Assembly (NCBI RefSeq): GCF_024508335.1
Contig: NZ_CP101988.1
Location: 1,426,001 to 1,490,000 of the forward strand
Source of the DNA: Cellulomonas chengniuliangii
GTDB taxonomy: Bacteria > Actinomycetota > Actinomycetes > Actinomycetales > Cellulomonadaceae
DNA length: 64,000 bases
Reading direction: 5' to 3'
Shown piece after piece: positions 1 to 64,000 of the stretch. The first letter of the stretch is position 1. Every line of letters starts with the position of its first letter. The position numbers and the translations under genes were made by a program. Under the pieces are notes generated by a model. It had not been told where the DNA came from, searched no databases, and saw only the letters and a program-made list of their open reading frames with translations.

Positions 1-2
1 TC

Positions 3-992
3 GAGCGAGTTCTCCACGACGGGGTGTTCCGCGCCGCGACGGCGCTCTACGGCATCCGGTTCACCGAGCGGACGGACCTCGTGGGCTACCACCCCGACGT
101 GCGCGTCTTCGAGGTCCACGAGGAGGACGGCACGCCGCTTGGCCTGTTCCTCGGCGACTTCTGGACGCGTGAGTCGAAGCGCGGCGGGGCGTGGATGAAC
201 AACCTGGTCGACCAGTCGAGCCTGCTCGGCGAGAAGCCGGTGGTGGTCAACAACCTCAACATCCCGAAGCCGCCCGCGGGGGAGCCGACGCTGCTCACGT
301 GGGACGAGGTCATCACGATGTTCCACGAGTTCGGGCACGCGCTGCACGGGCTGTTCTCCGACGTGCGCCACCCCTCCCAGTCCGGCACCGAGGTGCCGCG
401 CGACTTCGTCGAGTACCCGTCCCAGGTCAACGAGATGTGGGCCTGGGAGCCGTCGATCCTGCGCGCGTACGCGGTGCACCACGTCACCGGCGAGCCCATG
501 CCGCAGGAGTGGGTCGACACGATGCTCGCCTCCCGCCTCGACAACGAGGGCTTCGCCACGACCGAGTACCTGGCCGCCGCGTTGCTCGACCAGGCCTGGT
601 ACCAGCTCGCGCCGGGCGAGGCGCCCACGGACGTCGCCGACGTGGTGCCGTTCGAGGCTGCGGCGCTCGAGCGGGCCGGGGTGGCGTTCGGCCCGGTCCC
701 GCCGCGCTACCGCACGACGTACTTCAACCACGTGTTCGGCGGCGGCTACTCGGCCGGCTACTACTCGTACATCTGGTCCGAGGTCCTCGACGCGGACACC
801 GTCACCTGGTTCGAGGAGAACGGCGGCCTCAGCCGCGAGAACGGCGAGCGGTTCCGCCGCACGCTGCTCGCGAAGGGCGGGTCGGGAGACCCGATGGACG
901 CCTTCCGCGAGCTTCGGGGCCGCGACCCGCAGATCGCCCCGCTGCTCGCGCGCCGTGGGCTGCTCGCGGCCGCGGCCACGCCGGGCGACTGA
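3..992 (+). CDS. M3 family metallopeptidase (peptidyl-dipeptidase Dcp/oligopeptidase A type), 5' end outside window
   Basis: Zinc peptidase that trims short peptides in the cytoplasm. The frame is open from base 3, and the first residues (ERVLHDGVFRAATALYGI) already match the interior of the M3 catalytic domain, so the gene starts left of the window and the GTG at 24 is internal. The zinc-binding HEFGHALHG motif is encoded from about position 324 and is followed by FVEYPSQVNEMW, which carries the third zinc ligand, and by the M3 C-terminal stretch containing FGGGYSAGYYSYIW. About 330 residues are visible; a full M3 enzyme has about 650-700, so roughly half is missing. It ends just before a strong hairpin. 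Dcp and oligopeptidase A cannot be told apart from this fragment. Confidence 0.92.
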   Translation, partial: ERVLHDGVFRAATALYGIRFTERTDLVGYHPDVRVFEVHEEDGTPLGLFLGDFWTRESKRGGAWMNNLVDQSSLLGEKPVVVNNLNIPKPPAGEPTLLTWDEVITMFHEFGHALHGLFSDVRHPSQSGTEVPRDFVEYPSQVNEMWAWEPSILRAYAVHHVTGEPMPQEWVDTMLASRLDNEGFATTEYLAAALLDQAWYQLAPGEAPTDVADVVPFEAAALERAGVAFGPVPPRYRTTYFNHVFGGGYSAGYYSYIWSEVLDADTVTWFEENGGLSRENGERFRRTLLAKGGSGDPMDAFRELRGRDPQIAPLLARRGLLAAAATPGD

Positions 993-998
993 GCGTCG

Positions 999-1034
999 CA
1001 CCCGCCGCCGGGTTCACCGACCCGGCGGCGGGTG
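999..1034 (+). terminator. Hairpin terminator after the M3 peptidase
   Basis: A perfect 15-bp inverted repeat (arms 999-1013 and 1020-1034, 6-nt loop) starts 7 bp after the peptidase stop codon. There is no T tract, as is common in high-GC actinobacteria. Confidence 0.7.
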
Positions 1035-1101
1035 GGGGGCGAACGTGCCGACCAGCGCCTGCGGTCGTCGTGCTCAGCCGTCCTCGACAGCTGCGCTGTC
1101 C

Positions 1102-1107
1102 TAGCAT
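1102..1107 (+). promoter_or_regulatory. -10 box (TAGCAT) for a leaderless transcript
   Basis: TAGCAT ends 6 nt before the ATG at 1114, with no room for a Shine-Dalgarno site. The same TANNNT-N6-start arrangement recurs across the window. Confidence 0.5.
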
Positions 1108-1113
1108 GCTCGG

Positions 1114-1656
1114 ATGCCCGAACAGCCCCGCCGTGTCCGCGTCGTCGGCAACTCCGGCTCCGGCAAGACGACGTTCGCCCGTCGCCTCGCCGTCATCCTC
1201 GGGGTTCCGCACCTGGAGCTCGACGAGGTCTTCTGGGCCGCGGACTGGACCAAGCGGGATGTCGGCGAGGCGCGGGCGGTGATCAACGGGTTCGTGTCGT
1301 CGGCGCACGACGGCTGGGTGGCCGACGGCAACTGGGCCGCCGGGACCGAGGGCATGCTCGAGGATGCCGACGCGTTCGTCTGGCTCGACTACCCGCGCCG
1401 GACGGTGATGCCGCGGGTGATCCGGCGGACCCTCCGCCGAGGGCTGTTGCGGACGGAGCTGTGGCACGGCAACCGGGAGGACCTGCGCAACCTCGTGAGC
1501 CGAGACCCGGAGCAGAACGTGGTGCTCTGGTCGTGGACGGCGCACACGTCGAACCGTGCCCGGTACGCCGCGCTCGCTGCCGAGTCCTCGACACCTGTGG
1601 TGTGCCTTCGCAGGCCGCGCGATGCTCGCCGCTGGCTAGCGACGCTCTCACACTGA
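1114..1656 (+). CDS. P-loop NTPase, topology-modulation/adenylate-kinase-like protein
   Basis: A 180-residue cytoplasmic P-loop protein. Near the N terminus is a Walker A motif (GNSGSGKTT), followed by LELDEVFW, which matches the pattern of small proteins annotated as DNA topology modulation protein (FlaR-like) or adenylate-kinase-like kinases. Basic residues in the second half (RRTLRRGLLRTELW) resemble the lid of nucleotide kinases. The substrate is unknown, and the name topology modulation is historical rather than proven. The ATG is supported by the -10 box 6 nt upstream. It stands alone between a terminator and a separately promoted peptidase gene. Confidence 0.72.
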   Translation: MPEQPRRVRVVGNSGSGKTTFARRLAVILGVPHLELDEVFWAADWTKRDVGEARAVINGFVSSAHDGWVADGNWAAGTEGMLEDADAFVWLDYPRRTVMPRVIRRTLRRGLLRTELWHGNREDLRNLVSRDPEQNVVLWSWTAHTSNRARYAALAAESSTPVVCLRRPRDARRWLATLSH

Positions 1657-1797
1657 CTCGGCGCCCTCGCCTGAGGACTCCTCACGCCGCGCGCCGAAGC
1701 CGTCTCCGCGAACGGGCTCCGTGGAGGGGGCCACGCGCTCCGTGCCGGCGGCGGGTCCGGACGCTGGGCGGGCCCCCGACGCTGATCCCGCCAGCGG

Positions 1798-1803
1798 TAC
1801 GGT
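1798..1803 (+). promoter_or_regulatory. -10 box (TACGGT) for a leaderless M20 peptidase transcript
   Basis: TACGGT ends 6 nt before the ATG at 1810 and favours that start over the in-frame GTG at 1804. Confidence 0.5.
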
Positions 1804-1809
1804 GTGGGC

Positions 1810-3183
1810 ATGTCCGCAGGTGAAGACCGTGCCTCGACCACCGCGCCCGTCGGCGCCCCCGCCGCGCCGAGCGGCCATCCCACCGCTGAGGACGAGGTCG
1901 TCCGGATCTGCCAGGAGCTGATCCGCATCGACACCTCCAACTACGGCGACGGGACGGGACCGGGGGAGCGCGCCGCCGCCGAGTACGTCATGGGCCTGCT
2001 GACCGAGGTCGGCCTGTCTCCCGAGTACTTCGAGAGCGAGCCCGGCCGCGCCAACGTCGTGGTGCGGCTCGAGGGGCGGGACCGCGAGCGTCCGGCGCTC
2101 GTCCTGCACGGGCACCTGGACGTCGTTCCCGCGCAGGCTTCCGACTGGTCGGTCGACCCGTTCTCCGGCGAGGAGAAGGACGGCCTGATCTGGGGCCGCG
2201 GCGCGGTGGACATGAAGGACATGGACGCGATGATGCTCGCGGTCGTGCGGCAGATGGCCCGCGAGGGACGCAAGCCCGCGCGCGACGTGGTGCTCGCGTT
2301 CTTCGCCGACGAGGAGGCGGGCGGGGTGCACGGCGCCCGTTGGGCGGTGGACAACCGCCCCGACCTCTTCGAGGGGGCGACCGAGGCGATCAGCGAGGTC
2401 GGCGGCTTCTCCGTCGAGGTCGACGGGCGCCGCGCGTACCTGCTGCAGACCGCCGAGAAGGGCATCGGATGGCTGCGCCTGGTCGCCGACGGTCGGGCGG
2501 GCCACGGCAGCCAGGTCAACCACGACAACGCCGTCACCCACCTCGCAGCCGCGGTGGCGCGCATCGGCCAGCACCCGTGGCCGCTGGCCCTGACGCCCAC
2601 GGTCGAGAGGCTGCTGCGCGGTGTCGCCGACCTCACGGGCCTCCCGTTCGACCCCCACGACCCGCAGACCGTGGACCGGCTCGTGCACGCCCTGGGCCCG
2701 GCCTCGCGCTTCGTCGGCGCCACGCTGCGCAACACCGCGAACCCCACCCAGCTCAGCGCCGGGTACAAGGCCAATGTGATCCCCGGCCGAGCGGAGGCCG
2801 TGATCGACGGCCGCTTCCTGCCCGGGCACGAGTCGCAGCTCATGTCGACCCTGCACGAGCTGGCGGGCCCGGAGGTCCGCATCGAGGTGCTGCACCGGGA
2901 CGTGGCGCTCGAGGTCCCGTTCGAGGGCGAGCTGGTCGACGCGATGGCCGCCGCGCTGCTCGCGGAGGACCCAGGCGCCGCGGTGCTGCCCTACACGCTC
3001 TCCGGCGGCACGGACAACAAGTCGCTGTCCGTGCTCGGCATCACCGGCTACGGGTTCGCCCCGCTGCGGCTGCCGGGGGCGATGGACTTCTCGGCGATGT
3101 TCCACGGAGTGGACGAGCGGGTGCCGACGGACGCGCTGCGGTTCGGCGTGCGGGTGCTCGACCGCCTGCTGCAGACCGCCTGA
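1810..3183 (+). CDS. M20/M25/M40 family metallopeptidase
   Basis: Cytoplasmic di-zinc peptidase or deacylase, probably a dipeptidase or aminoacylase. Metal-site motifs appear in order: LHGHLDVVP (His and Asp ligands), GRGAVDMKDMD (bridging Asp), FFADEEAGG (catalytic Glu pair) and a C-terminal segment with AMFHGVDERV (last His ligand). The lid/dimerisation region lies between them (roughly residues 200-320). The length of 457 residues is normal. The start is ATG 1810 because a -10 box lies 6 nt upstream. It is convergent with the DUF5703 gene. The substrate cannot be assigned from sequence. Confidence 0.88.
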   Translation: MSAGEDRASTTAPVGAPAAPSGHPTAEDEVVRICQELIRIDTSNYGDGTGPGERAAAEYVMGLLTEVGLSPEYFESEPGRANVVVRLEGRDRERPALVLHGHLDVVPAQASDWSVDPFSGEEKDGLIWGRGAVDMKDMDAMMLAVVRQMAREGRKPARDVVLAFFADEEAGGVHGARWAVDNRPDLFEGATEAISEVGGFSVEVDGRRAYLLQTAEKGIGWLRLVADGRAGHGSQVNHDNAVTHLAAAVARIGQHPWPLALTPTVERLLRGVADLTGLPFDPHDPQTVDRLVHALGPASRFVGATLRNTANPTQLSAGYKANVIPGRAEAVIDGRFLPGHESQLMSTLHELAGPEVRIEVLHRDVALEVPFEGELVDAMAAALLAEDPGAAVLPYTLSGGTDNKSLSVLGITGYGFAPLRLPGAMDFSAMFHGVDERVPTDALRFGVRVLDRLLQTA

Positions 3184-3201
3184 GGCCGCTCGCCTGCGGC
3201 C
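3184..3201. terminator. Short hairpin between convergent genes
   Basis: GGCCGC and GCGGCC arms (6 bp) flank a 6-nt loop directly after the M20 stop codon. It is weak and could serve both convergent genes. Confidence 0.35.
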
Positions 3202-3204
3202 GCG

Positions 3205-3462
3205 TCAGTCGACGTCGGCGGCCAGGTCGAGCGTGCTGCGCACCCGGATGATCTTGCGCCGGAGCCACACCTTCCGCTCCCCGCCGGCGTACAGCCGGGA
3301 GCGGGCGAGCTCCCACCGCCCGTACTCGGCCTCCTCGGTCAACCGCCGGCGGGTGTCGCCGCGGCTGACCGATCCGGGGAAGGTGAGAACCCGGTACTCG
3401 AACTGCGGGCCGGGGACGTTGCTGAGCCGCCGGCCGGGACGTCCTGTGAGCCTGTCGGTCAT
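3205..3462 (-). CDS. DUF5703 family protein
   Basis: An 85-residue basic protein of unknown function, conserved in Micrococcales. The core (GPQFEYRVLTFP, then AEYGRWELARSRLYAGG and KVWLRRKIIR) matches my recollection of DUF5703. ATG 3462 gives the family-like N terminus MTDRLTGRPGRRLS; a longer open frame upstream has no similarity to it. No signal peptide or membrane segment is present. It is divergent from the acidic protein gene at 3555, with a 92-bp shared intergenic region. Confidence 0.75.
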   Translation of the reverse strand: MTDRLTGRPGRRLSNVPGPQFEYRVLTFPGSVSRGDTRRRLTEEAEYGRWELARSRLYAGGERKVWLRRKIIRVRSTLDLAADVD

Positions 3463-3542
3463 TCGCACCACCGTTCTCTGACAGACCGGGACAACGGCGA
3501 CCGCCCCCGATCGATTCAGTGCCATTGTGCACGCAGCGGCGC

Positions 3543-3548
3543 TACCGT
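3543..3548 (+). promoter_or_regulatory. -10 box (TACCGT) for a leaderless transcript
   Basis: TACCGT ends 6 nt before ATG 3555. This supports that start over upstream in-frame codons. Confidence 0.5.
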
Positions 3549-3554
3549 CGTGGC

Positions 3555-3905
3555 ATGACCGCCGACCCTCGTGCTGCGCTTGACCGCTTGATCGCCGCCC
3601 TCGAAGCCCATTACCTCGCACTGGCCACCCGTCGAGGCGAGGACGACCCGGCGGTGGACGACGCCTACGACATCCTGGCGGACGCCTTCGAGGTCTACGA
3701 CGACGCGCTGGCCACGGTGTACGGCGAGGCGACGCCCTTCGAGCTCGCCGACGACGATGATGACGATGACGATGACGAAGACGACGAGGATGAGGACGAC
3801 GAGTCCTTCGGCGGGGCTCGCAGCGACGTCCACGTCACGGACGACGATGAGGACGACTACGACGACCTCGACCTGATCGACGGCCCTCGGAGCCAGGAGT
3901 CCTGA
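3555..3905 (+). CDS. Highly acidic small protein (often annotated 'primosomal protein' in actinobacteria)
   Basis: A 116-residue protein. Residues 1-65 form a helical, hydrophilic domain (RAALDRLIAALEAHYLAL and DAYDILADAFEVYDDAL). This is followed by an almost pure Asp/Glu tract around residues 67-90 and a second acidic run (DDDEDDYDDLDLID) near the C terminus. Similar actinobacterial proteins carry the label primosomal protein, but nothing here resembles PriA, PriB or DnaT, so the function is unknown. The acidic tail could bind metal or basic protein partners; that is inference. The coding DNA of the tract is GAC/GAT/GAG repeats that may slip. Confidence 0.75.
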   Translation: MTADPRAALDRLIAALEAHYLALATRRGEDDPAVDDAYDILADAFEVYDDALATVYGEATPFELADDDDDDDDDEDDEDEDDESFGGARSDVHVTDDDEDDYDDLDLIDGPRSQES

Positions 3906-3914
3906 GCCCTCCGG

Positions 3915-4877
3915 TCAGCGGCGCTCGGGATACCCCAGCTCGGGCGCGCTGACCTCGTCCAGCGCGCGCAGGATCTCCGGCGGGAGCTGGACGTCCTCCG
4001 CGGCGAGGGAGGCGCGCAGCTGCGCCGCGGTGCGCGCCCCGACGATGGCGGACGACACCTGCGCCCGCACTCGCAGCCAGGCCAGCGCCACGTCGAGCGG
4101 GCTGCGGTCCAGGCCCTGCGCCGCGATCGCGACGGCCTCCACCACCGCCAGCGAGTCGGCGCCCAGGTAGGGCTCCACGAACCCGGCCAGGTGGGGGGAT
4201 GCCGCGCGGGAGTCAGCGGGGATCGTGCGCCGGTACTTGCCGGTCAGGACCCCCCGCCCCAGGGGCGACCAGGCGAGCAGCCCGACGCCCAGGTCGGCGG
4301 CCGCGGGCAGCACCTCGCGCTCGATCCCGCGCTGCAGCAGGGAGTACTCCGCCTCGACGGCGGCGAGCCCCACGTCGTCGGCCATCAGGGTCGCCGCCCG
4401 GGCGACCTGCCAGCCCGCGTGGTTGGAGAGTCCGACGTAGCGGGCGCGCCCGCTCGTGACGGCGAGCCGCAGGGCGGAGATCGTCTCCGTGAGCGGCGTG
4501 CGGGGGTCGGGGGTCTGCACCAGCCACAGGTCCACGTGGTCGGTGCGCAGCCGGGCCAGCGAGGCGTCCAGCGTGTTCAGCAGCCCGCCGCGGGAGGCGT
4601 CCACGACCCCGCCCCCGGCTGTGCGACGGACGCCCGCCTTGGTGCACAGCACGACGTCCTCGCGGGACACCACGTCGCCGAGCAGGGAGCCGATCAGCTC
4701 CTCGGCGCCGCCGTCGGCGTACGACGCCGACGTGTCGACCAGCGTGCCGCCCGCGTCGACGAAGTCGCGGAGCTGCTCACGGGCCTCGTGCTCGTCCGTG
4801 TCGCGGCTCCACGTCAGCGTGCCCAGGCCGAGATGGGAGACGCGAAGACCCGTGCGGCCGACCTGGCGCTGTTCCAT
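3915..4877 (-). CDS. Aldo/keto reductase
   Basis: NADPH-dependent TIM-barrel oxidoreductase, 320 residues, cytoplasmic. The N-terminal strand (MEQRQVGRTGLRVSHLGLGT), the tetrad Asp and Tyr (VDTSASYADGG) and Lys (LCTKAG) are present. The usual catalytic His is replaced by Gln in DLWLVQTPD. The C-terminal cofactor segment is SSAIVGARTAAQLR. ATG 4877 is preferred to an upstream TTG because a TACCCT -10 box lies 8 nt before it. It is divergent from uppP. The substrate is unknown. Confidence 0.88.
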   Translation of the reverse strand: MEQRQVGRTGLRVSHLGLGTLTWSRDTDEHEAREQLRDFVDAGGTLVDTSASYADGGAEELIGSLLGDVVSREDVVLCTKAGVRRTAGGGVVDASRGGLLNTLDASLARLRTDHVDLWLVQTPDPRTPLTETISALRLAVTSGRARYVGLSNHAGWQVARAATLMADDVGLAAVEAEYSLLQRGIEREVLPAAADLGVGLLAWSPLGRGVLTGKYRRTIPADSRAASPHLAGFVEPYLGADSLAVVEAVAIAAQGLDRSPLDVALAWLRVRAQVSSAIVGARTAAQLRASLAAEDVQLPPEILRALDEVSAPELGYPERR

Positions 4878-4885
4878 GAGGCGCA

Positions 4886-4891
4886 AGGGTA
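4886..4891 (-). promoter_or_regulatory. -10 box (TACCCT) for the aldo/keto reductase
   Basis: Read on the minus strand, TACCCT ends 8 nt before ATG 4877, which suggests a leaderless or nearly leaderless mRNA. Confidence 0.4.
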
Positions 4892-4940
4892 ATCGTCGGG
4901 AGGTCCGGGGCGGCTATCGTTCACGCTCGTGGAGTCCGGC

Positions 4941-5837
4941 ATGGGTACATGGGAAGCAATCGTCCTCGGGCTGGTGCAGGGGCTCACCGAGTTCCTCCCG
5001 GTGTCGTCGAGCGCGCATCTGCGCATCGTCGGCGAGCTCATCGGCTCGGCTGACCCGGGAGCGGCCTTCACGGCGATCACCCAGATCGGCACCGAGACCG
5101 CCGTCCTGATGTACTTCCGGCGGGACATCGCGAGCATCTGCCGCGCCTGGTGGCGTTCGGTGCGCGGGGACCGGGGGGCCGACCTGCGGGCCCGGCTCGG
5201 CGCGCCGCGCGGCCAGGCCCCCGACCACGAGGCCCTCATGGCCTGGTTCATCGCGCTCGGGTCCGTGCCCATCGTGGTGCTGGGCCTGGCCTTCCAGGAC
5301 AAGATCGAGGGCCCGTTCCGCAACCTCTGGCTCGTGGTGCTCACCCTCGCGGCGTTCGCCCTCGTGCTCGGCTGGGCGGACAAGGTCGGAGCCAAGCAGC
5401 GCCCCCTCACCGAGCTCAACACCAAGCACGCGGTGCTGTTCGGGTTCGCCCAGGCCATGGCGTTGATCCCCGGCGTCTCCCGCTCCGGGGGCACCATCAC
5501 CGGTGGGCTGCTGATGGGGTACACCCGCGAGGCAGCGGCCCGGTACTCGTTCCTGCTCGCGCTGCCCGCGGTGTTCGGCTCGGGCCTGTACCAGCTCGCG
5601 AAGAGCGTGGGGGAGTTCGGGCAGAACGGCACGCCAAGCTTCGGCGCGACGCTGGTGGCCACCGTGGTGGCGTTCGCGGTGGGCTACGTCGTGATCATCG
5701 CGTTCCTCAAGATCGTCTCCACGTTCAGCTACCGCCCGTTCGTGGTCTACCGGCTGGCGCTCGCCGCGATCGTCGCGATCCTGCTGCTCACCGGGGTGCT
5801 CGACCCGATCGGCGCCCAGCCTCCCGCGGCGCTGTAG
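4941..5837 (+). CDS. uppP: Undecaprenyl-diphosphatase UppP (BacA)
   Basis: Integral membrane phosphatase that recycles undecaprenyl diphosphate to the monophosphate for cell-wall synthesis; extra copies confer bacitracin resistance. The 298 residues contain the first signature [20 protein letters not shown] with its catalytic Glu region, then the second signature [14 protein letters not shown] with the active-site Arg/Ser, and about eight hydrophobic segments. ATG 4941 has a GGAG Shine-Dalgarno site 6 nt upstream and gives a family-like N terminus. An in-frame GTG at 4929, 8 nt after a TATCGT -10 box (4915-4920), is the alternative start. Confidence 0.95.
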
Positions 5838-5858
5838 GAGGGGCCCACGCACGGCGGT

Positions 5859-5864
5859 TAGGCT
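5859..5864 (+). promoter_or_regulatory. -10 box (TAGGCT) for leaderless mshC
   Basis: TAGGCT ends 6 nt before GTG 5871. Confidence 0.5.
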
Positions 5865-5870
5865 TCCGGC

Positions 5871-7133
5871 GTGCTCACCTGGCCGGCCCCGCAGATCCCC
5901 CAGCTCCCCGGACAGGGAGGCCCCGTCCGAGTGCGGGACACCACCACTGGCGAGCTCGTCGTCGCAGCCCCCGGGCCCACCGCCTCGTTGTACGTCTGCG
6001 GGATCACCCCGTACGACGCCACGCACCTGGGGCATGCCGCCACCTACGTGGCCTTCGACCTGCTGGTGCGCGCCTGGACCGACGCCGGGCAGCGCGTGCG
6101 GTACGCGTCCAACGTGACCGACGTGGACGATCCGCTGCTCGAGCGCGCCACCGCCACCGGCCAGGACTGGCGCGAGCTGGCGCGTGATCAGACGGCGCTC
6201 TTCGCCGAGGACATGACCGCGCTCGGCGTCGTGCCTCCTGACGTGTACACCGGCGCCGTCGAGTCGGTCCCGGCCGTCGTCGAGGCCGTCGAGCAGCTGG
6301 CGGCCGCCGGCGCCGCCTACCGCGTGGGCGTCCCGGACGGGACCGGCCACGGCGCGGACGACGTCTACGCCGACCTGTCCGCCGACCCCGCCTTCGGCGC
6401 GGTGGCGGGCCTCGACCCGGAGACCATGCGCGACGTGTTCGGCGAGCGCGGGGGAGACCCGGACCGGCCGGGCAAGCGCCACCCGCTGGACCCCCTGCTG
6501 TGGCGCGCGGAACGGCCCGGCGAGCCCTCCTGGGACGGCGGCTCCCTCGGGCGCGGCCGTCCGGGCTGGCACATCGAGTGCGCGGTGATCGCCCGTGACG
6601 GGCTCGGCCTGCCGTTCGACGTGCAGGGCGGCGGCGTCGACCTGCGGTTCCCGCACCACGAGATGAGCACGTCCCACGCGCGCCTGCTCGACGCCGGCCA
6701 GGGCGCCGCGCGCCACGTGCACGCGGGGATGGTCGGGCTCGACGGCGAGAAGATGAGCAAGTCGCGCGGCAACCTCGTGCTGGTCTCGCGGCTGCGCGAG
6801 GCCGGTGAGGACCCGATGGCCATCCGCCTCGCGCTGCTCGCCCACCACTACGCTGACGATTGGAGCTGGACCCGCAACGACCTCGTCGTGGCCCGCCAGC
6901 GACTCGAGCGGTGGCGTGCGGCGGTCGCGGGGAACGGCGGCCCCGACGCCACCGCGACCCTCGAGGCGATGCGCGCGGCGATCGCGAACGACCTCGACGC
7001 GCCCGCGGCGCTCGCAGCGGTCGACGCGTGGGCCGCCGAGTCGATCTCCCGGGGCAGCACCGACGACGCCGTCGAGGGGGCGCCCGGCGTGATCGCCCGC
7101 GCGGTCAACACCCTGCTGGGCGTCCGCCTCTGA
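5871..7133 (+). CDS. mshC: Cysteine:1D-myo-inosityl 2-amino-2-deoxy-glucopyranoside ligase MshC (mycothiol)
   Basis: ATP-dependent ligase that joins cysteine to GlcN-inositol in mycothiol synthesis. It is a 420-residue paralogue of class I cysteinyl-tRNA synthetase lacking the tRNA-binding tail. The zinc/HIGH region reads [16 protein letters not shown], with ThxGH in place of HIGH. The GWHIEC zinc site, the FPHHEMS motif and the KMSKS loop ([11 protein letters not shown]) are all present. The MshC-type N terminus ([13 protein letters not shown]) and position next to a PAC2 gene, a common actinobacterial pairing, argue against CysS. GTG 5871 fits a leaderless promoter. It is convergent with the PAC2 gene. 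Confidence 0.95.
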
Positions 7134-7154
7134 CCTGAGGCGGGCGGGGGCGTC

Positions 7155-8018
7155 CTAGCCGCCGGTGCCCTTGTCGCGACGGCGCAGGTACCGCTCGAAC
7201 TCCTGGGCGATGGCCTCGCCGCTCGCCTCGGGCAGCTCGGCGGTGTCCTTGGCCTCCTCGAGCTGCTGCACGTACTCGGCAATCTCGCTGTCCTCGGCGG
7301 AGAGCTCGTCCACCCCGTGCTGCCAGGCGATCGCGTCGTCCGGCAGGTCGCCGAGCGGCACCGGTTCGCCGATCAGGCCCTCGATGCTGGTGAGCAGCGA
7401 CAGCGTCGCCTTGGGGGACGGCGGGTGGGCCACGTAGTGCGGGACGGCCGCCCACAACGACAACGCGTTCAGCCCTCGCGCCTCGGCCTCGTGCTGCAGC
7501 ACGCCGACGATGCCCGTGGGCCCCTCATAGCTGTTGGTCTCCACGCCGAGGCGCTGGCGCACATGCGCGTCCTCGCTCGTGGTGGTCACCGGGATGGGCC
7601 GGGTGTGCGGCACGTCGGCCAGGAGGGCACCGACGGTGACGACCGTGCGCACGCCCAGCCGCTCGGCGATGTCGAGCAGCTCGGCGCAGTAGCGGCGCCA
7701 CCGCATCGACGGCTCGATGCCGTGCACCAGCACCACCTGGCGGCCGGTGCGGGGCGCCGACGCGACAGCCACCGACGTGGTGGGCCACGTGATCTCCCGG
7801 CGCCCGTCCGGCCCGGGGCCGACGATCGGCCGGTTGACCTGGAAGTCGTGGTAGTCCTCGGGGTCGAGCTCCTCGATCTGCTCCGCCGCCCACACCTCGT
7901 GCAGGTGCTCGAGGGCCTGGGTCGCCGCCGATCCGGCGTCGTTCCAGCCCTCGAAGGCGGCCAGCATGATCGGGTCCCTGGTGGGGACGTCGGTCGGGCC
8001 TTGTTCCTGCGCGGTCAT
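7155..8018 (-). CDS. PAC2 family protein (proteasome assembly chaperone 2-like fold)
   Basis: A 287-residue cytoplasmic protein with the PAC2 fold shared with eukaryotic proteasome assembly chaperones and archaeal homologues. The N-terminal AAFEGWNDAGSAATQALEHL, the central VVLVHGIEPSMRW, the TVGALLADVPHTRP strand and the YVAHPPSPKATLSLL segment are typical of actinobacterial PAC2 proteins. A charged C-terminal helix follows (residues about 255-285). ATG 8018 lies 6 nt after a TAGGCT -10 box. It sits about 4 kb from the proteasome genes but is separately promoted. A role in proteasome assembly is not established in bacteria. Confidence 0.88.
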   Translation of the reverse strand: MTAQEQGPTDVPTRDPIMLAAFEGWNDAGSAATQALEHLHEVWAAEQIEELDPEDYHDFQVNRPIVGPGPDGRREITWPTTSVAVASAPRTGRQVVLVHGIEPSMRWRRYCAELLDIAERLGVRTVVTVGALLADVPHTRPIPVTTTSEDAHVRQRLGVETNSYEGPTGIVGVLQHEAEARGLNALSLWAAVPHYVAHPPSPKATLSLLTSIEGLIGEPVPLGDLPDDAIAWQHGVDELSAEDSEIAEYVQQLEEAKDTAELPEASGEAIAQEFERYLRRRDKGTGG

Positions 8019-8024
8019 CACCCC

Positions 8025-8030
8025 AGCCTA
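8025..8030 (-). promoter_or_regulatory. -10 box (TAGGCT) for the leaderless PAC2 gene
   Basis: On the minus strand TAGGCT ends 6 nt before ATG 8018. It sits in the short divergent region shared with the HAD gene. Confidence 0.5.
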
Positions 8031-8110
8031 GGGGCGGCGTCGAGGGCCGACTGGGCAGCAGGGCCGATCAGCGTGGCCCCGCCGCCTCCGAGCAGGTCGA
8101 GGGTCCGGGC

Positions 8111-8116
8111 TACCAT
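8111..8116 (+). promoter_or_regulatory. -10 box (TACCAT) for the leaderless HAD gene
   Basis: TACCAT ends 7 nt before GTG 8124. Confidence 0.45.
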
Positions 8117-8123
8117 CGGCCAG

Positions 8124-8903
8124 GTGCCTGATCCTCTCGACACCGCCCAGCCCGCCCAGCCAGCCCAGAACCCGCGCGTGAGCCACGTCGCCGGGAGCCG
8201 GGCCGGGGCCTCGCCGGCATCTGTGACCGCACTCCCCGCAGCCGTGCTGTGGGACATGGACGGCACCCTCATCGACTCCGAGCCGTTCTGGATCGCCGCG
8301 GAGCTCGAGCTGGCCGCCGCCCACGGCGCCGTGTGGACGCACGCCGACGGGCTCGCCATGGTCGGCAACCCGATGACCACCAGCGCCGCGGCGCTGCGCA
8401 GCCGTGGCGTGGACCTCTCCGACGCGGAGATCTCCGCCTTCCTCAACGTGCGAGTGGCGGCCGGGGTCGCCGCGGGCACGCCGTGGCAGCCCGGCGCGCA
8501 GGAGATGCTCGCCGCGCTCGTGGCCGCGAAGGTGCCAATGGCGCTGGTCACGTCGTCCCACCGGGAGCTCGCCGAGCCGTTCGTGCGGTCCGCGGGCGTG
8601 TTCGACGTCTCGGTGTGCGGTGACGAGGTGGCTCGGCCGAAGCCGGATCCCGAGCCGTACCTGACCGCCGCGGCGTTGCTCGGCGTGGACATCGCGGACT
8701 GCGTGGCCGTCGAGGACTCGCCCGCGGGGATCGCCTCGGCCAGCGCCTCGGGCGCGCACGTGATCGCCGTCGAGGTGATGGTGGGACTCGAGCCGCGGCC
8801 CGGTGTCAGCAGGGTGCGGTCGCTGGCCGATGTGACCCTCGACGACCTCGGCCGGGTGCTCGGCGGCGAGCTGCTCGTGCCGCGCGAGGTCGACAGCGTC
8901 TGA
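8124..8903 (+). CDS. HAD-superfamily hydrolase (beta-phosphoglucomutase/phosphatase type)
   Basis: A 259-residue HAD phosphatase, cytoplasmic. Motif I is WDMDGTLIDSEPF with the nucleophile Asp and acid/base Asp. The alpha-helical cap follows. Motif II is VTSSH, motif III includes the Lys in ARPKPDPEPYL, and motif IV is VAVEDSPAGIASA. The first 30 or so residues are Pro/Ala/Gln-rich and lie outside the fold; the start at GTG 8124 rests on the -10 box, with in-frame GTGs at 8178 and 8223 as alternatives. The substrate is a small phosphorylated metabolite, not identified. It ends in a hairpin shared with the convergent nuclease gene. Confidence 0.88.
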   Translation: MPDPLDTAQPAQPAQNPRVSHVAGSRAGASPASVTALPAAVLWDMDGTLIDSEPFWIAAELELAAAHGAVWTHADGLAMVGNPMTTSAAALRSRGVDLSDAEISAFLNVRVAAGVAAGTPWQPGAQEMLAALVAAKVPMALVTSSHRELAEPFVRSAGVFDVSVCGDEVARPKPDPEPYLTAAALLGVDIADCVAVEDSPAGIASASASGAHVIAVEVMVGLEPRPGVSRVRSLADVTLDDLGRVLGGELLVPREVDSV

Positions 8904-8909
8904 CGCGGA

Positions 8910-8927
8910 CGCGCCCCTCCGGGCGCG
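8910..8927. terminator. Hairpin between convergent HAD and RecB-like genes
   Basis: A 7-bp perfect stem (CGCGCCC and GGGCGCG) with a 4-nt loop lies 7 bp after the HAD stop codon. Confidence 0.5.
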
Positions 8928-8966
8928 CCGCATCCGGCGGCGGCGGGCGTGGACCGCCCGGTCGGC

Positions 8967-9956
8967 TCAGACCGCCGAGGCGGGCTCCACGCCGAGGGCC
9001 AGCCGCACGGCCCCCTCCGGGATCTCCGGCGGGGCGCCGCCGAAGGCGGGGCACAGGTCGCGGTGCGCGCACCAGTCGCACAGCCTCGACTTCCGGGGGC
9101 GCCAGTCCCCGCTGCGCGCGGTCTCCTCGATGCCCGACCAGATCGACCGGACGCGCGCCTCCAGGCTGAGCATCTCGGGCTCGGTGGGCTCGTGGCGCAG
9201 GATGGTGCCGTCGCCCAGGTAGACGAGCTGCAGCATGCGGGGCAGCTCGCCGCGCTCGCGCCACAGCATGAAGGCGTAGAACCGCATCTGGAACAGCGCT
9301 GTGCCCTCGTAGCCGGCCCGGGGCGAGCGGCCCGTCTTGTAGTCCACGACCCGCATGGCGCCGCCCGGGGCGACGTCGAGCCGGTCGACGATGCCCCGCA
9401 GCTGAGGGCCGTCGTCCAGCTGGGTGCGCACCGACATCTCGCGCTCATGCGGCTGCAGCCGGTTCGGGTCCTCGAGGGTGAAGTACGTGTCGAGCAGGCG
9501 CCCAGCACTCGCCAGCCACTCGTCCCACTCGGCCTCCTGAGCGAAGAGCTCGGCGTGCCGGGGCTGCTCGGTGAGCAGCTCGTGCCAGCGTTCGGGGAGC
9601 ATCGCGTGCGCCGCCTCGAGGGTGCGCTGCCCCGCGGGCAGGTCGAACAGGTGCTCCAGCACCGCGTGGACCAGGGTGCCCCGCACCGCTGCCGCGCTGG
9701 GCGGCTCGGGCAGCCGGTCGACGACCCGGAACCGGAACAGCAGTGGGCACTGCAGGAAGTCGTTCGCGCGCGATGGCGACAGGCCGGGCACGGACCGCCG
9801 CACCGGCGCCTCTTCCATGACCGGCTCGGCCCCCACCGCCTCAGCCTCGGCAGATGCGGCCTCGACAGTCACCGGTCCGGGCACGCCGGGCACGAGCCCA
9901 TCGGATCCCGGCGTGCTGCGCTCGGGCGGCTGGAGGGGGGTCTGCGTGGTCGGCAC
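8967..9956 (-). CDS. RecB-family PD-(D/E)XK nuclease with 4Fe-4S cluster
   Basis: A 329-residue stand-alone RecB/AddB-type nuclease. After a proline-rich lead, LSPSRANDFLQCPLLFRFR gives the first cluster cysteine. The nuclease core has GTLVHAVLEHL and VVDYKTGRSP (the D and K of the active site). The last three cysteines come in RLCDWCAHRDLCPAF. The one-plus-three cysteine spacing is that of AddB/Cas4-type Fe-S nucleases. No helicase domain is attached. Genes of this type often neighbour the tRNA methyltransferase and proteasome ATPase in actinobacteria, as here. The start is a GTG 6 nt after a TAGGCT -10 box. Confidence 0.9.
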   Translation of the reverse strand: MPTTQTPLQPPERSTPGSDGLVPGVPGPVTVEAASAEAEAVGAEPVMEEAPVRRSVPGLSPSRANDFLQCPLLFRFRVVDRLPEPPSAAAVRGTLVHAVLEHLFDLPAGQRTLEAAHAMLPERWHELLTEQPRHAELFAQEAEWDEWLASAGRLLDTYFTLEDPNRLQPHEREMSVRTQLDDGPQLRGIVDRLDVAPGGAMRVVDYKTGRSPRAGYEGTALFQMRFYAFMLWRERGELPRMLQLVYLGDGTILRHEPTEPEMLSLEARVRSIWSGIEETARSGDWRPRKSRLCDWCAHRDLCPAFGGAPPEIPEGAVRLALGVEPASAV

Positions 9957-9962
9957 GCGGCA

Positions 9963-9968
9963 AGCCTA
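9963..9968 (-). promoter_or_regulatory. -10 box (TAGGCT) for the leaderless RecB-like gene
   Basis: On the minus strand TAGGCT ends 6 nt before GTG 9956. Confidence 0.5.
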
Positions 9969-10031
9969 GGCGCCGGTCCTGACATGCCGGCTGCGCGCGC
10001 CCGGGTGACCGCTCGGGCGACTACGGGCACC

Positions 10032-10037
10032 TAGGCT
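10032..10037 (+). promoter_or_regulatory. -10 box (TAGGCT) for the leaderless site-2 protease gene
   Basis: TAGGCT ends 6 nt before GTG 10044. It mirrors the divergent -10 box of the nuclease gene about 65 bp away. Confidence 0.5.
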
Positions 10038-10039
10038 GA

Positions 10040-12229
<2,190 letters not shown>

Positions 12230-12240
12230 CCGGCGCGGCG

Positions 12241-12274
12241 CTGCCGCCGACGGTGCGACACGCGTCGGCGGCAG
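12241..12274 (+). terminator. Hairpin terminator after trmI
   Basis: A perfect 12-bp stem (12241-12252 and 12263-12274) with a 10-nt loop separates trmI from mpa. It implies mpa has its own promoter; TAGGGT at 12359-12364 is a candidate -10. Confidence 0.6.
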
Positions 12275-12407
12275 GGCTGGGCGAGGCTGTTCGCGCAGGC
12301 TGCGCGGCTGAGGCGACCACCAGGAGAGAAACGCTCGGCACCCTGCTGCCGTAGAAGTTAGGGTCGTCAGACCAGCACATCGGTGTGCACCTCGGCGGTC
12401 GACCCTC

Positions 12408-12413
12408 AGGAGG
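12408..12413 (+). promoter_or_regulatory. Strong Shine-Dalgarno site of mpa
   Basis: AGGAGG lies 8 nt before ATG 12422. It sets the start and marks mpa as a leadered gene among many leaderless ones. Confidence 0.7.
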
Positions 12414-12421
12414 ACCACACG

Positions 12422-14056
12422 ATGACGGAACCGGCAGCGACTGGCCACGACCTGCAGCGTGAGATCAACCTGCTCGCCGCGCGCAACGAGCGCATCGCCG
12501 AGGCGCTGATGGCGGCCCGCGAGCAGATCGTCGAGCTCAAGCGTCAGCTCGACGATCTGGCAAAGCCCCCCGGGAGCTTCGCGACGTTCCTGTCCGCGCG
12601 GTCGGACGGCACCGTGGACGTCATCTCCTCCGGGCGCAAGATGCACGTCGGCGCGAGCCCGACGCTCGACGTGGACCGGCTGCGCCCCGGCCAGGAGGTC
12701 ATGCTCAACGAGGCCCTGACGGTCGTGGAGGCCGGCGGGTACGAGGACGTCGGCGAGCTCGTCACGGTCAAGGAGCTGCTCGGCGCCAACCGCGCGCTCG
12801 TGGTGGGCCGCGGCGACGAGGAGCGGGTGGTGAGGTTCTCCGGCCAGCTCCTCGAGGACTCGGTGCGCGTCGGCGACGCGCTCACGGTCGAGACCCGCTC
12901 CGGGTTCGTGCTCGAGCGCATCCCCCGGGCCGAGGTCGAGGACCTCGTGCTCGAGGAGGTGCCCGACATCGACTACTCGGACATCGGCGGGCTCGGGCCC
13001 CAGATCGAGGCGATCCGCGACGCCGTGGAGCTGCCGTTCCTTCACCCCGACCTCTTCCGCGAGCACGGGCTCAAGCCTCCGAAGGGCGTCCTGCTCTACG
13101 GCCCGCCGGGATGCGGAAAGACGCTCATCGCCAAGGCGGTGGCCCGCTCCCTGGCGCTCACCGCGGCCAAGGCGCGGGGCGAGGACGGGAACGAGGCGCG
13201 CAGCTACTTCCTCAACGTCAAGGGCCCCGAGCTGCTCAACAAGTACGTGGGGGAGACCGAGCGCCACATCCGGCTCATCTTCGCCAGGGCGCGCGAGAAG
13301 GCGTCGCAGGGGCATCCCGTGGTGGTGTTCTTCGACGAGATGGAGTCGCTGTTCCGCACCCGCGGCACCGGCATCTCGAGCGATGTCGAGACCACGATCG
13401 TCCCCCAGCTGCTCAGCGAGATCGACGGCGTGGAGCGGCTGGACAACGTCATCGTCATCGGCGCCTCGAACCGCGAGGACATGATCGACCCGGCGATCCT
13501 GCGCCCCGGGCGGCTCGACGTGAAGATCAAGATCGAGCGGCCCGACGCAGAGGCCGCCCGCGAGATCTTCGCGAAGTACCTGACGTCGTCCCTGCCCATC
13601 CACGCCGACGACCTGGCCGAGCACGGCGGCCAGGCGGGCGCCGCCGTCGACGCGATGATCACCCGCGTGGTGGAGCGCATGTACTCCGAGACCGAGGAGA
13701 ACCGCTTCCTCGAGGTGACCTACGCGAGCGGTGACAAGGAGATCCTCTTCTTCAAGGACTTCAACTCGGGGGCGATGATCCAGAACGTCGTCGACCGCGC
13801 CAAGAAGTCCGCGATCAAGGACCTGCTGGCCACCGGCCAGCGCGGCGTGCGCGTCGACCACCTGCTCACGGCGTGCGTGGACGAGTTCAAGGAGAACGAG
13901 GACCTCCCCAACACGACCAACCCGGACGACTGGGCGCGGATCTCCGGCAAGAAGGGCGAGCGGATCGTGTTCATCCGCACGATCGTCCAGGGGAAGAAGG
14001 GCGCCGACGCGTCTCGCACCATCGAGACCGTCACCAGCACCGGGCAGTACCTCTGA
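12422..14056 (+). CDS. mpa: Proteasome-associated AAA ATPase Mpa/ARC
   Basis: Hexameric ATPase that binds Pup, unfolds pupylated proteins and feeds them to the 20S core. The 544 residues comprise an N-terminal coiled coil (about residues 8-50, the Pup-binding part), a double OB region, and an AAA domain with Walker A GPPGCGKT near residue 227, Walker B VVFFDEME and sensor-2 region [12 protein letters not shown]. The last residues, TSTGQYL, end in the QYL tail that docks into the proteasome alpha ring in Mycobacterium Mpa. The start is fixed by the AGGAGG site. It is followed by a terminator, so mpa and dop are separate transcripts. Confidence 0.97.
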
Positions 14057-14071
14057 CACCGGGGGCGGCAC

Positions 14072-14096
14072 GGGCGGCGCTCATGAGGCGCCGCCC
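14072..14096 (+). terminator. Hairpin terminator after mpa
   Basis: GGGCGGCGC and GCGCCGCCC form a 9-bp stem around a 7-nt loop, 15 bp after the mpa stop codon. Confidence 0.55.
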
Positions 14097-14153
14097 ACTC
14101 GGGCCGGGGCGCCGCGCACCCGGACCGACGCCCTGCTCGACTGACCCGACGCC

Positions 14154-14159
14154 TAGGGT
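14154..14159 (+). promoter_or_regulatory. -10 box (TAGGGT) for leaderless dop
   Basis: TAGGGT ends 6 nt before GTG 14166. This favours it over the GTG at 14160, which directly abuts the box. Confidence 0.5.
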
Positions 14160-14165
14160 GTGCCT

Positions 14166-15776
14166 GTGAGCGTGCGTCGTGTGATGGGCATCGAGACCGA
14201 GTACGGAATCCTCCAACCGGGGCGGCCCAACGCCAACCCCATGCTGCTGTCGAGCCACGTCGTGGCCGTGCACGCCGCAGCGCGCGAGGGAACGCGCACC
14301 CGCGCCCGCTGGGACTACGACGACGAGGACCCGCTGCTCGACGCCCGCGGATTCCACCTCCAGCGGGCGGCCGCGCACCCGTCGTTGCTCACCGACGACC
14401 CGGCGCGGCCCGCGCCGTCCGGCGACGGGCCGCAGGAGCTCGCCCGGTCGCTCGTCGATGAGTACGAGGACCCGGGCGCCGCGAACGTGATCCTCACGAA
14501 CGGCGCCCGGCTGTACGTGGACCACGCGCACCCGGAGTACTCCTCCCCGGAGGTCACCGGCCCACTCGACGCCGTCCGGTGGGACAGGGCGGGGGAGCTC
14601 GTCATGCTCGCGTCCGTGCGAGCCCTCGCGTCGACGCCCGCGCTGCCCGACGTCGCGCTGTACAAGAACAACGTCGACGGCAAGGGAGCCACCTACGGCA
14701 CCCATGAGAACTTCTTGGTGGACCGGGCCGTGCCGTTCACTCAGCTCGCCTCCCGCCTCATGCCGTTCCTGGTGACCCGCCAGGTGTTCACCGGCGCCGG
14801 CCGGGTGGGCCTCGGGCAGCGGGGGGAACGCGCCGGGTTCCAGGTCTCCCAGCGCGCGGACTACATCGAGGCGGAGATCGGGCTCGAGACGACATTGCGG
14901 CGGCCCATCGTCAACACGCGCGACGAGCCGCACGCCGACCCGGACCGCTGGCGGCGGCTGCACGTGATCTTCAGTGACGCGAACCTGCTGGAGGTGGCGA
15001 CCTACCTCAAACTCGGCACCACCTCGCTCGTGCTCTGGCTGATCGAGCAGGCGGAGGCCGGTGGGGCCGACGTCGGCCCCATGCTCGCGACCGTCGACGC
15101 GCTGACGTTGCGCGACCCCGTCTCGGCGACGCGCATCGTGAGTCATGACGTCGCGCTGACCGCGCGCCTGGAGCTCGCGGACGGGCGTCAGATGACGGCG
15201 CTGGAGATCCAGGGCGCCTACCTCGACGCGGTGCGCCAGGCGCTCGCCAGCGTCGGCGGCGAGCCCGACGACGAGACGCGCGACGTGCTCGACCGTTGGG
15301 GGTCGCTGCTGACCAGGCTCGCCGATGACCCGGCCAGCTGCGCCCGAGAGGTGGAGTGGCTGGCCAAGTTGCGGCTGCTCGAGGGCCTGCGCCGCCGCGA
15401 CCACCTGGAGTGGGACAATCCCCGACTCGCGGCCGTCGACCTGCAATGGTCCGACGTGCGGCCCGAGCGCGGCCTCTACCACCGGCTGCTGGCGGCGGGC
15501 GCCGTGGAGACGCTCGTGACTCCTGAGGAGGTCGAGGAGGCCGTCAGCCACCCGCCGCGCGACACCCGCGCCTACTTCCGCGGCGAGGCCATCGCGCGAT
15601 TCGGCCCGCAGGTCTCGGCGGCGAGCTGGGACTCGGTGATCTTCGACGTCCCCGGCGCGCCGACCCTGCAGCGCGTCCCCATGCGCGACCCGTTGCGCGG
15701 CACCGAGGCGCATGTGGGCGCCCTGCTGAAGGCGAGCCCGGACGCGGGGAGCCTGCTCAAGGCGCTGGAGACGTGA
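14166..15776 (+). CDS. dop: Pup deamidase/depupylase Dop
   Basis: Converts the C-terminal Gln of Pup to Glu so that PafA can use it, and also removes Pup from substrates. It belongs to the carboxylate-amine ligase fold shared with PafA and glutamine synthetase. The 536 residues show the nucleotide-binding N terminus (VMGIETEYGILQPG), the Dop-specific acidic loop (RWDYDDEDPLLDARGF) absent from PafA, the catalytic-Asp region LYVDHAHPEYSSPE, and the shared KNNVDGKGATYGTHENF and [13 protein letters not shown] motifs. It begins a separate leaderless transcript after mpa. The next gene on this strand is pup, 5.5 kb away, because of the inserted membrane-protein gene. Confidence 0.96.
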   Translation: MSVRRVMGIETEYGILQPGRPNANPMLLSSHVVAVHAAAREGTRTRARWDYDDEDPLLDARGFHLQRAAAHPSLLTDDPARPAPSGDGPQELARSLVDEYEDPGAANVILTNGARLYVDHAHPEYSSPEVTGPLDAVRWDRAGELVMLASVRALASTPALPDVALYKNNVDGKGATYGTHENFLVDRAVPFTQLASRLMPFLVTRQVFTGAGRVGLGQRGERAGFQVSQRADYIEAEIGLETTLRRPIVNTRDEPHADPDRWRRLHVIFSDANLLEVATYLKLGTTSLVLWLIEQAEAGGADVGPMLATVDALTLRDPVSATRIVSHDVALTARLELADGRQMTALEIQGAYLDAVRQALASVGGEPDDETRDVLDRWGSLLTRLADDPASCAREVEWLAKLRLLEGLRRRDHLEWDNPRLAAVDLQWSDVRPERGLYHRLLAAGAVETLVTPEEVEEAVSHPPRDTRAYFRGEAIARFGPQVSAASWDSVIFDVPGAPTLQRVPMRDPLRGTEAHVGALLKASPDAGSLLKALET

Positions 15777-15895
15777 GCCCGTCCGGGCGCTGACCCGCGT
15801 CAAGCAGGCAGGCGAGTCCGCCTCGCTCACAACGGGCAGACGCCTAAGTCGAGCGTGACGGCATGGGGTCGCACGACGACCGCCGCAGCACGCCG

Positions 15896-18800
15896 TCAGC
15901 GCATCGCCCCGACAAAGCGCACGGCGTCGCGGGCCTCCCGCAGGCGGCGCTCGTACGTCAGGCCGAGTCCGAGGAGAAGTGCTCCGCCGAATGCGAGCAC
16001 CGCCCACCACTCGACGACCCGCATCGCGGCGACGGCCGCCGGGGATGCCTGGATCAGCGCGACCGCGCCCAGCACGAGGCCGCCCAGCAGGAACGGCGCC
16101 TGCCAGCGCAACACAGCGCCCGCGATCACCGCGAGGAGGGCGCCCACGGTGACGAGCAGCAGGCGCCACATGGTGGGGCTGGCCCATGCGGTGGCGAACG
16201 GCACTACGAGCATCAGCACCAGCCCGATCGTCAACGTGGCCCAGCTGTGCGCGTCCGTGTCACGTCGCAACCGGACCACGCCCAGGGCCAGCACCACGAC
16301 GCCCAGGAGCACGACATAGACGTCAGCGGGCACACCCGAGGCCGAGGCCGACGCCGCGCCCGCTGCCGCCGCGACACTGGCGCTGACGACGCCGGTGGCT
16401 ATCGCGCGCCCTCGTGCCGCGCCTGCCTCCACACGCACGCTCACGACGAGGGCCAGAGCGCTCCCGGCAGTCAGCACGGCCAAGGCCCGGAACGATCCGG
16501 CGCTGGTCCCGTCCACGGCCAGCACGCTCGGCGCCAGCGTCACGGCGGCCAGCAGCGGAAGCCCCCACTGTCGTGGCCCGCTGGCCGTGAACGGCCACCG
16601 CCGAGCGGCCAGGATCAGCGTGAGGGCGAGGAGCGTGCCACCCGGCAGCGACCACACCTCGACGTCGCCGACTCCAGGGGCCACCCCGTCTGCTCTGCCC
16701 GCCGCGGGAACCGCGGCGTGGCGCACAGCGACGAGGACGGACAGCAAGGCCGCGCCGAGCAACGGACCGGCGCTTGCCCGCGCCGCCCGGTCGTCATCTC
16801 GCCTGGACAGCATCAGTGCGCCCGCGACGATCAGCACCGTGGAAGCAGCGAGTGCGAGGGGCCCCCGCCAGCCAGCGGCCGGGCCCAGCGCAAGGCACGC
16901 GAGCAATGGCGGGCCGACCACCAGCCACCCGCCGCCCGCGCGTCCACTGGACGCCCACAGCGCTCCGGTGACGGTGACGACGACCCCGCATGCCACCAGC
17001 GGAAGCTCCACGCTCGGGAGGACGCCATGCTGGAGCGCGCCTGGAGTCGCCAGCGCGCAGGCGGCGACCCCGATCGCGACGAGCTGGGCGGCCCGGCCAC
17101 CAGCGGGCGGCGACCACGCCGCCCACCACGCTGTCGCCGCTCCAGCGCACATGACGCAGGCCCAGCGCAGGACGCCGGGCATGTCGGGCCCCACCGCGAG
17201 CGCGGTGGGAAGCACGAGCACGAGCATGACCAGCCACGGCGCGATCTGCGTGACGGCCTGGGCGTTCCGGCCGTCGTCGGCGCGGCGCAGCGCGCGGGTG
17301 GCGGCGACGATCACGCCGCTGGCGGCGATCGTCCACAGCTCGATGTCGACCGCGGACGGTGTGTGAGGCCCGAGCGCCGCGATGGCCGCTGACCGCGCGG
17401 GCCCGGCGAGCACCAGCGCGCCACCGACGAGCACGGTCAGGCGCGAGGCCGAAGGACGGCCGAGTCGTGTGGCCGCGGCGACCAGCGCAGCGCCGACCAG
17501 GAGGGCGGCGAGCATCCGCCACGCGTCGCCCTGGAGCGCCGTCGGCAGGAGCAGGAGCCCGCCCACGCTGAGCCACGAGGCATCCCGGGCCCCGCCGCGG
17601 AGCAGCAGTGCGCCGCTGACGACGAGCAACAGCCCGAGCAGCGAGAAGGGGATGTCCCAGAGTGTGGAGGCGGATGCGGACCCCGTCAGCGCCGCGAGCC
17701 CGGCGAGCGCGAGGCCCACCGGCACTGTCGCGATGCCACCCGGCGTGCGCCAGGATCCCCGCATCGCGCCCCGGAGGGCGAGCATGGCGCACGCGGCGAA
17801 CACCAGGGACCAGCGAGCGACTCCGAGCGTCGACGTGTCGACAGCCATCAGGCTGGGAATGGCCGCCGCGCTGGCTATGACTGGCAGCCCGACGACCACT
17901 GCCGCGCGACGGCTGACGGAGGTCGCGGTGGTGAGCCGCCACCAGGCGAGGCTGATCAGGGCCGCTGCCGGCAGTGACCAGGGCTCCACGTCGGGCAAGC
18001 CCTGCTGCGCGTGGAGGGCGGCGACCGCGGCATGCCACGTCGGGCCGACGAGGAGCACGAGCGCAGCCAGACACAGCAGCACGTCACGACGCGGGCCGGC
18101 GAGGGCGGGAGTCGGCTTCTTCCATGTCCCGCAGGCGACCAGCACGGCCCCAGCGCCCAGCGCGAGCGCGGGGCGGGGCAGGTCCCAGAGTGGGAGGCTC
18201 CCGCCGAGCAGAGCAGTCGGCAGTGTCGCCAGTGCTAGCCCTGAGGCGAGCAGGGGGACGTCGTCGTCTCCGCCCAGGCGACGGCGGCGCAGCGCCACGA
18301 CGAGGAGGACGGCCCCTGTCGGGGCCACATACGCCTCGGGGACGCCCACGCCGCCGTGCAGCAGAAGCACCCACGTCGCCGTGACGCCGAGGCCGAGCGC
18401 CCACCATCGGGCCCACTGGCGGTCGGGTCGCAGCGACCACGCGCCCGCCACCACAGCCGCGACCACCACTGTCAGCGCCAGGCCCCCGGCGCCACCCTCG
18501 TCTCCGACAGTGGCGGCGGCCGCGAGCAGCTGGGTGCCCGCCATCGCCCACGCTGTGACCTCGGCAGCACGGCGCGCGTCCTCGTGGCCGGCGGCCATCA
18601 GCCCGGCGAGGAGGACGCAGGCTCCCGCGGCGGCCGTGACCACCACGGGCAGGGACACGCCAGGCAGGGAGCCACGGGTCGCCATCGACAGGGTGAGGAG
18701 GGTCCCCGGCATCAGCACGCCGCACGCCCCGGCCGCGGCCACCTGCCATAGCGGCCCGAGTGCGGATCGGCCGCGCCGGGCCATGGCCACCGCGGCGAGT

Positions 18801-21073
18801 GCCGCGGTGGCGGTGACGGCGACGAGCGTCGCGCGGTCGAGCCCGGCGGGTCGAGCAGGCAGGGTGAGGGCGCCCCATGTCCATCCGATGACGGAGATCG
18901 CCGCCGCGAGGCTCAGAGCCGAGAGACAGTCGGCGCGGGTCCACGACGACCGGCGCGCCAGTGCCATGGTGACGACGGCCGTCAGCAGCGGCACGGCGAG
19001 GGCCGCCGCCGCCGTCCCGACCGTGAGCCACTCTGCGAGGAGGACTGTGCAGCCCAGCCACAGGAGCGCGAGCGAGGCGGCGAGCAGCGCCGCCCGAGCC
19101 GCTGGCCGGCCAGACGCCCATCGACGCGCGACCCCGCCAGCGACCGCACAGGCGAGGAGTGCGAGGCCGGCCGTCAGGGCGTCGCGCGACCCGATGAGCG
19201 CCACCGCGGGCGCGAGCATGACCAGCGCGCGCAGGGGCGCTCGACCGTCGCCGTCGAGGCGCAGGCCCGCCCCGTCCGCGACATGGGCGAGGGCGGCCAC
19301 ACCGGCGAGCATGAGCACGAGGCCGACGGCGCCCGTCCCCGGCCGACTGGAGACGACCAGGCCGGGCAGCACCAGCACGGCGAGCGCCGTGGCCCATGCG
19401 CTGCCCGTCCTGGCTGCGCGCCACGGCGAGGCGAAAGTCGTCGCCGCGTGGAGCGACAACGCGCCCACGACGATCGCCGTCGCCGCGAGGGGACGCGGCA
19501 GCAGGCGCGCGTCGAAGAGCAGCGCGCCGAGCATTGAGAGGAGCATCACCGCCGAGGGCGTGGCAAGGAGCAGGGTGACGACGAGGGCGCCCCGCGTCGC
19601 GTGACCGGCCGACGCAGGCGCCTTCGGGGGCGTGCCGCCCAGTGCCGCGCCGACGTCCGCAGGGTCGTTGGGCTCCGCGTGAGCCGGGGTCTCGCCCACC
19701 GGCCGCCTCCCCGCCTGCGGCCTGTGAGCCCGGGAGAGGCTGATCGTGACAGCCGCTGCGCCGACCGGCCCCCACGCCCACAAGACGTCGGCCGGGAGCC
19801 CTGTGCGGACGCCCATCGCCGCGACGCCCAGCGCGAGCAGCCCGCCCGCCGTCGTCTCCCACGCCAGCGCGCCGCGCGGATGCCCGCCACGAGACCAGCG
19901 GCCCTGAAGTGCGGCGAGCATGGCGAGCACGAGGAGCGCCGCGACCGGGGACATCGGGGCCGCCGGGGATCGCAGCACGTCGATCGCGGCGACGACTGTC
20001 GCCGAGCCAGTCGCCATCCAGGCGACGCACGCCATGATCCCGCGCTCGAGGCCGCTCCATCCCCGCACCCGCTCGCCGTCCCGCGCCGTGCCGGGCGGGT
20101 GGCCGCCGGCTGCGGCGGTGACGCGCATCGCGAAGCGCGACGAGGCGAGCAGCGCGCTCCCGGCGAGGAGCCATGCGGTGTGCCCCGGCAGGAGTGGGGC
20201 CAGCAGCACCGGCGCCACGGGGAGCAGCACCGCGGCCACGGCGGCGCCGGTCCTGATCCGAGCCAGGTGTCCCCAGGCCCCGAGTAGCAGCGCGCACACC
20301 AGGCACGCGGCGCCTGCGTACAACGCGCCGCTGCTCGGGGCGACGAGCCCGGTGGCGTGCACGGCCCACGCGTCGAGCAGGAGCATCACCGTGCCGATGC
20401 CGCCCACAGCCTCGGCGCTCGACCCCAGTCGCGCCCGTCGCAGGGCTGACGCGGCGACGAACACCACGACGGTGCCGACCCCGATGACAGCCGCACGGCC
20501 GACCAGGCCCAGCCATCCCCAGCTGAAGAGCAGGAACACGACGCAGGCGGCGGCGATGAGGAGGGCGCCGAGCACCTGGAGCACAGTCTGGACGCGCCAC
20601 GCCGCCCGTGCGGGCGCTGGCGCCAACGGGGGAGTGGCCGGATGCGAGGAGGTCGGGCGCACCGGCATGGGCGGGCCAGAGGAGGACGACGGCGGCGGGG
20701 GAGTCGGCGAGGGGGCCGTCGCGACGACGGACGGCAGAGGCGCCGGCAGTGACGGGGTGGCCCACGCCGCTGGCGAGGCCACCGCAGCGGCCGAGGCGGG
20801 CGCCAGCTGGGCGGCGCGGGCGGCACGGCGCCGATGCTGCTCGGCCCGCATCTCGTCGAGGTGCTCGGCCCGGCGGTCGAGCGCGCCGATGGCCTCCTGC
20901 GAGAGGTCCCAGAGGCGGCGCCCGGCCGGGCCCGTCAGATCGAGGCCGCACGCGTCGCATGTGCCCGTCGTGAGCCAGGCCCCGCAGGACGGGCAGGCGG
21001 TGGCGTTGGCCAGCGCCCCGCGAGCCACCTCGATGAGGTCGCGTGGCTGGTCAGGGCGCTGCGGTGAGGGCAT
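15896..21073 (-). CDS. Giant zinc-ribbon polytopic membrane protein (SCO7613 C-terminal-domain type)
   Basis: A 1,725-residue protein on the strand opposite its neighbours, lying between dop and pup. The N terminus has a zinc ribbon with cysteines at about 27, 30, 39 and 42 (CPSCGAWLTTGTCDACG), then a charged helical stretch (about 60-105) and a Pro/Ser/Ala linker. The remaining roughly 1,500 residues are an uninterrupted series of hydrophobic segments with short Arg- or Gly-rich loops; I estimate well over 40 membrane spans. The arrangement matches large actinobacterial proteins labelled SCO7613 C-terminal domain-containing membrane protein; I know of no function. No enzymatic motif is visible. 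ATG 21073 is chosen; ATG 21082 is possible, and neither has a Shine-Dalgarno site. Confidence 0.75.
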   Translation of the reverse strand: MPSPQRPDQPRDLIEVARGALANATACPSCGAWLTTGTCDACGLDLTGPAGRRLWDLSQEAIGALDRRAEHLDEMRAEQHRRRAARAAQLAPASAAAVASPAAWATPSLPAPLPSVVATAPSPTPPPPSSSSGPPMPVRPTSSHPATPPLAPAPARAAWRVQTVLQVLGALLIAAACVVFLLFSWGWLGLVGRAAVIGVGTVVVFVAASALRRARLGSSAEAVGGIGTVMLLLDAWAVHATGLVAPSSGALYAGAACLVCALLLGAWGHLARIRTGAAVAAVLLPVAPVLLAPLLPGHTAWLLAGSALLASSRFAMRVTAAAGGHPPGTARDGERVRGWSGLERGIMACVAWMATGSATVVAAIDVLRSPAAPMSPVAALLVLAMLAALQGRWSRGGHPRGALAWETTAGGLLALGVAAMGVRTGLPADVLWAWGPVGAAAVTISLSRAHRPQAGRRPVGETPAHAEPNDPADVGAALGGTPPKAPASAGHATRGALVVTLLLATPSAVMLLSMLGALLFDARLLPRPLAATAIVVGALSLHAATTFASPWRAARTGSAWATALAVLVLPGLVVSSRPGTGAVGLVLMLAGVAALAHVADGAGLRLDGDGRAPLRALVMLAPAVALIGSRDALTAGLALLACAVAGGVARRWASGRPAARAALLAASLALLWLGCTVLLAEWLTVGTAAAALAVPLLTAVVTMALARRSSWTRADCLSALSLAAAISVIGWTWGALTLPARPAGLDRATLVAVTATAALAAVAMARRGRSALGPLWQVAAAGACGVLMPGTLLTLSMATRGSLPGVSLPVVVTAAAGACVLLAGLMAAGHEDARRAAEVTAWAMAGTQLLAAAATVGDEGGAGGLALTVVVAAVVAGAWSLRPDRQWARWWALGLGVTATWVLLLHGGVGVPEAYVAPTGAVLLVVALRRRRLGGDDDVPLLASGLALATLPTALLGGSLPLWDLPRPALALGAGAVLVACGTWKKPTPALAGPRRDVLLCLAALVLLVGPTWHAAVAALHAQQGLPDVEPWSLPAAALISLAWWRLTTATSVSRRAAVVVGLPVIASAAAIPSLMAVDTSTLGVARWSLVFAACAMLALRGAMRGSWRTPGGIATVPVGLALAGLAALTGSASASTLWDIPFSLLGLLLVVSGALLLRGGARDASWLSVGGLLLLPTALQGDAWRMLAALLVGAALVAAATRLGRPSASRLTVLVGGALVLAGPARSAAIAALGPHTPSAVDIELWTIAASGVIVAATRALRRADDGRNAQAVTQIAPWLVMLVLVLPTALAVGPDMPGVLRWACVMCAGAATAWWAAWSPPAGGRAAQLVAIGVAACALATPGALQHGVLPSVELPLVACGVVVTVTGALWASSGRAGGGWLVVGPPLLACLALGPAAGWRGPLALAASTVLIVAGALMLSRRDDDRAARASAGPLLGAALLSVLVAVRHAAVPAAGRADGVAPGVGDVEVWSLPGGTLLALTLILAARRWPFTASGPRQWGLPLLAAVTLAPSVLAVDGTSAGSFRALAVLTAGSALALVVSVRVEAGAARGRAIATGVVSASVAAAAGAASASASGVPADVYVVLLGVVVLALGVVRLRRDTDAHSWATLTIGLVLMLVVPFATAWASPTMWRLLLVTVGALLAVIAGAVLRWQAPFLLGGLVLGAVALIQASPAAVAAMRVVEWWAVLAFGGALLLGLGLTYERRLREARDAVRFVGAMR

Positions 21074-21187
21074 GTGGCACATCGTGGCGCACGCCGGGGG
21101 CCCGCTGTGCGGGTATTCCACAGGCGTCGTCTGCGGGGCTGTCCGCAGGGTGGACCGCTTCAGTCGGACCGGGTGCGGGGCAGGGCC

Positions 21188-21193
21188 TAGTGT
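21188..21193 (+). promoter_or_regulatory. Candidate -10 box (TAGTGT) for the pup-prcB-prcA operon
   Basis: TAGTGT lies about 40 nt before pup, leaving room for the GGAGGT Shine-Dalgarno site at 21223-21228. A weak TCGGAC sits at -35 spacing. Just upstream an inverted repeat (CTGCGG...CCGCAG, 21131-21148) could be an operator. Confidence 0.35.
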
Positions 21194-21232
21194 GGGAGCA
21201 GCACGACTCGCTCAGCACACCGGGAGGTCACG

Positions 21233-21430
21233 ATGGCTGGTCAGGAACATGGTCGGGTCCGCCGCGACGAGGACGAGCCGGTCGACGGCCCGGAGGTCCC
21301 CACGCCGTCGGCGCCTGCGGCCCAGACCCGCGACGCCGAGGTCGACGCCCTCCTCGAGGAGATCGACGAGGTCCTGGAGTCCAATGCGGAGCAGTTCGTG
21401 CGCGGGTTCGTGCAGAAGGGCGGTCAGTGA
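21233..21430 (+). CDS. pup: Prokaryotic ubiquitin-like protein Pup
   Basis: A 65-residue, mostly disordered tag that is attached by isopeptide bond to lysines of proteins bound for the proteasome. The N-terminal half is charged and proline-rich; residues about 33-60 (EVDALLEEIDEVLESN and EQFVRGFVQ) form the helix that pairs with the Mpa coiled coil. It ends in GGQ, so the Gln must be deamidated by Dop before ligation. GGAGGT lies 4 nt before the ATG. It is followed after 6 bp by prcB, the standard pup-prcB-prcA order. Confidence 0.98.
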   Translation: MAGQEHGRVRRDEDEPVDGPEVPTPSAPAAQTRDAEVDALLEEIDEVLESNAEQFVRGFVQKGGQ

Positions 21431-21436
21431 GCGCCG

Positions 21437-22294
21437 ATGGGCATGGACCACGCTGCCTCCCCGGGGAGGTTGCCGGGCGCGTTCATGACGCCGGGCTCCT
21501 CGTCGTTCGTCGACTTCCTGCAAGGGCACGCGCCCACACTGCTGCCTGGCATGCGGGACCTCACCGGGGGTGAGGCCCCGGCCACCCCGCACGGGACCAC
21601 GATCGTCGCGCTGGCCTTCGACCGCGGCGTCGTGATGGCGGGGGACCGCCGCGCCACGATGGGCTCGATGATCGCCCACCGGGAGATCGAGAAGGTGTTC
21701 CCCGCGGACGAGTTCTCCGCCGTGGGCATCGCGGGGACCGCCGGGCTCGCCGTCGAGCTCGTCCGCCTGTTCCAGCTCGAGCTCGAGCACTACGAGAAGA
21801 TCGAGGGCACGCTGCTCTCGCTCGACGGCAAGGCCAACCGGCTGTCCACGATGATCCGGGGCAACCTGGGACTGGCCATGCAAGGCCTGGCGGTCGTCCC
21901 GCTCTTCGCGGGCTACGACCTGGACCGGGGCGTGGGACGGATCTTCTCGTACGACGTGACCGGCGGCAGGTACGAGGAGCGCGACCACCACTCGGTCGGG
22001 TCGGGGTCCGTGTTCGCCCGTGGCTCGCTCAAGAAGCTGTGGCGGCCCGGCCTCGAGGCCACCGCGGCCGTGCGGGTCGCCGTCGGCGCGCTGGTCGACG
22101 CGGCGGACGACGACTCGGCCACCGGTGGCCCGGACGAGTCCCGCCGGATCTTCCCGGTGGTCGCGAGCGTGACCGCCGCCGGATACGTCCGGGTGCCGCA
22201 GGACGAGTTGGGGCGCATCGTGGAGGACGTGCTGGACGAGCGTCGCGCGGAGCACCGACGTGACCGCCGCGAGACAGGGGGCATCGACCGATGA
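21437..22294 (+). CDS. prcB: 20S proteasome beta subunit PrcB
   Basis: Catalytic subunit of the actinobacterial 20S proteasome. It is made as a proprotein: residues 1-53 are the propeptide, ending TPHG, and cleavage exposes Thr54 ([17 protein letters not shown]) as the N-terminal nucleophile. Supporting active-site residues follow in GDRRATMGS and the Lys of HREIEKVFP. The 285 residues match the family. ATG 21437 is used; ATG 21443 is a close in-frame alternative. It lies 6 bp after pup and overlaps prcA by 4 bp (ATGA), so the subunits are translationally coupled. Confidence 0.98.
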
Positions 22295-23013
22295 GCATGC
22301 CGTTCTACGTCTCGCCCGAGCAGCTCATGAAGGATCGGGCGGACTACGCCCGCAAGGGGATCGCCCGCGGTCGGTCCGTCGTGGTGCTGCAGTACGAGGA
22401 CGGCATCGCATTCGCGACAGAGAACCCATCGCGCGCCCTGCACAAGATCTCGGAGATCTACGACCGCATCGCGTTCGCCGCGGTCGGCAAGTACAACGAG
22501 TTCGAGAACCTGAGGGTCGCCGGGGTGCGTTACGCCGACCTGCGCGGGTACTCCTACGACCGCAAGGACGTCAACGCGCGAGGGCTGGCGAACGCGTACG
22601 CGCAGACCCTCGGCACGGTGTTCACCACCGAGTCCAAGCCGCTCGAGGTCGAGCTCGTGGTCGCGGAGGTGGGGGACAGCCCTGCGGGGGACCAGATCTA
22701 CCGGCTGTCCTACGACGGCTCGGTGGCTGACGAGCACGGGTACGGGCACGTGGTCATGGGGGGCCAGGCCGAGCGGCTCGGCACCGTGCTCGCCGAGGAG
22801 TGGCGCGCGGGGATGTCGCTCCCAGAGGTGCTGTCCGTGGCCGTCCGGGTACTGGGATCGGCCGGCGAGGGCGAGCAGGGCGAGCCGCGGGCCATCGCCG
22901 CCAGCCAGCTCGAGGTCGCGGTGCTCGACCGGACACGGCCCCGGCGGGCATTCCGCCGGTTGACCAGCTCGCTGCTCGAGGAGCTGCTCGCGGTGGCGCC
23001 GCCGCCCGCGTGA
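22291..23013 (+). CDS. prcA: 20S proteasome alpha subunit PrcA
   Basis: Forms the outer heptameric rings that gate the proteasome and dock Mpa. The 240 residues start [20 protein letters not shown], the gate and H0 helix of actinobacterial alpha subunits. Next comes [19 protein letters not shown] and the alpha/beta sandwich, with the conserved [20 protein letters not shown]. The Pro/Ala-rich C terminus (VAPPPA) is disordered. There is no N-terminal Thr, so it is non-catalytic. It overlaps prcB and is 46 bp upstream of pafA, which has a GGGGGG ribosome site, so all four genes probably form one operon. Confidence 0.98.
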
Positions 23014-23059
23014 GCCCTCAGCTCGCGCGCAAGCCAGTCTGACCACAGGGGGGCGAACC

Positions 23060-24421
23060 ATGGACCGTCGGATCTTCGGGCTCGAGACCGAGTACGGCGT
23101 GACGTGCGCGTCGGATGACGGGCGCGGGCTGTCCGCGGACGAGGTCGCCAGGTACTTGTTCCGCAAGGTCGTCTCCTGGGGCCGCTCGTCCAACGTGTTC
23201 CTGCGCAACGGGTCGCGGCTGTACCTCGACGTCGGCTCGCACCCGGAGTACGCCACCGCCGAGTGCGACGACGTGCGACAGCTCGTGGCGCACGACAGGG
23301 GCGGCGAGCGGATCCTCGAGGGCCTCGTGCAGGACGCCCAGCAGCGGCTCGAGCACGAAGGGCTGAGCGGGCGGATCCACCTGTTCAAGAACAACACCGA
23401 CTCGGCGGGCAACTCCTACGGCTGCCACGAGAACTACCTGGTGCGGCGGCAGGGCGACTTCGCGCGACTCTCCGACGTGCTGGTGCCGTTCCTCATCACC
23501 CGGCAGGTCCTCACCGGCGCCGGCAAGGTGCTGACGACCCCTCGCGGCGCCGTCTACTGCCTCTCGCAGCGCGCCGACCACATCTGGGAGGCCGTCTCGA
23601 GCGCCACGACCCGTTCGCGGCCCATCATCAACACGCGTGACGAGCCCCACGCCGACGCGGAGCACTACCGCCGGCTGCACGTGATCGTGGGCGACTCGTC
23701 GATGTCCGAGACGACGACCATGCTCAAGGTGGGCTCGACCGACCTCATCCTCCGGATGATCGAGGCGGGCGTTCCGATGCGTGACATGGCGCTCGAGAAC
23801 CCGATCCGCGCCATCCGCGACATCAGCCACGACATGACGGGGACCCGTCCCGTGGTGATGGCCAACGGGCGCACGGTCACGGCGGTCGAGCTCCAGGAGG
23901 AGTACCTGGCTCGGGTCAAGGACTTCGTGGACAGCGAGGTGGGCCCCACCCCGGTGGTCAAGCAGGTGGTGGACCTGTGGGAGCGCGGCCTGGTGGCGCT
24001 GCGCACCGGGGACCTGGCCCTGGTCGAGCGCGAGCTGGACTGGGTGATCAAGTACCGCCTGATCGAGCGCTACCGCGCCAAGCACGGCCTGGACCTCTCG
24101 GACGCGCGGGTGGCCCGGCTCGACCTGGCCTACCACGACATCTCCCGCACCGAGGGCCTGTACAACCTGCTGGCCGCCCGCGGGCTGGTCGAGCGCGTCA
24201 CCACGGACCTGGAAGTCTTCGAGGCCACCGCTGTGCCGCCGCAGACCACCCGGGCGAAGCTCCGCGGCGACTTCGTGCGGAAGGCACAGGAGGCCCGGCG
24301 CGACTACACGGTCGACTGGGTGCACCTCAAGCTCAACGACCAGGCGCAGCGGACGGTGCTGTGCAAGGACCCGTTCCGGAACGTCGACGAGCGGGTGGAG
24401 CGGCTCATCGAGTCGATGTGA
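23060..24421 (+). CDS. pafA: Pup-protein ligase PafA
   Basis: ATP-dependent ligase that phosphorylates the C-terminal Glu of Pup and joins it to target lysines. The 453 residues start [15 protein letters not shown], with the Mg/ATP-binding glutamates, then the catalytic-Asp segment [33 protein letters not shown], and [17 protein letters not shown]. It lacks the acidic loop seen in the Dop paralogue at 14166. The C-terminal small domain (about residue 390 on) contains [15 protein letters not shown]. The gene follows prcA as in most Pup-bearing genomes, but pafB and pafC do not follow it here. Confidence 0.97.
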
Positions 24422-24442
24422 CGCGTCGTCGTGGACCCTGCT

Positions 24443-24460
24443 CGGGGCTCTAACGCCCCG
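24443..24460 (+). terminator. Weak hairpin after pafA
   Basis: CGGGGC and GCCCCG arms enclose a 6-nt loop 21 bp past the pafA stop. A TACAGT -10-like box follows at 24466-24471, so the FKBP gene may have its own promoter. Confidence 0.3.
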
Positions 24461-24501
24461 CCCCGTACAGTGGGTGCGGATTTCACGACGGAAGGAACAC
24501 T

Positions 24502-25377
24502 GTGCGACGTCAGGTTGTCGCGTGCCTCGCTGCCGCGATGCTGCTGCTCACAGGGTGTGTGTCATCGCCGGACGAGCCGCCCGAGGTGGTGGTCTCCGGG
24601 AATCCCGGCGAGAAGCCGACGGTGACGTACCGCACCCCCCTGGCGGTCAGCGAGACGCTGACCCAGGAGGTCTGGCCAGGCACCGGCCCTGAGCTCGTCG
24701 AGGGCAGCCCCGTGCTGGTGGACTTCTGGCTCGAGAACGCCACCGACGCGAGCGTCGTGACCGAGAGCTATTCCTCGAACCCGACGCCGCGGGTGCTGAC
24801 CGCCGAGGACCTGGGCAAGGACCTCTACGAGATGCTCCGCGGACAACGGGTCGGCGCGCGCCTCGTGCAGATGAGCCCGGCGCCGGGGAGCGGCTCGGCC
24901 AACTACCCGACCGTCACCGTGATCGATGTGCTGAACACCCGCGCCGACGGGGAGCCGGTTCCTCCGCGCGAGGACCTGCCGGCCGTGACGCTGGCCGAGA
25001 ACGGGGCGCCGTCGATCACGCCGCCTGCCGTCGATCCCCCCACGGACCTGGTGATCCAGCCGCTGCTGCGGGGCATGGGGCAGCAGGTCGCCGCCGGCGA
25101 CTCGATCACGGTGCAGTACACAGGCTTCGCGTGGTCGACCGGCGAGGGCTTCGACGGGACGTGGGAGAACGGCGTGCCCGCCATCTTCCCGCTCGAGAGC
25201 GTCGCCGTGTGGTCGGAGCTCGTGGAGCAGCCGGTGGGCAGCCAGGTCATGCTCGTGGTGCCCCCGACCTACCCGATGGGCGCGACCGACAGCGAGGAGC
25301 TCGCCGGCCAGACCATCGTCTTCGTGATCGACATCCTCGCGACGGGCCCCGCCTCGGGCGCCGGGACGGGTGGCTGA
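24502..25377 (+). CDS. FKBP-type peptidyl-prolyl isomerase lipoprotein
   Basis: An exported lipoprotein of 291 residues. The signal peptide ends in the lipobox LLTGC, which would be acylated by Lgt (encoded at 38587). The C-terminal domain (about residues 175-285) is a recognisable FKBP fold: [36 protein letters not shown] and TIVFVIDIL. The N-terminal half (about 45-160) has the same layout in degenerate form, so it is probably a tandem FKBP with one inactive copy. The GTG start has GAAGGA upstream. An FKBP gene next to pafA is common in actinobacteria; the reason is unknown. Confidence 0.88.
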
Positions 25378-25378
25378 C

Positions 25379-26149
25379 ATGGGTGTCGCGCTGCGGGTCA
25401 TCCCGTGCCTGGACGTGGACGCGGGCCGTGTCGTCAAAGGGGTCAACTTCGAGAACCTGCGCGATGCCGGCGACCCCGTCGAGCTCGCGCACCGCTACGA
25501 CGCCGAGGGCGCCGACGAGCTGACTTTCCTGGACGTCTCCGCATCCTCCGGCAACCGGGAGACCACGTACGACGTGGTGCGCCGCACCGCCGAGGAGGTC
25601 TTCGTCCCGCTGACGGTCGGCGGCGGCGTCCGCTCGACCGACGACGTGGACCGGCTGCTCCGCGCCGGCGCGGACAAGGTGGGCGTCAACACCGCGGCGA
25701 TCGCGCGCCCGGAGCTGATCGCCGAGATCGCCGAGCGATTCGGCAGCCAGGTGCTCGTGCTCTCGGTCGACGCGCGCCGGGTCACCGGTGGCACGCGCAC
25801 CGACTCGGGCTACGAGGTGACGACCCACGGGGGCCGGACCGGCACCGGGATCGACGCCGTCGAGTGGGCGGCTCGCGCCGCGGAGCTCGGGGCCGGGGAG
25901 ATCCTGCTCAACTCGATGGACGCCGACGGCACCACGGGCGGCTTCGACCTGGACATGCTGCGCGACGTGCGGCGCGAGGTCCGCGTGCCGTTGATCGCCA
26001 GCGGGGGAGCGGGAACCGTCGAGCACTTCGCGGAGGCGGCGCGTGCCGGCGCGGACGCGGTGCTCGCGGCCTCCGTGTTCCACTTCGGCGCGCTGACGGT
26101 CGGCCAGGTCAAGGACCACCTGCGGGCGGTCGGGATCACCGTCCGGTAG
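25379..26149 (+). CDS. hisF: Imidazole glycerol phosphate synthase cyclase subunit HisF
   Basis: TIM-barrel cyclase that, with the HisH glutaminase, forms imidazole glycerol phosphate and AICAR in histidine synthesis. The 256 residues begin with [19 protein letters not shown], holding the catalytic Asp, and have [20 protein letters not shown], the second Asp region [15 protein letters not shown], and the phosphate site [15 protein letters not shown] 25379 is chosen; a GTG at 25370 overlaps the preceding stop. It is almost fused to the FKBP gene (1-bp gap), which is an unusual join of proteasome and histidine loci. hisH and hisA are not in the window. Confidence 0.96.
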
Positions 26150-26798
26150 TCGCGCCACCGCCCGGGAACGCGCCCTGGAGGGCCTCGACCGACAGGGGAT
26201 CGCCCTCGACGGCCACGTCGGCCCGGGCCCCGCGACCGAAGGCGTGCAGCACCAGCTCGCCCACCTCGCCCCGGACCACCACGGCGCCCTGGTCGCCGGT
26301 GGGCCGGCGCACCGCGCGTCGGACGCCGTCGGGCCGCACGAGCACGACCCCCGCGCCCGCGCGCCGGTAGGCGAGGGGGGCCATGCGCAGCAGGTGGCCC
26401 CACAGCGCCTCGACGCGCTCCGGGTCCAGCGCGCGGGGCTCGATCTGGCCCGCGCCGCGGCGCACGTCCTCGGTGTGCACGAAGAACTCCAGCACGTTCG
26501 CCAGCTCGGCCGCCCACGACAGCGGGTGCCACCGGCGAGGGCCCTCCGCGATCTGCGCGACGAGGGCGTCGAACCCGTCGGCCGTGGCGGCCCGCGCGGC
26601 GGCGTCCTCGATCGCCTGATCGGACCGCTCGGCGAGCCGCCCACCGCCGACCGGCACGAGCAGCGAGCGCTCCCGCAGCACCACGTGGGCGGCGAGGTGG
26701 CGGCCACGCCATCCCTCGCACAGAGTCGGCGCGTCCGGCCCCGCCTCGGACAGTGAGCGGACCAGGTCTGCGCGCTCCAGCGCGTGCCACGACGTCAT
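26136..26798 (-). CDS. TIGR03085 family metal-binding protein (DinB/maleylpyruvate isomerase-like)
   Basis: A 220-residue cytoplasmic four-helix-bundle protein. The N-terminal half matches the mycothiol-dependent maleylpyruvate isomerase/DinB-like fold ([21 protein letters not shown]), and [17 protein letters not shown] has the His expected of the metal site. The C-terminal half resembles an SCP2-like beta domain ([20 protein letters not shown]). The TIGR03085 label is from recollection of its usual place next to hisF/hisI. It converges on hisF and overlaps its 3' end by 14 bp. Function unknown; a mycothiol-dependent thiol-transfer role is inference. Confidence 0.8.
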
Positions 26799-26892
26799 CC
26801 GCGCATCGTCCCACGCCAGCAGGCCTTCCGGGTCGGTGTCGGCGCCGCGTGAGAGGATCCTCAGACCCCGCCCGCCGGTTGGAAGGACAGTC

Positions 26893-28785
26893 GTGCCCGC
26901 GCGCCCCGCACCACCGCGTCAGGTGGCGCTGACCGGATCCCTCGCCCGACGATCTGTCCTCCTGCTGTGGCGTGGCATCGCCTCCCAGCCGCGCACGTAC
27001 GTCCTCGCGATCGGCGCCTCGGCGGTGTTCGGCGCCTCGACCGTGGCGGTGAGCACGGTGCTGGGCATCGTGACGGACGATGTCGTGGTCCCGGCCCTCG
27101 GCGGATCGGCGGAGGCCCGCTCGCGGATCTGGCTGGCCGGCCTCGCGCTCGCCGCCGTGGCGGTGACCCTGGCGTTGAGCGTCGCCGGCCGTCGGGTATT
27201 CGCGGGGATCGGCGTGGCTGATCAGCAGGCCGGGTTCCGCACCCGGGTCACCCGTCAGTACCTGCGCCTGCCCTTGCCCTGGCACCGCCGCCACCCCACC
27301 GGCCAGCTCCTGTCGAACGCCAACGCGGACGTCGAGGCCGCGACGTCGGTGTTCAACCCGCTGCCCTTCGCGCTCGGCGTGGTGGTGATGATCGGCGTCG
27401 CGGCGGTGCAGCTGCTGCGCACCGACCTGTGGCTCGCGCTCGCCGCCCTGGTCGTCCTGCCGCTCGCGCTCGCCGCGAACGTGGTCTTCGAGCGCAAGAT
27501 GTCGCCGGCCGTCACCCGCGCGCAGCAGCTGCGCGCCGAGGTCTCCGACATCGCGCACGAGAGCTTCGAGGGCGCCCTGCTGGTCAAGTCCCTCGGCGCC
27601 GAGGACCGCGAGGAGCGGCGCTTCACCGCCAGTGCGCAGACCCTGCGCGACGCGAACATCCGCGTCGGCGTCATCCGCGCGTTCTTCGACCCGGTGATCG
27701 ACATGCTCCCGGGCCTCGGCACCCTGCTCGTCCTGCTGGTCGGCACGGTCCGCGCCGCCGACGGCGCCGTGGGGCCCGGCGACATCGTCTCCGCCGCCTA
27801 CCTGCTGACGCTGATGGCCGTGCCCGTGCGGGCGTTCGGCTGGGTGCTGGGCGACCTGCCGCGCACGCTCGTGGGCCACGACCGGGTCGCGCGCGTGCTC
27901 GACGCGCGCAGCACCCTGGAGCCCGGCGACGGCACGCTCGAGCCGTCCACGGCCGGCGCCCGGGTGACGCTGCGCGACGTGGGGGTGAGCGTGCCGGTGG
28001 GCAGCGGCAGCGCCGAGCTCCTGACCGGCGTCGACCTCGAGCTCGCGCCCGGCCGCACCGTCGCGCTGGTGGGGCCCACCGGCGCCGGCAAGACGACGCT
28101 CGCCTCGATGCTGAGCCGGCTCGTGGACCCGTCCAGCGGGGTGGTCGAGATCGACGGGCACGACCTGCGCACGCTGCGCGCCGACGCCATCACCTCGCAG
28201 GTGGCGCTCGTGGCACAGACGACCTTCGTGTTCGAGGACACCGTGCGCGCAAACGTGACGCTGGCCGACGTCGACGAGCCCGGCGCCCCGAATGACGACG
28301 AGGTGTGGGCGGCGCTGCGGCTCGCACGGGTCGACGACGTCGTCCGAGCGCTGCCAGGCGGGCTCGACGCCCCGCTCGGCGAGCGCGGCTCGAACCTGTC
28401 GGGCGGCCAGCGCCAGCGGCTCGCCTTGGCCCGGGCGCTCGTCCGGCGCCCCCGGCTGCTGGTCCTCGACGACGCCACGTCGGCGGTCGACCCCGGCGTC
28501 GAGCAGCAGATCCTCACCGGCCTGCGCGCAGGGGCCACGCCCGCGGGCACGGCGTTCGCGCCGACGGTGCTGATGGTCGCCTACCGGATGTCGTCGGTGA
28601 GCCTCGCCGACGAGGTGGTGCACCTCGAGGGCGGCAAGGTCGTCGACCGGGGCACGCACGCCGAGCTGCTCGCCCGTGACCCCGGCTACCGCGAGCTGGC
28701 GACTGCCTACGAGCAGGAGACGGCGCGGCGCGCCGCGGAGCTCGATGACGCTGCCGCCGACCAGACGACCGGAGGCGGACGATGA
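26893..28785 (+). CDS. ABC exporter half-transporter, degenerate-site subunit
   Basis: A 630-residue TMD-NBD protein with six membrane segments (about residues 25-300), then the ATPase domain. Walker A is GPTGAGKTT and the signature is LSGGQRQR. Walker B ends LVLDDATS, with Asp where the catalytic Glu belongs, and the switch His is Tyr (VAYRMSS). With the next gene, which it overlaps by ATGA, it should form a heterodimeric exporter of the TmrAB/TM287-288 type. GTG 26893 has a GGAAGGA site 5 nt upstream and is preferred over GTG 26836. The substrate is unknown; location beside his/trp genes gives no clear hint. Confidence 0.9.
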   Translation: MPARPAPPRQVALTGSLARRSVLLLWRGIASQPRTYVLAIGASAVFGASTVAVSTVLGIVTDDVVVPALGGSAEARSRIWLAGLALAAVAVTLALSVAGRRVFAGIGVADQQAGFRTRVTRQYLRLPLPWHRRHPTGQLLSNANADVEAATSVFNPLPFALGVVVMIGVAAVQLLRTDLWLALAALVVLPLALAANVVFERKMSPAVTRAQQLRAEVSDIAHESFEGALLVKSLGAEDREERRFTASAQTLRDANIRVGVIRAFFDPVIDMLPGLGTLLVLLVGTVRAADGAVGPGDIVSAAYLLTLMAVPVRAFGWVLGDLPRTLVGHDRVARVLDARSTLEPGDGTLEPSTAGARVTLRDVGVSVPVGSGSAELLTGVDLELAPGRTVALVGPTGAGKTTLASMLSRLVDPSSGVVEIDGHDLRTLRADAITSQVALVAQTTFVFEDTVRANVTLADVDEPGAPNDDEVWAALRLARVDDVVRALPGGLDAPLGERGSNLSGGQRQRLALARALVRRPRLLVLDDATSAVDPGVEQQILTGLRAGATPAGTAFAPTVLMVAYRMSSVSLADEVVHLEGGKVVDRGTHAELLARDPGYRELATAYEQETARRAAELDDAAADQTTGGGR

Positions 28786-30629
28786 GCACCACCACCACCG
28801 AGAAGGCCAAACCCGCACGGCCTGCCAGCGCGGACGCCGGCGGGATCGGCGCCTCGACGCTCGGGGTGTGGGGGACGCTGCGCCGCGGCGTGCAGGTCTC
28901 ACCCGAGCTGCTCGACGGCATCACGCTCACCTTGTTGCTGGCCCTGGCCGCGGCGTCGGGGCGCATCGTGGTCCCGATCGCCGTGCAGCAGACCATCGAC
29001 TCCGGGATCCTGTCCGCCGGCGGACCCGACGTGCGTCGCGTCGTCACGCTCGTGGCGCTGGCGGTGGCCGGCCTGCTGGCCGGCGCGGCGTGCTCCGCGG
29101 TCGTCAACGTGCGGCTGTTCCGGGCCAGCGAGCGGGGCCTGCTGGCCCTGCGCACCCGGGCGTTCCGGCATGTGCACGACCTGTCCGTCCTCACCCAGAA
29201 CACCGAGCGGCGCGGCTCTCTCGTCTCCCGGGTCACCTCGGACGTCGACACCATCTCGATGTTCGTCCAGTGGGGCGGCATCATGCTGCTCGTCTCGCTG
29301 CTGCAGCTCACCGTCGCGACCGTGCTCATGGCCGTGTACTCGTGGCAGCTGACGATCCTGGTCTGGCTCTGCTTCCTCCCGTTGCTGGTCGCCCTGCGGC
29401 CCCTGCAGAAGCGGGTCAACGCGGCGTACACGGCGGTGCGCGAGCAGATCGGCGCGATGCTCGGCGCCATCTCCGAGGCCGTCGTCGGCGCGGAGACCAT
29501 CCGGGCCTACGGCGTGCAGGCGCGGACCCAGCGCAAGATCGACCGCGCGGTGCGGGGCACGCGGAACGCGATGGTGCGGGCGCAGAACACCGTCGCCCTC
29601 GTCTTCTCCAGCGGCGTCCTGGTGGCGAACCTGGTACTCGCCGCGGTGGTCGTCGGCGGGACCCACCTGGGCCTCGCGGGCGACCTGAGCGTCGGGCAAC
29701 TGCTCGCCTTCCTGTTCCTCGTGCAGCTCTTCACCGGTCCCGTCCAGATGGCGACCGAGGTGCTCAACGAGCTGCAGAACGCGGTCGCGGGCTGGCGGCG
29801 CGTCCTGGCCGTCATCGAGACCCCGGTGAGCGTGGTCGACGCCGGCCCGGACGCGCCGCGGTCGCCGCGCGGCCCCGCGGCGGTGACGCTTCGCGACGTG
29901 GGATTCGCCTACCCAGGCGGCCCGCCGGTGCTGCATGGCGTGGACCTGGAGCTGCCGGCGCGGACCTCGGTGGCCGTGGTGGGCGCGACAGGGTCGGGCA
30001 AGACGACGATCGCGAAGCTCGTCGGACGCCTCATGGACCCGACCTCCGGCCAGGTGCTGATCGACGGCGTGGACGTGCGCGAGATCGGGGTCGCGAACCT
30101 TCGCGAGCGGGTGGTCATGGTGCCCCAGGAGGGGTTCCTGTTCGACACCACGCTCGGGGAGAACATCGCGCTCGGTCTGCGCGGCGTCGACGCGCCGGCA
30201 CGCGAGGTGTGGGAGCCGGCGGCGCGCGACGCGCTCGAGGAGCTCGGGCTGGGCGACTGGCTCGCGGAGCTGCCCCAAGGCCTGAGCACGCCAGTGGGCC
30301 AGCGCGGCGAGTCGCTCTCGGCGGGGGAGAGGCAGCTCGTGGCGCTCGCCCGGGCCTACCTGGCCGGCGCCGACCTGCTGGTGCTCGACGAGGCCACCTC
30401 CGCGGTGGACCCGGCCACCGAGGTGCGGATCGCCCGGGCGCTGCGCTCCCTGACCCACGGCCGCAGCACCCTGACGATCGCCCACCGGCTGTCCACCGCT
30501 GAGGCCGCCGACCTCGTCGTCGTGGTCGACGCGGGCCACGTCGTCGAGGTGGGATCCCATGCGGAGCTCGTCGCGCGCGGCGGCGCCTACGCGGCGATGC
30601 ACGCCAGCTGGGTGTCGCAGACCCGCTGA
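28782..30629 (+). CDS. ABC exporter half-transporter, catalytic partner
   Basis: A 615-residue TMD-NBD protein. After a polar N terminus come six membrane segments (about residues 45-320), including the GAISEAVVGAETIRAYG coupling-helix region. The NBD has Walker A GATGSGKTT, a consensus Walker B with catalytic Glu (LLVLDEATSAVD) and the switch His (IAHRLST). Its signature deviates (LSAGERQL instead of LSGGQ). The defects complement those of the upstream subunit: its altered signature faces the partner's defective Walker B, leaving one good and one degenerate ATP site. It starts inside the stop region of the upstream gene (ATGA). Confidence 0.9.
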   Translation: MSTTTTEKAKPARPASADAGGIGASTLGVWGTLRRGVQVSPELLDGITLTLLLALAAASGRIVVPIAVQQTIDSGILSAGGPDVRRVVTLVALAVAGLLAGAACSAVVNVRLFRASERGLLALRTRAFRHVHDLSVLTQNTERRGSLVSRVTSDVDTISMFVQWGGIMLLVSLLQLTVATVLMAVYSWQLTILVWLCFLPLLVALRPLQKRVNAAYTAVREQIGAMLGAISEAVVGAETIRAYGVQARTQRKIDRAVRGTRNAMVRAQNTVALVFSSGVLVANLVLAAVVVGGTHLGLAGDLSVGQLLAFLFLVQLFTGPVQMATEVLNELQNAVAGWRRVLAVIETPVSVVDAGPDAPRSPRGPAAVTLRDVGFAYPGGPPVLHGVDLELPARTSVAVVGATGSGKTTIAKLVGRLMDPTSGQVLIDGVDVREIGVANLRERVVMVPQEGFLFDTTLGENIALGLRGVDAPAREVWEPAARDALEELGLGDWLAELPQGLSTPVGQRGESLSAGERQLVALARAYLAGADLLVLDEATSAVDPATEVRIARALRSLTHGRSTLTIAHRLSTAEAADLVVVVDAGHVVEVGSHAELVARGGAYAAMHASWVSQTR

Positions 30630-30698
30630 GGCGCCGGCCCGGCGTCCGGGCGTCGGACCCCTCGGCGGGCGCTCGGACCCGCGTGGGAAGATCCAGGG

Positions 30699-31160
30699 GT
30701 GCCCGACTCGACCCCGAACTCTCCCGACGCCGTCCCCGCCCCGGAGACCGGCCTGGACCCGGCCGTCGCGGCCCGCCTCCGGCGCGACCCGGCTGGCCTG
30801 GTCGCCGCCGTGGTCCAGCAGCACGACTCCGGCGAAGTGCTCATGGTCGGGTGGATGAACGACGAGGCGCTGCACCGCACGTTGACCTCCGGCAGGGTGA
30901 CGTTCTGGAGCCGCTCGCGCCAGGAGTACTGGCGCAAGGGCGACACCTCCGGCCACGCGCAGTTCGTGAAGTCCGTGAGCCTGGACTGCGACGGCGACGC
31001 CCTGCTCGTGCGCGTCGACCAGGTCGGGGCTGCGTGCCACACCGGCGCCCGGACCTGCTTCGAGGCGGGCGGGGACCTCTCCGCCGTCGTCGGCAGCCGT
31101 CCTGCCCCCAGCGGCGATGAGTCCCTTCCCGGCCAGCCCGACACTCGAGGAGCCCGATGA
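30699..31160 (+). CDS. hisI: Phosphoribosyl-AMP cyclohydrolase HisI
   Basis: Third step of histidine synthesis: opens the purine ring of PR-AMP. The 153 residues comprise the single HisI domain, with no HisE fusion. Motifs are [44 protein letters not shown] (metal-binding Asp/Cys) and the zinc cysteines in [12 protein letters not shown]. The C-terminal 30 residues are polar and non-conserved. It overlaps trpE by 4 bp, so the two are translationally coupled. This hisI-trpE link is typical of actinobacteria and leaves no space for a trp attenuator leader before trpE. Confidence 0.95.
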
Positions 31161-32725
31161 GCGCCCCCGCCCTCCCCACCGAGATGACAGGCGTCGAGGT
31201 CCCCTGGGGCGCGACGTGGCCCAGGGTCGACGAGTTCCGGGCCCTCGCCGCCGGGCGCCGCGTCGTTCCCGTGGTGCGGCGCCTGCTCGCGGACGACGTC
31301 ACCCCGGTCGGGCTCTACCGCACCCTGGCGCAGGGGCGGCCCGGCACGTTCATCCTCGAGTCGGCCGAGTCCGACGGCGCCTGGTCGCGCTACTCGTTCA
31401 TCGGTGTGCGCTCGCGCGCGACCCTGACCTCCCGTGACGGCAGGGCCGTGTGGCACGGCGACGTCCCGGTGGGGGTCCCCCTCGAGGGCGACCCCGTCGA
31501 GGTGCTCGCCCAGACGCTCGAGGTGCTGCGCACGCCCGCCGTGCCCGGCCTGCCCCCGCTGACCGGTGGACTGGTGGGCGCCCTGGGCTGGGACGTCGTC
31601 CGGCACTGGGAGCCGACGCTGCCCGCGCGCGCGCCCGAGGAGCTCGGGGTGCCCGAGCTGACGATGTGCCTGGTGAGCGACCTGGCCGTGGTCGACCACC
31701 ACGACGGCTCGGTGTGGCTGGTCGCCAACGCGATCAACTTCGACGACACCGACGCCCGGGTCGACGAGGCGCACGCCGACGCGGTCGCGCGGCTCGACGG
31801 CATGCAGGCGGCCCTGCTGCACCCGGCGCCCCCCGCGGCCGCCGGGCTGGCCGACCTGCCCGAGCCCGCCCTGGAGTTCCGCACGGCCCGCGCCGACTTC
31901 GAGGCGTCGGTGCGCGCCGGCCAGGAGGCCATCCGCGACGGCGAGGTCTTCCAGGTGGTGCTCTCCCAGCGCCTCGACCTGGACTGCCCGGCCGACCCCA
32001 TCGACGTCTACCGGGTGCTGCGCACCATCAACCCGAGCCCGTACATGTACTACCTGCAGCTCTCGGACGCCGATGGCGCCGAGTTCGCGGTGGTCGGCTC
32101 CAGCCCGGAGACGCTGGTCAAGGTCACCGACGGGCGGGTGGTGACGTTCCCGATCGCCGGCTCGAGGCCGCGTGGCGCCGACCCCGACCACGACCGGCGG
32201 CTGGTCGACGAGCTGCTCGCCGACCCCAAGGAGCGCGCCGAGCACCTGATGCTGGTCGACCTCTCTCGCAACGACCTGGTCAAGGTCTGCGAGCCGGCGA
32301 GCGTGGAGGTGGTGGAGTTCATGGAGGTCAAGCGCTTCAGCCACATCATGCACATCTGCTCGACGGTCGTGGGACGGCTGCGCGAGGGCGCCACAGCGGT
32401 GCAGACCCTCATGGCGACCTTTCCGGCGGGGACGCTGTCAGGCGCCCCGAAGCCCCGGGCGATCGCGCTCATCGATGAGATCGAGCCCGCCAGGCGGGGC
32501 ATCTACGGGGGCACCGTCGGCTACTTCGACCTGGCCGGCGACATGGACATGGCCATCGCCATCCGCACCGCGCTGATCCGCGGGGGGCGTGCCAGCGTGC
32601 AGGCGGGCGGGGGCATCGTCGCGGACTCGGTGCCCGCGCTGGAGTACGAGGAGTCGCGCAACAAGGCGGCCGCAGCGGTCCGCGCCGTGCAGGTGGCCGC
32701 GCGTCTGCGCGGAGTGCGCCCATGA
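31157..32725 (+). CDS. trpE: Anthranilate synthase component I TrpE
   Basis: Makes anthranilate from chorismate with ammonia from the glutaminase subunit. The 522 residues include the N-terminal domain with [16 protein letters not shown] (the tryptophan feedback site region) and the catalytic domain with [59 protein letters not shown] and GGIVADS. The matching glutaminase gene (trpG) and trpD are not in the window. It overlaps hisI upstream and a 10-codon reading frame downstream. Confidence 0.96.
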
Positions 32726-32754
32726 CCGCACGACAGGGCGGGGCCGGGCGATGA
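32722..32754 (+). other. 10-codon minicistron linking trpE to the trp membrane-protein gene
   Basis: ATG 32722 overlaps the trpE stop (ATGA), has GGAG 7 nt upstream, encodes [10 protein letters not shown], and ends in a TGA that overlaps the ATG of the next gene. The layout suggests a relay for translational coupling; the peptide itself may have no function. Confidence 0.35.
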
Positions 32755-33377
32755 GCGATCTCGCCGACGTGGCCGGTCAGCCGACCTCGCCCGGGGCTGG
32801 GGCCCGCCGTCGGGGACGCGGGCCCGCGGCGGCCCTGCTCGTCCTGCTCGCGGCCCTCACCGCCGGCGCGGCCCTGCCGGTGTGGTTGCGGAGCACCGGG
32901 ACGAGCGCCTTGCACGGCGAGGTGGCGGTCGAGGTGACGGGCACGCAGGCCGCGCCCGGGGTCGTCGCCGCGGCGCTGGTGCTGCTCGCCGCCACCGCGG
33001 CGGTCGGCCTGGTCGGCCGGGCCGGGCGGTGGGTCGTGGTCGTGGTCGTGGCCGCGGCGGGCGCCGTGGTCGTCGCCTCGGCCGCGGGAGCCGTCGCGGA
33101 CGCCGCGGGGGCCGCTGAGGCCGCCGTGGCCGAGCTGACAGGCGTGGGGGTGCTCACGGCGCCTGTCGAGATCACCGTCTGGCCGTGGGCGGCGCTGCTC
33201 GCGGGCTGCGCCGACGTCGTCGCCGCCGTCGTGCTGGCCGCGCTGTCCCGCTCGTGGCCGCAGCCGAGCCGCAGGCACGCCAGCCCGGCCGTCGCTGCCG
33301 CCGTCCCGCAGCAGGGCGCCCCGGTCGACGACCAGGCCGCGTGGGACTCCCTGACCCGCGGCGACGACCCCACCTGA
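32751..33377 (+). CDS. Trp biosynthesis-associated membrane protein (Trp_oprn_chp family)
   Basis: A 208-residue integral membrane protein found in actinobacterial trp operons, function unknown. Four hydrophobic segments are visible (about residues 22-43, 64-84, 88-115 and 143-170), with GEVAVEVTGTQAAPGVVAAALVL between the first two, matching the family. The last residues, AWDSLTRGDDPT, match the conserved C-terminal motif. The ATG overlaps the stop of the 10-codon minicistron after trpE. Composition is extremely Ala/Val-rich. Confidence 0.85.
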   Translation: MSDLADVAGQPTSPGAGARRRGRGPAAALLVLLAALTAGAALPVWLRSTGTSALHGEVAVEVTGTQAAPGVVAAALVLLAATAAVGLVGRAGRWVVVVVVAAAGAVVVASAAGAVADAAGAAEAAVAELTGVGVLTAPVEITVWPWAALLAGCADVVAAVVLAALSRSWPQPSRRHASPAVAAAVPQQGAPVDDQAAWDSLTRGDDPT

Positions 33378-33479
33378 GCGCGGCCCGGACCAACGTCCCA
33401 GCATGGCGGACCGCGCGCGTGCTCTCGCTGGTCGGATAGGCTGTCCGGCAGAATCCCTGACCAGAAAGAAGCTGCCACC

Positions 33480-33797
33480 ATGGCCGAGCAGACAGTTGAG
33501 CGCCGCCCCGGGAACGGGGCCACCGGCTCCTCGTCCGAGGAGACGGTCACCCTGCCCCTCAGCACTCCGCCGACCAACCACGGGCACACCAACGCCTCGT
33601 GGACGCTCGTGGTGTTCGTGCTCGTCGGCTTCACGATGTCGGGCCTCGCGCTCGTGTTCTCCACGCCGTGGGTCTTCTGGGCCGGCATGGGCGTCATCGT
33701 GCTCGGGGTCATCGTCGGCAAGGTCCTGCAGATCCTCGGCCACGGGCAGGGCGGCGCGGCAACGCTCGCGAAGCAGGCGGGTCAGAGCGCACACTGA
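33480..33797 (+). CDS. HGxxPAAW family small membrane protein
   Basis: A 105-residue protein with a polar N-terminal 38 residues and two membrane segments (about 43-63 and 68-88). The family motif is present in variant form as HGHTNASW just before the first segment. These proteins occur in trp operons of actinobacteria; no function is known. A TAGGCT -10 box (33437-33442) and an AAAGAAG ribosome site precede the ATG, so it may be expressed separately from trpE. Confidence 0.8.
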   Translation: MAEQTVERRPGNGATGSSSEETVTLPLSTPPTNHGHTNASWTLVVFVLVGFTMSGLALVFSTPWVFWAGMGVIVLGVIVGKVLQILGHGQGGAATLAKQAGQSAH

Positions 33798-33899
33798 CAG
33801 TGCGAGTGGGTTGAGGCGCTCGTCCCGGCCGCCTTCGCCGTGAGTGGCTGGCTCGCATCCGGACGTCGCGTCGTGCGGCGGCGGATGTCCCACCGGCAC

Positions 33900-33905
33900 T
33901 AGGCT
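33900..33905 (+). promoter_or_regulatory. -10 box (TAGGCT) for the first DUF4190 gene
   Basis: TAGGCT is followed by a roughly 80-nt leader containing a 7-bp hairpin (33913-33919 with 33928-33934) and an AGGAG site (33982-33986) before ATG 33992. Confidence 0.4.
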
Positions 33906-33991
33906 GCGCGAGCGGCAGGTGGACCGCCCTGCCGGAGTACGACCGTTCCCGACCGATGGTGCGTGCCGTCGGTGTGACCTCAGGAGACATG

Positions 33992-34546
33992 ATGTCGACC
34001 CCGAACGAGCCGCAGAACCCGTACGGCGCCGGTGACCAGCCCGAGCAGCCGTCGAGCCCGTCGGGCGAGGGCGCCCAGCAGCCCGGTGGCTACCCGCCCG
34101 CGCCGCAGTACCCGTCGGACCCGTACTCGCAGCAGCCGGGCAGCGCCCAGCAGCCCGGTGGGGCGCAGTACCCGCCCGCGCCCCAGTACCCGGGCGCGCC
34201 CCAGTACCCGGGCGCCGGCCAGTACCCCGGTGCTGGCGGCTACCCGCAGCAGGGCTACGGGTACCCCAAGAACACCCTCGGCGTCTGGTCGCTGGTGCTC
34301 GGCATCGTGGGCCTCCTGTTCTGCGGGCTCCTCACCGGCATCCCGGCGGTGATCGTCGGGTCGAAGTCCAAGAAGGCCGTCGCCGCGGGCGAGGCGAACA
34401 ACGGCGGCATGGCGACCGCGGGCATCATCCTCGGCTGGATCGCGATCGCGTGGACGCTGATCGCGATCATCGGCTTCATCGCGATCGGCGGGATCGCCGG
34501 CTACAGCGACTGGCTCAACGACATGAGCAGCACCTCCGGTTACTGA
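33992..34546 (+). CDS. DUF4190 domain membrane protein with PQYPGA repeats
   Basis: A 184-residue protein. The N-terminal 85 residues are disordered and rich in Pro, Gln, Tyr and Gly, with imperfect repeats (APQYPGAPQYPGAGQYPGAG). The C-terminal half is the DUF4190 unit: two membrane helices around a short basic loop (NTLGVWSLVLGIVGLLFCG, VGSKSKKAVAAGEANNGG, ATAGIILGWIAIAWTL). ATG 33992 has AGGAG 5 nt upstream; ATG 33989 is too close to it. It is a paralogue of the gene at 35068, with a DUF2752 gene between them. Function unknown; such tails are often seen on actinobacterial envelope proteins. Confidence 0.85.
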   Translation: MSTPNEPQNPYGAGDQPEQPSSPSGEGAQQPGGYPPAPQYPSDPYSQQPGSAQQPGGAQYPPAPQYPGAPQYPGAGQYPGAGGYPQQGYGYPKNTLGVWSLVLGIVGLLFCGLLTGIPAVIVGSKSKKAVAAGEANNGGMATAGIILGWIAIAWTLIAIIGFIAIGGIAGYSDWLNDMSSTSGY

Positions 34547-34554
34547 GGCGCCCT

Positions 34555-35025
34555 ATGCCAGGCCCGCAGCACCGCCCGCTCCCGGTCTCGGGGGCGGGCG
34601 GCGCTGCGTCCGGGCCCCGCGCCCGGCTCACCCGGCTGCGTGCGCCCGGGGCCGTCGCCGTCGCGATCGCCGGCGCGACGTGCTGGCTCGCCCTCGTGGA
34701 CCCGCACACCCCCGGCGAGTACGGCGTGTGCCCGCTGCTCGCGCTCACCGGGTTGTACTGCGCCGGGTGCGGAGGTCTGCGCGCCACGCACGACCTCGCC
34801 CATGGCGACCTGGCCGGCGCCTGGGCGATGAACCCGCTCCTCGTCCTGGCCGTCCCGCTGGTCGCCGTGCTCTGGGCGCGGTGGGCGGCCCGCCGATGGC
34901 GCGGCGCCCCCGTGCCGCCGCGCGAGCAGCCGCGGCTGTGGCCCGCGTGGTCGCTGCTCGTGGTGGTGGTCGGGTACTCGGTGCTGCGCAACGTCCCCGC
35001 GCTGGCTCCCGTGCTCGCGCCCTGA
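34555..35025 (+). CDS. DUF2752 family membrane protein
   Basis: A 156-residue membrane protein of unknown function. The family signature is clear: CPLLALTGLYCAGCGGLRATHDLAHGD, shown here in part as GLYCAGCGGLRATHDLAHGD, with paired Cys and an invariant Arg-Ala. There are three hydrophobic segments (about 32-47, 97-112 and 134-155). It starts 8 bp after the first DUF4190 gene, so the two are likely co-transcribed. DUF2752 and DUF4190/TM2-type genes are often neighbours in actinobacteria. Confidence 0.82.
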   Translation: MPGPQHRPLPVSGAGGAASGPRARLTRLRAPGAVAVAIAGATCWLALVDPHTPGEYGVCPLLALTGLYCAGCGGLRATHDLAHGDLAGAWAMNPLLVLAVPLVAVLWARWAARRWRGAPVPPREQPRLWPAWSLLVVVVGYSVLRNVPALAPVLAP

Positions 35026-35030
35026 GCCCT

Positions 35031-35036
35031 TACGCT
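35031..35036 (+). promoter_or_regulatory. Candidate -10 box (TACGCT) for the second DUF4190 gene
   Basis: TACGCT lies 5 bp after the DUF2752 stop and 31 nt before ATG 35068. Confidence 0.3.
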
Positions 35037-35067
35037 CTGGCGACCCCACAGATCGAGGACCCGTCAG

Positions 35068-35520
35068 ATGAGCGTCAGCTCCACCCCGCCTGCCCACGAC
35101 GGCGCGGCTAAGCCGTCCGCGGGCCAGGCGGGCCCGCACCAGGCCCAGCCGCAGCACCCAACGCAGCAGTACCCCGCGCAGCAGCACCCCGCGCAGCAGT
35201 ACGGAGCCGGCTCCGGCGGCTACTACCCCGGCGGCCCTTTCATGTACCCGCGCAACGAGCTCGCGGTCTGGTCGCTCGTGCTCGGCCTCGTGTCGTTCGT
35301 GCTGGGATGCATGTTCGTGACCGGCATCCCCGCGATCATCCTTGGCAACAGGGCCAAGCGCGCCGCGGAGGCGGGCGAGGCGGACAACCCCGGCCTCGCG
35401 ACCGCGGGGATCGTCCTGGGGTGGACCTCGGTCGTCCTGGGTGCTCTGCTGACCGTGGCGCTCGTCGTGGTGTTCGGCATGACGGCCGCATTCGTGCAAG
35501 GGCTTCGCGACGCGTTCTGA
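35068..35520 (+). CDS. DUF4190 domain membrane protein (second paralogue)
   Basis: A 150-residue protein. The N-terminal 60 residues are Gln/Pro/Ala-rich with short repeats (QQYPAQQHPAQQYGAG). The C-terminal DUF4190 unit closely parallels that of the gene at 33992: NELAVWSLVLGLVSFVLGC, ILGNRAKRAAEAGEADNPG, LATAGIVLGWTSVVLGALL. The shared core with different low-complexity tails suggests local duplication. It precedes trpC by 123 bp. Function unknown. Confidence 0.82.
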   Translation: MSVSSTPPAHDGAAKPSAGQAGPHQAQPQHPTQQYPAQQHPAQQYGAGSGGYYPGGPFMYPRNELAVWSLVLGLVSFVLGCMFVTGIPAIILGNRAKRAAEAGEADNPGLATAGIVLGWTSVVLGALLTVALVVVFGMTAAFVQGLRDAF

Positions 35521-35583
35521 CCTGCTGACGGGGGGCGAGGGTCCAGAAGGTGGCCGGTTGTCGGTGCCTCGCGGACTCGCCTC

Positions 35584-35589
35584 TACGAT
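35584..35589 (+). promoter_or_regulatory. Candidate -10 box (TACGAT) for trpCBA
   Basis: TACGAT sits 54 nt before trpC, and a GGGGGA ribosome site (35635-35640) precedes ATG 35644. Confidence 0.35.
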
Positions 35590-35643
35590 GGCGAGACGTG
35601 GGGCCGTTGACCGGACGGCGACATGCGCGCCGAAGGGGGAGAC

Positions 35644-36456
35644 ATGACAGTTCTCGACGACATCGTCGCCGGGGTGCGGCAAGACCTCGCCGCACGCGAG
35701 GCGGCCACGCCGCTGGCAGCGCTCAAGGAGCGCGCCGCGCGGACGCCGGAGGCCAAGGAGTGCCTGTCGCTGCTCCGGGTCGAGGACGCCGTGACCGTGA
35801 TCGCCGAGGTCAAGCGCTCGAGCCCGAGCAAGGGCGCACTGGCCTCGATCGCGGATCCCGCCGCCCTCGCCGCGGAGTACGAGAAGGGCGGCGCCGCCGC
35901 CATCTCGGTCCTCACCGAGCAGCGGAAGTTCAACGGCTCGCTCGCCGACCTCGACTCGGTCCGCGCGGCGGTCGACATCCCGGTGCTGCGCAAGGACTTC
36001 ATCGTCACCCCCTACCAGGTGTGGGAGGCCCGTGCCCACGGCGCCGACCTCGTCCTGGTGATCGTGGCGGCCCTCGAGCAGACGGTCCTGACGTCGCTCA
36101 TCGAGCGCGTCCACTCGCTGGGCATGACCGCGCTGGTCGAGGTGCACGACACCGAGGAGGTCGCGCGCGCGGTCGACGCCGGCGCCCGGGTGATCGGCGT
36201 CAACGCGCGGAACCTCAAGACCCTCGACGTGGACCGCAACACGTTCGCCCGGGTCGCCCCCGCGATCCCCTCCGGCATCGTGCGGATCGCCGAGTCCGGG
36301 GTGCGTGGGCCCCTGGACGTCATGGACTACGCCCGCGCCGGCGCGGACACCGTGCTGGTGGGGGAGGCCCTCGTCACGGACGACGCGCCGCGGGAGTCGG
36401 TGGCAGACCTGGTCGCCGCGGGCGCGCACCCGTCGCTGCGGGCGGTGCGGCAGTGA
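35644..36456 (+). CDS. trpC: Indole-3-glycerol phosphate synthase TrpC
   Basis: Closes the indole ring in tryptophan synthesis. The 270-residue TIM barrel shows [15 protein letters not shown] (substrate and catalytic Lys), [52 protein letters not shown] and [12 protein letters not shown]. It is a single-function TrpC with no TrpF fusion. The GTGA junction with trpB gives a 4-bp overlap, so trpC, trpB, trpA and lgt form a continuously coupled run. Confidence 0.97.
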
Positions 36457-37733
36457 GCGCCCCCGAGCTGTCGGGCGGCCCGCTGGGCACGCACGCGGGA
36501 CCGTACTTCGGCCAGTTCGGCGGCCGCTTCGTGCCCGAGGCGCTGATCGCGGCGCTCGACGAGCTCGAGACCGAGTACCACAAGGCCCTGGCCGACCCGG
36601 CGTTCGGGCAGGCGCTCGCGCGCCTGCACCGCACGTACACGGGCCGGCCGAGCATGCTGACCGAGGTGCCGCGGTTCGCGGAGCACGTCGGCGGCGGCGC
36701 CCGGGTGTTCCTCAAGCGCGAGGACCTCAACCACACCGGGTCGCACAAGATCAACAACGTGCTGGGGCAGGCCCTGCTCGTCAAGCGCATGGGCAAGAAG
36801 CGCGTCATCGCGGAGACGGGCGCGGGCCAGCACGGCGTGGCGACCGCGACGGCTGCCGCCCTGATGGACCTCGAGTGCACCGTGTACATGGGCGAGGAGG
36901 ACACCCGGCGCCAGGCGCTGAACGTCGCCCGGATGCGGCTGCTGGGAGCCGAGGTCGTCCCCGTCGCGATCGGCACCCGCACGCTCAAGGACGCCATCAA
37001 CGAGGCGCTGCGCGACTGGGTCGCCAACGTCGAGACGACCCACTACCTGCTGGGCACGGTCACCGGCCCGCACCCGTTCCCCGAGATGGTCCGCGACTTC
37101 CACAAGGTCATCGGCGAGGAGGCGAAGCAGCAGCTCGCCGAGGAGGTCGGCCGGCTTCCGGACGCCGTCGCCGCGTGCGTGGGCGGCGGCTCGAACGCGA
37201 TGGGCATCTTCAACGCGTTCCTCGACGACCCGCAGGTGCGGCTGTTCGGCTTCGAGGCGGGTGGCGAGGGCGTCTCCTCGGGCCGCCACTCGGCCAGGTT
37301 CAGCGGCGGCGCCCCCGGGGTGCTGCACGGCGCGCTGTCCTTCCTGCTGCAGGACGAGGACGGCCAGACGCTGCCCAGCCACTCGATCTCCGCGGGGCTC
37401 GACTACCCGAGCGTCGGCCCCGAGCACGCGTGGCTGAACGAGATCGGCCGGGTGTCCTACCAGCCCGTCACCGACACCGAGGCGATGGACGCGTTCCGGC
37501 TGCTCTGCCGCACCGAGGGCATCATCCCGGCGATCGAGTCCGCGCACGCTCTCGCGGGCGCGCTGCGGCTCGGCGCCGAGGCGGCCACGTGGGACGTGCC
37601 CGACGGGCAGGCTCCGGTGATCCTGGTGAACCTGTCCGGCCGTGGGGACAAGGACGTGGCCACGGCCGCGCGCTGGTTCGGGCTGATCGACGACGAGACC
37701 GGCACGACGTCAGACGAGGGAGTGCAGCTGTGA
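36453..37733 (+). CDS. trpB: Tryptophan synthase beta chain TrpB
   Basis: PLP enzyme joining indole and serine to give tryptophan. The 426 residues have the N-terminal [20 protein letters not shown], the PLP lysine in [11 protein letters not shown], the catalytic-Glu region [15 protein letters not shown], and the phosphate loop VGGGSNAMG. It is the TrpB1 type paired with TrpA. The GTG start overlaps trpC and its stop overlaps the trpA start. Confidence 0.97.
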
Positions 37734-38590
37734 GCGTGCTCGACACGACGGACCGCGCTGACGCTGCCGTGAGCCCCACGGGCTCGCGGCTCACCGCCCT
37801 CGCGGAGGGCGCGGACGGGTCCCCGGGCCGCGCGGCGCTGATCGGCTACCTCCCCGTGGGCTACCCGGACGTCGCCCGCTCCGTCGAGGCGGCGCGGACC
37901 ATGGTGGGCGCCGGCGTCGACATCGTCGAGCTGGGCGTGCCGTACTCCGACCCCGTGATGGACGGGCCCACCATCCAGCACGCCGTCGAGCACGCGCTCG
38001 CCGGCGGCGTCAAGGTGCGTGACGTCCTCTCCTCAGTCGAGCAGGTGGCCGAGGCCGGCGCTCCCGTGCTGGTGATGACGTACTGGAACCTGGTCATGCG
38101 CTACGGGATCGAGGCGTTCGCGCGCGACTTGGCAGCGGCCGGCGGCGCCGGCCTCATCACCCCGGACCTGATCCCCGACGAGGCGTCGCGCTGGATCGCC
38201 GCCTCGGACGAGCACGGCCTTGACCGCGTGTTCCTGGTCGCCCCGAGCTCCACCCCCGAGCGACTGGCGCGCACGGCGGCGGCGTCACGAGGCTTCGTGT
38301 ACGCGGCCTCCACGATGGGTGTCACGGGGGAGCGCGCCACGGTCGGCGACCGGGCCGCCCAGCTCGTCGCCGACACCCGGAGCGCCGGGGCCGGGCACGT
38401 GTGCGTCGGACTCGGCGTCTCGCGCGCCGAGCAGGCGGCCGAGGTGGCCTCCTACGCCGACGGTGTCATCGTCGGGTCCGCACTGGTGCGCGCGGTGCAG
38501 GAGGTGGAGTCCGACCCGACGCGCGGGATGGACCGCCTCGCCGAGGTCACCGCGGAGCTGGCCGCCGGCGTGCGGGGGGCGCGCCGGTGA
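37730..38590 (+). CDS. trpA: Tryptophan synthase alpha chain TrpA
   Basis: Cleaves indole-3-glycerol phosphate to indole, which is channelled to TrpB. The 286-residue TIM barrel has [11 protein letters not shown] with the first catalytic region, [20 protein letters not shown] with the Glu and Asp of the active site, and the phosphate loops [14 protein letters not shown] and [10 protein letters not shown]. An N-terminal extension of about 35 residues precedes the fold. It overlaps trpB and lgt by 4 bp each. Confidence 0.96.
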
Positions 38591-39480
38591 CGACGCTCGC
38601 GGCCTTGATCGCCCCCGCGGCCATCCCCAGCCCTCCCGTCGCGGAATGGCACCTGGGGCCGTTCCCGCTGCGCGCGTACGCGCTCGCGATCCTCGCGGGG
38701 ATCGTCGTGGCGGTGCTCATGACCCAGCGGCGGTGGGTGGCTCGGGGCGGCGACGCGGACGACGTCCTCGAGATCGCGTTCTGGGCGGTGCCCTTCGGCA
38801 TCGTCGGTGGGCGGATCTACCACGTGTTCAGCTCGCCCGACGCTTACTTCGGCGCGGGCGGCGACCCCTGGAAGGCGCTCGCCATCTGGGAGGGCGGGCT
38901 TGGGATCTGGGGCGCCGTCGCGTTCGGCGCCGTGGGCGCCTGGATCGGCTGCCGCCGGCAAGGCGTGCGGCTGGCCCCGTTCGCCGACGCCGTCGCCCCC
39001 GGGCTGCTGGTCGCGCAGGCCATCGGCCGGCTCGGCAACTGGTTCAACCAGGAGCTGTTCGGCGCGGAGACGACGCTGCCGTGGGGCCTGCGCATCGACG
39101 ACGCCCACCTGCCGCTCGGGTACGAGTCCGGCACGCTGTTCCATCCGACGTTCCTCTACGAGCTGTTGTGGAACCTCGCGGGCGCCGCGGTGCTCATCTG
39201 GGCCGACCGGCGGTGGCGGCTCGGCCACGGGCGGGTCTTCTGGCTGTACGTGATGATCTACACCACGGGCCGTCTGTGGATCGAGCTGCTGCGCATCGAC
39301 CCGGCCGAGACGATCGGGCCTTTCCGGCTGAACGTCTGGACGTCGCTCGTGGTGGGGGTCGGCGCGCTGGTAGCGTTCATCCTGGTCGGACGTCGGCATC
39401 CTGGACGCGAGACGACTCTCCTGCTGAGGACCCCCGCAGCGCAGGAGGAAGAGGACAACGCATCAGAGAACGCCCGCTGA
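38587..39480 (+). CDS. lgt: Prolipoprotein diacylglyceryl transferase Lgt
   Basis: Inner-membrane enzyme that attaches diacylglycerol to the lipobox Cys of prolipoproteins, such as the FKBP lipoprotein at 24502. The 297 residues have about seven hydrophobic segments, the Lgt signature AIGRLGNWFNQELFG with its essential Arg and Asn, GGRIYHV, IWEGGLGIWG, HPTFLYELLWNL and GRLWIELLRID. Overlap with trpA (GTGA) is the standard actinobacterial arrangement. The short polar C-terminal tail is not conserved. Confidence 0.96.
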   Translation: MTTLAALIAPAAIPSPPVAEWHLGPFPLRAYALAILAGIVVAVLMTQRRWVARGGDADDVLEIAFWAVPFGIVGGRIYHVFSSPDAYFGAGGDPWKALAIWEGGLGIWGAVAFGAVGAWIGCRRQGVRLAPFADAVAPGLLVAQAIGRLGNWFNQELFGAETTLPWGLRIDDAHLPLGYESGTLFHPTFLYELLWNLAGAAVLIWADRRWRLGHGRVFWLYVMIYTTGRLWIELLRIDPAETIGPFRLNVWTSLVVGVGALVAFILVGRRHPGRETTLLLRTPAAQEEEDNASENAR

Positions 39481-39540
39481 CCGCAGGCGCGTGGTGCGGG
39501 ATTCTCGCCGCGACGATGTGACCTGCCTCTCGCGAGGGGA

Positions 39541-39546
39541 TATCGT
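39541..39546 (+). promoter_or_regulatory. Candidate -10 box (TATCGT) for gltBD; leader with a small hairpin
   Basis: TATCGT lies 87 nt before the chosen gltB start. The leader holds CCCCG-AACT-CGGGG (39602-39615), a 5-bp hairpin just upstream of the GAGGACGG ribosome region. Whether it regulates translation is untested. Confidence 0.35.
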
Positions 39547-39633
39547 CGCGTGACGTTCGGGCCAATGGCGACCCCACGTTTCCCTTCATGTTGTCGCTAC
39601 GCCCCGAACTCGGGGTCTTTGAGGACGGTGCTG

Positions 39634-42600
39634 ATGTCCACGTCGCCCGTGACCCCCGGCACGCTCCGCGCGCCGGTGTCGCAGGGTCTCTATGACCCCG
39701 CGGCCGAGCACGACGCCTGCGGGTTCGCCTTCGTGGCGACCCTGCGCGGCACCCCCGGCCGCGACATCGTCGACGCCGGGCTGACGGCCCTGCTCAACCT
39801 CGATCACCGTGGCGCGGTCGGCGCCGAGAAGGACTCCGGCGACGGCGCCGGCATCCTCACGCAGATTCCCGACGCCTTCCTGCGGGACGTCGTCGACGCC
39901 GAGCTCCCGCCCGCCGGGCACTACGCCATCGGGATGGCCTTCCTGCCGGTCGAGCCGGCCGAGCAGGCGGCCGCGGTGCGCGCGATCGAGGCGATCGCCG
40001 CCGAGGAGAAGCTCGACGTGCTGGCGTGGCGCGACATCGCGGTCACCGCCGACCTGGTGGGGCCCACGGCCCGCGCGTCGATGCCCGCCTTCAAGCACCT
40101 GGTGGTGGCGGACCCGTCCCGCGAGCTGTCGGGGCTCGAGCTCGACCGCCGCGCGTTCCGGCTGCGCAAGCGCTCCGAGCGGGAGCTGGGGGTGTACTTC
40201 GCGTCGCTCTCGGCGCGGACCCTCACCTACAAGGGGATGCTCACCACCGCGCAGCTCGAGCCGTTCTTCGCCGACCTGTCGGACCCCCGGTACGCGAGCG
40301 AGCTGGCGCTGGTCCACTCCCGCTTCTCCACGAACACCTTCCCCTCGTGGCCGCTCGCGCAGCCCTTCCGGATCGTGGCGCACAACGGCGAGATCAACAC
40401 GGTGCGCGGCAACCGCAACTGGATGGCGGCGCGCGAGGGCATGCTCTCGAGCGAGCTGCTCGGCGACCTCACCCCGCTGCTGCCCGTCTGCACGCCAGGC
40501 GGGTCGGACTCGGGGAGCTTCGACGAGGTGCTCGAGCTGCTGCACCTCGCGGGCCGCTCGCTCCCGCACGCGGTGATGATGATGATCCCGGAGGCGTGGG
40601 AGAACCACGCCCAGATGGACCCCGAGCGCCGGGCGTTCTACGAGTACCACGCGTCCTTGATGGAGCCGTGGGACGGCCCCGCGGCGATGACCTTCACCGA
40701 CGGCACGCTGATCGGCTCGGTCCAGGACCGCAACGGCCTGCGCCCCGGCCGGTACTGGGTGACCGAGGACGGGCTCGTCGTGATGGCCTCCGAGGCCGGC
40801 GTGCTGGACCTGGACCCGGCGTCGATCGTGCGCAAGGGCCGGCTCGAGCCCGGCCGCATGTTCCTGGTGGACACCGGCAGGGGCCGGATCATCGAGGACG
40901 AGGACGTCAAGGCCCAGCTCGCGGCCCAGCGGCCGTACGCGCAGTGGGTGCGGGACAACTCGATCTACCTGGACCAGCTGCCCGAGCGCGAGCACGTGGC
41001 GCACTCCACCGCGTCGGTGCGGCGCCGGCAGCGCGCCTTCGGCTACACCGAGGAGGAGCTCAAGGTCATCTTGAGCCCAATCGCGGCCACGGGCGCCGAG
41101 CCGCTGGGCGCGATGGGCTCGGACACGCCGGTCGCGGTGCTGTCGACCCGCCCGCGGCTGCTGTTCGACTACTTCACGCAGATGTTCGCGCAGGTCACGA
41201 ACCCGCCGCTCGACGCGATCCGCGAGGAGCTGGTCACCGCGATCGGCGGGGCCATCGGGCCGGAGCCGAACCTGCTCGAGGACCTCCCCGAGCACGCGCG
41301 CAAGCTCGTCCTCCCGTTCCCGGTCATCGACAACGACGCGCTCGCGAAGATCGTCCGGATCGACAAGGACCCGCGGCTCGCCGGGATCTTCCGCTCGGTG
41401 ATCGTGCGCGGCCTGTACAAGGTCGACGGCGGGGGAGCAGCCCTCGAGCGGCGCCTCGAGGAGATCTTCGCCGAGGTCGACCAGGCGGTGGCCGACGGCG
41501 TCAGCTTCATCGTGCTGTCCGACCGCGACGGCGACGCCGACCTGGCCCCGATCCCGTCTCTCCTGCTCTCGAGCGCGGTGCACCACCACCTGCTGCGCCG
41601 GCACACCCGCACGCAGGTCTCACTGGTGGTCGAGTCGGGCGACGTCCGCGAGGTCCACCACGCGGCGCTGCTGATCGGCTACGGGGCGGCCGCGGTCAAC
41701 CCGTACCTCGCGATGGAGACCGTCGAGGACCTGGCGCGCAGCGGCTACCTGCCGGGGGTGAGCCCGGAGCAGGCCGTCAAGAACCTGATCAAGGCGCTCG
41801 GCAAGGGCGTGCTGAAGGTCATGTCGAAGATGGGCATCTCGACGATCGCGTCGTACCGCGGCGCCCAGGTCTTCGAGGCCATCGGCCTGTCGCACGCCCT
41901 GGTCGACCGCTACTTCACGGGCACCACGAGCCGCCTGGGCGGCGTGGGCCTGGACGTCATCGCGGCCGAGGTCGCGGCCCGCCACGCCGACGCGTACCCG
42001 GCCAGCGGGAACCGGCAGCCGCACCAGCGCCTCGCGGTGGGCGGCGAGTACCAGTGGCGACGTGACGGCGAGGAGCACCTGTTCGACCCGGAGACGGTCT
42101 TCCGGCTGCAGCACTCGACGCGGACCCGCCAGTTCGACGTGTTCCGCGAGTACTCCCAGCGGGTGGACGAGCAGTCCGCGCGCCTGATGACGCTGCGCGG
42201 CCTGCTGCGTTTCAAGGAGGGCGAGCGCGCGCCGGTGCCGATCGACGAGGTCGAGCCCGTCAGCGAGATCGTCAAGCGGTTCAACACGGGCGCCATGTCC
42301 TACGGCTCGATCTCGGCCGAGGCGCACGAGACGCTCGCGATCGCGATGAACCGGATCGGCGCGCGCTCGAACACCGGCGAGGGCGGCGAGGACCCCGAGC
42401 GGCTGCACGACCCCGAGCGGCGTAGCGCGATCAAGCAGATCGCGTCGGGCCGGTTCGGCGTCACCTCGGAGTACCTGACGTTCGCCGACGACATCCAGAT
42501 CAAGCTCGCGCAGGGCGCGAAGCCCGGCGAGGGCGGGCAGCTGCCCGGGCACAAGGTGTACCCGTGGGTCGCCAAGACCCGGCACTCGACGCCGGGCGTG

Positions 42601-44205
42601 GGGCTCATCTCGCCGCCCCCGCACCACGACATCTACTCGATCGAGGACCTCGCCCAGCTCATCCACGACGCGAAGAACGCGAACCCGTCGGCCCGGATCC
42701 ACACCAAGCTCGTGAGCGAGTTCGGGGTGGGCACGGTCGCCGCCGGGGTCGCGAAGGCGCACTCGGACGTGGTCCTCATCTCGGGCCACGACGGCGGCAC
42801 GGGCGCGAGCCCGCTGACGTCGCTCAAGCACGCGGGCACACCGTGGGAGATCGGCCTGGCCGAGACCCAGCAGACGCTCGTCCTCAACAACCTGCGCGAC
42901 CGCGTGGTGGTGCAGGTCGACGGCCAGCTCAAGACGGGCCGGGACGTGGTGATCGGCGCGCTGCTCGGCGCCGAGGAGTTCGGCTTCGCGACCGCGCCGC
43001 TGGTGGTCTCGGGCTGCGTGATGATGCGCGTGTGCCACCTGGACACCTGCCCGGTGGGCGTCGCCACGCAGAACCCCGAGCTGCGGTCACGGTTCACCGG
43101 CAAGCCGGAGTTCGTGGTCACGTTCTTCGAGTACATCGCCCAGGAGGTCCGCGAGATCCTCGCGAGCCTCGGCTTCCGGAGCATCCTCGAGGCGGTGGGC
43201 CACGTCGAGCTGCTCGACACCCGCACGGCCATCGAGCACTGGAAGGCGGAAGGGCTCGACCTGGGCCCGGTGCTGGCCGTCCCGGAGCCTGTCGAGGGCT
43301 CGGCGCTGCACCACACCCGCCTGCAGGACCACGGTTTGGAGCGCGCGCTGGACAACCAGTTCATCGCGCTGGCCGCCGACGCGCTCGAGAACCGCACGCC
43401 GGTGCGGATCGAGCTGCCGGTGCGCAACGTCAACCGGACGGTCGGGACGATGCTCGGCCACGAGGTCACCCGTCGGCACGGAGGAGCGGGCCTGCCCGAC
43501 GGCACGATCGACGTGACGCTGACCGGATCGGCCGGGCAGTCGTTCGGCGCCTTCCTGCCGCGGGGCGTCACGTTGAGGCTGTTCGGCGACGCGAACGACT
43601 ACGTCGGCAAGGGCTTGTCCGGCGGGCGGATCGTGGTGCGCCCGGACCGCAACGCCGTGCTCTCGGGCGGCAACAACGTGGTCGCGGGCAACGTGATCGG
43701 CTACGGCGCGACCTCGGGCGAGATGTTCGTCCGCGGGCTGACCGGTGAGCGCTTCGCGGTGCGGAACTCCGGGGCGACGCTCGTCGTCGAGGGCGTCGGG
43801 GACCACGGCTGCGAGTACATGACCGGGGGCGTCGTGCTGGTGCTCGGGCCCACCGGCCGCAACTTCGCGGCGGGGATGTCCGGCGGCAGCGCGTACCTGC
43901 TGGACGCCGACCCCGCGCTCCTGAACACGGCGGCGTTGTCCTCGGGCGAGCTGTCGCTCGAGCCCTTGGGCGACGAGGACGCCGCACTCGTCGAGGAGCT
44001 GCTGCGCCGCCACCTGGCGGAGACCGGGTCCCCGGTCGCGGAGGAGCTGCTGGCCGACCCGGAGGCGACCCGGGCCCGTGTCACGCGCGTCCTGCCGACG
44101 GAGTACGCCCGCATGCGCCGCGCGCTCGCCCAGGCGGAGGCCGACGGCCTCGACCCTGCGGCGCCCGGCGTCTGGAACGAGATCTTGGAGGTGGCACGTG
44201 GCTGA
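39634..44205 (+). CDS. gltB: Glutamate synthase large subunit GltB
   Basis: Ammonia-assimilating enzyme that turns glutamine and 2-oxoglutarate into two glutamates. The 1,523 residues begin with a propeptide of about 28 residues before Cys29 ([13 protein letters not shown]), the N-terminal nucleophile of the class II glutaminase domain (to about residue 430). The central and FMN domains follow, with the 3Fe-4S cysteines in [19 protein letters not shown], and last the GXGXG beta-helix (about 1250-1480) with [21 protein letters not shown] 39634 gives a propeptide of normal length; the open frame reaches back to 39550. It overlaps gltD by 8 bp. Confidence 0.97.
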
Positions 44206-45682
44206 CCCGCATGGCTTCCTGAAGGTGCGGGAGCGCGAGCTGCCCGCCAACCGTCCCGTCCCGGTGCGCCTCATGGACTGGCGTGAGGTGCATGAGCACC
44301 GCGCCGGTCACCCCGAGGACACCGCAGTGCTGACCAGCCAGGCTGGCCGCTGCATGGACTGCGGCATCCCGTTCTGCCACAACGGCTGCCCCCTCGGGAA
44401 CCTGATCCCCGAGTGGAACGACCTGGTGTGGCGCGAGCAGTGGGCCGACGCGAGCGAGCGTCTGCACGCGACGAACAACTTCCCGGAGTTCACCGGCCGG
44501 ATCTGCCCCGCGCCGTGCGAGAGCAGCTGCGTGCTGGGCATCAACCAGCCGCCGGTGACCATCAAGAACGTCGAGGTCTCGATCATCGACGAGGCGTTCG
44601 ACCGCGGCCTGGTGCACCCGCAGGTGCCGCAGCGCCTCACCGGACACACCGTCGCCGTCGTGGGCTCAGGTCCTGCCGGCCTCGCGGCCGCGCAGCAGCT
44701 GACCCGCGCGGGCCACACCGTGGCGGTGTTCGAGCGGGACGACGCGATCGGCGGGCTGCTGCGCTACGGCGTGCCCGACTTCAAGCTGGAGAAGCGGCAC
44801 ATCGACCGCCGGCTGGACCAGATGCGCGCCGAGGGCACCCGGTTCCGCCCTGGCGTGGAGATCGGACGCGACATCACGTGGGCCGACCTGCGGGCCCGGT
44901 TCGACGCGGTGGTCGTCGCGACCGGCGCCACGGCGCCTCGCGAGCTGCGCGTCCCGGGCGTCGAGCTCGACGGCGTGCACGTCGCGATGGACTACCTGCA
45001 CCAGGCGAACGCCGTGGTCGCGGGGCACGAGGTCCCCGACCAGATCGTCGCCACCGGCAAGCACGTCATCATCATCGGCGGCGGTGACACGGGCTCCGAC
45101 TGCCTGGGCACGGCGCTGCGCCAGGGCGCCGCGTCGGTGACCACGTTGGCGATCGGCAAGCGCCCGCCCTCGGAGCGCCCCGAGAACCAGCCGTGGCCCA
45201 CCGACCCGATCCTCTTCGAGGTCTCCACGTCGCACGAGGAGGGCGGGGAGCGCGACTACCTGGCCTCCACCGTGGCGTTCCTCGGCGGTGAGGGCGAGGA
45301 CGCCGGCCGCGTCCGCGCGCTCCGGCTCGCCACGACCGAGTACCTGCCTGACGGCCGACGGGTCCCGACCCCCGGCACCGAGCGGGACATCCCCGCCGAC
45401 CTCGTGCTCATCGCGATGGGCTTCACCGGGCCGGAGACGGCTGAGATCGTCGAGCAGACCGGCGTCGCGCTGACCCCGCGCGGGCTGGTGGAGCGCTCGG
45501 AAGACTTCGCCACGTCGCTTCCCGGAGTGTTCGTGGCAGGCGACGCCGGGCGCGGTCAGTCGCTCATCGTCTGGGCCATCGCCGAGGGCCGTGCGGCCGC
45601 GGCGGCCGTCGACACCTATCTCGCAGGCAGCACCGAGCTCCCTGCTCCGGTCACCGCGCGCACCATGGCGCTGCGACCGTAA
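44198..45682 (+). CDS. gltD: Glutamate synthase small subunit GltD
   Basis: NADPH-dependent electron input subunit of glutamate synthase. The 494 residues carry the N-terminal Fe-S domain with [17 protein letters not shown] and [16 protein letters not shown], then FAD-binding [17 protein letters not shown], the NADPH-binding [18 protein letters not shown], and the C-terminal FAD segment [19 protein letters not shown]. The GTG start overlaps the gltB end, with GGAGGTGG just upstream, so synthesis of the two subunits is coupled. Confidence 0.97.
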
Positions 45683-45763
45683 AACCCCTGATCAACGTCA
45701 TTACCGGTCGGTGGGAACGCAGACCGGGACGTTCGGTCCCGAACCAGTTCCCCACGAAAGGCC

Positions 45764-45769
45764 TAGGCT
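45764..45769 (+). promoter_or_regulatory. -10 box (TAGGCT) for leaderless pyk
   Basis: TAGGCT ends 6 nt before ATG 45776. Confidence 0.5.
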
Positions 45770-45775
45770 TGCCCC

Positions 45776-47212
45776 ATGCGTAGAGCAAAGATCGTCTGCA
45801 CCATTGGACCCGTCACGGAGTCCGCCGAACAGATCCAGGCGCTTGTCGACGCCGGCATGGACGTCGCGCGACTGAACCGCAGCCACGGTGACACCGAGGT
45901 GCACCAGCGGGTCTACGAGAACGTGCGCGCCGCCGCTCAGGCGTCCGGGCGTTCCGTGGCCGTGCTGGTCGACCTCCAGGGCCCCAAGATCCGTCTGGGC
46001 CGGTTCGCCGACGGCAAGCACGAGCTGGCCGAGGGTGACATCTTCACCATCACCACCGAGGACGTGCCCGGCACCAAGGAGCTCGTCTCCACCACGCACA
46101 AGGGCCTGCCGAACGACGCCCGCGTGGGCGACCCCATCCTCATCGACGACGGCCGCGTGCTCGTGCGCGTCATCGAGGTCGACGGCCCCCGCGTCGTCAC
46201 CCGCGTCGAGGTCGGCGGCCCCGTCTCGAACAACAAGGGCCTGAACCTCCCGGGCGTCGCGGTCTCCGTGCCCGCGATGAGCGACAAGGACGAGGCGGAC
46301 CTCCGCTGGGCCATCCGGATCGGCGCCGACATCATCGCGCTGTCGTTCGTGCGCAGCGCGGCCGACTACGACGACGTCCGCCGGATCATGGAGGAGGAGG
46401 GCCGCGTCCTCCCCGTCATCGCCAAGATCGAGAAGCCGCAGGCCGTCGAGAACCTCGTCGAGATCGTCGCCGCGTTCGACGGCATCATGGTCGCCCGTGG
46501 CGACCTGGGCGTCGAGCTGCCGCTCGAGCAGGTCCCGCTGGTGCAGAAGCGCGCCGTCGAGCTGGCCCGTCGTTCGGCCAAGCCCGTCATCGTCGCCACG
46601 CAGGTGCTCGAGTCGATGATCTCCGCGCCGCGTCCGACGCGCGCCGAGGCCTCCGACTGCGCCAACGCGGTGCTCGACGGCGCGGACGCGGTCATGCTCT
46701 CGGGCGAGACCAGCGTCGGCGAGTACCCGATCGAGGCCGTGCGCACCATGGCGCGGATCATCGAGAACACCGAGGAGCTGGGCCGGGAGCGCATCGCGCC
46801 CCTCGGCTCGACCCCGCACACCCGGGGCGGCGCCATCACGCGTGCCGCCGCGGAGATCGGCGAGACGCTGGACGTCAAGTACCTCGTGACGTTCACGCAG
46901 TCGGGCGACTCGGCCCGTCGCATGTCCCGTCTGCGCTCCTCCATCCCGCTGCTGGCGTTCACGCCGGAGCGCCCGGTGCGCAACGTGCTGTCGCTGAGCT
47001 GGGGCGTCCAGTCCTACGAGGTGCCCTCGGTCGAGAGCACCGACGCGATGGTCAAGCAGGTCGACACGACGCTGCGCGCCAACGGACTCGCTGAGGTCGG
47101 CGACTACGTCGTCGTCGTCGCCGGCACGCCGGTGGGCGAGGTCGGCTCGACGAACTCGATCGTCGTGCACAAGATCGGTGACGAGGAGAGCGGCTCCGGC
47201 CGCATCGCCTGA
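45776..47212 (+). CDS. pyk: Pyruvate kinase
   Basis: Last step of glycolysis: PEP and ADP to pyruvate and ATP. The 478 residues have RRAKIVCTIGPVTES, the actinobacterial variant VARLNRSHGD, VLVDLQGPKIRLG, the B domain (about 70-165), IAKIEKPQAVENL (catalytic Lys), MVARGDLGVELPLEQVPLVQK, and APRPTRAEASDCANAVLDG. The C-terminal allosteric domain begins near residue 345. It is a single-gene leaderless transcript ending in the window's strongest hairpin. Confidence 0.97.
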   Translation: MRRAKIVCTIGPVTESAEQIQALVDAGMDVARLNRSHGDTEVHQRVYENVRAAAQASGRSVAVLVDLQGPKIRLGRFADGKHELAEGDIFTITTEDVPGTKELVSTTHKGLPNDARVGDPILIDDGRVLVRVIEVDGPRVVTRVEVGGPVSNNKGLNLPGVAVSVPAMSDKDEADLRWAIRIGADIIALSFVRSAADYDDVRRIMEEEGRVLPVIAKIEKPQAVENLVEIVAAFDGIMVARGDLGVELPLEQVPLVQKRAVELARRSAKPVIVATQVLESMISAPRPTRAEASDCANAVLDGADAVMLSGETSVGEYPIEAVRTMARIIENTEELGRERIAPLGSTPHTRGGAITRAAAEIGETLDVKYLVTFTQSGDSARRMSRLRSSIPLLAFTPERPVRNVLSLSWGVQSYEVPSVESTDAMVKQVDTTLRANGLAEVGDYVVVVAGTPVGEVGSTNSIVVHKIGDEESGSGRIA

Positions 47213-47231
47213 CCCACCGCTCCACGCTGAC

Positions 47232-47265
47232 GCGAGCCCCCCGGGACCTGTCCCGGGGGGCTCGC
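47232..47265. terminator. Strong bidirectional hairpin between pyk and prpC
   Basis: A perfect 15-bp stem (47232-47246 and 47251-47265) with a 4-nt CCTG loop lies between the convergent pyk and prpC stop codons and probably serves both. Confidence 0.8.
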
Positions 47266-47291
47266 CTCGTCTGGAACGGCCAGCGCGGGGC

Positions 47292-48506
47292 TCAGCCGGG
47301 CGCGACCCCGGCCTCGGCGGCGCCCGCCGGCTCGCGCCGCTGCGCGCCCGCGCCGGGCACGGACCGGCGGTCGGGGCCGGTGTACACGCTCAGCGGCCGG
47401 ATCAGCGCGTTGCTGGCGACCTGCTCGCGCACGTGGGCGGTCCAGCCCACGACCCGGCTGGCGGCGAACAGCGGGGTGAACGTGGGGGTGTCGAACCCCA
47501 TGAGGTGGTAGGCGGGCCCCGTCGGGTAGTCGAGGTTCGGCAGGATGCCGGTGCGCTCGGCCATCCCCCGCTCGAGGGCCGCGTACATCGCGCCGAGGCC
47601 CTCCGGGTCGTCCAGGGCCAAGAGCTCGTCGAGCGCCGCCTTCATCGTCGGCACGCGGGAGTCGCCCGAGCGGTAGACGCGGTGGCCGAAGCCCATCACC
47701 TTCTGCTTGCGGGCCAGCGCCGCGTCGAGCCACTCCTCGACCCGGTCGGGGGAGCCGATCTCCCTGAACGTCGCCATCACCGCCTCGTTCGCCCCGCCGT
47801 GGAGCGAGCCCTTGAGCGCCCCCACGGCCGCGGTGACCGCGGAGTGCAGGTCGGAGAGGGTCGAGGCGACGACCCGGGCGGTGAAGGTCGACGCGTTGAA
47901 GGAGTGCTCGGCGTACAGAACCATCGACACCTCGAACGCGTTGACGACCGCCGCCGGCGGCACGTGCCCGAAGGTCATGTGCAGGAAGTTCTCCGCGTAC
48001 CCGAGGTCGGGCCGGGGGTCGACCGCATCGAGGCCGTGCCGGCGGCGCTGGTCGAGGGCCACGACGGTGGGCAGCTGCGCCATGAGGTCCTGCGCGCGGG
48101 CGAGGTCGGCCTCGGGGGACCGGTCCTCCCACGTGGCGTCGTGCGCCCCGATGACGCTGACCGCCGTGCGCACCACGTCCATCGGGTGGGCGGTGAGCGG
48201 CAGGGCGAGGACAGTCTCCATGACCTCGTCGGGGAGCGAGCGGCGGGAGCGCTCCGCCAGGCGCATCCGCTCGAGCTCGGCGGCGTCAGGCAGCTCGCCG
48301 TGCCAGAGCAGATAGGCGACCTCCTCGAAGGACCGGTGGCCGGCGAGCTCCTGGACGGGGTAGCCGCGGTACAGCAGGGAGTTGCTGGCGGGGTCCACCG
48401 AGGAGATCTCGGTGGAGTCCACCGTGACCCCGGCCAGGCCCCGGTGGATCTGGGGCTCGGGGGGTGCGGTGCTCGGGGCGGGGGGTGTGGTGCTCTCGTC
48501 GGTCAT
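47292..48506 (-). CDS. prpC: 2-methylcitrate synthase/citrate synthase PrpC
   Basis: Condenses propionyl-CoA (and acetyl-CoA) with oxaloacetate in the methylcitrate cycle. The 404 residues begin with a Pro/Ser/Thr-rich tail of about 25, then IHRGLAGVTVDSTEISSVD, typical of the bifunctional PrpC/MmgD clade. Catalytic motifs are GSLHGGANEAVM, VMGFGHRVYRSGDSR and the FDTPTFTPLFAASR region with the active Asp. ATG 48506 has GGAGG 5 nt upstream. It is last in the gntR-prpD-prpB-prpC run, 44 bp after prpB, and the operon context favours methylcitrate synthase over housekeeping citrate synthase. Confidence 0.94.
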   Translation of the reverse strand: MTDESTTPPAPSTAPPEPQIHRGLAGVTVDSTEISSVDPASNSLLYRGYPVQELAGHRSFEEVAYLLWHGELPDAAELERMRLAERSRRSLPDEVMETVLALPLTAHPMDVVRTAVSVIGAHDATWEDRSPEADLARAQDLMAQLPTVVALDQRRRHGLDAVDPRPDLGYAENFLHMTFGHVPPAAVVNAFEVSMVLYAEHSFNASTFTARVVASTLSDLHSAVTAAVGALKGSLHGGANEAVMATFREIGSPDRVEEWLDAALARKQKVMGFGHRVYRSGDSRVPTMKAALDELLALDDPEGLGAMYAALERGMAERTGILPNLDYPTGPAYHLMGFDTPTFTPLFAASRVVGWTAHVREQVASNALIRPLSVYTGPDRRSVPGAGAQRREPAGAAEAGVAPG

Positions 48507-48550
48507 CGGGGCCTCCATCGTCGTGGTGACGTCGCGGTGCGCCTGAGCTG

Positions 48551-49444
48551 TTAGAGCCGGAAGTGGTCGATCTCGGTGTCGAACGCGTCGTAGCCGGTGT
48601 AGTCGACGAGCTCGTAGAGCTCGCGGCGGTGCTGCATGCGGTCCAGCAGCGCGGCTTGCGTGCCCGACTCGCGGATCTCGTCCAGGCCGGCCGCCGCGGC
48701 GCCCATGGCGAGGCGCAGCAGCGTGACCGGGTAGATCACCAGGTTGTACCCGAGGTCGGCGAGCTGCTCGGCGGTGAGGAGCTCGCCCTTGCCGAACTCG
48801 GTCATGTTCGCGAGCAGCGGGACGTCGACCGCGGCCCGGAAGGCCTCGAGCTCGCGTGGCCCGAGCAGCGCCTCGGGGAAGATGGCGTCGGCCCCCGCCT
48901 CGACGTACGCGCGGGCGCGGTCGATCGCCGCCGGAAGCCCCTCGACGGCGCGCACGTCCGTGCGAGCCATCACCAGGAAGTCCGGGTCGCGGCGGCCGGC
49001 CACGGCGGCGCGCACGCGCTGCACGGCTGTGGCCAGGTCCACCACCTGCTTGCCGTCGAGGTGCCCGCACCGCTTCGGGTTGACCTGGTCCTCGATGTGG
49101 CATCCCGCGACGCCGGCGTCCTCGAGGGCCTGCACGGTCCGGGCCACGTTCATCGGCTCCCCGAACCCGGTGTCGGCGTCGACGAGGGTGGGCAGCGACG
49201 TCATCCGGGCGATCTGCCCGGCGCGGGTCGCGACCTCCGTGGCGGTGGTGAGCCCGATGTCCGGCAGCCCGAGGTCCGCGGCGATCACGGCGCCGGACAC
49301 GTACACGCCGTCGAACCCCTTCGCCTCGATCAGCCGGGCGGCGAGCGGGTTGAACGCGCCGGGCATCTGCAGCAGTTCGCCGCTCGCGAGGCGTTCGCGC
49401 AGGGCCCGTCGCCGCGCGCCGGGGGTGGCGTCCGTGTAGAGCAT
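48551..49444 (-). CDS. prpB: Methylisocitrate lyase PrpB
   Basis: Splits 2-methylisocitrate to pyruvate and succinate. The 297-residue barrel of the PEP mutase/isocitrate lyase family shows MPGAFNPLAARLIEAKGFDG, DADTGFGEPMNVARTV, HIEDQVNPKRCGHLDGK (the KRCGH active-site loop), VMARTDVRAVEGL, and the C-terminal YTGYDAFDTEIDHF. The stop of prpD overlaps its ATG by one base (TGATG), so the genes are coupled. Confidence 0.95.
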   Translation of the reverse strand: MLYTDATPGARRRALRERLASGELLQMPGAFNPLAARLIEAKGFDGVYVSGAVIAADLGLPDIGLTTATEVATRAGQIARMTSLPTLVDADTGFGEPMNVARTVQALEDAGVAGCHIEDQVNPKRCGHLDGKQVVDLATAVQRVRAAVAGRRDPDFLVMARTDVRAVEGLPAAIDRARAYVEAGADAIFPEALLGPRELEAFRAAVDVPLLANMTEFGKGELLTAEQLADLGYNLVIYPVTLLRLAMGAAAAGLDEIRESGTQAALLDRMQHRRELYELVDYTGYDAFDTEIDHFRL

Positions 49445-50967
49445 CAGAACAGCCCTCCTGGGGTGGGGAGCCCGTCGAGCAGCCCGGGCGGGGCGGTGAG
49501 GTGCACCCCGGCCAGCTCCGAGGGGCGCAACGAGGGCAGGCGCTCGACCGCGGCGAGGAACCTCTCGACCTCGGCCTCGTCCACGCTGTGCCGTGCGAGG
49601 TCGCGGAGCTTGCCGATGTACTGCGGCCGGGCGAACGGCCTCGCTCCCAGGGGGTGGGCGTCGGCCACCGCGATCTCCTCGCTGATCTGCGACCCGTTCG
49701 CGAGGTCCACGACGAGCCTGCCGCCGAACGCCTTCTCCCGCGGGTCAGTGGCGTGGTAGCGCCGGGTCCACTCGGGGTCCTCCACGGTGGTGATCCGCTG
49801 CCACAGCGCCACCGTGTCGGGGCGGTGCGCGCGGTCAGGGCTGTAGGAGTCGACGTGGTGCCAGGCGCCGTCCTGGAGGGCGACGGCCAGGATGTAGGGG
49901 ATCGAGTGGTCGAGCGTCTCGCGGGAGGCGTCCGGATCGTACTTCTGCGGGTCGTTCGCCCCCGACCCGATCACGTGATGGGTGTGGTGGGAGGTGTGCA
50001 GCACGATCGAGCGGACCTGCTCGGGGTCGGCTGCCTCGGGGTGCTCGCGGTTCAGGCGCCGGGCCAGGTCGATGAGCGCCTGCGACTGGTACTCGGCCGA
50101 GTGCTCCTTGGTGTACGTCTCGAGGATCGCGCGCCTCGGCTCGCCGGGGGCGGGCAGCCGCACGTCGTACTCAGCCGTGGGCCCGTCGAGCAGCCACGCG
50201 ATCACCCCGTCCTCGCCCTCGTAGATGGGGGTGGGCGAGGTCTGGCCCCGCATCGCGCGGTCGACCGCCTCGACGGCGGCCTTGCCCGCGAACGCGGGCG
50301 CGTAGGCCTTCCACGAGGAGATCTCGCCCTTGCGGGACTGGCGGGTGGCCGTCGAGGTGTGCACCGCCTGCCCGATGGCCTGGAACGTCGCCTCGGGCGG
50401 CAGGCGCAGCAACGCGCCCAGCCCGGCGGCCACCGCCGGCGCGAGGTGGGCGACGTGGTCGATCTTGTGGCGGTGCAGGCTGATCGACCGCACGAGCGCG
50501 ACCTGGACCTCGTACGCGGTGGCGATCGCGCGCACCAGGTCCGCGCCCGACGAGCCGACGTGATGGGCCACCGCGAGCAGCGGCGGGATGGTGTCACCCG
50601 GGTGGGAGTAGTCGGCGGCGAGGAAGGTGTCGTGGTAGTCGAGCTCGCGTACGGCGACCCCGTCGGCCCACGCCGCCCACTCGGGGCTGGTGCGCTGGGC
50701 GGGGTCGACGCCGAGCACCGGCGAGCCGGCGCCGCCGCGGGACGGGAGGTGGCTCAGGGCCTGGGCGCGCGCGGCGGTGACGGGCGGGCGGGCCAGCGAT
50801 GCGGCGGCGACGGCCATGTCGTCGATGACCCGGTTCACCACCATGTCGGCGACGTCGTCGTCGACCGGCGTCAGGTCGGCGGCGACCAGGGCCAACGCCC
50901 AGGCGAGCTGGTCCTCGCGGGCGAGCCGGTCGCTGCTGGGACGCACACGGACGCTGTGCGCGATCAC
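49444..50967 (-). CDS. prpD: 2-methylcitrate dehydratase PrpD
   Basis: Dehydrates 2-methylcitrate to 2-methyl-cis-aconitate. The 507 residues belong to the MmgE/PrpD family, with [17 protein letters not shown] containing the active-site Asp/His/Tyr region, [20 protein letters not shown], and [19 protein letters not shown]. The C-terminal domain includes [17 protein letters not shown] and [15 protein letters not shown]. The GTG start overlaps the end of the regulator gene by 4 bp (GTGA). Confidence 0.95.
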
Positions 50968-51680
50968 GCCGACGCCCCCGCGTGCTCGCGGCGTGGGCTC
51001 GTCGCGCGGGGATGGCCGCCCGGGTCGTGATCGTGGGACGCGGAGGCGAAGGCGGCGAGGACTTGGCGCAGGCTGTGGTGCAGGTGGACGGCGATCGCCT
51101 GCGCGGCCAGCGTCTCGTCCTGGGCCAGGATCGCCCGCACCACGACCAGGTGCTCGGCGGCGGCCGCGCGCAATCGGTCGGGGTCGTCGCGGGAGACCCG
51201 CCGGACGCGGACCAGGTGGGTGCGCACCCCGGCGAGGCTGGCCGTGAGGTACGGGCTCGCGGCTGCGTGGTCGATCGCCGCGTCGACGGCCTCCGCGACG
51301 GCGTAGTACGCGGCGTGGTGCGGGTCCGCGTCGTGCTGGAGGGAGCGGGGCGCGTCGTCGAGCGCCCGAGCGAGACGCTCGAACGGCGCAGGGTCCCGGC
51401 GGCGGGCAGCGAGCCGGACGGCGCGGTCCTCCAGGGCGCCGCGCAGCTCGAACAGCGCGCGGACGTCGGCCGCGCCCAGGTCCGCCACCACCGCGCCACG
51501 GGCGCCGTCGGCCCGGACCAGGCCCTCGCCGCGCAACCGGCTCAGCGCCTCGCGCAGCGGCGTCCGGGAGACCCCGAGGCGGGTGGACTGCTCCACCTCG
51601 CCGAGCGGGGTGCCGGGCGGCAGGGTCCAGTCGAGGATCTCAGCACGCAGCTGTGCGTGCGCCTTGCCGCTCGCGCGCAT
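50964..51680 (-). CDS. GntR-family (FCD) transcriptional regulator of the methylcitrate operon
   Basis: A 238-residue DNA-binding protein. Residues 1-75 are the winged helix-turn-helix ([20 protein letters not shown] and [19 protein letters not shown]). Residues about 85-215 are the FCD effector domain, an all-helical bundle with His/Asp residues suited to a metal-assisted carboxylate ligand. It is the first gene of its operon and overlaps prpD, so it most likely senses a methylcitrate-cycle intermediate and controls itself and prpDBC. ATG 51680 has GGAGGA upstream; the longer open frame lacks similarity. Two GTATAC palindromes lie just upstream. Confidence 0.9.
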
Positions 51681-51706
51681 CCGGTCCTCCTCGATCGGGT
51701 GGACGG

Positions 51707-51712
51707 AACGTA
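51707..51712 (-). promoter_or_regulatory. Candidate -10 box (TACGTT) of the gntR-prpDBC operon
   Basis: Read on the minus strand, TACGTT lies 26 nt before ATG 51680 and 17 bp downstream of the TGTATACA palindrome, which therefore occupies the -35 position. Confidence 0.4.
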
Positions 51713-51729
51713 CCAACTTCGCGGTTCGG

Positions 51730-51737
51730 TGTATACA
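51730..51737. promoter_or_regulatory. Candidate GntR operator 1 (TGTATACA)
   Basis: A perfect 8-bp palindrome of the TGT-ACA type bound by FCD-class GntR regulators, 49 bp upstream of the regulator start and at the -35 position of its promoter. Such an A/T-rich word is rare in this DNA. Confidence 0.55.
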
Positions 51738-51825
51738 GCCCAGGGATGCCGGCGCGGGTCGCCCTCCCCGGGCCAGGGCCTCACGGTCGTGCGGGCCGCG
51801 GCTGGCGGGCCACGGCTGGCTGCGT

Positions 51826-51833
51826 TGTATACC
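51826..51833. promoter_or_regulatory. Candidate GntR operator 2 (TGTATACC)
   Basis: A second copy of the GTATAC core, 96 bp from the first, in the same intergenic region. Two sites would allow looping or cooperative binding; this is inference. Confidence 0.4.
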
Positions 51834-51876
51834 GATCGGGGTGCGCCCGTCGGTGTCCATCGCCTGCAGGCCGTCG

Positions 51877-52110
51877 TCAGGGGGCGGTGAAGCCCACAGC
51901 CTTGTGGCTCCCGTCGCAGAACGGCTTGATCGCCGAGACCCCGCACCGGCACAGGGCCACCGTCGACCGCCGCCGTGGCGCCGGGTTCCCGTCCCCGTCC
52001 AGGATCTCGACGTCGCCGCGCACCAGCAGCGGGCCGTCGGGGCAGGCGGTGATGCGCGCCGCGGCACGCGGAGGGGGATCGGACGGGGTGGCCCCCGCGC
52101 GGGCGCTCAC
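51877..52110 (-). CDS. CDGSH-type iron-sulfur protein
   Basis: A 77-residue protein with one CDGSH motif near the C terminus, CRCGVSAIKPFCDGSH, giving the 3Cys-1His ligands of a labile 2Fe-2S cluster. The N-terminal part (ACPDGPLLVRGDVEIL, ending in RRSTVALCRCG) is the standard strand leading into the cluster site. The GTG start overlaps the stop of the upstream gene by 4 bp, so it is co-translated with the haem-oxygenase-like enzyme. Likely role: electron donor or Fe-S partner for that enzyme (inference). Confidence 0.88.
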   Translation of the reverse strand: MSARAGATPSDPPPRAAARITACPDGPLLVRGDVEILDGDGNPAPRRRSTVALCRCGVSAIKPFCDGSHKAVGFTAP

Positions 52111-53153
52111 GCGCCCACCCGGGCGGCGGCCGCGAACGCGGGGGCGCCGGGCCGCAGCGAGGTCTCGCCGCGGCCCCACGCGTCGAGCATGTGCTCCGCC
52201 ACCAAGTCGTCCAGCAGCAGGCACGCCGCGGCCCCGAACAGGATGTCCGGCAGCAGCGCCGGCTCGTCCTGCGCCAGCCGGCCGGCCAGGTCGCGGCCCG
52301 CGATCTGCTCGTGCACCGCGTCGGCCTCGACGTGCTCGTCGAAATAGTCGGTGGTGCCCTCGTCGTGGCCGAGTCGGCGGAACCCGTTGCCGTACAGGCG
52401 GTTGGGGAGCGAGGACGTCATCTCGAACGCGGCGAGGTGGCCCGCTATCGCCCCCCGCAGTCGGCGGTGCAGGCCGAACAGCGACATCGCGTTCACCGAC
52501 GCGAGCGTGATCGCGGGCGCGCGATCGACGTACCGCCCGTAGGAGTCGTCGAGGCCGAGGCCCCGCATGGTCCGGGCGAACAGGGCCGAGTGCATCCGCG
52601 CGGGGTTCCCGCCGCCGTACTCGTCGGCCTGGATCTCCACCAGCGCGGCCTTCGGGTGGCCGGCGAGCCGGGGGATGGCCCACGTGTGCGGGTCGGCCTC
52701 CTTGAGCTGGTACACCGACCGGTGCATCAGGAGCTCCGCGAGCTGTCCCTCGTCCGCGTGCTTGGCGATGTGGGACGCCAGGCCGGGCTTGCCCGGGGCG
52801 GTGAGCTCGAACAGCGCGGCCGCCACGGCGGCTGCCGTGGGCTCGACGCCCTGGGGCGGCGTCGCGCGTCCGCGCAGCACAGCCTCGAGCTCCGCTTCGA
52901 TGAGGGCGCGTGACCGGATGAGGCGAGGCTCCCACTCCCAGCGGTCGTCGACGTGGTCGAACCCGCGGTAGTGCAGCTCGTACAGGCAGTACAGGGCCAG
53001 CTGGAGGTCCTCGTCGCGCAGCAGGTCGGGCGAGGCGTCCACGGCGTCGCGGACCAGGTCCTCGGGCAGCGGGGCGGCGGCCGCCCCGGGCGGGCAGCTC
53101 AGTGCCTCGATGAGGGTCTCGCTCACTGGTCCACGGGGCGGGGGGATGCGCAT
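52107..53153 (-). CDS. Iron-containing redox enzyme (haem-oxygenase-like diiron oxidase family)
   Basis: A 348-residue, mostly helical protein resembling the iron-containing redox enzyme family, whose better-known haem-oxygenase-like relatives use a diiron site. Candidate ligands lie in HYRGFDHVDDRWEWEP, HIAKHADEGQL, EIQADEYGGGNPARMHS and DYFDEHVEADAVHEQ, the E/H-rich helices of the fold. No signal peptide or membrane segment is seen. ATG 53153 has GTGGAG 6 nt upstream and is preferred over longer in-frame starts (53186, 53300). It overlaps the CDGSH gene, a pairing I recall from other actinobacteria. The substrate is unknown. Confidence 0.78.
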   Translation of the reverse strand: MRIPPPRGPVSETLIEALSCPPGAAAAPLPEDLVRDAVDASPDLLRDEDLQLALYCLYELHYRGFDHVDDRWEWEPRLIRSRALIEAELEAVLRGRATPPQGVEPTAAAVAAALFELTAPGKPGLASHIAKHADEGQLAELLMHRSVYQLKEADPHTWAIPRLAGHPKAALVEIQADEYGGGNPARMHSALFARTMRGLGLDDSYGRYVDRAPAITLASVNAMSLFGLHRRLRGAIAGHLAAFEMTSSLPNRLYGNGFRRLGHDEGTTDYFDEHVEADAVHEQIAGRDLAGRLAQDEPALLPDILFGAAACLLLDDLVAEHMLDAWGRGETSLRPGAPAFAAAARVGA

Positions 53154-53310
53154 GGGGTCTCCACAGGGTGCGTTCTCGCCGGTCATGCGGTCGACCGGGT
53201 CGGTCCTCCAGGGTGGCGCAGTCTGCCCGGCGCGCAACCGGGGGCGACGGACGGCCGCGGTGTTCACCCGGCCGCTCATCCGAGCGCCGCGGCGGAGCAC
53301 TGGCGGCGGC

Positions 53311-54342
53311 TCAGCGGGCGAGCCGCTCCACCACCGCGCCGTACACGCGGGGGAGCGCCACCGCGGCCGGGACGATCCCGGCCCTGAGCGGCGAGTGCGC
53401 CGCGCGCAGCAGGCCCGAGGTCAGCACGCGGTAGTCGTGCGTCGCCTCCGACCATGCCGCCTCGTAGGCGTCGGGGCCCTCGTCGAGCGTGGCCACCGCC
53501 GCGCGGGCCTGCGCGAGGCCCACCCGGATGCCCTCGCCGGTGAGGGCGTCGACGTAACCGGCGGCGTCACCGACCAGCCGCACCCGACCCGCTGTGCGCC
53601 GCCGCGCGACCTGGCGCAACGGCCCCGCGCCGCGCAGCGTGCCGACCGGGACGGCGTCGCGCAGGCGCGCCGCCAGGTCCGGAAGGCCGGCGAGTGACTC
53701 CTGGTAGCCCGTGCCGGGCGGCCCGAGCAGCGCCACCCCGACCAGGTCCGGGCCCACAGGTGTCACGTACGCCTCCGAGGACCGCGACCAGTGCACCTCG
53801 ACGACGTCGCTCCACGGCGCCCTGCGGTAGTGCCGGCGCAGCCCGAACCGCCGCACGGCGCGATCGGCCGCGGCTCGGTCGTCGAGCCCCACGAGCTGGC
53901 GCACCCGCGAGTGCAGCCCGTCGCACGCCAGTAGCCAGCGCGCGTCGACCCCGCCCGCGCTGACCGTGGCCGGTCCCTGCTCGATCCGCGTCACCCGCTC
54001 ATGGCGGACGATCACGCCGAGCTGCACCGCGCGCACGGCCAGCGCGACGTGGAGCTGGGTGCGCCTGGCGCCCAGGCCGGGCCCGTCGGCGAACCGGTGC
54101 TCGGCACGCCGCGCGCCGCTCACGTAGGCGATGCCCGCGAGGGGGAACCCCATCGGGCGCACGCCGAGCCGCTCGAGCGCCCGCACGGCCCCGGGCATGA
54201 GGCCCTCGCCGCACGCCTTGTCGATCACCCCGCGTCGGGCCTCCAGCACCACGACGTCCAAGCCCGCCAGCCGCGCCTCGATCGCCGCCGCGAGGCCCAC
54301 CGGGCCGCCGCCGACGACCAGCACGTCGACGAGCGGGCTCAC
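53311..54342 (-). CDS. FAD-dependent oxidoreductase (geranylgeranyl-reductase/SrsC-like)
   Basis: A 343-residue flavoprotein of the p-hydroxybenzoate hydroxylase fold. FAD motifs are VLVVGGGPVGLAAAIEARLA, the family-specific DKACGEGLMPGAVRAL, the middle LLACDGLHSRVRQLVG, and the C-terminal RLVGDAAGYVDALTGEGIRVG. It fits geranylgeranyl reductases and flavin hydroxylases alike. Position after a type III polyketide synthase and a methyltransferase gene mirrors SrsC, the hydroxylase that oxidises alkylresorcinol in Streptomyces griseus, so ring hydroxylation of the polyketide is the favoured role (inference). The GTG start overlaps the methyltransferase stop. Confidence 0.85.
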   Translation of the reverse strand: MSPLVDVLVVGGGPVGLAAAIEARLAGLDVVVLEARRGVIDKACGEGLMPGAVRALERLGVRPMGFPLAGIAYVSGARRAEHRFADGPGLGARRTQLHVALAVRAVQLGVIVRHERVTRIEQGPATVSAGGVDARWLLACDGLHSRVRQLVGLDDRAAADRAVRRFGLRRHYRRAPWSDVVEVHWSRSSEAYVTPVGPDLVGVALLGPPGTGYQESLAGLPDLAARLRDAVPVGTLRGAGPLRQVARRRTAGRVRLVGDAAGYVDALTGEGIRVGLAQARAAVATLDEGPDAYEAAWSEATHDYRVLTSGLLRAAHSPLRAGIVPAAVALPRVYGAVVERLAR

Positions 54343-54878
54343 CGCGCCGCGGAGGCCGCCGGGGCCGCGGACAGCGCCCGCTCCTCGGCGGGGATCCGGA
54401 ACCCGAGCAGCAGCACCGCGTTGAGCACCGTGAAACCGGCCGCCGTGATCCAGGCGGAGTGGACGAGCGGGAGCGCCGCGCCCTCGAGGGCCACCGCCAC
54501 GTAGTTGGGGTGCCGCAGCCACCGGTACGGTCCGCGCGCCACCAGCGAGAGCCCTGGCACCACGATGATGCGCGTGTTCCACTGCGGCCCGAGCGTGGCG
54601 ACACACCACCAGCGCAGCGCCTGGCTGGCCAGCACCGCCACGAGGGCGGCGAGCCCCCACCGTGCGTCGAACTCCCGTCCCGACCAGAACGCCTCCGCCA
54701 CGCACGCCGCCAGGAGCCCGGTGTGCAGCACCACCATCGGCGGGTAGTGGCCGCGTCCCGACTCAACCCCTCCCCGGGCGAACGCCCACGCCGCATTGCG
54801 TTGCGCGACCGCCAGCTCGATGAGTCGCTCGACGGCCACGGCCGCCACCAGGAGCGTGAACAGGGCGAGGGGGGTCAT
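54339..54878 (-). CDS. Isoprenylcysteine carboxyl methyltransferase-like membrane protein (SrsB-like)
   Basis: A 179-residue membrane methyltransferase of the ICMT/PEMT type with about five hydrophobic segments. The SAM-binding C-terminal motif reads GPYRWLRHPNYVAVALEGAAL, with WNTRIIVVPG before it. Despite the family name, bacteria lack prenylcysteine substrates; the S. griseus homologue SrsB methylates alkylresorcinol phenols. It overlaps the polyketide synthase gene (ATGA) and the FAD gene (GTGA), so the three are translationally coupled and likely act on one product. Confidence 0.87.
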   Translation of the reverse strand: MTPLALFTLLVAAVAVERLIELAVAQRNAAWAFARGGVESGRGHYPPMVVLHTGLLAACVAEAFWSGREFDARWGLAALVAVLASQALRWWCVATLGPQWNTRIIVVPGLSLVARGPYRWLRHPNYVAVALEGAALPLVHSAWITAAGFTVLNAVLLLGFRIPAEERALSAAPAASAAR

Positions 54879-55954
54879 GACAGTCCTTCCCATCGGAGCA
54901 GCAGGAGCTCGGAGCTGACGCCCGGGCCCAGGGCGAGCAGCACCACCGGTGACCCCGGGGGCGCGCATGAGGTGGAGGAGAGCGCGTCGGCCAGCACGTG
55001 CAGCACGCCGGACGACGAGAGGTTGCCCGCGCGCGAGAGCACACCGCGGCTGAGGCGCAGGGCGTCCGGCTCCAGGCCGATCGCGCGGCCCACCGCGTCG
55101 AGGATCTTGGGGCCGCCGGAGTGCACCAGCCACGCCGCGACATCCGAGGCGACCAACCCGTGAGCGCCCAGGAACTGCTCGGTCGCGTGCCCGAGCGACG
55201 CCTCGACGACCGCTGGCAGCGTCGGGGACAGCACGATCCGGAAGCCGGAGTCGACCACGTCCCAGCCGAGCAGGTCCTCGGTGCCGGGGAACAGCCAGCT
55301 GCGGGTTGCGGTGATCTGGGGGCCGGTGAGGCCCGCGCTCGCCGCCCGCTCGTCCCCGGCCACGACCACGGCCGTCGCGCCGTCGCCGAACAGCGCGCAC
55401 GAGACGACGTTCGCCAGCGAGTCGTCGCCACGTTGGAGTGTGAGCGAGCACAGCTCGACCGAGACGAGGAGGGCGATGTCGGAGGGGTGGCCCAGCAGGT
55501 GGTCGTGCACCCGGGCCAGGCCCGCGGCGCCCGCCACGCAGCCCAGCCCGAAGACGGGGATGCGCTTGACGTCCGGCCGCATCCCGATGCGGCCCACGAG
55601 CAGCGCGTCGAGAGAGGGCGCCGCCACCCCGGTGATCGAGGTGAACATGATGAGGTCGACGTCGTCGGGCGCCAGGGAGGCGGACTTGAGCGCCTGCCGG
55701 ACGGCCTCCTCGGCCAGGTCCAGCCCGACCGAGATGAACAGGTCGTTCGCCTGGCCGAACGACGTCAGGCCCGCGTACTGCTCGATGGGCAGGGCGAGGT
55801 GCCGGGTGGCGACGCCGCTGGCGGCGTTGAGCCGTCCGATCGCCCCGCGCCGGGCGGGATCGGCGCTCAGCAGGGGGCCGATGTGCTCCGTCACCGTCGC
55901 CTGCGAGTAGGCGTGCTCCGGGAGGACGGGCGCGACCGCGACAATCCGGGACAT
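54875..55954 (-). CDS. Type III polyketide synthase
   Basis: Chalcone-synthase-like enzyme that extends an acyl-CoA starter with malonyl-CoA and cyclises it. The 359 residues contain the Cys-His-Asn triad: Cys in FGLGCVAGAAGLA, His in WLVHSGGPKI and Asn in RAGNLSSSGVL, plus ALFGDGATAVVVAG. Bacterial homologues make alkylresorcinols/alkylpyrones or tetrahydroxynaphthalene; the neighbours (SrsB- and SrsC-like) favour a phenolic lipid, but the chain length cannot be read from sequence. The start ATG lies 6 nt after a CACGAT -10-like box that overlaps a palindrome. Confidence 0.93.
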   Translation of the reverse strand: MSRIVAVAPVLPEHAYSQATVTEHIGPLLSADPARRGAIGRLNAASGVATRHLALPIEQYAGLTSFGQANDLFISVGLDLAEEAVRQALKSASLAPDDVDLIMFTSITGVAAPSLDALLVGRIGMRPDVKRIPVFGLGCVAGAAGLARVHDHLLGHPSDIALLVSVELCSLTLQRGDDSLANVVSCALFGDGATAVVVAGDERAASAGLTGPQITATRSWLFPGTEDLLGWDVVDSGFRIVLSPTLPAVVEASLGHATEQFLGAHGLVASDVAAWLVHSGGPKILDAVGRAIGLEPDALRLSRGVLSRAGNLSSSGVLHVLADALSSTSCAPPGSPVVLLALGPGVSSELLLLRWEGLS

Positions 55955-55962
55955 TCCGGCAT

Positions 55963-55976
55963 CGTGTCACGACACG
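55963..55976. promoter_or_regulatory. Inverted repeat CGTGTC-AC-GACACG over the polyketide synthase promoter
   Basis: A perfect 6+6 bp inverted repeat with a 2-bp centre in the 79-bp divergent region. It overlaps the CACGAT -10-like box (55961-55966, minus strand) of the polyketide synthase gene, where a bound repressor would block transcription. Confidence 0.45.
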
Positions 55977-56007
55977 GCCCGGACGGCGCGCGCGGTCGTC
56001 GTGCCCC

Positions 56008-56013
56008 TACTCT
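56008..56013 (+). promoter_or_regulatory. Candidate -10 box (TACTCT) for the UbiA gene
   Basis: TACTCT lies 20 nt before ATG 56034; a GGGGGTGG stretch between them could serve as ribosome site. Confidence 0.35.
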
Positions 56014-56033
56014 CGGTGCCGGGGGTGGTGCGG

Positions 56034-56975
56034 ATGTCGGAGGGCCTGGGAACCTCGAGCCCGGTGCGCGGTGAGCCCACGCGGGAGCCTCGCGCGGCGG
56101 GCGCGACGGGCGCGAACTCCGCCCCGGACCTCGGCGCTCGCGGCCTGCGGCGGCGTGCCGTGGCGCTGATGCTGGCCAGCCACCTGGGCCCGACGCTCGC
56201 GGTGACGTTGTTCGCGACCGCGCTGTGCGCCGGGATGGGGGCGCCGGCGACCACCTGGCTCGCGATGGCGGCCGCGGTGCTCGCCGGGCAGCTGTCGGTG
56301 GGCTGGTCGAACGACTGGGTCGACCATGCCCGGGACGTGCGCGCGGGCCGCGCCGACAAGCCCCTCGCGACCGGGCGGCTCGGGGTCGGCGCCGTCCGGG
56401 CGGCGGCGTGGAGCGCGTTGGCCGTGTGCGTCCCGCTGTCGTGGTCGCTGGGCTGGCGCTCGGGGGGCCTCCACCTGGTCGCGGTCGCGGGGGCGTGGGC
56501 CTACAACCTGTGGCTCAAGCGGACGGCTTGGTCCTGGCTGCCCTTCGCGGTCTCGTTCGGCCTGATCCCGGTGTTCACGGCGTTGGCCGTGCCCGGGCGG
56601 CCCACCCCGCCGTGGTGGGCGGTCGCCGCCGGCGCCCTGCTCGGGGTCGGGGCCCATCTGGTCAATGTGGTGCCCGACCTCGAGGACGACGCCGCCACCG
56701 GTGTCCGCGGGCTGCCCCACCGGATGGGGGCCCGCGCGTCGACCGTCATCGCGGCCCTGACCATGCTGGCGGCGACCGCCTGCCTGGTGCTGGTCCCCGG
56801 GCGCGGGCTCCGCGGAGCCGCCGGGGCAGGGCTCGCCGTGGCGGTCCTGCTTGTCGTGGCCTGCGCCGTCGTGGCGGCGGCGCGGCCCCGCAGCAGGCTG
56901 CCGTTCGCCCTGGCCATGGCGGTGGCCGCGGTCGACGTGGTGCTGCTGGTGGGCGCCGCTGAGCTGCTGGTGTGA
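56034..56975 (+). CDS. UbiA family prenyltransferase
   Basis: A 313-residue membrane enzyme with about eight hydrophobic segments that transfers a prenyl chain to an aromatic or similar acceptor. The first Asp-rich motif is NDWVDHARDVRAGRADKPLA and the second is DLEDDAATGVRGLP, both intact. A 40-residue polar N terminus precedes the first membrane span. It diverges from the type III polyketide synthase operon, sharing its regulatory region, which suggests it prenylates the polyketide phenol or supplies a related quinone (inference). A housekeeping role (MenA, haem O or chlorophyll-like synthase) is less likely from the motifs and context. It is convergent with nnrD. Confidence 0.88.
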   Translation: MSEGLGTSSPVRGEPTREPRAAGATGANSAPDLGARGLRRRAVALMLASHLGPTLAVTLFATALCAGMGAPATTWLAMAAAVLAGQLSVGWSNDWVDHARDVRAGRADKPLATGRLGVGAVRAAAWSALAVCVPLSWSLGWRSGGLHLVAVAGAWAYNLWLKRTAWSWLPFAVSFGLIPVFTALAVPGRPTPPWWAVAAGALLGVGAHLVNVVPDLEDDAATGVRGLPHRMGARASTVIAALTMLAATACLVLVPGRGLRGAAGAGLAVAVLLVVACAVVAAARPRSRLPFALAMAVAAVDVVLLVGAAELLV

Positions 56976-56985
56976 GGCCGGCCAC

Positions 56986-57900
56986 TCAGGCCGACAGCTC
57001 AGTCAGCACCAGCGGCAGCTCGTCGAGGAGCTCGCGGGCCAGGTAGCCGCGATGCCCGATGTGCGCGGCGAGCCGGTCGCCCGCCGCGCCGTGCAGGTGC
57101 GTGCCCCAGCAGGCGGCCTGGTCGGGGCCCGCGCCGCCGGCCAAGACGCCCGCGACGGCGCCCGCGAGGACGTCTCCGCTGCCGGAGGTCGCGAGCCCGC
57201 CCGTACCTGTCGACGCCTGCCACGCCGAGCCGTCCGGCGCGGCGATCTCGCCCCGCAGCGACACCACCGCGCCGTGGCGCGCGGCGATGCGCGCGGCGGC
57301 GCCACGGAGGTCCTCGAGCGCGTCCGAGTCTGGCTCGACGCCCAGGAGGCGCGCCGCCTCGCCGGTGTTCGGGGTGAGCACGAGGCGCCCGCGCAACGTG
57401 TCCCGCAAGTGCCCCGGCAGCTCGGCGAGCACCCCGAGCGCGAACGCGTCGAGCACGACGGACGTGTCCGGGCCGAGCCGGGGGATGAGCGCGGTGAGCA
57501 TGGCCAGCGTCTCCTCGGCGCCGTCGAGGCCTGGGCCGACCAGGACGGTCGCCGCGCGTTCGAGCTCGGCGTCGAGCACCGCGACACCCGTGCCGTCCAG
57601 CAGCCCGTCCGCGGTCTCGGGCAGGGCGATCGCCGCGCACTCCGGCGCCGCCACCGCCACGGCGACCGCGACCGAGGCGCCGACGGCCAGGGTCAGCCGA
57701 CCGGCGCCGACGCGCAGGGCGGCGAGCCCTGCCAGCATGGCGGCGCCCGGGGTGCTGCGGGCGCCGCCCACCACGAGCACCGCGCCGCGGGAGTCCTTCG
57801 AGTCGGCGTCGCCGGCCAACGGCCAGCCCCGGAGCAGCGCGGGCGTCACGGCGGGGGGAGGGGTGCTCGCGTTGGCGCCGTCGGTGTCAGGCGTGGTCAC
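56986..57900 (-). CDS. nnrD: ADP-dependent NAD(P)H-hydrate dehydratase NnrD (YjeF C-terminal domain only)
   Basis: Repairs damaged NAD(P)H hydrates. The 304 residues are the ribokinase-like carbohydrate kinase fold: AVLVVGGARSTPGAAMLAGLAAL, VLVGPGLDGAEETL, VLTPNTGEAARLLG, and the GTGGLATSGSGDVLAG anion hole/catalytic Asp motif. The epimerase domain (NnrE, YjeF N-terminal) is not fused here and not in the window. GTG 57900 overlaps the stop of the upstream phosphatase gene by 4 bp (GTGA). Confidence 0.92.
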   Translation of the reverse strand: MTTPDTDGANASTPPPAVTPALLRGWPLAGDADSKDSRGAVLVVGGARSTPGAAMLAGLAALRVGAGRLTLAVGASVAVAVAVAAPECAAIALPETADGLLDGTGVAVLDAELERAATVLVGPGLDGAEETLAMLTALIPRLGPDTSVVLDAFALGVLAELPGHLRDTLRGRLVLTPNTGEAARLLGVEPDSDALEDLRGAAARIAARHGAVVSLRGEIAAPDGSAWQASTGTGGLATSGSGDVLAGAVAGVLAGGAGPDQAACWGTHLHGAAGDRLAAHIGHRGYLARELLDELPLVLTELSA

Positions 57901-58625
57901 GGATGCTCTCCAGGGTGCTCGGTGGCGGGGACGTCGAGGTCGTCGAGGTGGTTGACTCGGTTGAAGTCGTGGACGGCCCAGGGCTGGTCGGTCCGGCCCT
58001 GCCGCAGCGTGGTCACGGACGCGTTCCGCAGGGGGGTCCGCCGGTTGATCTCCAGGACCTCCGACTCCGTGAGCCCTTCGCACACGTACCGCGCCACCAT
58101 CACCACCGCGTCGTGGCAGACGACGAGCACCCGGCGGCCCGCCTCGATCCGCGACACGTCGTCCACGAGCGAGCGCACCCGCAGCGCGACGTCGGCCCAC
58201 GACTCGCCGCCAGGGGGCCGGTAGTAGAACTTGCCGACCCACCGGCGCCGCTGCGCCTCCGCCGGCATCCGGACGTCGACCCCGTGGGCGGTGAGCGCGT
58301 CGAGGACCCCCAGCTCGCGGTCGCGGAGGCGTTCATCGACGCGGACGGGCAGGGACAGCCCAGCGTTCTCCAGGGCGATCCGCGCGGTCTGCCGCGCCCG
58401 CGCGTACGGCGAGCACCAGACCGACTCCGGGCGCTGGTGCTCCGGGAGCCGGCCGAGCCACACGCCCAACGCCGCCGCCTGGGCGGCGCCGAGGTCGGAC
58501 AGCAGCACATCGGCGTCACGTGCGGGGACGTCGATCGCCTCCGCCCCAGCGGCCTCGGCGGTCGCAGCCGCGAGGTTCGCCTGGCTCTCGCCGTGCCTGA
58601 CCAGCAGCAGCGTCGTGGTGTCCAT
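57897..58625 (-). CDS. Histidine phosphatase (phosphoglycerate mutase-like) family protein
   Basis: A 242-residue cytoplasmic phosphatase. The catalytic RHG motif is LLVRHGESQAN at the N terminus; other pocket residues lie in SPYARARQTARIAL, the acid region DRELGVLD, and the second His in VVCHDAVVMVARY. It matches broad-specificity phosphatases rather than true phosphoglycerate mutase. ATG 58625 lies 8 nt after a TAGGTT -10 box; a GTG at 58631 is too close to that box. It is co-transcribed with nnrD. Confidence 0.88.
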   Translation of the reverse strand: MDTTTLLLVRHGESQANLAAATAEAAGAEAIDVPARDADVLLSDLGAAQAAALGVWLGRLPEHQRPESVWCSPYARARQTARIALENAGLSLPVRVDERLRDRELGVLDALTAHGVDVRMPAEAQRRRWVGKFYYRPPGGESWADVALRVRSLVDDVSRIEAGRRVLVVCHDAVVMVARYVCEGLTESEVLEINRRTPLRNASVTTLRQGRTDQPWAVHDFNRVNHLDDLDVPATEHPGEHP

Positions 58626-58633
58626 GCACACAG

Positions 58634-58639
58634 AACCTA
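58634..58639 (-). promoter_or_regulatory. -10 box (TAGGTT) for the histidine phosphatase-nnrD pair
   Basis: Read on the minus strand, TAGGTT ends 8 nt before ATG 58625. Confidence 0.4.
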
Positions 58640-58740
58640 GAAGGCCCCGGGCCGGCGCGCAGGACGAGGACGGGCGAGCCGGGCAGAGCGGGCATACCGT
58701 GGAGGCGCTGGTTCAGACGTTCTCTGACAAGGGGGTCACG

Positions 58741-59112
58741 ATGACTGAGGGAATCTCGCGCGACACCCAGGGCCCGATCGCCCAGGTCCGGGAGGGGATG
58801 AAGGTCGTCGACGCGGACGGCGACGACGTCGGCAAGGTCGGCGCGGTGCGCATGGGGGACCCCGAGGCCGTCACGGCGCAGGGCGAGGAGCCGCCGGGCG
58901 AGGGCGGCATCATCGGCGCGGTGGCGACGGCCATCACCGGGGGCGAGTCGCTGCCGGAGCAGGCGAGGGAGGAGCTCGAGCGACTCGGCTACGTGCGGAT
59001 CGACCGCCACAAGCTGGCGGGGCGCCACCTGTACGCCTCATCCGCCCAGGTGGCGCGCGTCGCCGACGACGTGGTCCACCTGGGCGTGCGCGAGGCCGAG
59101 CTGGTGCGCTGA
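58741..59112 (+). CDS. Small conserved protein, PRC-barrel/DUF2171-like
   Basis: A 123-residue acidic protein with no signal peptide. Residues 12-35 (IAQVREGMKVVDADGDDVGKV) and 92-118 (IDRHKLAGRHLYASSAQVARV) read as the two halves of a small beta-barrel like PRC-barrel or DUF2171 proteins, separated by a Gly-rich linker (EEPPGEGGIIGAVATAITGG). A TACCGT -10 box (58695-58700) and an AAGGGGG ribosome site precede the ATG. Function unknown; related proteins are often stress-linked. It ends in a hairpin. Confidence 0.65.
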   Translation: MTEGISRDTQGPIAQVREGMKVVDADGDDVGKVGAVRMGDPEAVTAQGEEPPGEGGIIGAVATAITGGESLPEQAREELERLGYVRIDRHKLAGRHLYASSAQVARVADDVVHLGVREAELVR

Positions 59113-59132
59113 GCGCCGAGCGGCGTCGGCGC
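59113..59132 (+). terminator. Hairpin after the small PRC-barrel-like gene
   Basis: GCGCCGA and TCGGCGC form a 7-bp stem around a 6-nt loop directly after the stop codon. A TAGACT -10 box for the next gene follows at 59147-59152. Confidence 0.45.
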
Positions 59133-59159
59133 CACGGCGCGCTCTTAGACTGAGCAGGT

Positions 59160-59216
59160 GGGGACAGCGGGTCCCCCTGTGAGAAGAGACGCGTGATGCA
59201 GCTGATGGCCCGATGA
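59160..59216 (+). promoter_or_regulatory. Leader of the transporter gene: hairpin plus six-codon minicistron
   Basis: GGGGAC/GTCCCC hairpin (59160-59165 and 59171-59176), a GAGAAGAG ribosome-site-like stretch near 59181, then ATG 59196 encoding MQLMAR, whose TGA overlaps the transporter ATG at 59213. Confidence 0.35.
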
Positions 59217-60784
59217 TCGAGATCCTCGCAGCGTCACCCCTCCTGACGATCTTGCTCGTGCTGGCGCTGGGCTCGCTGCTCGGCGCCGTGCCTTTCGGGC
59301 CGCTCCGCTTCGGCGCCGCGGGAGCGCTGTTCGTCGGGCTGGCGGTCGGGGCCCTGGATCCACGGCTCGGCGAGGGGCTGGGCCTGCTGCAGAGCCTGGG
59401 CCTCGCCCTGTTCGTCTACACGGTCGGGCTCGCCGCCGGTAACAGCTTCTTCCGCGACCTCCGTCGCCAGCTGCCGATCATGGCGGTGTCGGTGGTGATC
59501 CTGGTCGCCGCCGCGGCGATTGCCATCGTCCTGTCAGGCGGCTTCGGCATCGCCCCGTCCATCGCCTCAGGCATCTTCACCGGCTCGCTGACCAGCACAC
59601 CGGCGCTCGCGGCCGCGACTGAGGCGGCCAACGGCAGCCAGGAGCCCGCGGTCGGGTACGCGTTGTCCTACCCGGTGGGCGTCGCCATCTCGATCATCGT
59701 GGTGGCGCTCACGGTGGGTCGCACGTGGCGTGCCCGGCGGGACCCCGAGGCCGCGGCGCGCCAGGGCCTGATCGACATCAGCGTCGAGGTGCACCGCCCG
59801 GGGCCGCTCGGCCAGGTGCCGGGGTTCAGCGATGGGTCGGTGCGGTTCTCGTACCTGGCGCGTGACGGGCACACCCGCGTGGTCACCGCCGACGAGGAGC
59901 TCCGCGAGGGCGACGTGGTCGTGGTTGTGGGCCCGCAGCCCGACGTGCGGCGCGCTCGGGAGTTCCTGGGCGAGCGGGTCGGCCAGCACCTCGCGCACGA
60001 CCGGAGCGTGGTGGACTTCCGCCGCTTCCTGCTGTCCAACCCCAAGGTCGCCGGGCGCACCATCGGCGAGCTCGACATCCCCGGCAGGTTCGGCGGGATC
60101 GTGACCCGCGTGCGCCGGGGCGACCTCGACCTGCTGGCGTCGGACGACTTCGTCCTCGAGCTGGGCGACCGAGTGCGCGTCATCGTGCCGCGCGAGGAGA
60201 TGGCCGCCGTCTCGGCGCTCTTCGGCGACTCCGAGCGGAAGGTCAGCGAGATCGACGCGCTGTCCCTGGGCGTCGGCCTGGTGATCGGCCTGCTGCTCGG
60301 CCTGGTCCAGGTGCCCCTGCCAGGCGGATCGACGTTCGCGCTCGGCGCGGCCGCAGGCCCGCTCGTGGTCGGCATGGTGCTGGGCCGGATCGAGCGGACC
60401 GGGCCGCTGGTGTGGGGACTGCCCCAGTCGGCGAACCTGACGATCCGGCAGTTGGGCCTGCTGCTGTTCCTCGCGGCCACGGGCCTCGCGTCCGGCCAGG
60501 CCTTCGCCGGCCAGGCGTTCTCGAGCGTCGGCCTCAAGATCGTGCTGGTGGCGGTGGTCGTGGTGGGCGCGGCCTCGGTGCTGTTCGTGGTGCTGGCCAA
60601 GATGATCGGCGTGAGCTCGGCTCGCGCGGCGGGCGGGCTCGCGGGCTTCGTCGGCCAGCCCGCGGTGCTGGCGTACGCGAACAGCCGCACCGTGGACGAG
60701 CGGGTCGACGGCGGCTACGCGGCGATCTTCGCCCTCGGCATCATCGTGAAGATCGTCCTCGCGCCCCTCGTGGTCCTGTCCTAG
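59213..60784 (+). CDS. AAE-family (aspartate:alanine antiporter-type/YidE) transporter with TrkA-C domains
   Basis: A 523-residue membrane protein. It has two half-domains of about five or six helices each (residues 1-165 and about 355-523); the second includes NLTIRQLGLLLFLAATGLA, and the first has LTSTPALAAATEAA, the conserved loop. The cytoplasmic middle carries two TrkA-C-like domains (about 195-260, with EELREGDVVVVVGP, and about 270-345, with LELGDRVRVIVPREEM). This is the architecture of AspT and YidE-like transporters. Substrate unknown; amino or dicarboxylic acids are plausible. It converges on the next gene with a 4-bp overlap at CTAG. Confidence 0.9.
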   Translation: MIEILAASPLLTILLVLALGSLLGAVPFGPLRFGAAGALFVGLAVGALDPRLGEGLGLLQSLGLALFVYTVGLAAGNSFFRDLRRQLPIMAVSVVILVAAAAIAIVLSGGFGIAPSIASGIFTGSLTSTPALAAATEAANGSQEPAVGYALSYPVGVAISIIVVALTVGRTWRARRDPEAAARQGLIDISVEVHRPGPLGQVPGFSDGSVRFSYLARDGHTRVVTADEELREGDVVVVVGPQPDVRRAREFLGERVGQHLAHDRSVVDFRRFLLSNPKVAGRTIGELDIPGRFGGIVTRVRRGDLDLLASDDFVLELGDRVRVIVPREEMAAVSALFGDSERKVSEIDALSLGVGLVIGLLLGLVQVPLPGGSTFALGAAAGPLVVGMVLGRIERTGPLVWGLPQSANLTIRQLGLLLFLAATGLASGQAFAGQAFSSVGLKIVLVAVVVVGAASVLFVVLAKMIGVSSARAAGGLAGFVGQPAVLAYANSRTVDERVDGGYAAIFALGIIVKIVLAPLVVLS

Positions 60785-61296
60785 GAAGCCGCGTCCGGCG
60801 CTCCCCGGCCGCTGCGGGCGGCGTCGACCGCAGCGTCGATGGCCTGCGCCCGGTCCCGCTTGATGGCCACCAGGGGCGAGTCGCCGGCCAGGGCCGGGTT
60901 CGCCGCCAGGAACCAGGCGCGCGTCGCCGCGTCGCCGCGGGAGTCCGCGACCTGCCGCCACACGCGGTGTGCGAGGCGCAGCCGGCGCGCGGCGTCGGGA
61001 GCCGGCGCCGGGCCGTCCGGGGCCGCCCAGGCGGCCACGTGGTCCTTGCTCGCAGCCCCCGCGACGGCCGCGACGTAGGTGGCCCCGAGCCCGGCGACGA
61101 GCTCGCGCACGGCGGTCCGCGCGCCCGCCCCCCGCGCGGCCAGCGCCTCCCGGATCGGGTCCTCCGGGTCGCCGGCGTCTCGGGCGGCGTCGAGGGCGTC
61201 CTGCAGCGCCGTCTCGGCCTGCTCGGCAGCGGCGACGGCACGTGTGATCGCGAGCAGCCGCTGCTGCTCCGGGGAGGGATCGCTCGACTCTGGCAT
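60781..61296 (-). CDS. Hypothetical protein with a C-terminal MbcA/ParS/Xre (DUF2384)-like region
   Basis: A 171-residue Ala-rich helical protein. Residues about 10-50 form a charged helix (LLAITRAVAAAEQAETALQD), possibly a coiled coil. The C-terminal 60 residues (RLAHRVWRQVADSRGD, ATRAWFLAANPALAGDSPL, VAIKRDRAQAIDAAVD) follow the pattern of the MbcA/ParS toxin-binding domain, in which a WL-x-NP-x-L-x-G-x-x-P core is typical. No RES or other toxin gene is adjacent, so a toxin-antitoxin role is not supported here. The ATG lies 6 nt after a GACGAT -10-like box (minus strand). Confidence 0.6.
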   Translation of the reverse strand: MPESSDPSPEQQRLLAITRAVAAAEQAETALQDALDAARDAGDPEDPIREALAARGAGARTAVRELVAGLGATYVAAVAGAASKDHVAAWAAPDGPAPAPDAARRLRLAHRVWRQVADSRGDAATRAWFLAANPALAGDSPLVAIKRDRAQAIDAAVDAARSGRGAPDAAS

Positions 61297-61358
61297 CCGC
61301 TCATCGTCCCATCCGGCCGCGCGTGGAGCCGGGAGCGGCGCGACGCGGCCGGCCCGTC

Positions 61359-62102
61359 TCACCGGTCCACCGGCTCTGTCGCCCCCCACCCAGGCCTGCT
61401 CTCGCGCGTGGGCTCGTCGCCGCGGCTGCGGTAGACCACGTACGGGCGCCACAGGTAGAACAGCGGCGCGCTGAACACGTGCACCAACCGGGTGAACGGC
61501 CACAGGGCGAACAGGATCATGGCGACCAGGGCGTGCGCCTGGAACCCGATCGGGGCCTCGGCCATCAGCTCGGGCTGCGGTCGCAGGGAGAAGATCCCGC
61601 GCCACCACACGGACACCCCCTCGCGGTAGTTGTAGTCGCCCTCGATGCTCGGCGCGGCGCCCGAGGCGGTGTTGAACACGCCGAGCACGATGACGAGCGC
61701 GAGGAAGAAGTACATGACCTTGTCCATGCGGGTCGTCGCACGGAACACGGGCCCCACGGTGGCTCGGCGGTAGATCAGGAGCGTGAGCCCGACAAGGGTG
61801 CAGAACCCGGCGATGGATCCCACACCCACCGCGAACGCGTGGTACGCGCCCTCGGAGATGCCGATCGCGTCGGTCCACGACTCGGGGATGACGAGCCCTG
61901 CCACGTGGCCCACCAGCACCGCGAGGATGCCGAAGTGGAACAGCGGGCTGCCCCAGCGCAGCAGCCGGCTCTCATAGAGCTGCGAGGAGCGGGTCGTCCA
62001 CCCGAACTTGTCGTACCGGTAGCGCCAGATGTGCCCGGCGATGAAGATCGCGAGGGTCACGTAGGGCAGGACCGCCCACAGCAGGAGGTCGTCCGAGCTC
62101 AT
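61359..62102 (-). CDS. narI: Respiratory nitrate reductase gamma subunit NarI
   Basis: Di-haem b membrane anchor that takes electrons from menaquinol for nitrate respiration. The 247 residues have five membrane helices. Haem-ligand histidines are in LFHFGILAVLVGHVAGL (two) and in FQAHALVAMILFALWPFTRLVH (two). The N terminus MSSDDLLLWAVLPYVTLAIF and C-terminal WRPYVVYRSRGDEP match the family. It overlaps narJ by 4 bp (ATGA) and is the last gene of the narGHJI order read on the minus strand. Confidence 0.96.
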   Translation of the reverse strand: MSSDDLLLWAVLPYVTLAIFIAGHIWRYRYDKFGWTTRSSQLYESRLLRWGSPLFHFGILAVLVGHVAGLVIPESWTDAIGISEGAYHAFAVGVGSIAGFCTLVGLTLLIYRRATVGPVFRATTRMDKVMYFFLALVIVLGVFNTASGAAPSIEGDYNYREGVSVWWRGIFSLRPQPELMAEAPIGFQAHALVAMILFALWPFTRLVHVFSAPLFYLWRPYVVYRSRGDEPTRESRPGWGATEPVDR

Positions 62103-62833
62103 CGTCGTGCTCCTTCGCGTGGCGGCCCGGGGAAGCTCGGGTCGGGCATGGGCAGGGTCGTCGGCGGGCGCAATGCCGGGTCGTGGAGCCCGTAGGGCTC
62201 GAGGCCCACGGACTCGTCGGGCGGCCCCTGCGCGACGAGACGGGCCACCGCGTCGCGGTCGTCGCCGGCGAGCGGCGGCAGCGTGGCGCACACCGCCGCG
62301 ACAGCCCCGGCGTACGGCGAGCCCGCGTCCTGCAGGGCGAGGCGCAGCACCTCGAGCCCGGCGCGGTGCTCGAGCAGCAGCGCGGTGCCCGCCGCGAGGT
62401 CCTGGGTCGCGGAGAACTCCAGCACCACGCACAAGTGGTCCGGCAGCTCGTCCTCGTGGAGCAGCAGGCCGGCGGCGCGGTACGCCTGCTTGAACGCGAG
62501 CAGGGCGACGCCGCGCTGGCGGGTGTCGCCGTGCGCGTAGTAGGTCAGGTAGAGGCAGGCGCGCCGGCGCAGGTCGAACGTCTCGACGTACCCCGCCCCG
62601 GCCTCCTGGGGCGGCGTCGCGGCCAGGTGGTCGACGACGCCGAGGAGGTGGTCGCGCACAACCTCGGGCAGGGTGGCCGCGGCGGCGCGCACGGCCGGCA
62701 GCCGGCGCAGCAGCTCGTCGTCGGGATAGTCGAGCAGCAGCGCGGCCAGCCGGTGCGCCAGCGCGCGCTGGCCGTCGTCGGCGCCTGAGCGGCGCCCGGG
62801 GCCCCGGCGGAGCCGCCCAGGCGCCCGGCTCAT
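62099..62833 (-). CDS. narJ: Nitrate reductase molybdenum cofactor assembly chaperone NarJ
   Basis: Dedicated chaperone that binds apo-NarG and allows cofactor insertion; not part of the mature enzyme. The 244 residues are of the TorD/NarJ helical fold: HRLAALLLDYPDDELL near the N terminus, YVETFDLRRRACLYLTYYAHGDTRQRG shown in part as FDLRRRACLYLTYYAHGDT, and DELPDHLCVVLEF. The first 20 residues are basic and non-conserved. Its ATG overlaps the narH stop by one base and its stop overlaps the narI start. Confidence 0.95.
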   Translation of the reverse strand: MSRAPGRLRRGPGRRSGADDGQRALAHRLAALLLDYPDDELLRRLPAVRAAAATLPEVVRDHLLGVVDHLAATPPQEAGAGYVETFDLRRRACLYLTYYAHGDTRQRGVALLAFKQAYRAAGLLLHEDELPDHLCVVLEFSATQDLAAGTALLLEHRAGLEVLRLALQDAGSPYAGAVAAVCATLPPLAGDDRDAVARLVAQGPPDESVGLEPYGLHDPALRPPTTLPMPDPSFPGPPREGARR

Positions 62834-64000
62834 CACCGCGCCTCCGGATCGGGCCGCGGGTTCGGTCGGGGCCCGGTGTCCGTGTCGGGCTCGGCGGGGC
62901 CGGTCGGCTCTGCCCGCGGCGGGAACATGCCCGGCGCCACCCCTCGGCCGTCCCAGTTCAGCAGGTTCACGCGGGCGCCGGTCTCGGTGGTGTCCGCGAC
63001 CCCGCCCGACGTCTGCCTGTCCTGCAGGGCGCGGAAGTTCTCGACGGCGAGCGGGGTGCCCGTGCCCGAGCCCTCGCCGAACGGCCCCGAGCCGCCCATC
63101 CCCGGCCCGCCCTCGTAGTCGAGGCTGCACTCCGTGGCCAGCTCCTCCAGGTTGTGCGCCTGCTCCGCGTGGGCCGGGGGGATGACATACCGCTCGTCGT
63201 ACTTCGCGAGCGCCAGCAGCCGGAACATCGCCTCCATGTCCTGGGCGGACATGCCGACGGCGCCCGGGATCGACGGATCGCCCTCACGGCCCATGTTCAG
63301 GTCGCGCATGTAGGACCGCATCGCGGCGAGCTTCTTGAGCACGTCGGTGACGGGCCCCGGGTCGCCCGCGGTGAACAGCTCGGCGAGGTACTCCACGGGG
63401 ATGCGCAGCGTGTCGATGGCGGCGAACAGGTTGTCGGCCGCCTCGGCGTCCTCGCCCGTCTCCGCGACCACGTCGACCACGGGGGACAGGGGCGGGATGT
63501 ACCAGACCATGGGCATCGTCCGGTACTCCGGGTGCAGCGGCAGCGCCACCCGGTAGGTGTTGACGAGGGACCAGATCGGGGACCTCCGCGCGGCCTTCAT
63601 CCAGTCGAAGGGGATGCCCGCCTCCTCGGCGGCACGGGCGACAGCGGGGTCGTTCGGGTCCAGGAGGACGCTGCGCTGCGCTTCGAGCAGGTCGTGCGGG
63701 TCCTCCACCGCGGCCGCCTCCAGCACCCGGTCCGCGTCGTACAGGACGAGGCCGATGTAGCGCAGCCGCCCCACGCACGTCTCCGCGCACACCGTGGGCA
63801 GTCCCACCTCGATGCGGGGGAAGCAGAACGTGCACTTCTCGGCCTTGCCGGTGCGGTGGTTGAAGTAGACCTTCTTGTACGGGCAGCCGGTGACGCACTT
63901 CCGCCAGCCCCGGCAGCGGTCCTGGTCGACGAGGACGATGCCGTCCTCGGCGCGCTTGTAGATGGCGCCCGACGGGCACGACGCGGCGCACGACGGGTTG
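62833..64000 (-). CDS. narH: Respiratory nitrate reductase beta subunit NarH, N-terminal part outside window
   Basis: Electron-transfer subunit with four Fe-S clusters linking NarI to NarG. The visible 388 residues are the C-terminal part; the frame stays open to the right edge, so the gene starts beyond it. Cluster motifs are NPSCAASCPSGAIYKR, CRGWRKCVTGCPYKKVYF, KCTFCFPRIEVGLPTVCAE and CVGRLRYIGLVLYD. The Trp replacing a Cys in CRGWRKC marks the 3Fe-4S site usual in NarH. The last 60 residues are Pro/Gly-rich. narG should lie further right. Confidence 0.96.
   Translation of the reverse strand, partial: NPSCAASCPSGAIYKRAEDGIVLVDQDRCRGWRKCVTGCPYKKVYFNHRTGKAEKCTFCFPRIEVGLPTVCAETCVGRLRYIGLVLYDADRVLEAAAVEDPHDLLEAQRSVLLDPNDPAVARAAEEAGIPFDWMKAARRSPIWSLVNTYRVALPLHPEYRTMPMVWYIPPLSPVVDVVAETGEDAEAADNLFAAIDTLRIPVEYLAELFTAGDPGPVTDVLKKLAAMRSYMRDLNMGREGDPSIPGAVGMSAQDMEAMFRLLALAKYDERYVIPPAHAEQAHNLEELATECSLDYEGGPGMGGSGPFGEGSGTGTPLAVENFRALQDRQTSGGVADTTETGARVNLLNWDGRGVAPGMFPPRAEPTGPAEPDTDTGPRPNPRPDPEAR

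Follow-up and report, generated by a model that had tools for sequence, protein, structure and literature searches.

The window analysed here, a stretch of 64,000 nucleotides from Cellulomonas chengniuliangii, carries a Pup-proteasome locus that is interrupted by a very long gene. On the plus strand, Pfam models revealed in order an M50 protease (10044), the proteasomal ATPase (12383), Dop, Pup, PrcB, PrcA, PafA and FKBP (24502). A Pup that ends in GGQ, as in this strain, is the form which requires deamidation prior to ligation. The giant gene splits the dop-pup junction on the opposite strand and is convergent with dop and divergent from pup (Table 1). As the sequence-only reading had proposed, it consists of a single minus-strand frame between the two genes, which is open over 1,725 codons and encodes 1,725 residues. 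The earliest in-frame start is a GTG at 21121, but we favour the ATG at 21073 since the aligned homologue L004 carries MPSSQRPDQP at this point.

Table 1. Coordinates of the giant membrane protein gene, its parts and its neighbours in the window.
Feature	Coordinates	Strand	Evidence
dop, convergent neighbour	14160..15776	+	PF03136 (Pup_ligase), 607 bits
SCO7613-family membrane protein CDS	15896..21073	-	open frame; NF047321, 141.4 bits; in-frame conservation in 38 genomes; dN/dS ~0.34
C-terminal SCO7613_CTERM domain, residues 1544-1725, with terminal half unit and RWQAP, TYERR motifs	15899..16444	-	NF047321, 8-188 of 188
Eight-helix unit 3, residues 1353-1574	16352..17017	-	unit HMM, 196 bits (self-seeded)
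Eight-helix unit 2, residues 1137-1347	17033..17665	-	unit HMM, 195 bits (self-seeded)
Eight-helix unit 1, residues 909-1133	17675..18349	-	unit HMM, 204 bits (self-seeded); odd/even module self-alignment
First conserved transmembrane module, residues ~160-260	20294..20596	-	Q, R, E, D positions at least 90% conserved across the family
Pro/Ser/Ala-rich linker, residues ~90-157	20603..20806	-	sequence; homologue model without regular structure there
Charged helix C-terminal to the ribbon, residues ~48-88	20810..20932	-	sequence; corresponds to helix H30-57 in the homologue (L101) model
Putative zinc ribbon, Cys27, 30, 39, 42 (CPSC...CDAC)	20948..20995	-	Cys nearly invariant in family alignment A4; L101 model pLDDT 74-85
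Divergent intergenic region, 159 bp, with pup-side motif (GGGCCTAGnGTGG; TAGTGT ~21188-21193)	21074..21232	.	motif also before pup in several insert-free relatives
pup, divergent neighbour, product ends GGQ	21233..21430	+	PF05639, 77 bits; translation

A search of the protein against Pfam returned no match, and its orphan appearance results from the use of Pfam alone. The NCBIfam model NF047321 (SCO7613_CTERM), whose curated cut-off is 45 bits, covers the C-terminus with 141.4 bits and is matched by 35 of 36 aligned homologues as well. The protein is thus a member of the widespread and already known actinobacterial family of SCO7613-type membrane proteins. That the frame is no gene at all and arose by chance in DNA of 74% GC could be argued from the long overlapping frames on the opposite strand (740 aa) and from a third-position GC content (0.88) below that of the neighbouring genes. 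This is so improbable as to be negligible given the 141-bit family match, the conserved cysteines, the in-frame conservation at the protein level in 38 genomes and a dN/dS of about 0.34 against the two nearest relatives (68-69% identity), and we therefore regard the gene as real. The corresponding ratios are 0.09-0.12 for dop and 0.03 for pafA, and dN amounts to 0.22-0.23 in the giant protein versus 0.03 in Dop, a roughly seven times faster non-synonymous change. The gene is fast-evolving yet under purifying selection.

The insertion has spared a motif upstream of pup. The motif GGGCCTAGGGTGG precedes pup next to the insert and also in several relatives without it; since these insert-free relatives carry the same motif, the insert lies outside of it and has left it intact. 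A GGGCCTAGGGTGG-like motif is conserved roughly 40-60 bp 5' of pup in Cellulomonas and several relatives and possibly represents the -10 region of the pup promoter. A consensus scan of positions 15700-21300 detected neither sigma-70 promoters nor intrinsic terminators and did not pick up this motif, and Rfam gave no match over the whole window. At both insert junctions, a search for the ends of a mobile element (terminal inverted repeats, target duplication, transposase) found no convincing repeat pair, and the insert is one SCO7613-family gene; insertion as a mobile element was rejected. An anti-phage defence gene was likewise rejected, with no family of the PADLOC models matching at E≤1.

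The overall anatomy described by the sequence-only reading, a soluble N-terminal four-cysteine ribbon followed by a charged helix, a Pro/Ser linker and a long hydrophobic body, was confirmed, and the body comprises about 1,560 residues since the hydrophobic part begins near residue 160. The four ribbon cysteines are at least 90% conserved in alignment A4; the ribbon is present in the homologues L096 and L101 and visible in the sequence of L102, and all zinc-ribbon Pfam matches in relatives are below threshold. At the other end of the protein, R-W-Q-A-P and the E of TYE are invariant across the family alignment. Counting of membrane spans, which had been suggested as a check, gave 36-44 by hydropathy at the two looser thresholds tried. 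An AlphaFold model of residues 855-1725 (871 residues; mean pLDDT 75.9, pTM 0.57, 20 sequences) contains 30 hydrophobic helices. Together with 15 hydropathy spans in the rest of the protein, this brings the estimated total to about 45-50 helices.

Much of this length is built from repeats. Scanning the family C-terminal profile over the protein yielded four matches (848, 1069, 1285 and 1511) at a spacing of about 220 residues. We cut the C-terminal half at the modelled helices into seven modules (m1-m7) and aligned them pairwise. Odd modules align best with odd ones (z of 4.7 for m1-m3 and 5.0 for m3-m5, against only 0.4 for m1-m5; 2.7-3.0 for pairs that include the truncated last module), and even modules with even ones (z of 5.9-9.5), while odd-even pairs do not exceed a z of 2.0. 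The repeating unit therefore has eight helices, and an ancestral repeat of four helices, which would require odd-even homology, was rejected since good scores were confined to odd-odd and even-even pairs. A unit profile was seeded with the three units of the window protein and rebuilt from 40 matched units; the scores of the window protein in Table 1 are consequently inflated. According to this profile, Cellulomonas sp. URHD0024 carries one unit (in a protein of 1,212 aa), many species carry two, and the group of the window protein carries three plus a terminal half copy. Across species the units cluster largely by position; near orthologues are 62-66% identical and the copies inside the window protein 27-28%, which indicates that the duplications are old and have been retained. 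These alignments reveal, as a new feature of the family, that the membrane body expands by tandem duplication of an eight-helix unit of about 220 residues, from one to three copies.

The window protein resembles S. coelicolor SCO7613 and its relatives (NF047321) in its C-terminal domain, which scores over the cut-off, in the layout of ribbon, linker and polytopic body, and in the RWQAP and TYE motifs. It differs in its size (1,725 residues versus about 800 in Streptomyces-like genomes), in its three eight-helix units, whereas the compact homologues L096 and L101 have only the terminal half, and in its location in the Pup locus. A further likeness concerns DUF2157 (PF09925), which has been described as the transmembrane part of LiaF in the PSP/Lia envelope-stress systems (PMC11237479). 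The first membrane module of L096 (residues 150-220) approaches this model with E=1.4e-6 and 28.6 bits, below its cut-off of 32.4 bits, and PF09925 does not match the window protein itself. In contrast to LiaF systems, the DUF2154/toastrack domain is absent, and no lia or psp gene was identified among the neighbours. With the Pup-proteasome system (Mpa/ARC, Dop, Pup, PrcB, PrcA, PafA) the giant gene shares its locus, but neither sequence relationship nor co-occurrence. In a 2021 review of the Pup locus, the term "membrane protein" does not appear (PMC8223512).

To place the insertion, we compared 222 genomes from the family of the window genome, Cellulomonadaceae, which here takes in Sanguibacter, Sediminihabitans and others; 61 genomes of the family were sampled for locus layout. 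Pup was present in 61 of 61, and the SCO7613 family scored over the cut-off in 20. The sequence-only reading had noted that dop and pup are adjacent in the better-known actinobacterial loci, and the comparison agrees: they are adjacent in 55 of the 61, and in the other six, the window genome among them, the giant gene separates the two. Sediminihabitans luteus, which belongs to the 55, has the giant gene between pafA and FKBP instead. Since adjacency prevails and no outside family showed the gene near pup, the occupied dop-pup site is the derived state. A clade-specific C-terminal profile applied to all 222 genomes split the matches into 38 close homologues (at least 118 bits) and 44 distant ones (at most 72 bits). 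All 38 close homologues reside in the Pup locus: 37 occupy the dop-pup slot next to dop, and one lies at pafA-FKBP. For four of the 37, which lie on broken contigs, the dop side alone is visible. In the dop-pup cases with both sides seen, the giant gene is always on the opposite strand and divergent from pup. Around the distant homologues examined, no Pup-locus gene was found within the 7-20 kb fetched for each. Residence in the Pup locus is thus a long-standing property of one clade (Cellulomonas/Sanguibacter), which is newly recognised here. In total, 104 of the 222 genomes have the SCO7613 family. Genomes with a Pup-locus copy show no clear second match elsewhere among the matches listed, which suggests that Pup-locus and other-site copies substitute for one another in a single job.

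The copy of S. luteus (L008/L089; L008 of G060, 5372-10690) is the only close homologue away from dop-pup and is convergent with pafA. As dop and pafA are paralogues, the giant gene points in both slots at the 3' end of a member of the Pup_ligase family. In another genome of the same family (L062, G004), tblastn detected pup, dop, ARC and pafA, but neither prcB nor prcA turned up in the pup-pafA interval.

A class survey found the SCO7613 family in 79 of 247 genomes, and neither this nor the order survey revealed a family gene near pup in any family besides that of the window. Co-occurrence with pup, proposed earlier as a check, was not observed: in the order, the family was detected in 9 of 20 Pup-less versus 41 of 198 Pup-positive genomes, eight of the nine Pup-less carriers being complete genomes of one Pup-less family (f19). 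The sister clades B and D (support 100) are located at sites other than the Pup locus. In clade D, from other species of a Cellulomonas-like genus (g20), 11 of 13 loci share the same MFS neighbour; positional conservation is therefore ordinary here, and synteny alone does not imply function, since this clade is comparably conserved in position at an unrelated site. The neighbours in other lineages include no proteolysis genes; a permease, an exonuclease, a TPP enzyme, a desaturase and Ada/AlkA are mutually unrelated, and no operon partner is conserved across clades, as the neighbours differ between them. The gene tree unites the Pup-locus proteins with weak support (SH-aLRT 61) and nests Sediminihabitans among Cellulomonas proteins. 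Mapped onto a tree of Pup-system proteins, occupancy of dop-pup requires five changes (six over all three states). A single insertion would accordingly demand several losses, and losses, transfer or repeated insertion must have happened.

At a larger scale, genomes of the Streptomyces-like group (f37) in which a single contig carries both genes have the form of about 800 aa at 97-150 kb from pup, with one exception at about 1.2 Mb. Including a second family, the distance is about 97-157 kb in f37 (G440, G477, G529 and others) and f45 (G448, G522, G634), hinting at an old shared chromosomal neighbourhood of the family gene and pup across both groups.

The sequence-only reading had offered two options, a membrane-anchored adaptor or sensor with a link to protein turnover and a simple insertion, and had named scattered homologues that are equally common without Pup as the pattern that would remove a functional link. 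For the family as a whole this pattern holds, with unrelated sites and Pup-less carriers, but the close clade, with 38 of 38 copies in the Pup locus, departs from it. Insertion fits better, and the distribution does not support a Pup link, for which position remains the sole argument. Such a link would imply that in Cellulomonas and Sanguibacter the repeat-expanded SCO7613 protein, with its 45-50 or so helices, has turned into a partner of the Pup-proteasome at the membrane, that selection keeps its gene at dop-pup or pafA-FKBP, and that the ribbon docks a protein of the Pup pathway. The 38 of 38 close homologues, the Sediminihabitans copy that is off dop-pup and still in the locus, the recurrent orientation divergent from pup and the purifying selection on the gene all speak for this idea. 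We nevertheless consider it improbable: the family is common among Pup-less genomes and missing from most Pup-positive relatives, clade D is similarly syntenic at an unrelated site, the promoter-like motif of pup is unaltered by the insertion, and the protein evolves about sevenfold faster than Dop at non-synonymous sites. Most likely, the position beside Pup is inherited rather than functional; the Pup-less carriers, a class survey in which no copy outside the window's family is adjacent to pup, the synteny of clade D and the unrelated neighbours elsewhere all favour descent. Our preferred reading, to which we assign a probability of roughly 0.6, is that a repeat-expanded membrane scaffold or sensor of the SCO7613 family was inserted next to Pup by chance and has been inherited there. 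The gene would have entered upstream of the promoter-like motif of pup in an ancestor of the Cellulomonas/Sanguibacter lineages, would have been inherited in place, and would have been lost or placed elsewhere in other lineages, its product doing the ordinary job of the family with no part in pupylation. Against chance insertion and inheritance speak the residence of 38 of 38 close homologues in the locus, one of them at a second slot, the five changes in dop-pup occupancy on the tree of Pup-system proteins, and the SH-aLRT of 61 for the Pup-locus clade. A gene that occupies a well-studied locus in 38 of 38 cases and belongs to a family not tied to the Pup system provides a concrete test of guilt by position.

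As to what this ordinary job may be, a role as envelope scaffold or sensor is tentatively the most likely, since the first module of a compact homologue resembles DUF2157, described as the transmembrane part of LiaF. The disordered linker would tether a presumably cytosolic zinc ribbon and helix to the membrane body, in which a conserved first module is joined by a variable middle, the tandem eight-helix units and the conserved C-terminal domain; the large body would respond to membrane state, and the ribbon would recruit a cytosolic partner. Two points argue against it, namely that no partner gene is conserved and that the deletion phenotype of SCO7613, a lower polyhydroxyalkanoate (PHA) content, indicates no specific mechanism. 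A transporter, channel or lipid-linked enzyme, whose active site would consist of polar residues conserved in the first and the last module (Q, R, E, D; RWQAP; TYE), with the units as added scaffold, is rather unlikely. These residues lie in or beside membrane helices and show little or no variation within the family, and it is the first and the last module that were modelled with confidence in L101. However, no transporter family matched, and the structure-based search of the membrane body proposed earlier returned no significant match: with Foldseek, neither of two AlphaFold models matched a PDB fold at E≤0.001. A chain of the ESX-3 core complex (6sgw_B) was rejected as a fold relative (E 0.23, not significant), and helical-repeat matches to soluble proteins were rejected as probable artefacts of shallow-alignment models; a PDB sequence search with the family profile gave nothing meaningful. 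Far less probable still is a PHA synthase or a direct enzyme of the PHA pathway, as proposed for SCO7613. In S. coelicolor, loss of SCO7613 reduced PHA, by 41% when measured spectrophotometrically and from 124 to 104 mg/L by GC; the deletion was complemented and did no harm to growth (PMC8313934). The authors themselves judged the effect indirect (PMC8313934), no PhaC or alpha/beta-hydrolase match was found in Pfam or NCBIfam, and the body consists of hydrophobic helices. The open literature on SCO7613 and DUF2157 offers little beyond PMC8313934 and PMC11237479. Roughly one in three of the sampled class genomes has the SCO7613 family, whose series of one-, two- and three-unit proteins is natural material for asking what giant polytopic bodies do.

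In Cellulomonas timonensis (L005, G055; about 11,900-12,700), the ribbon with its linker and the membrane body are found in separate frames, the linker being broken by unrelated sequence and a stop. This could reflect an error in the draft or a natural separation of ribbon and body.
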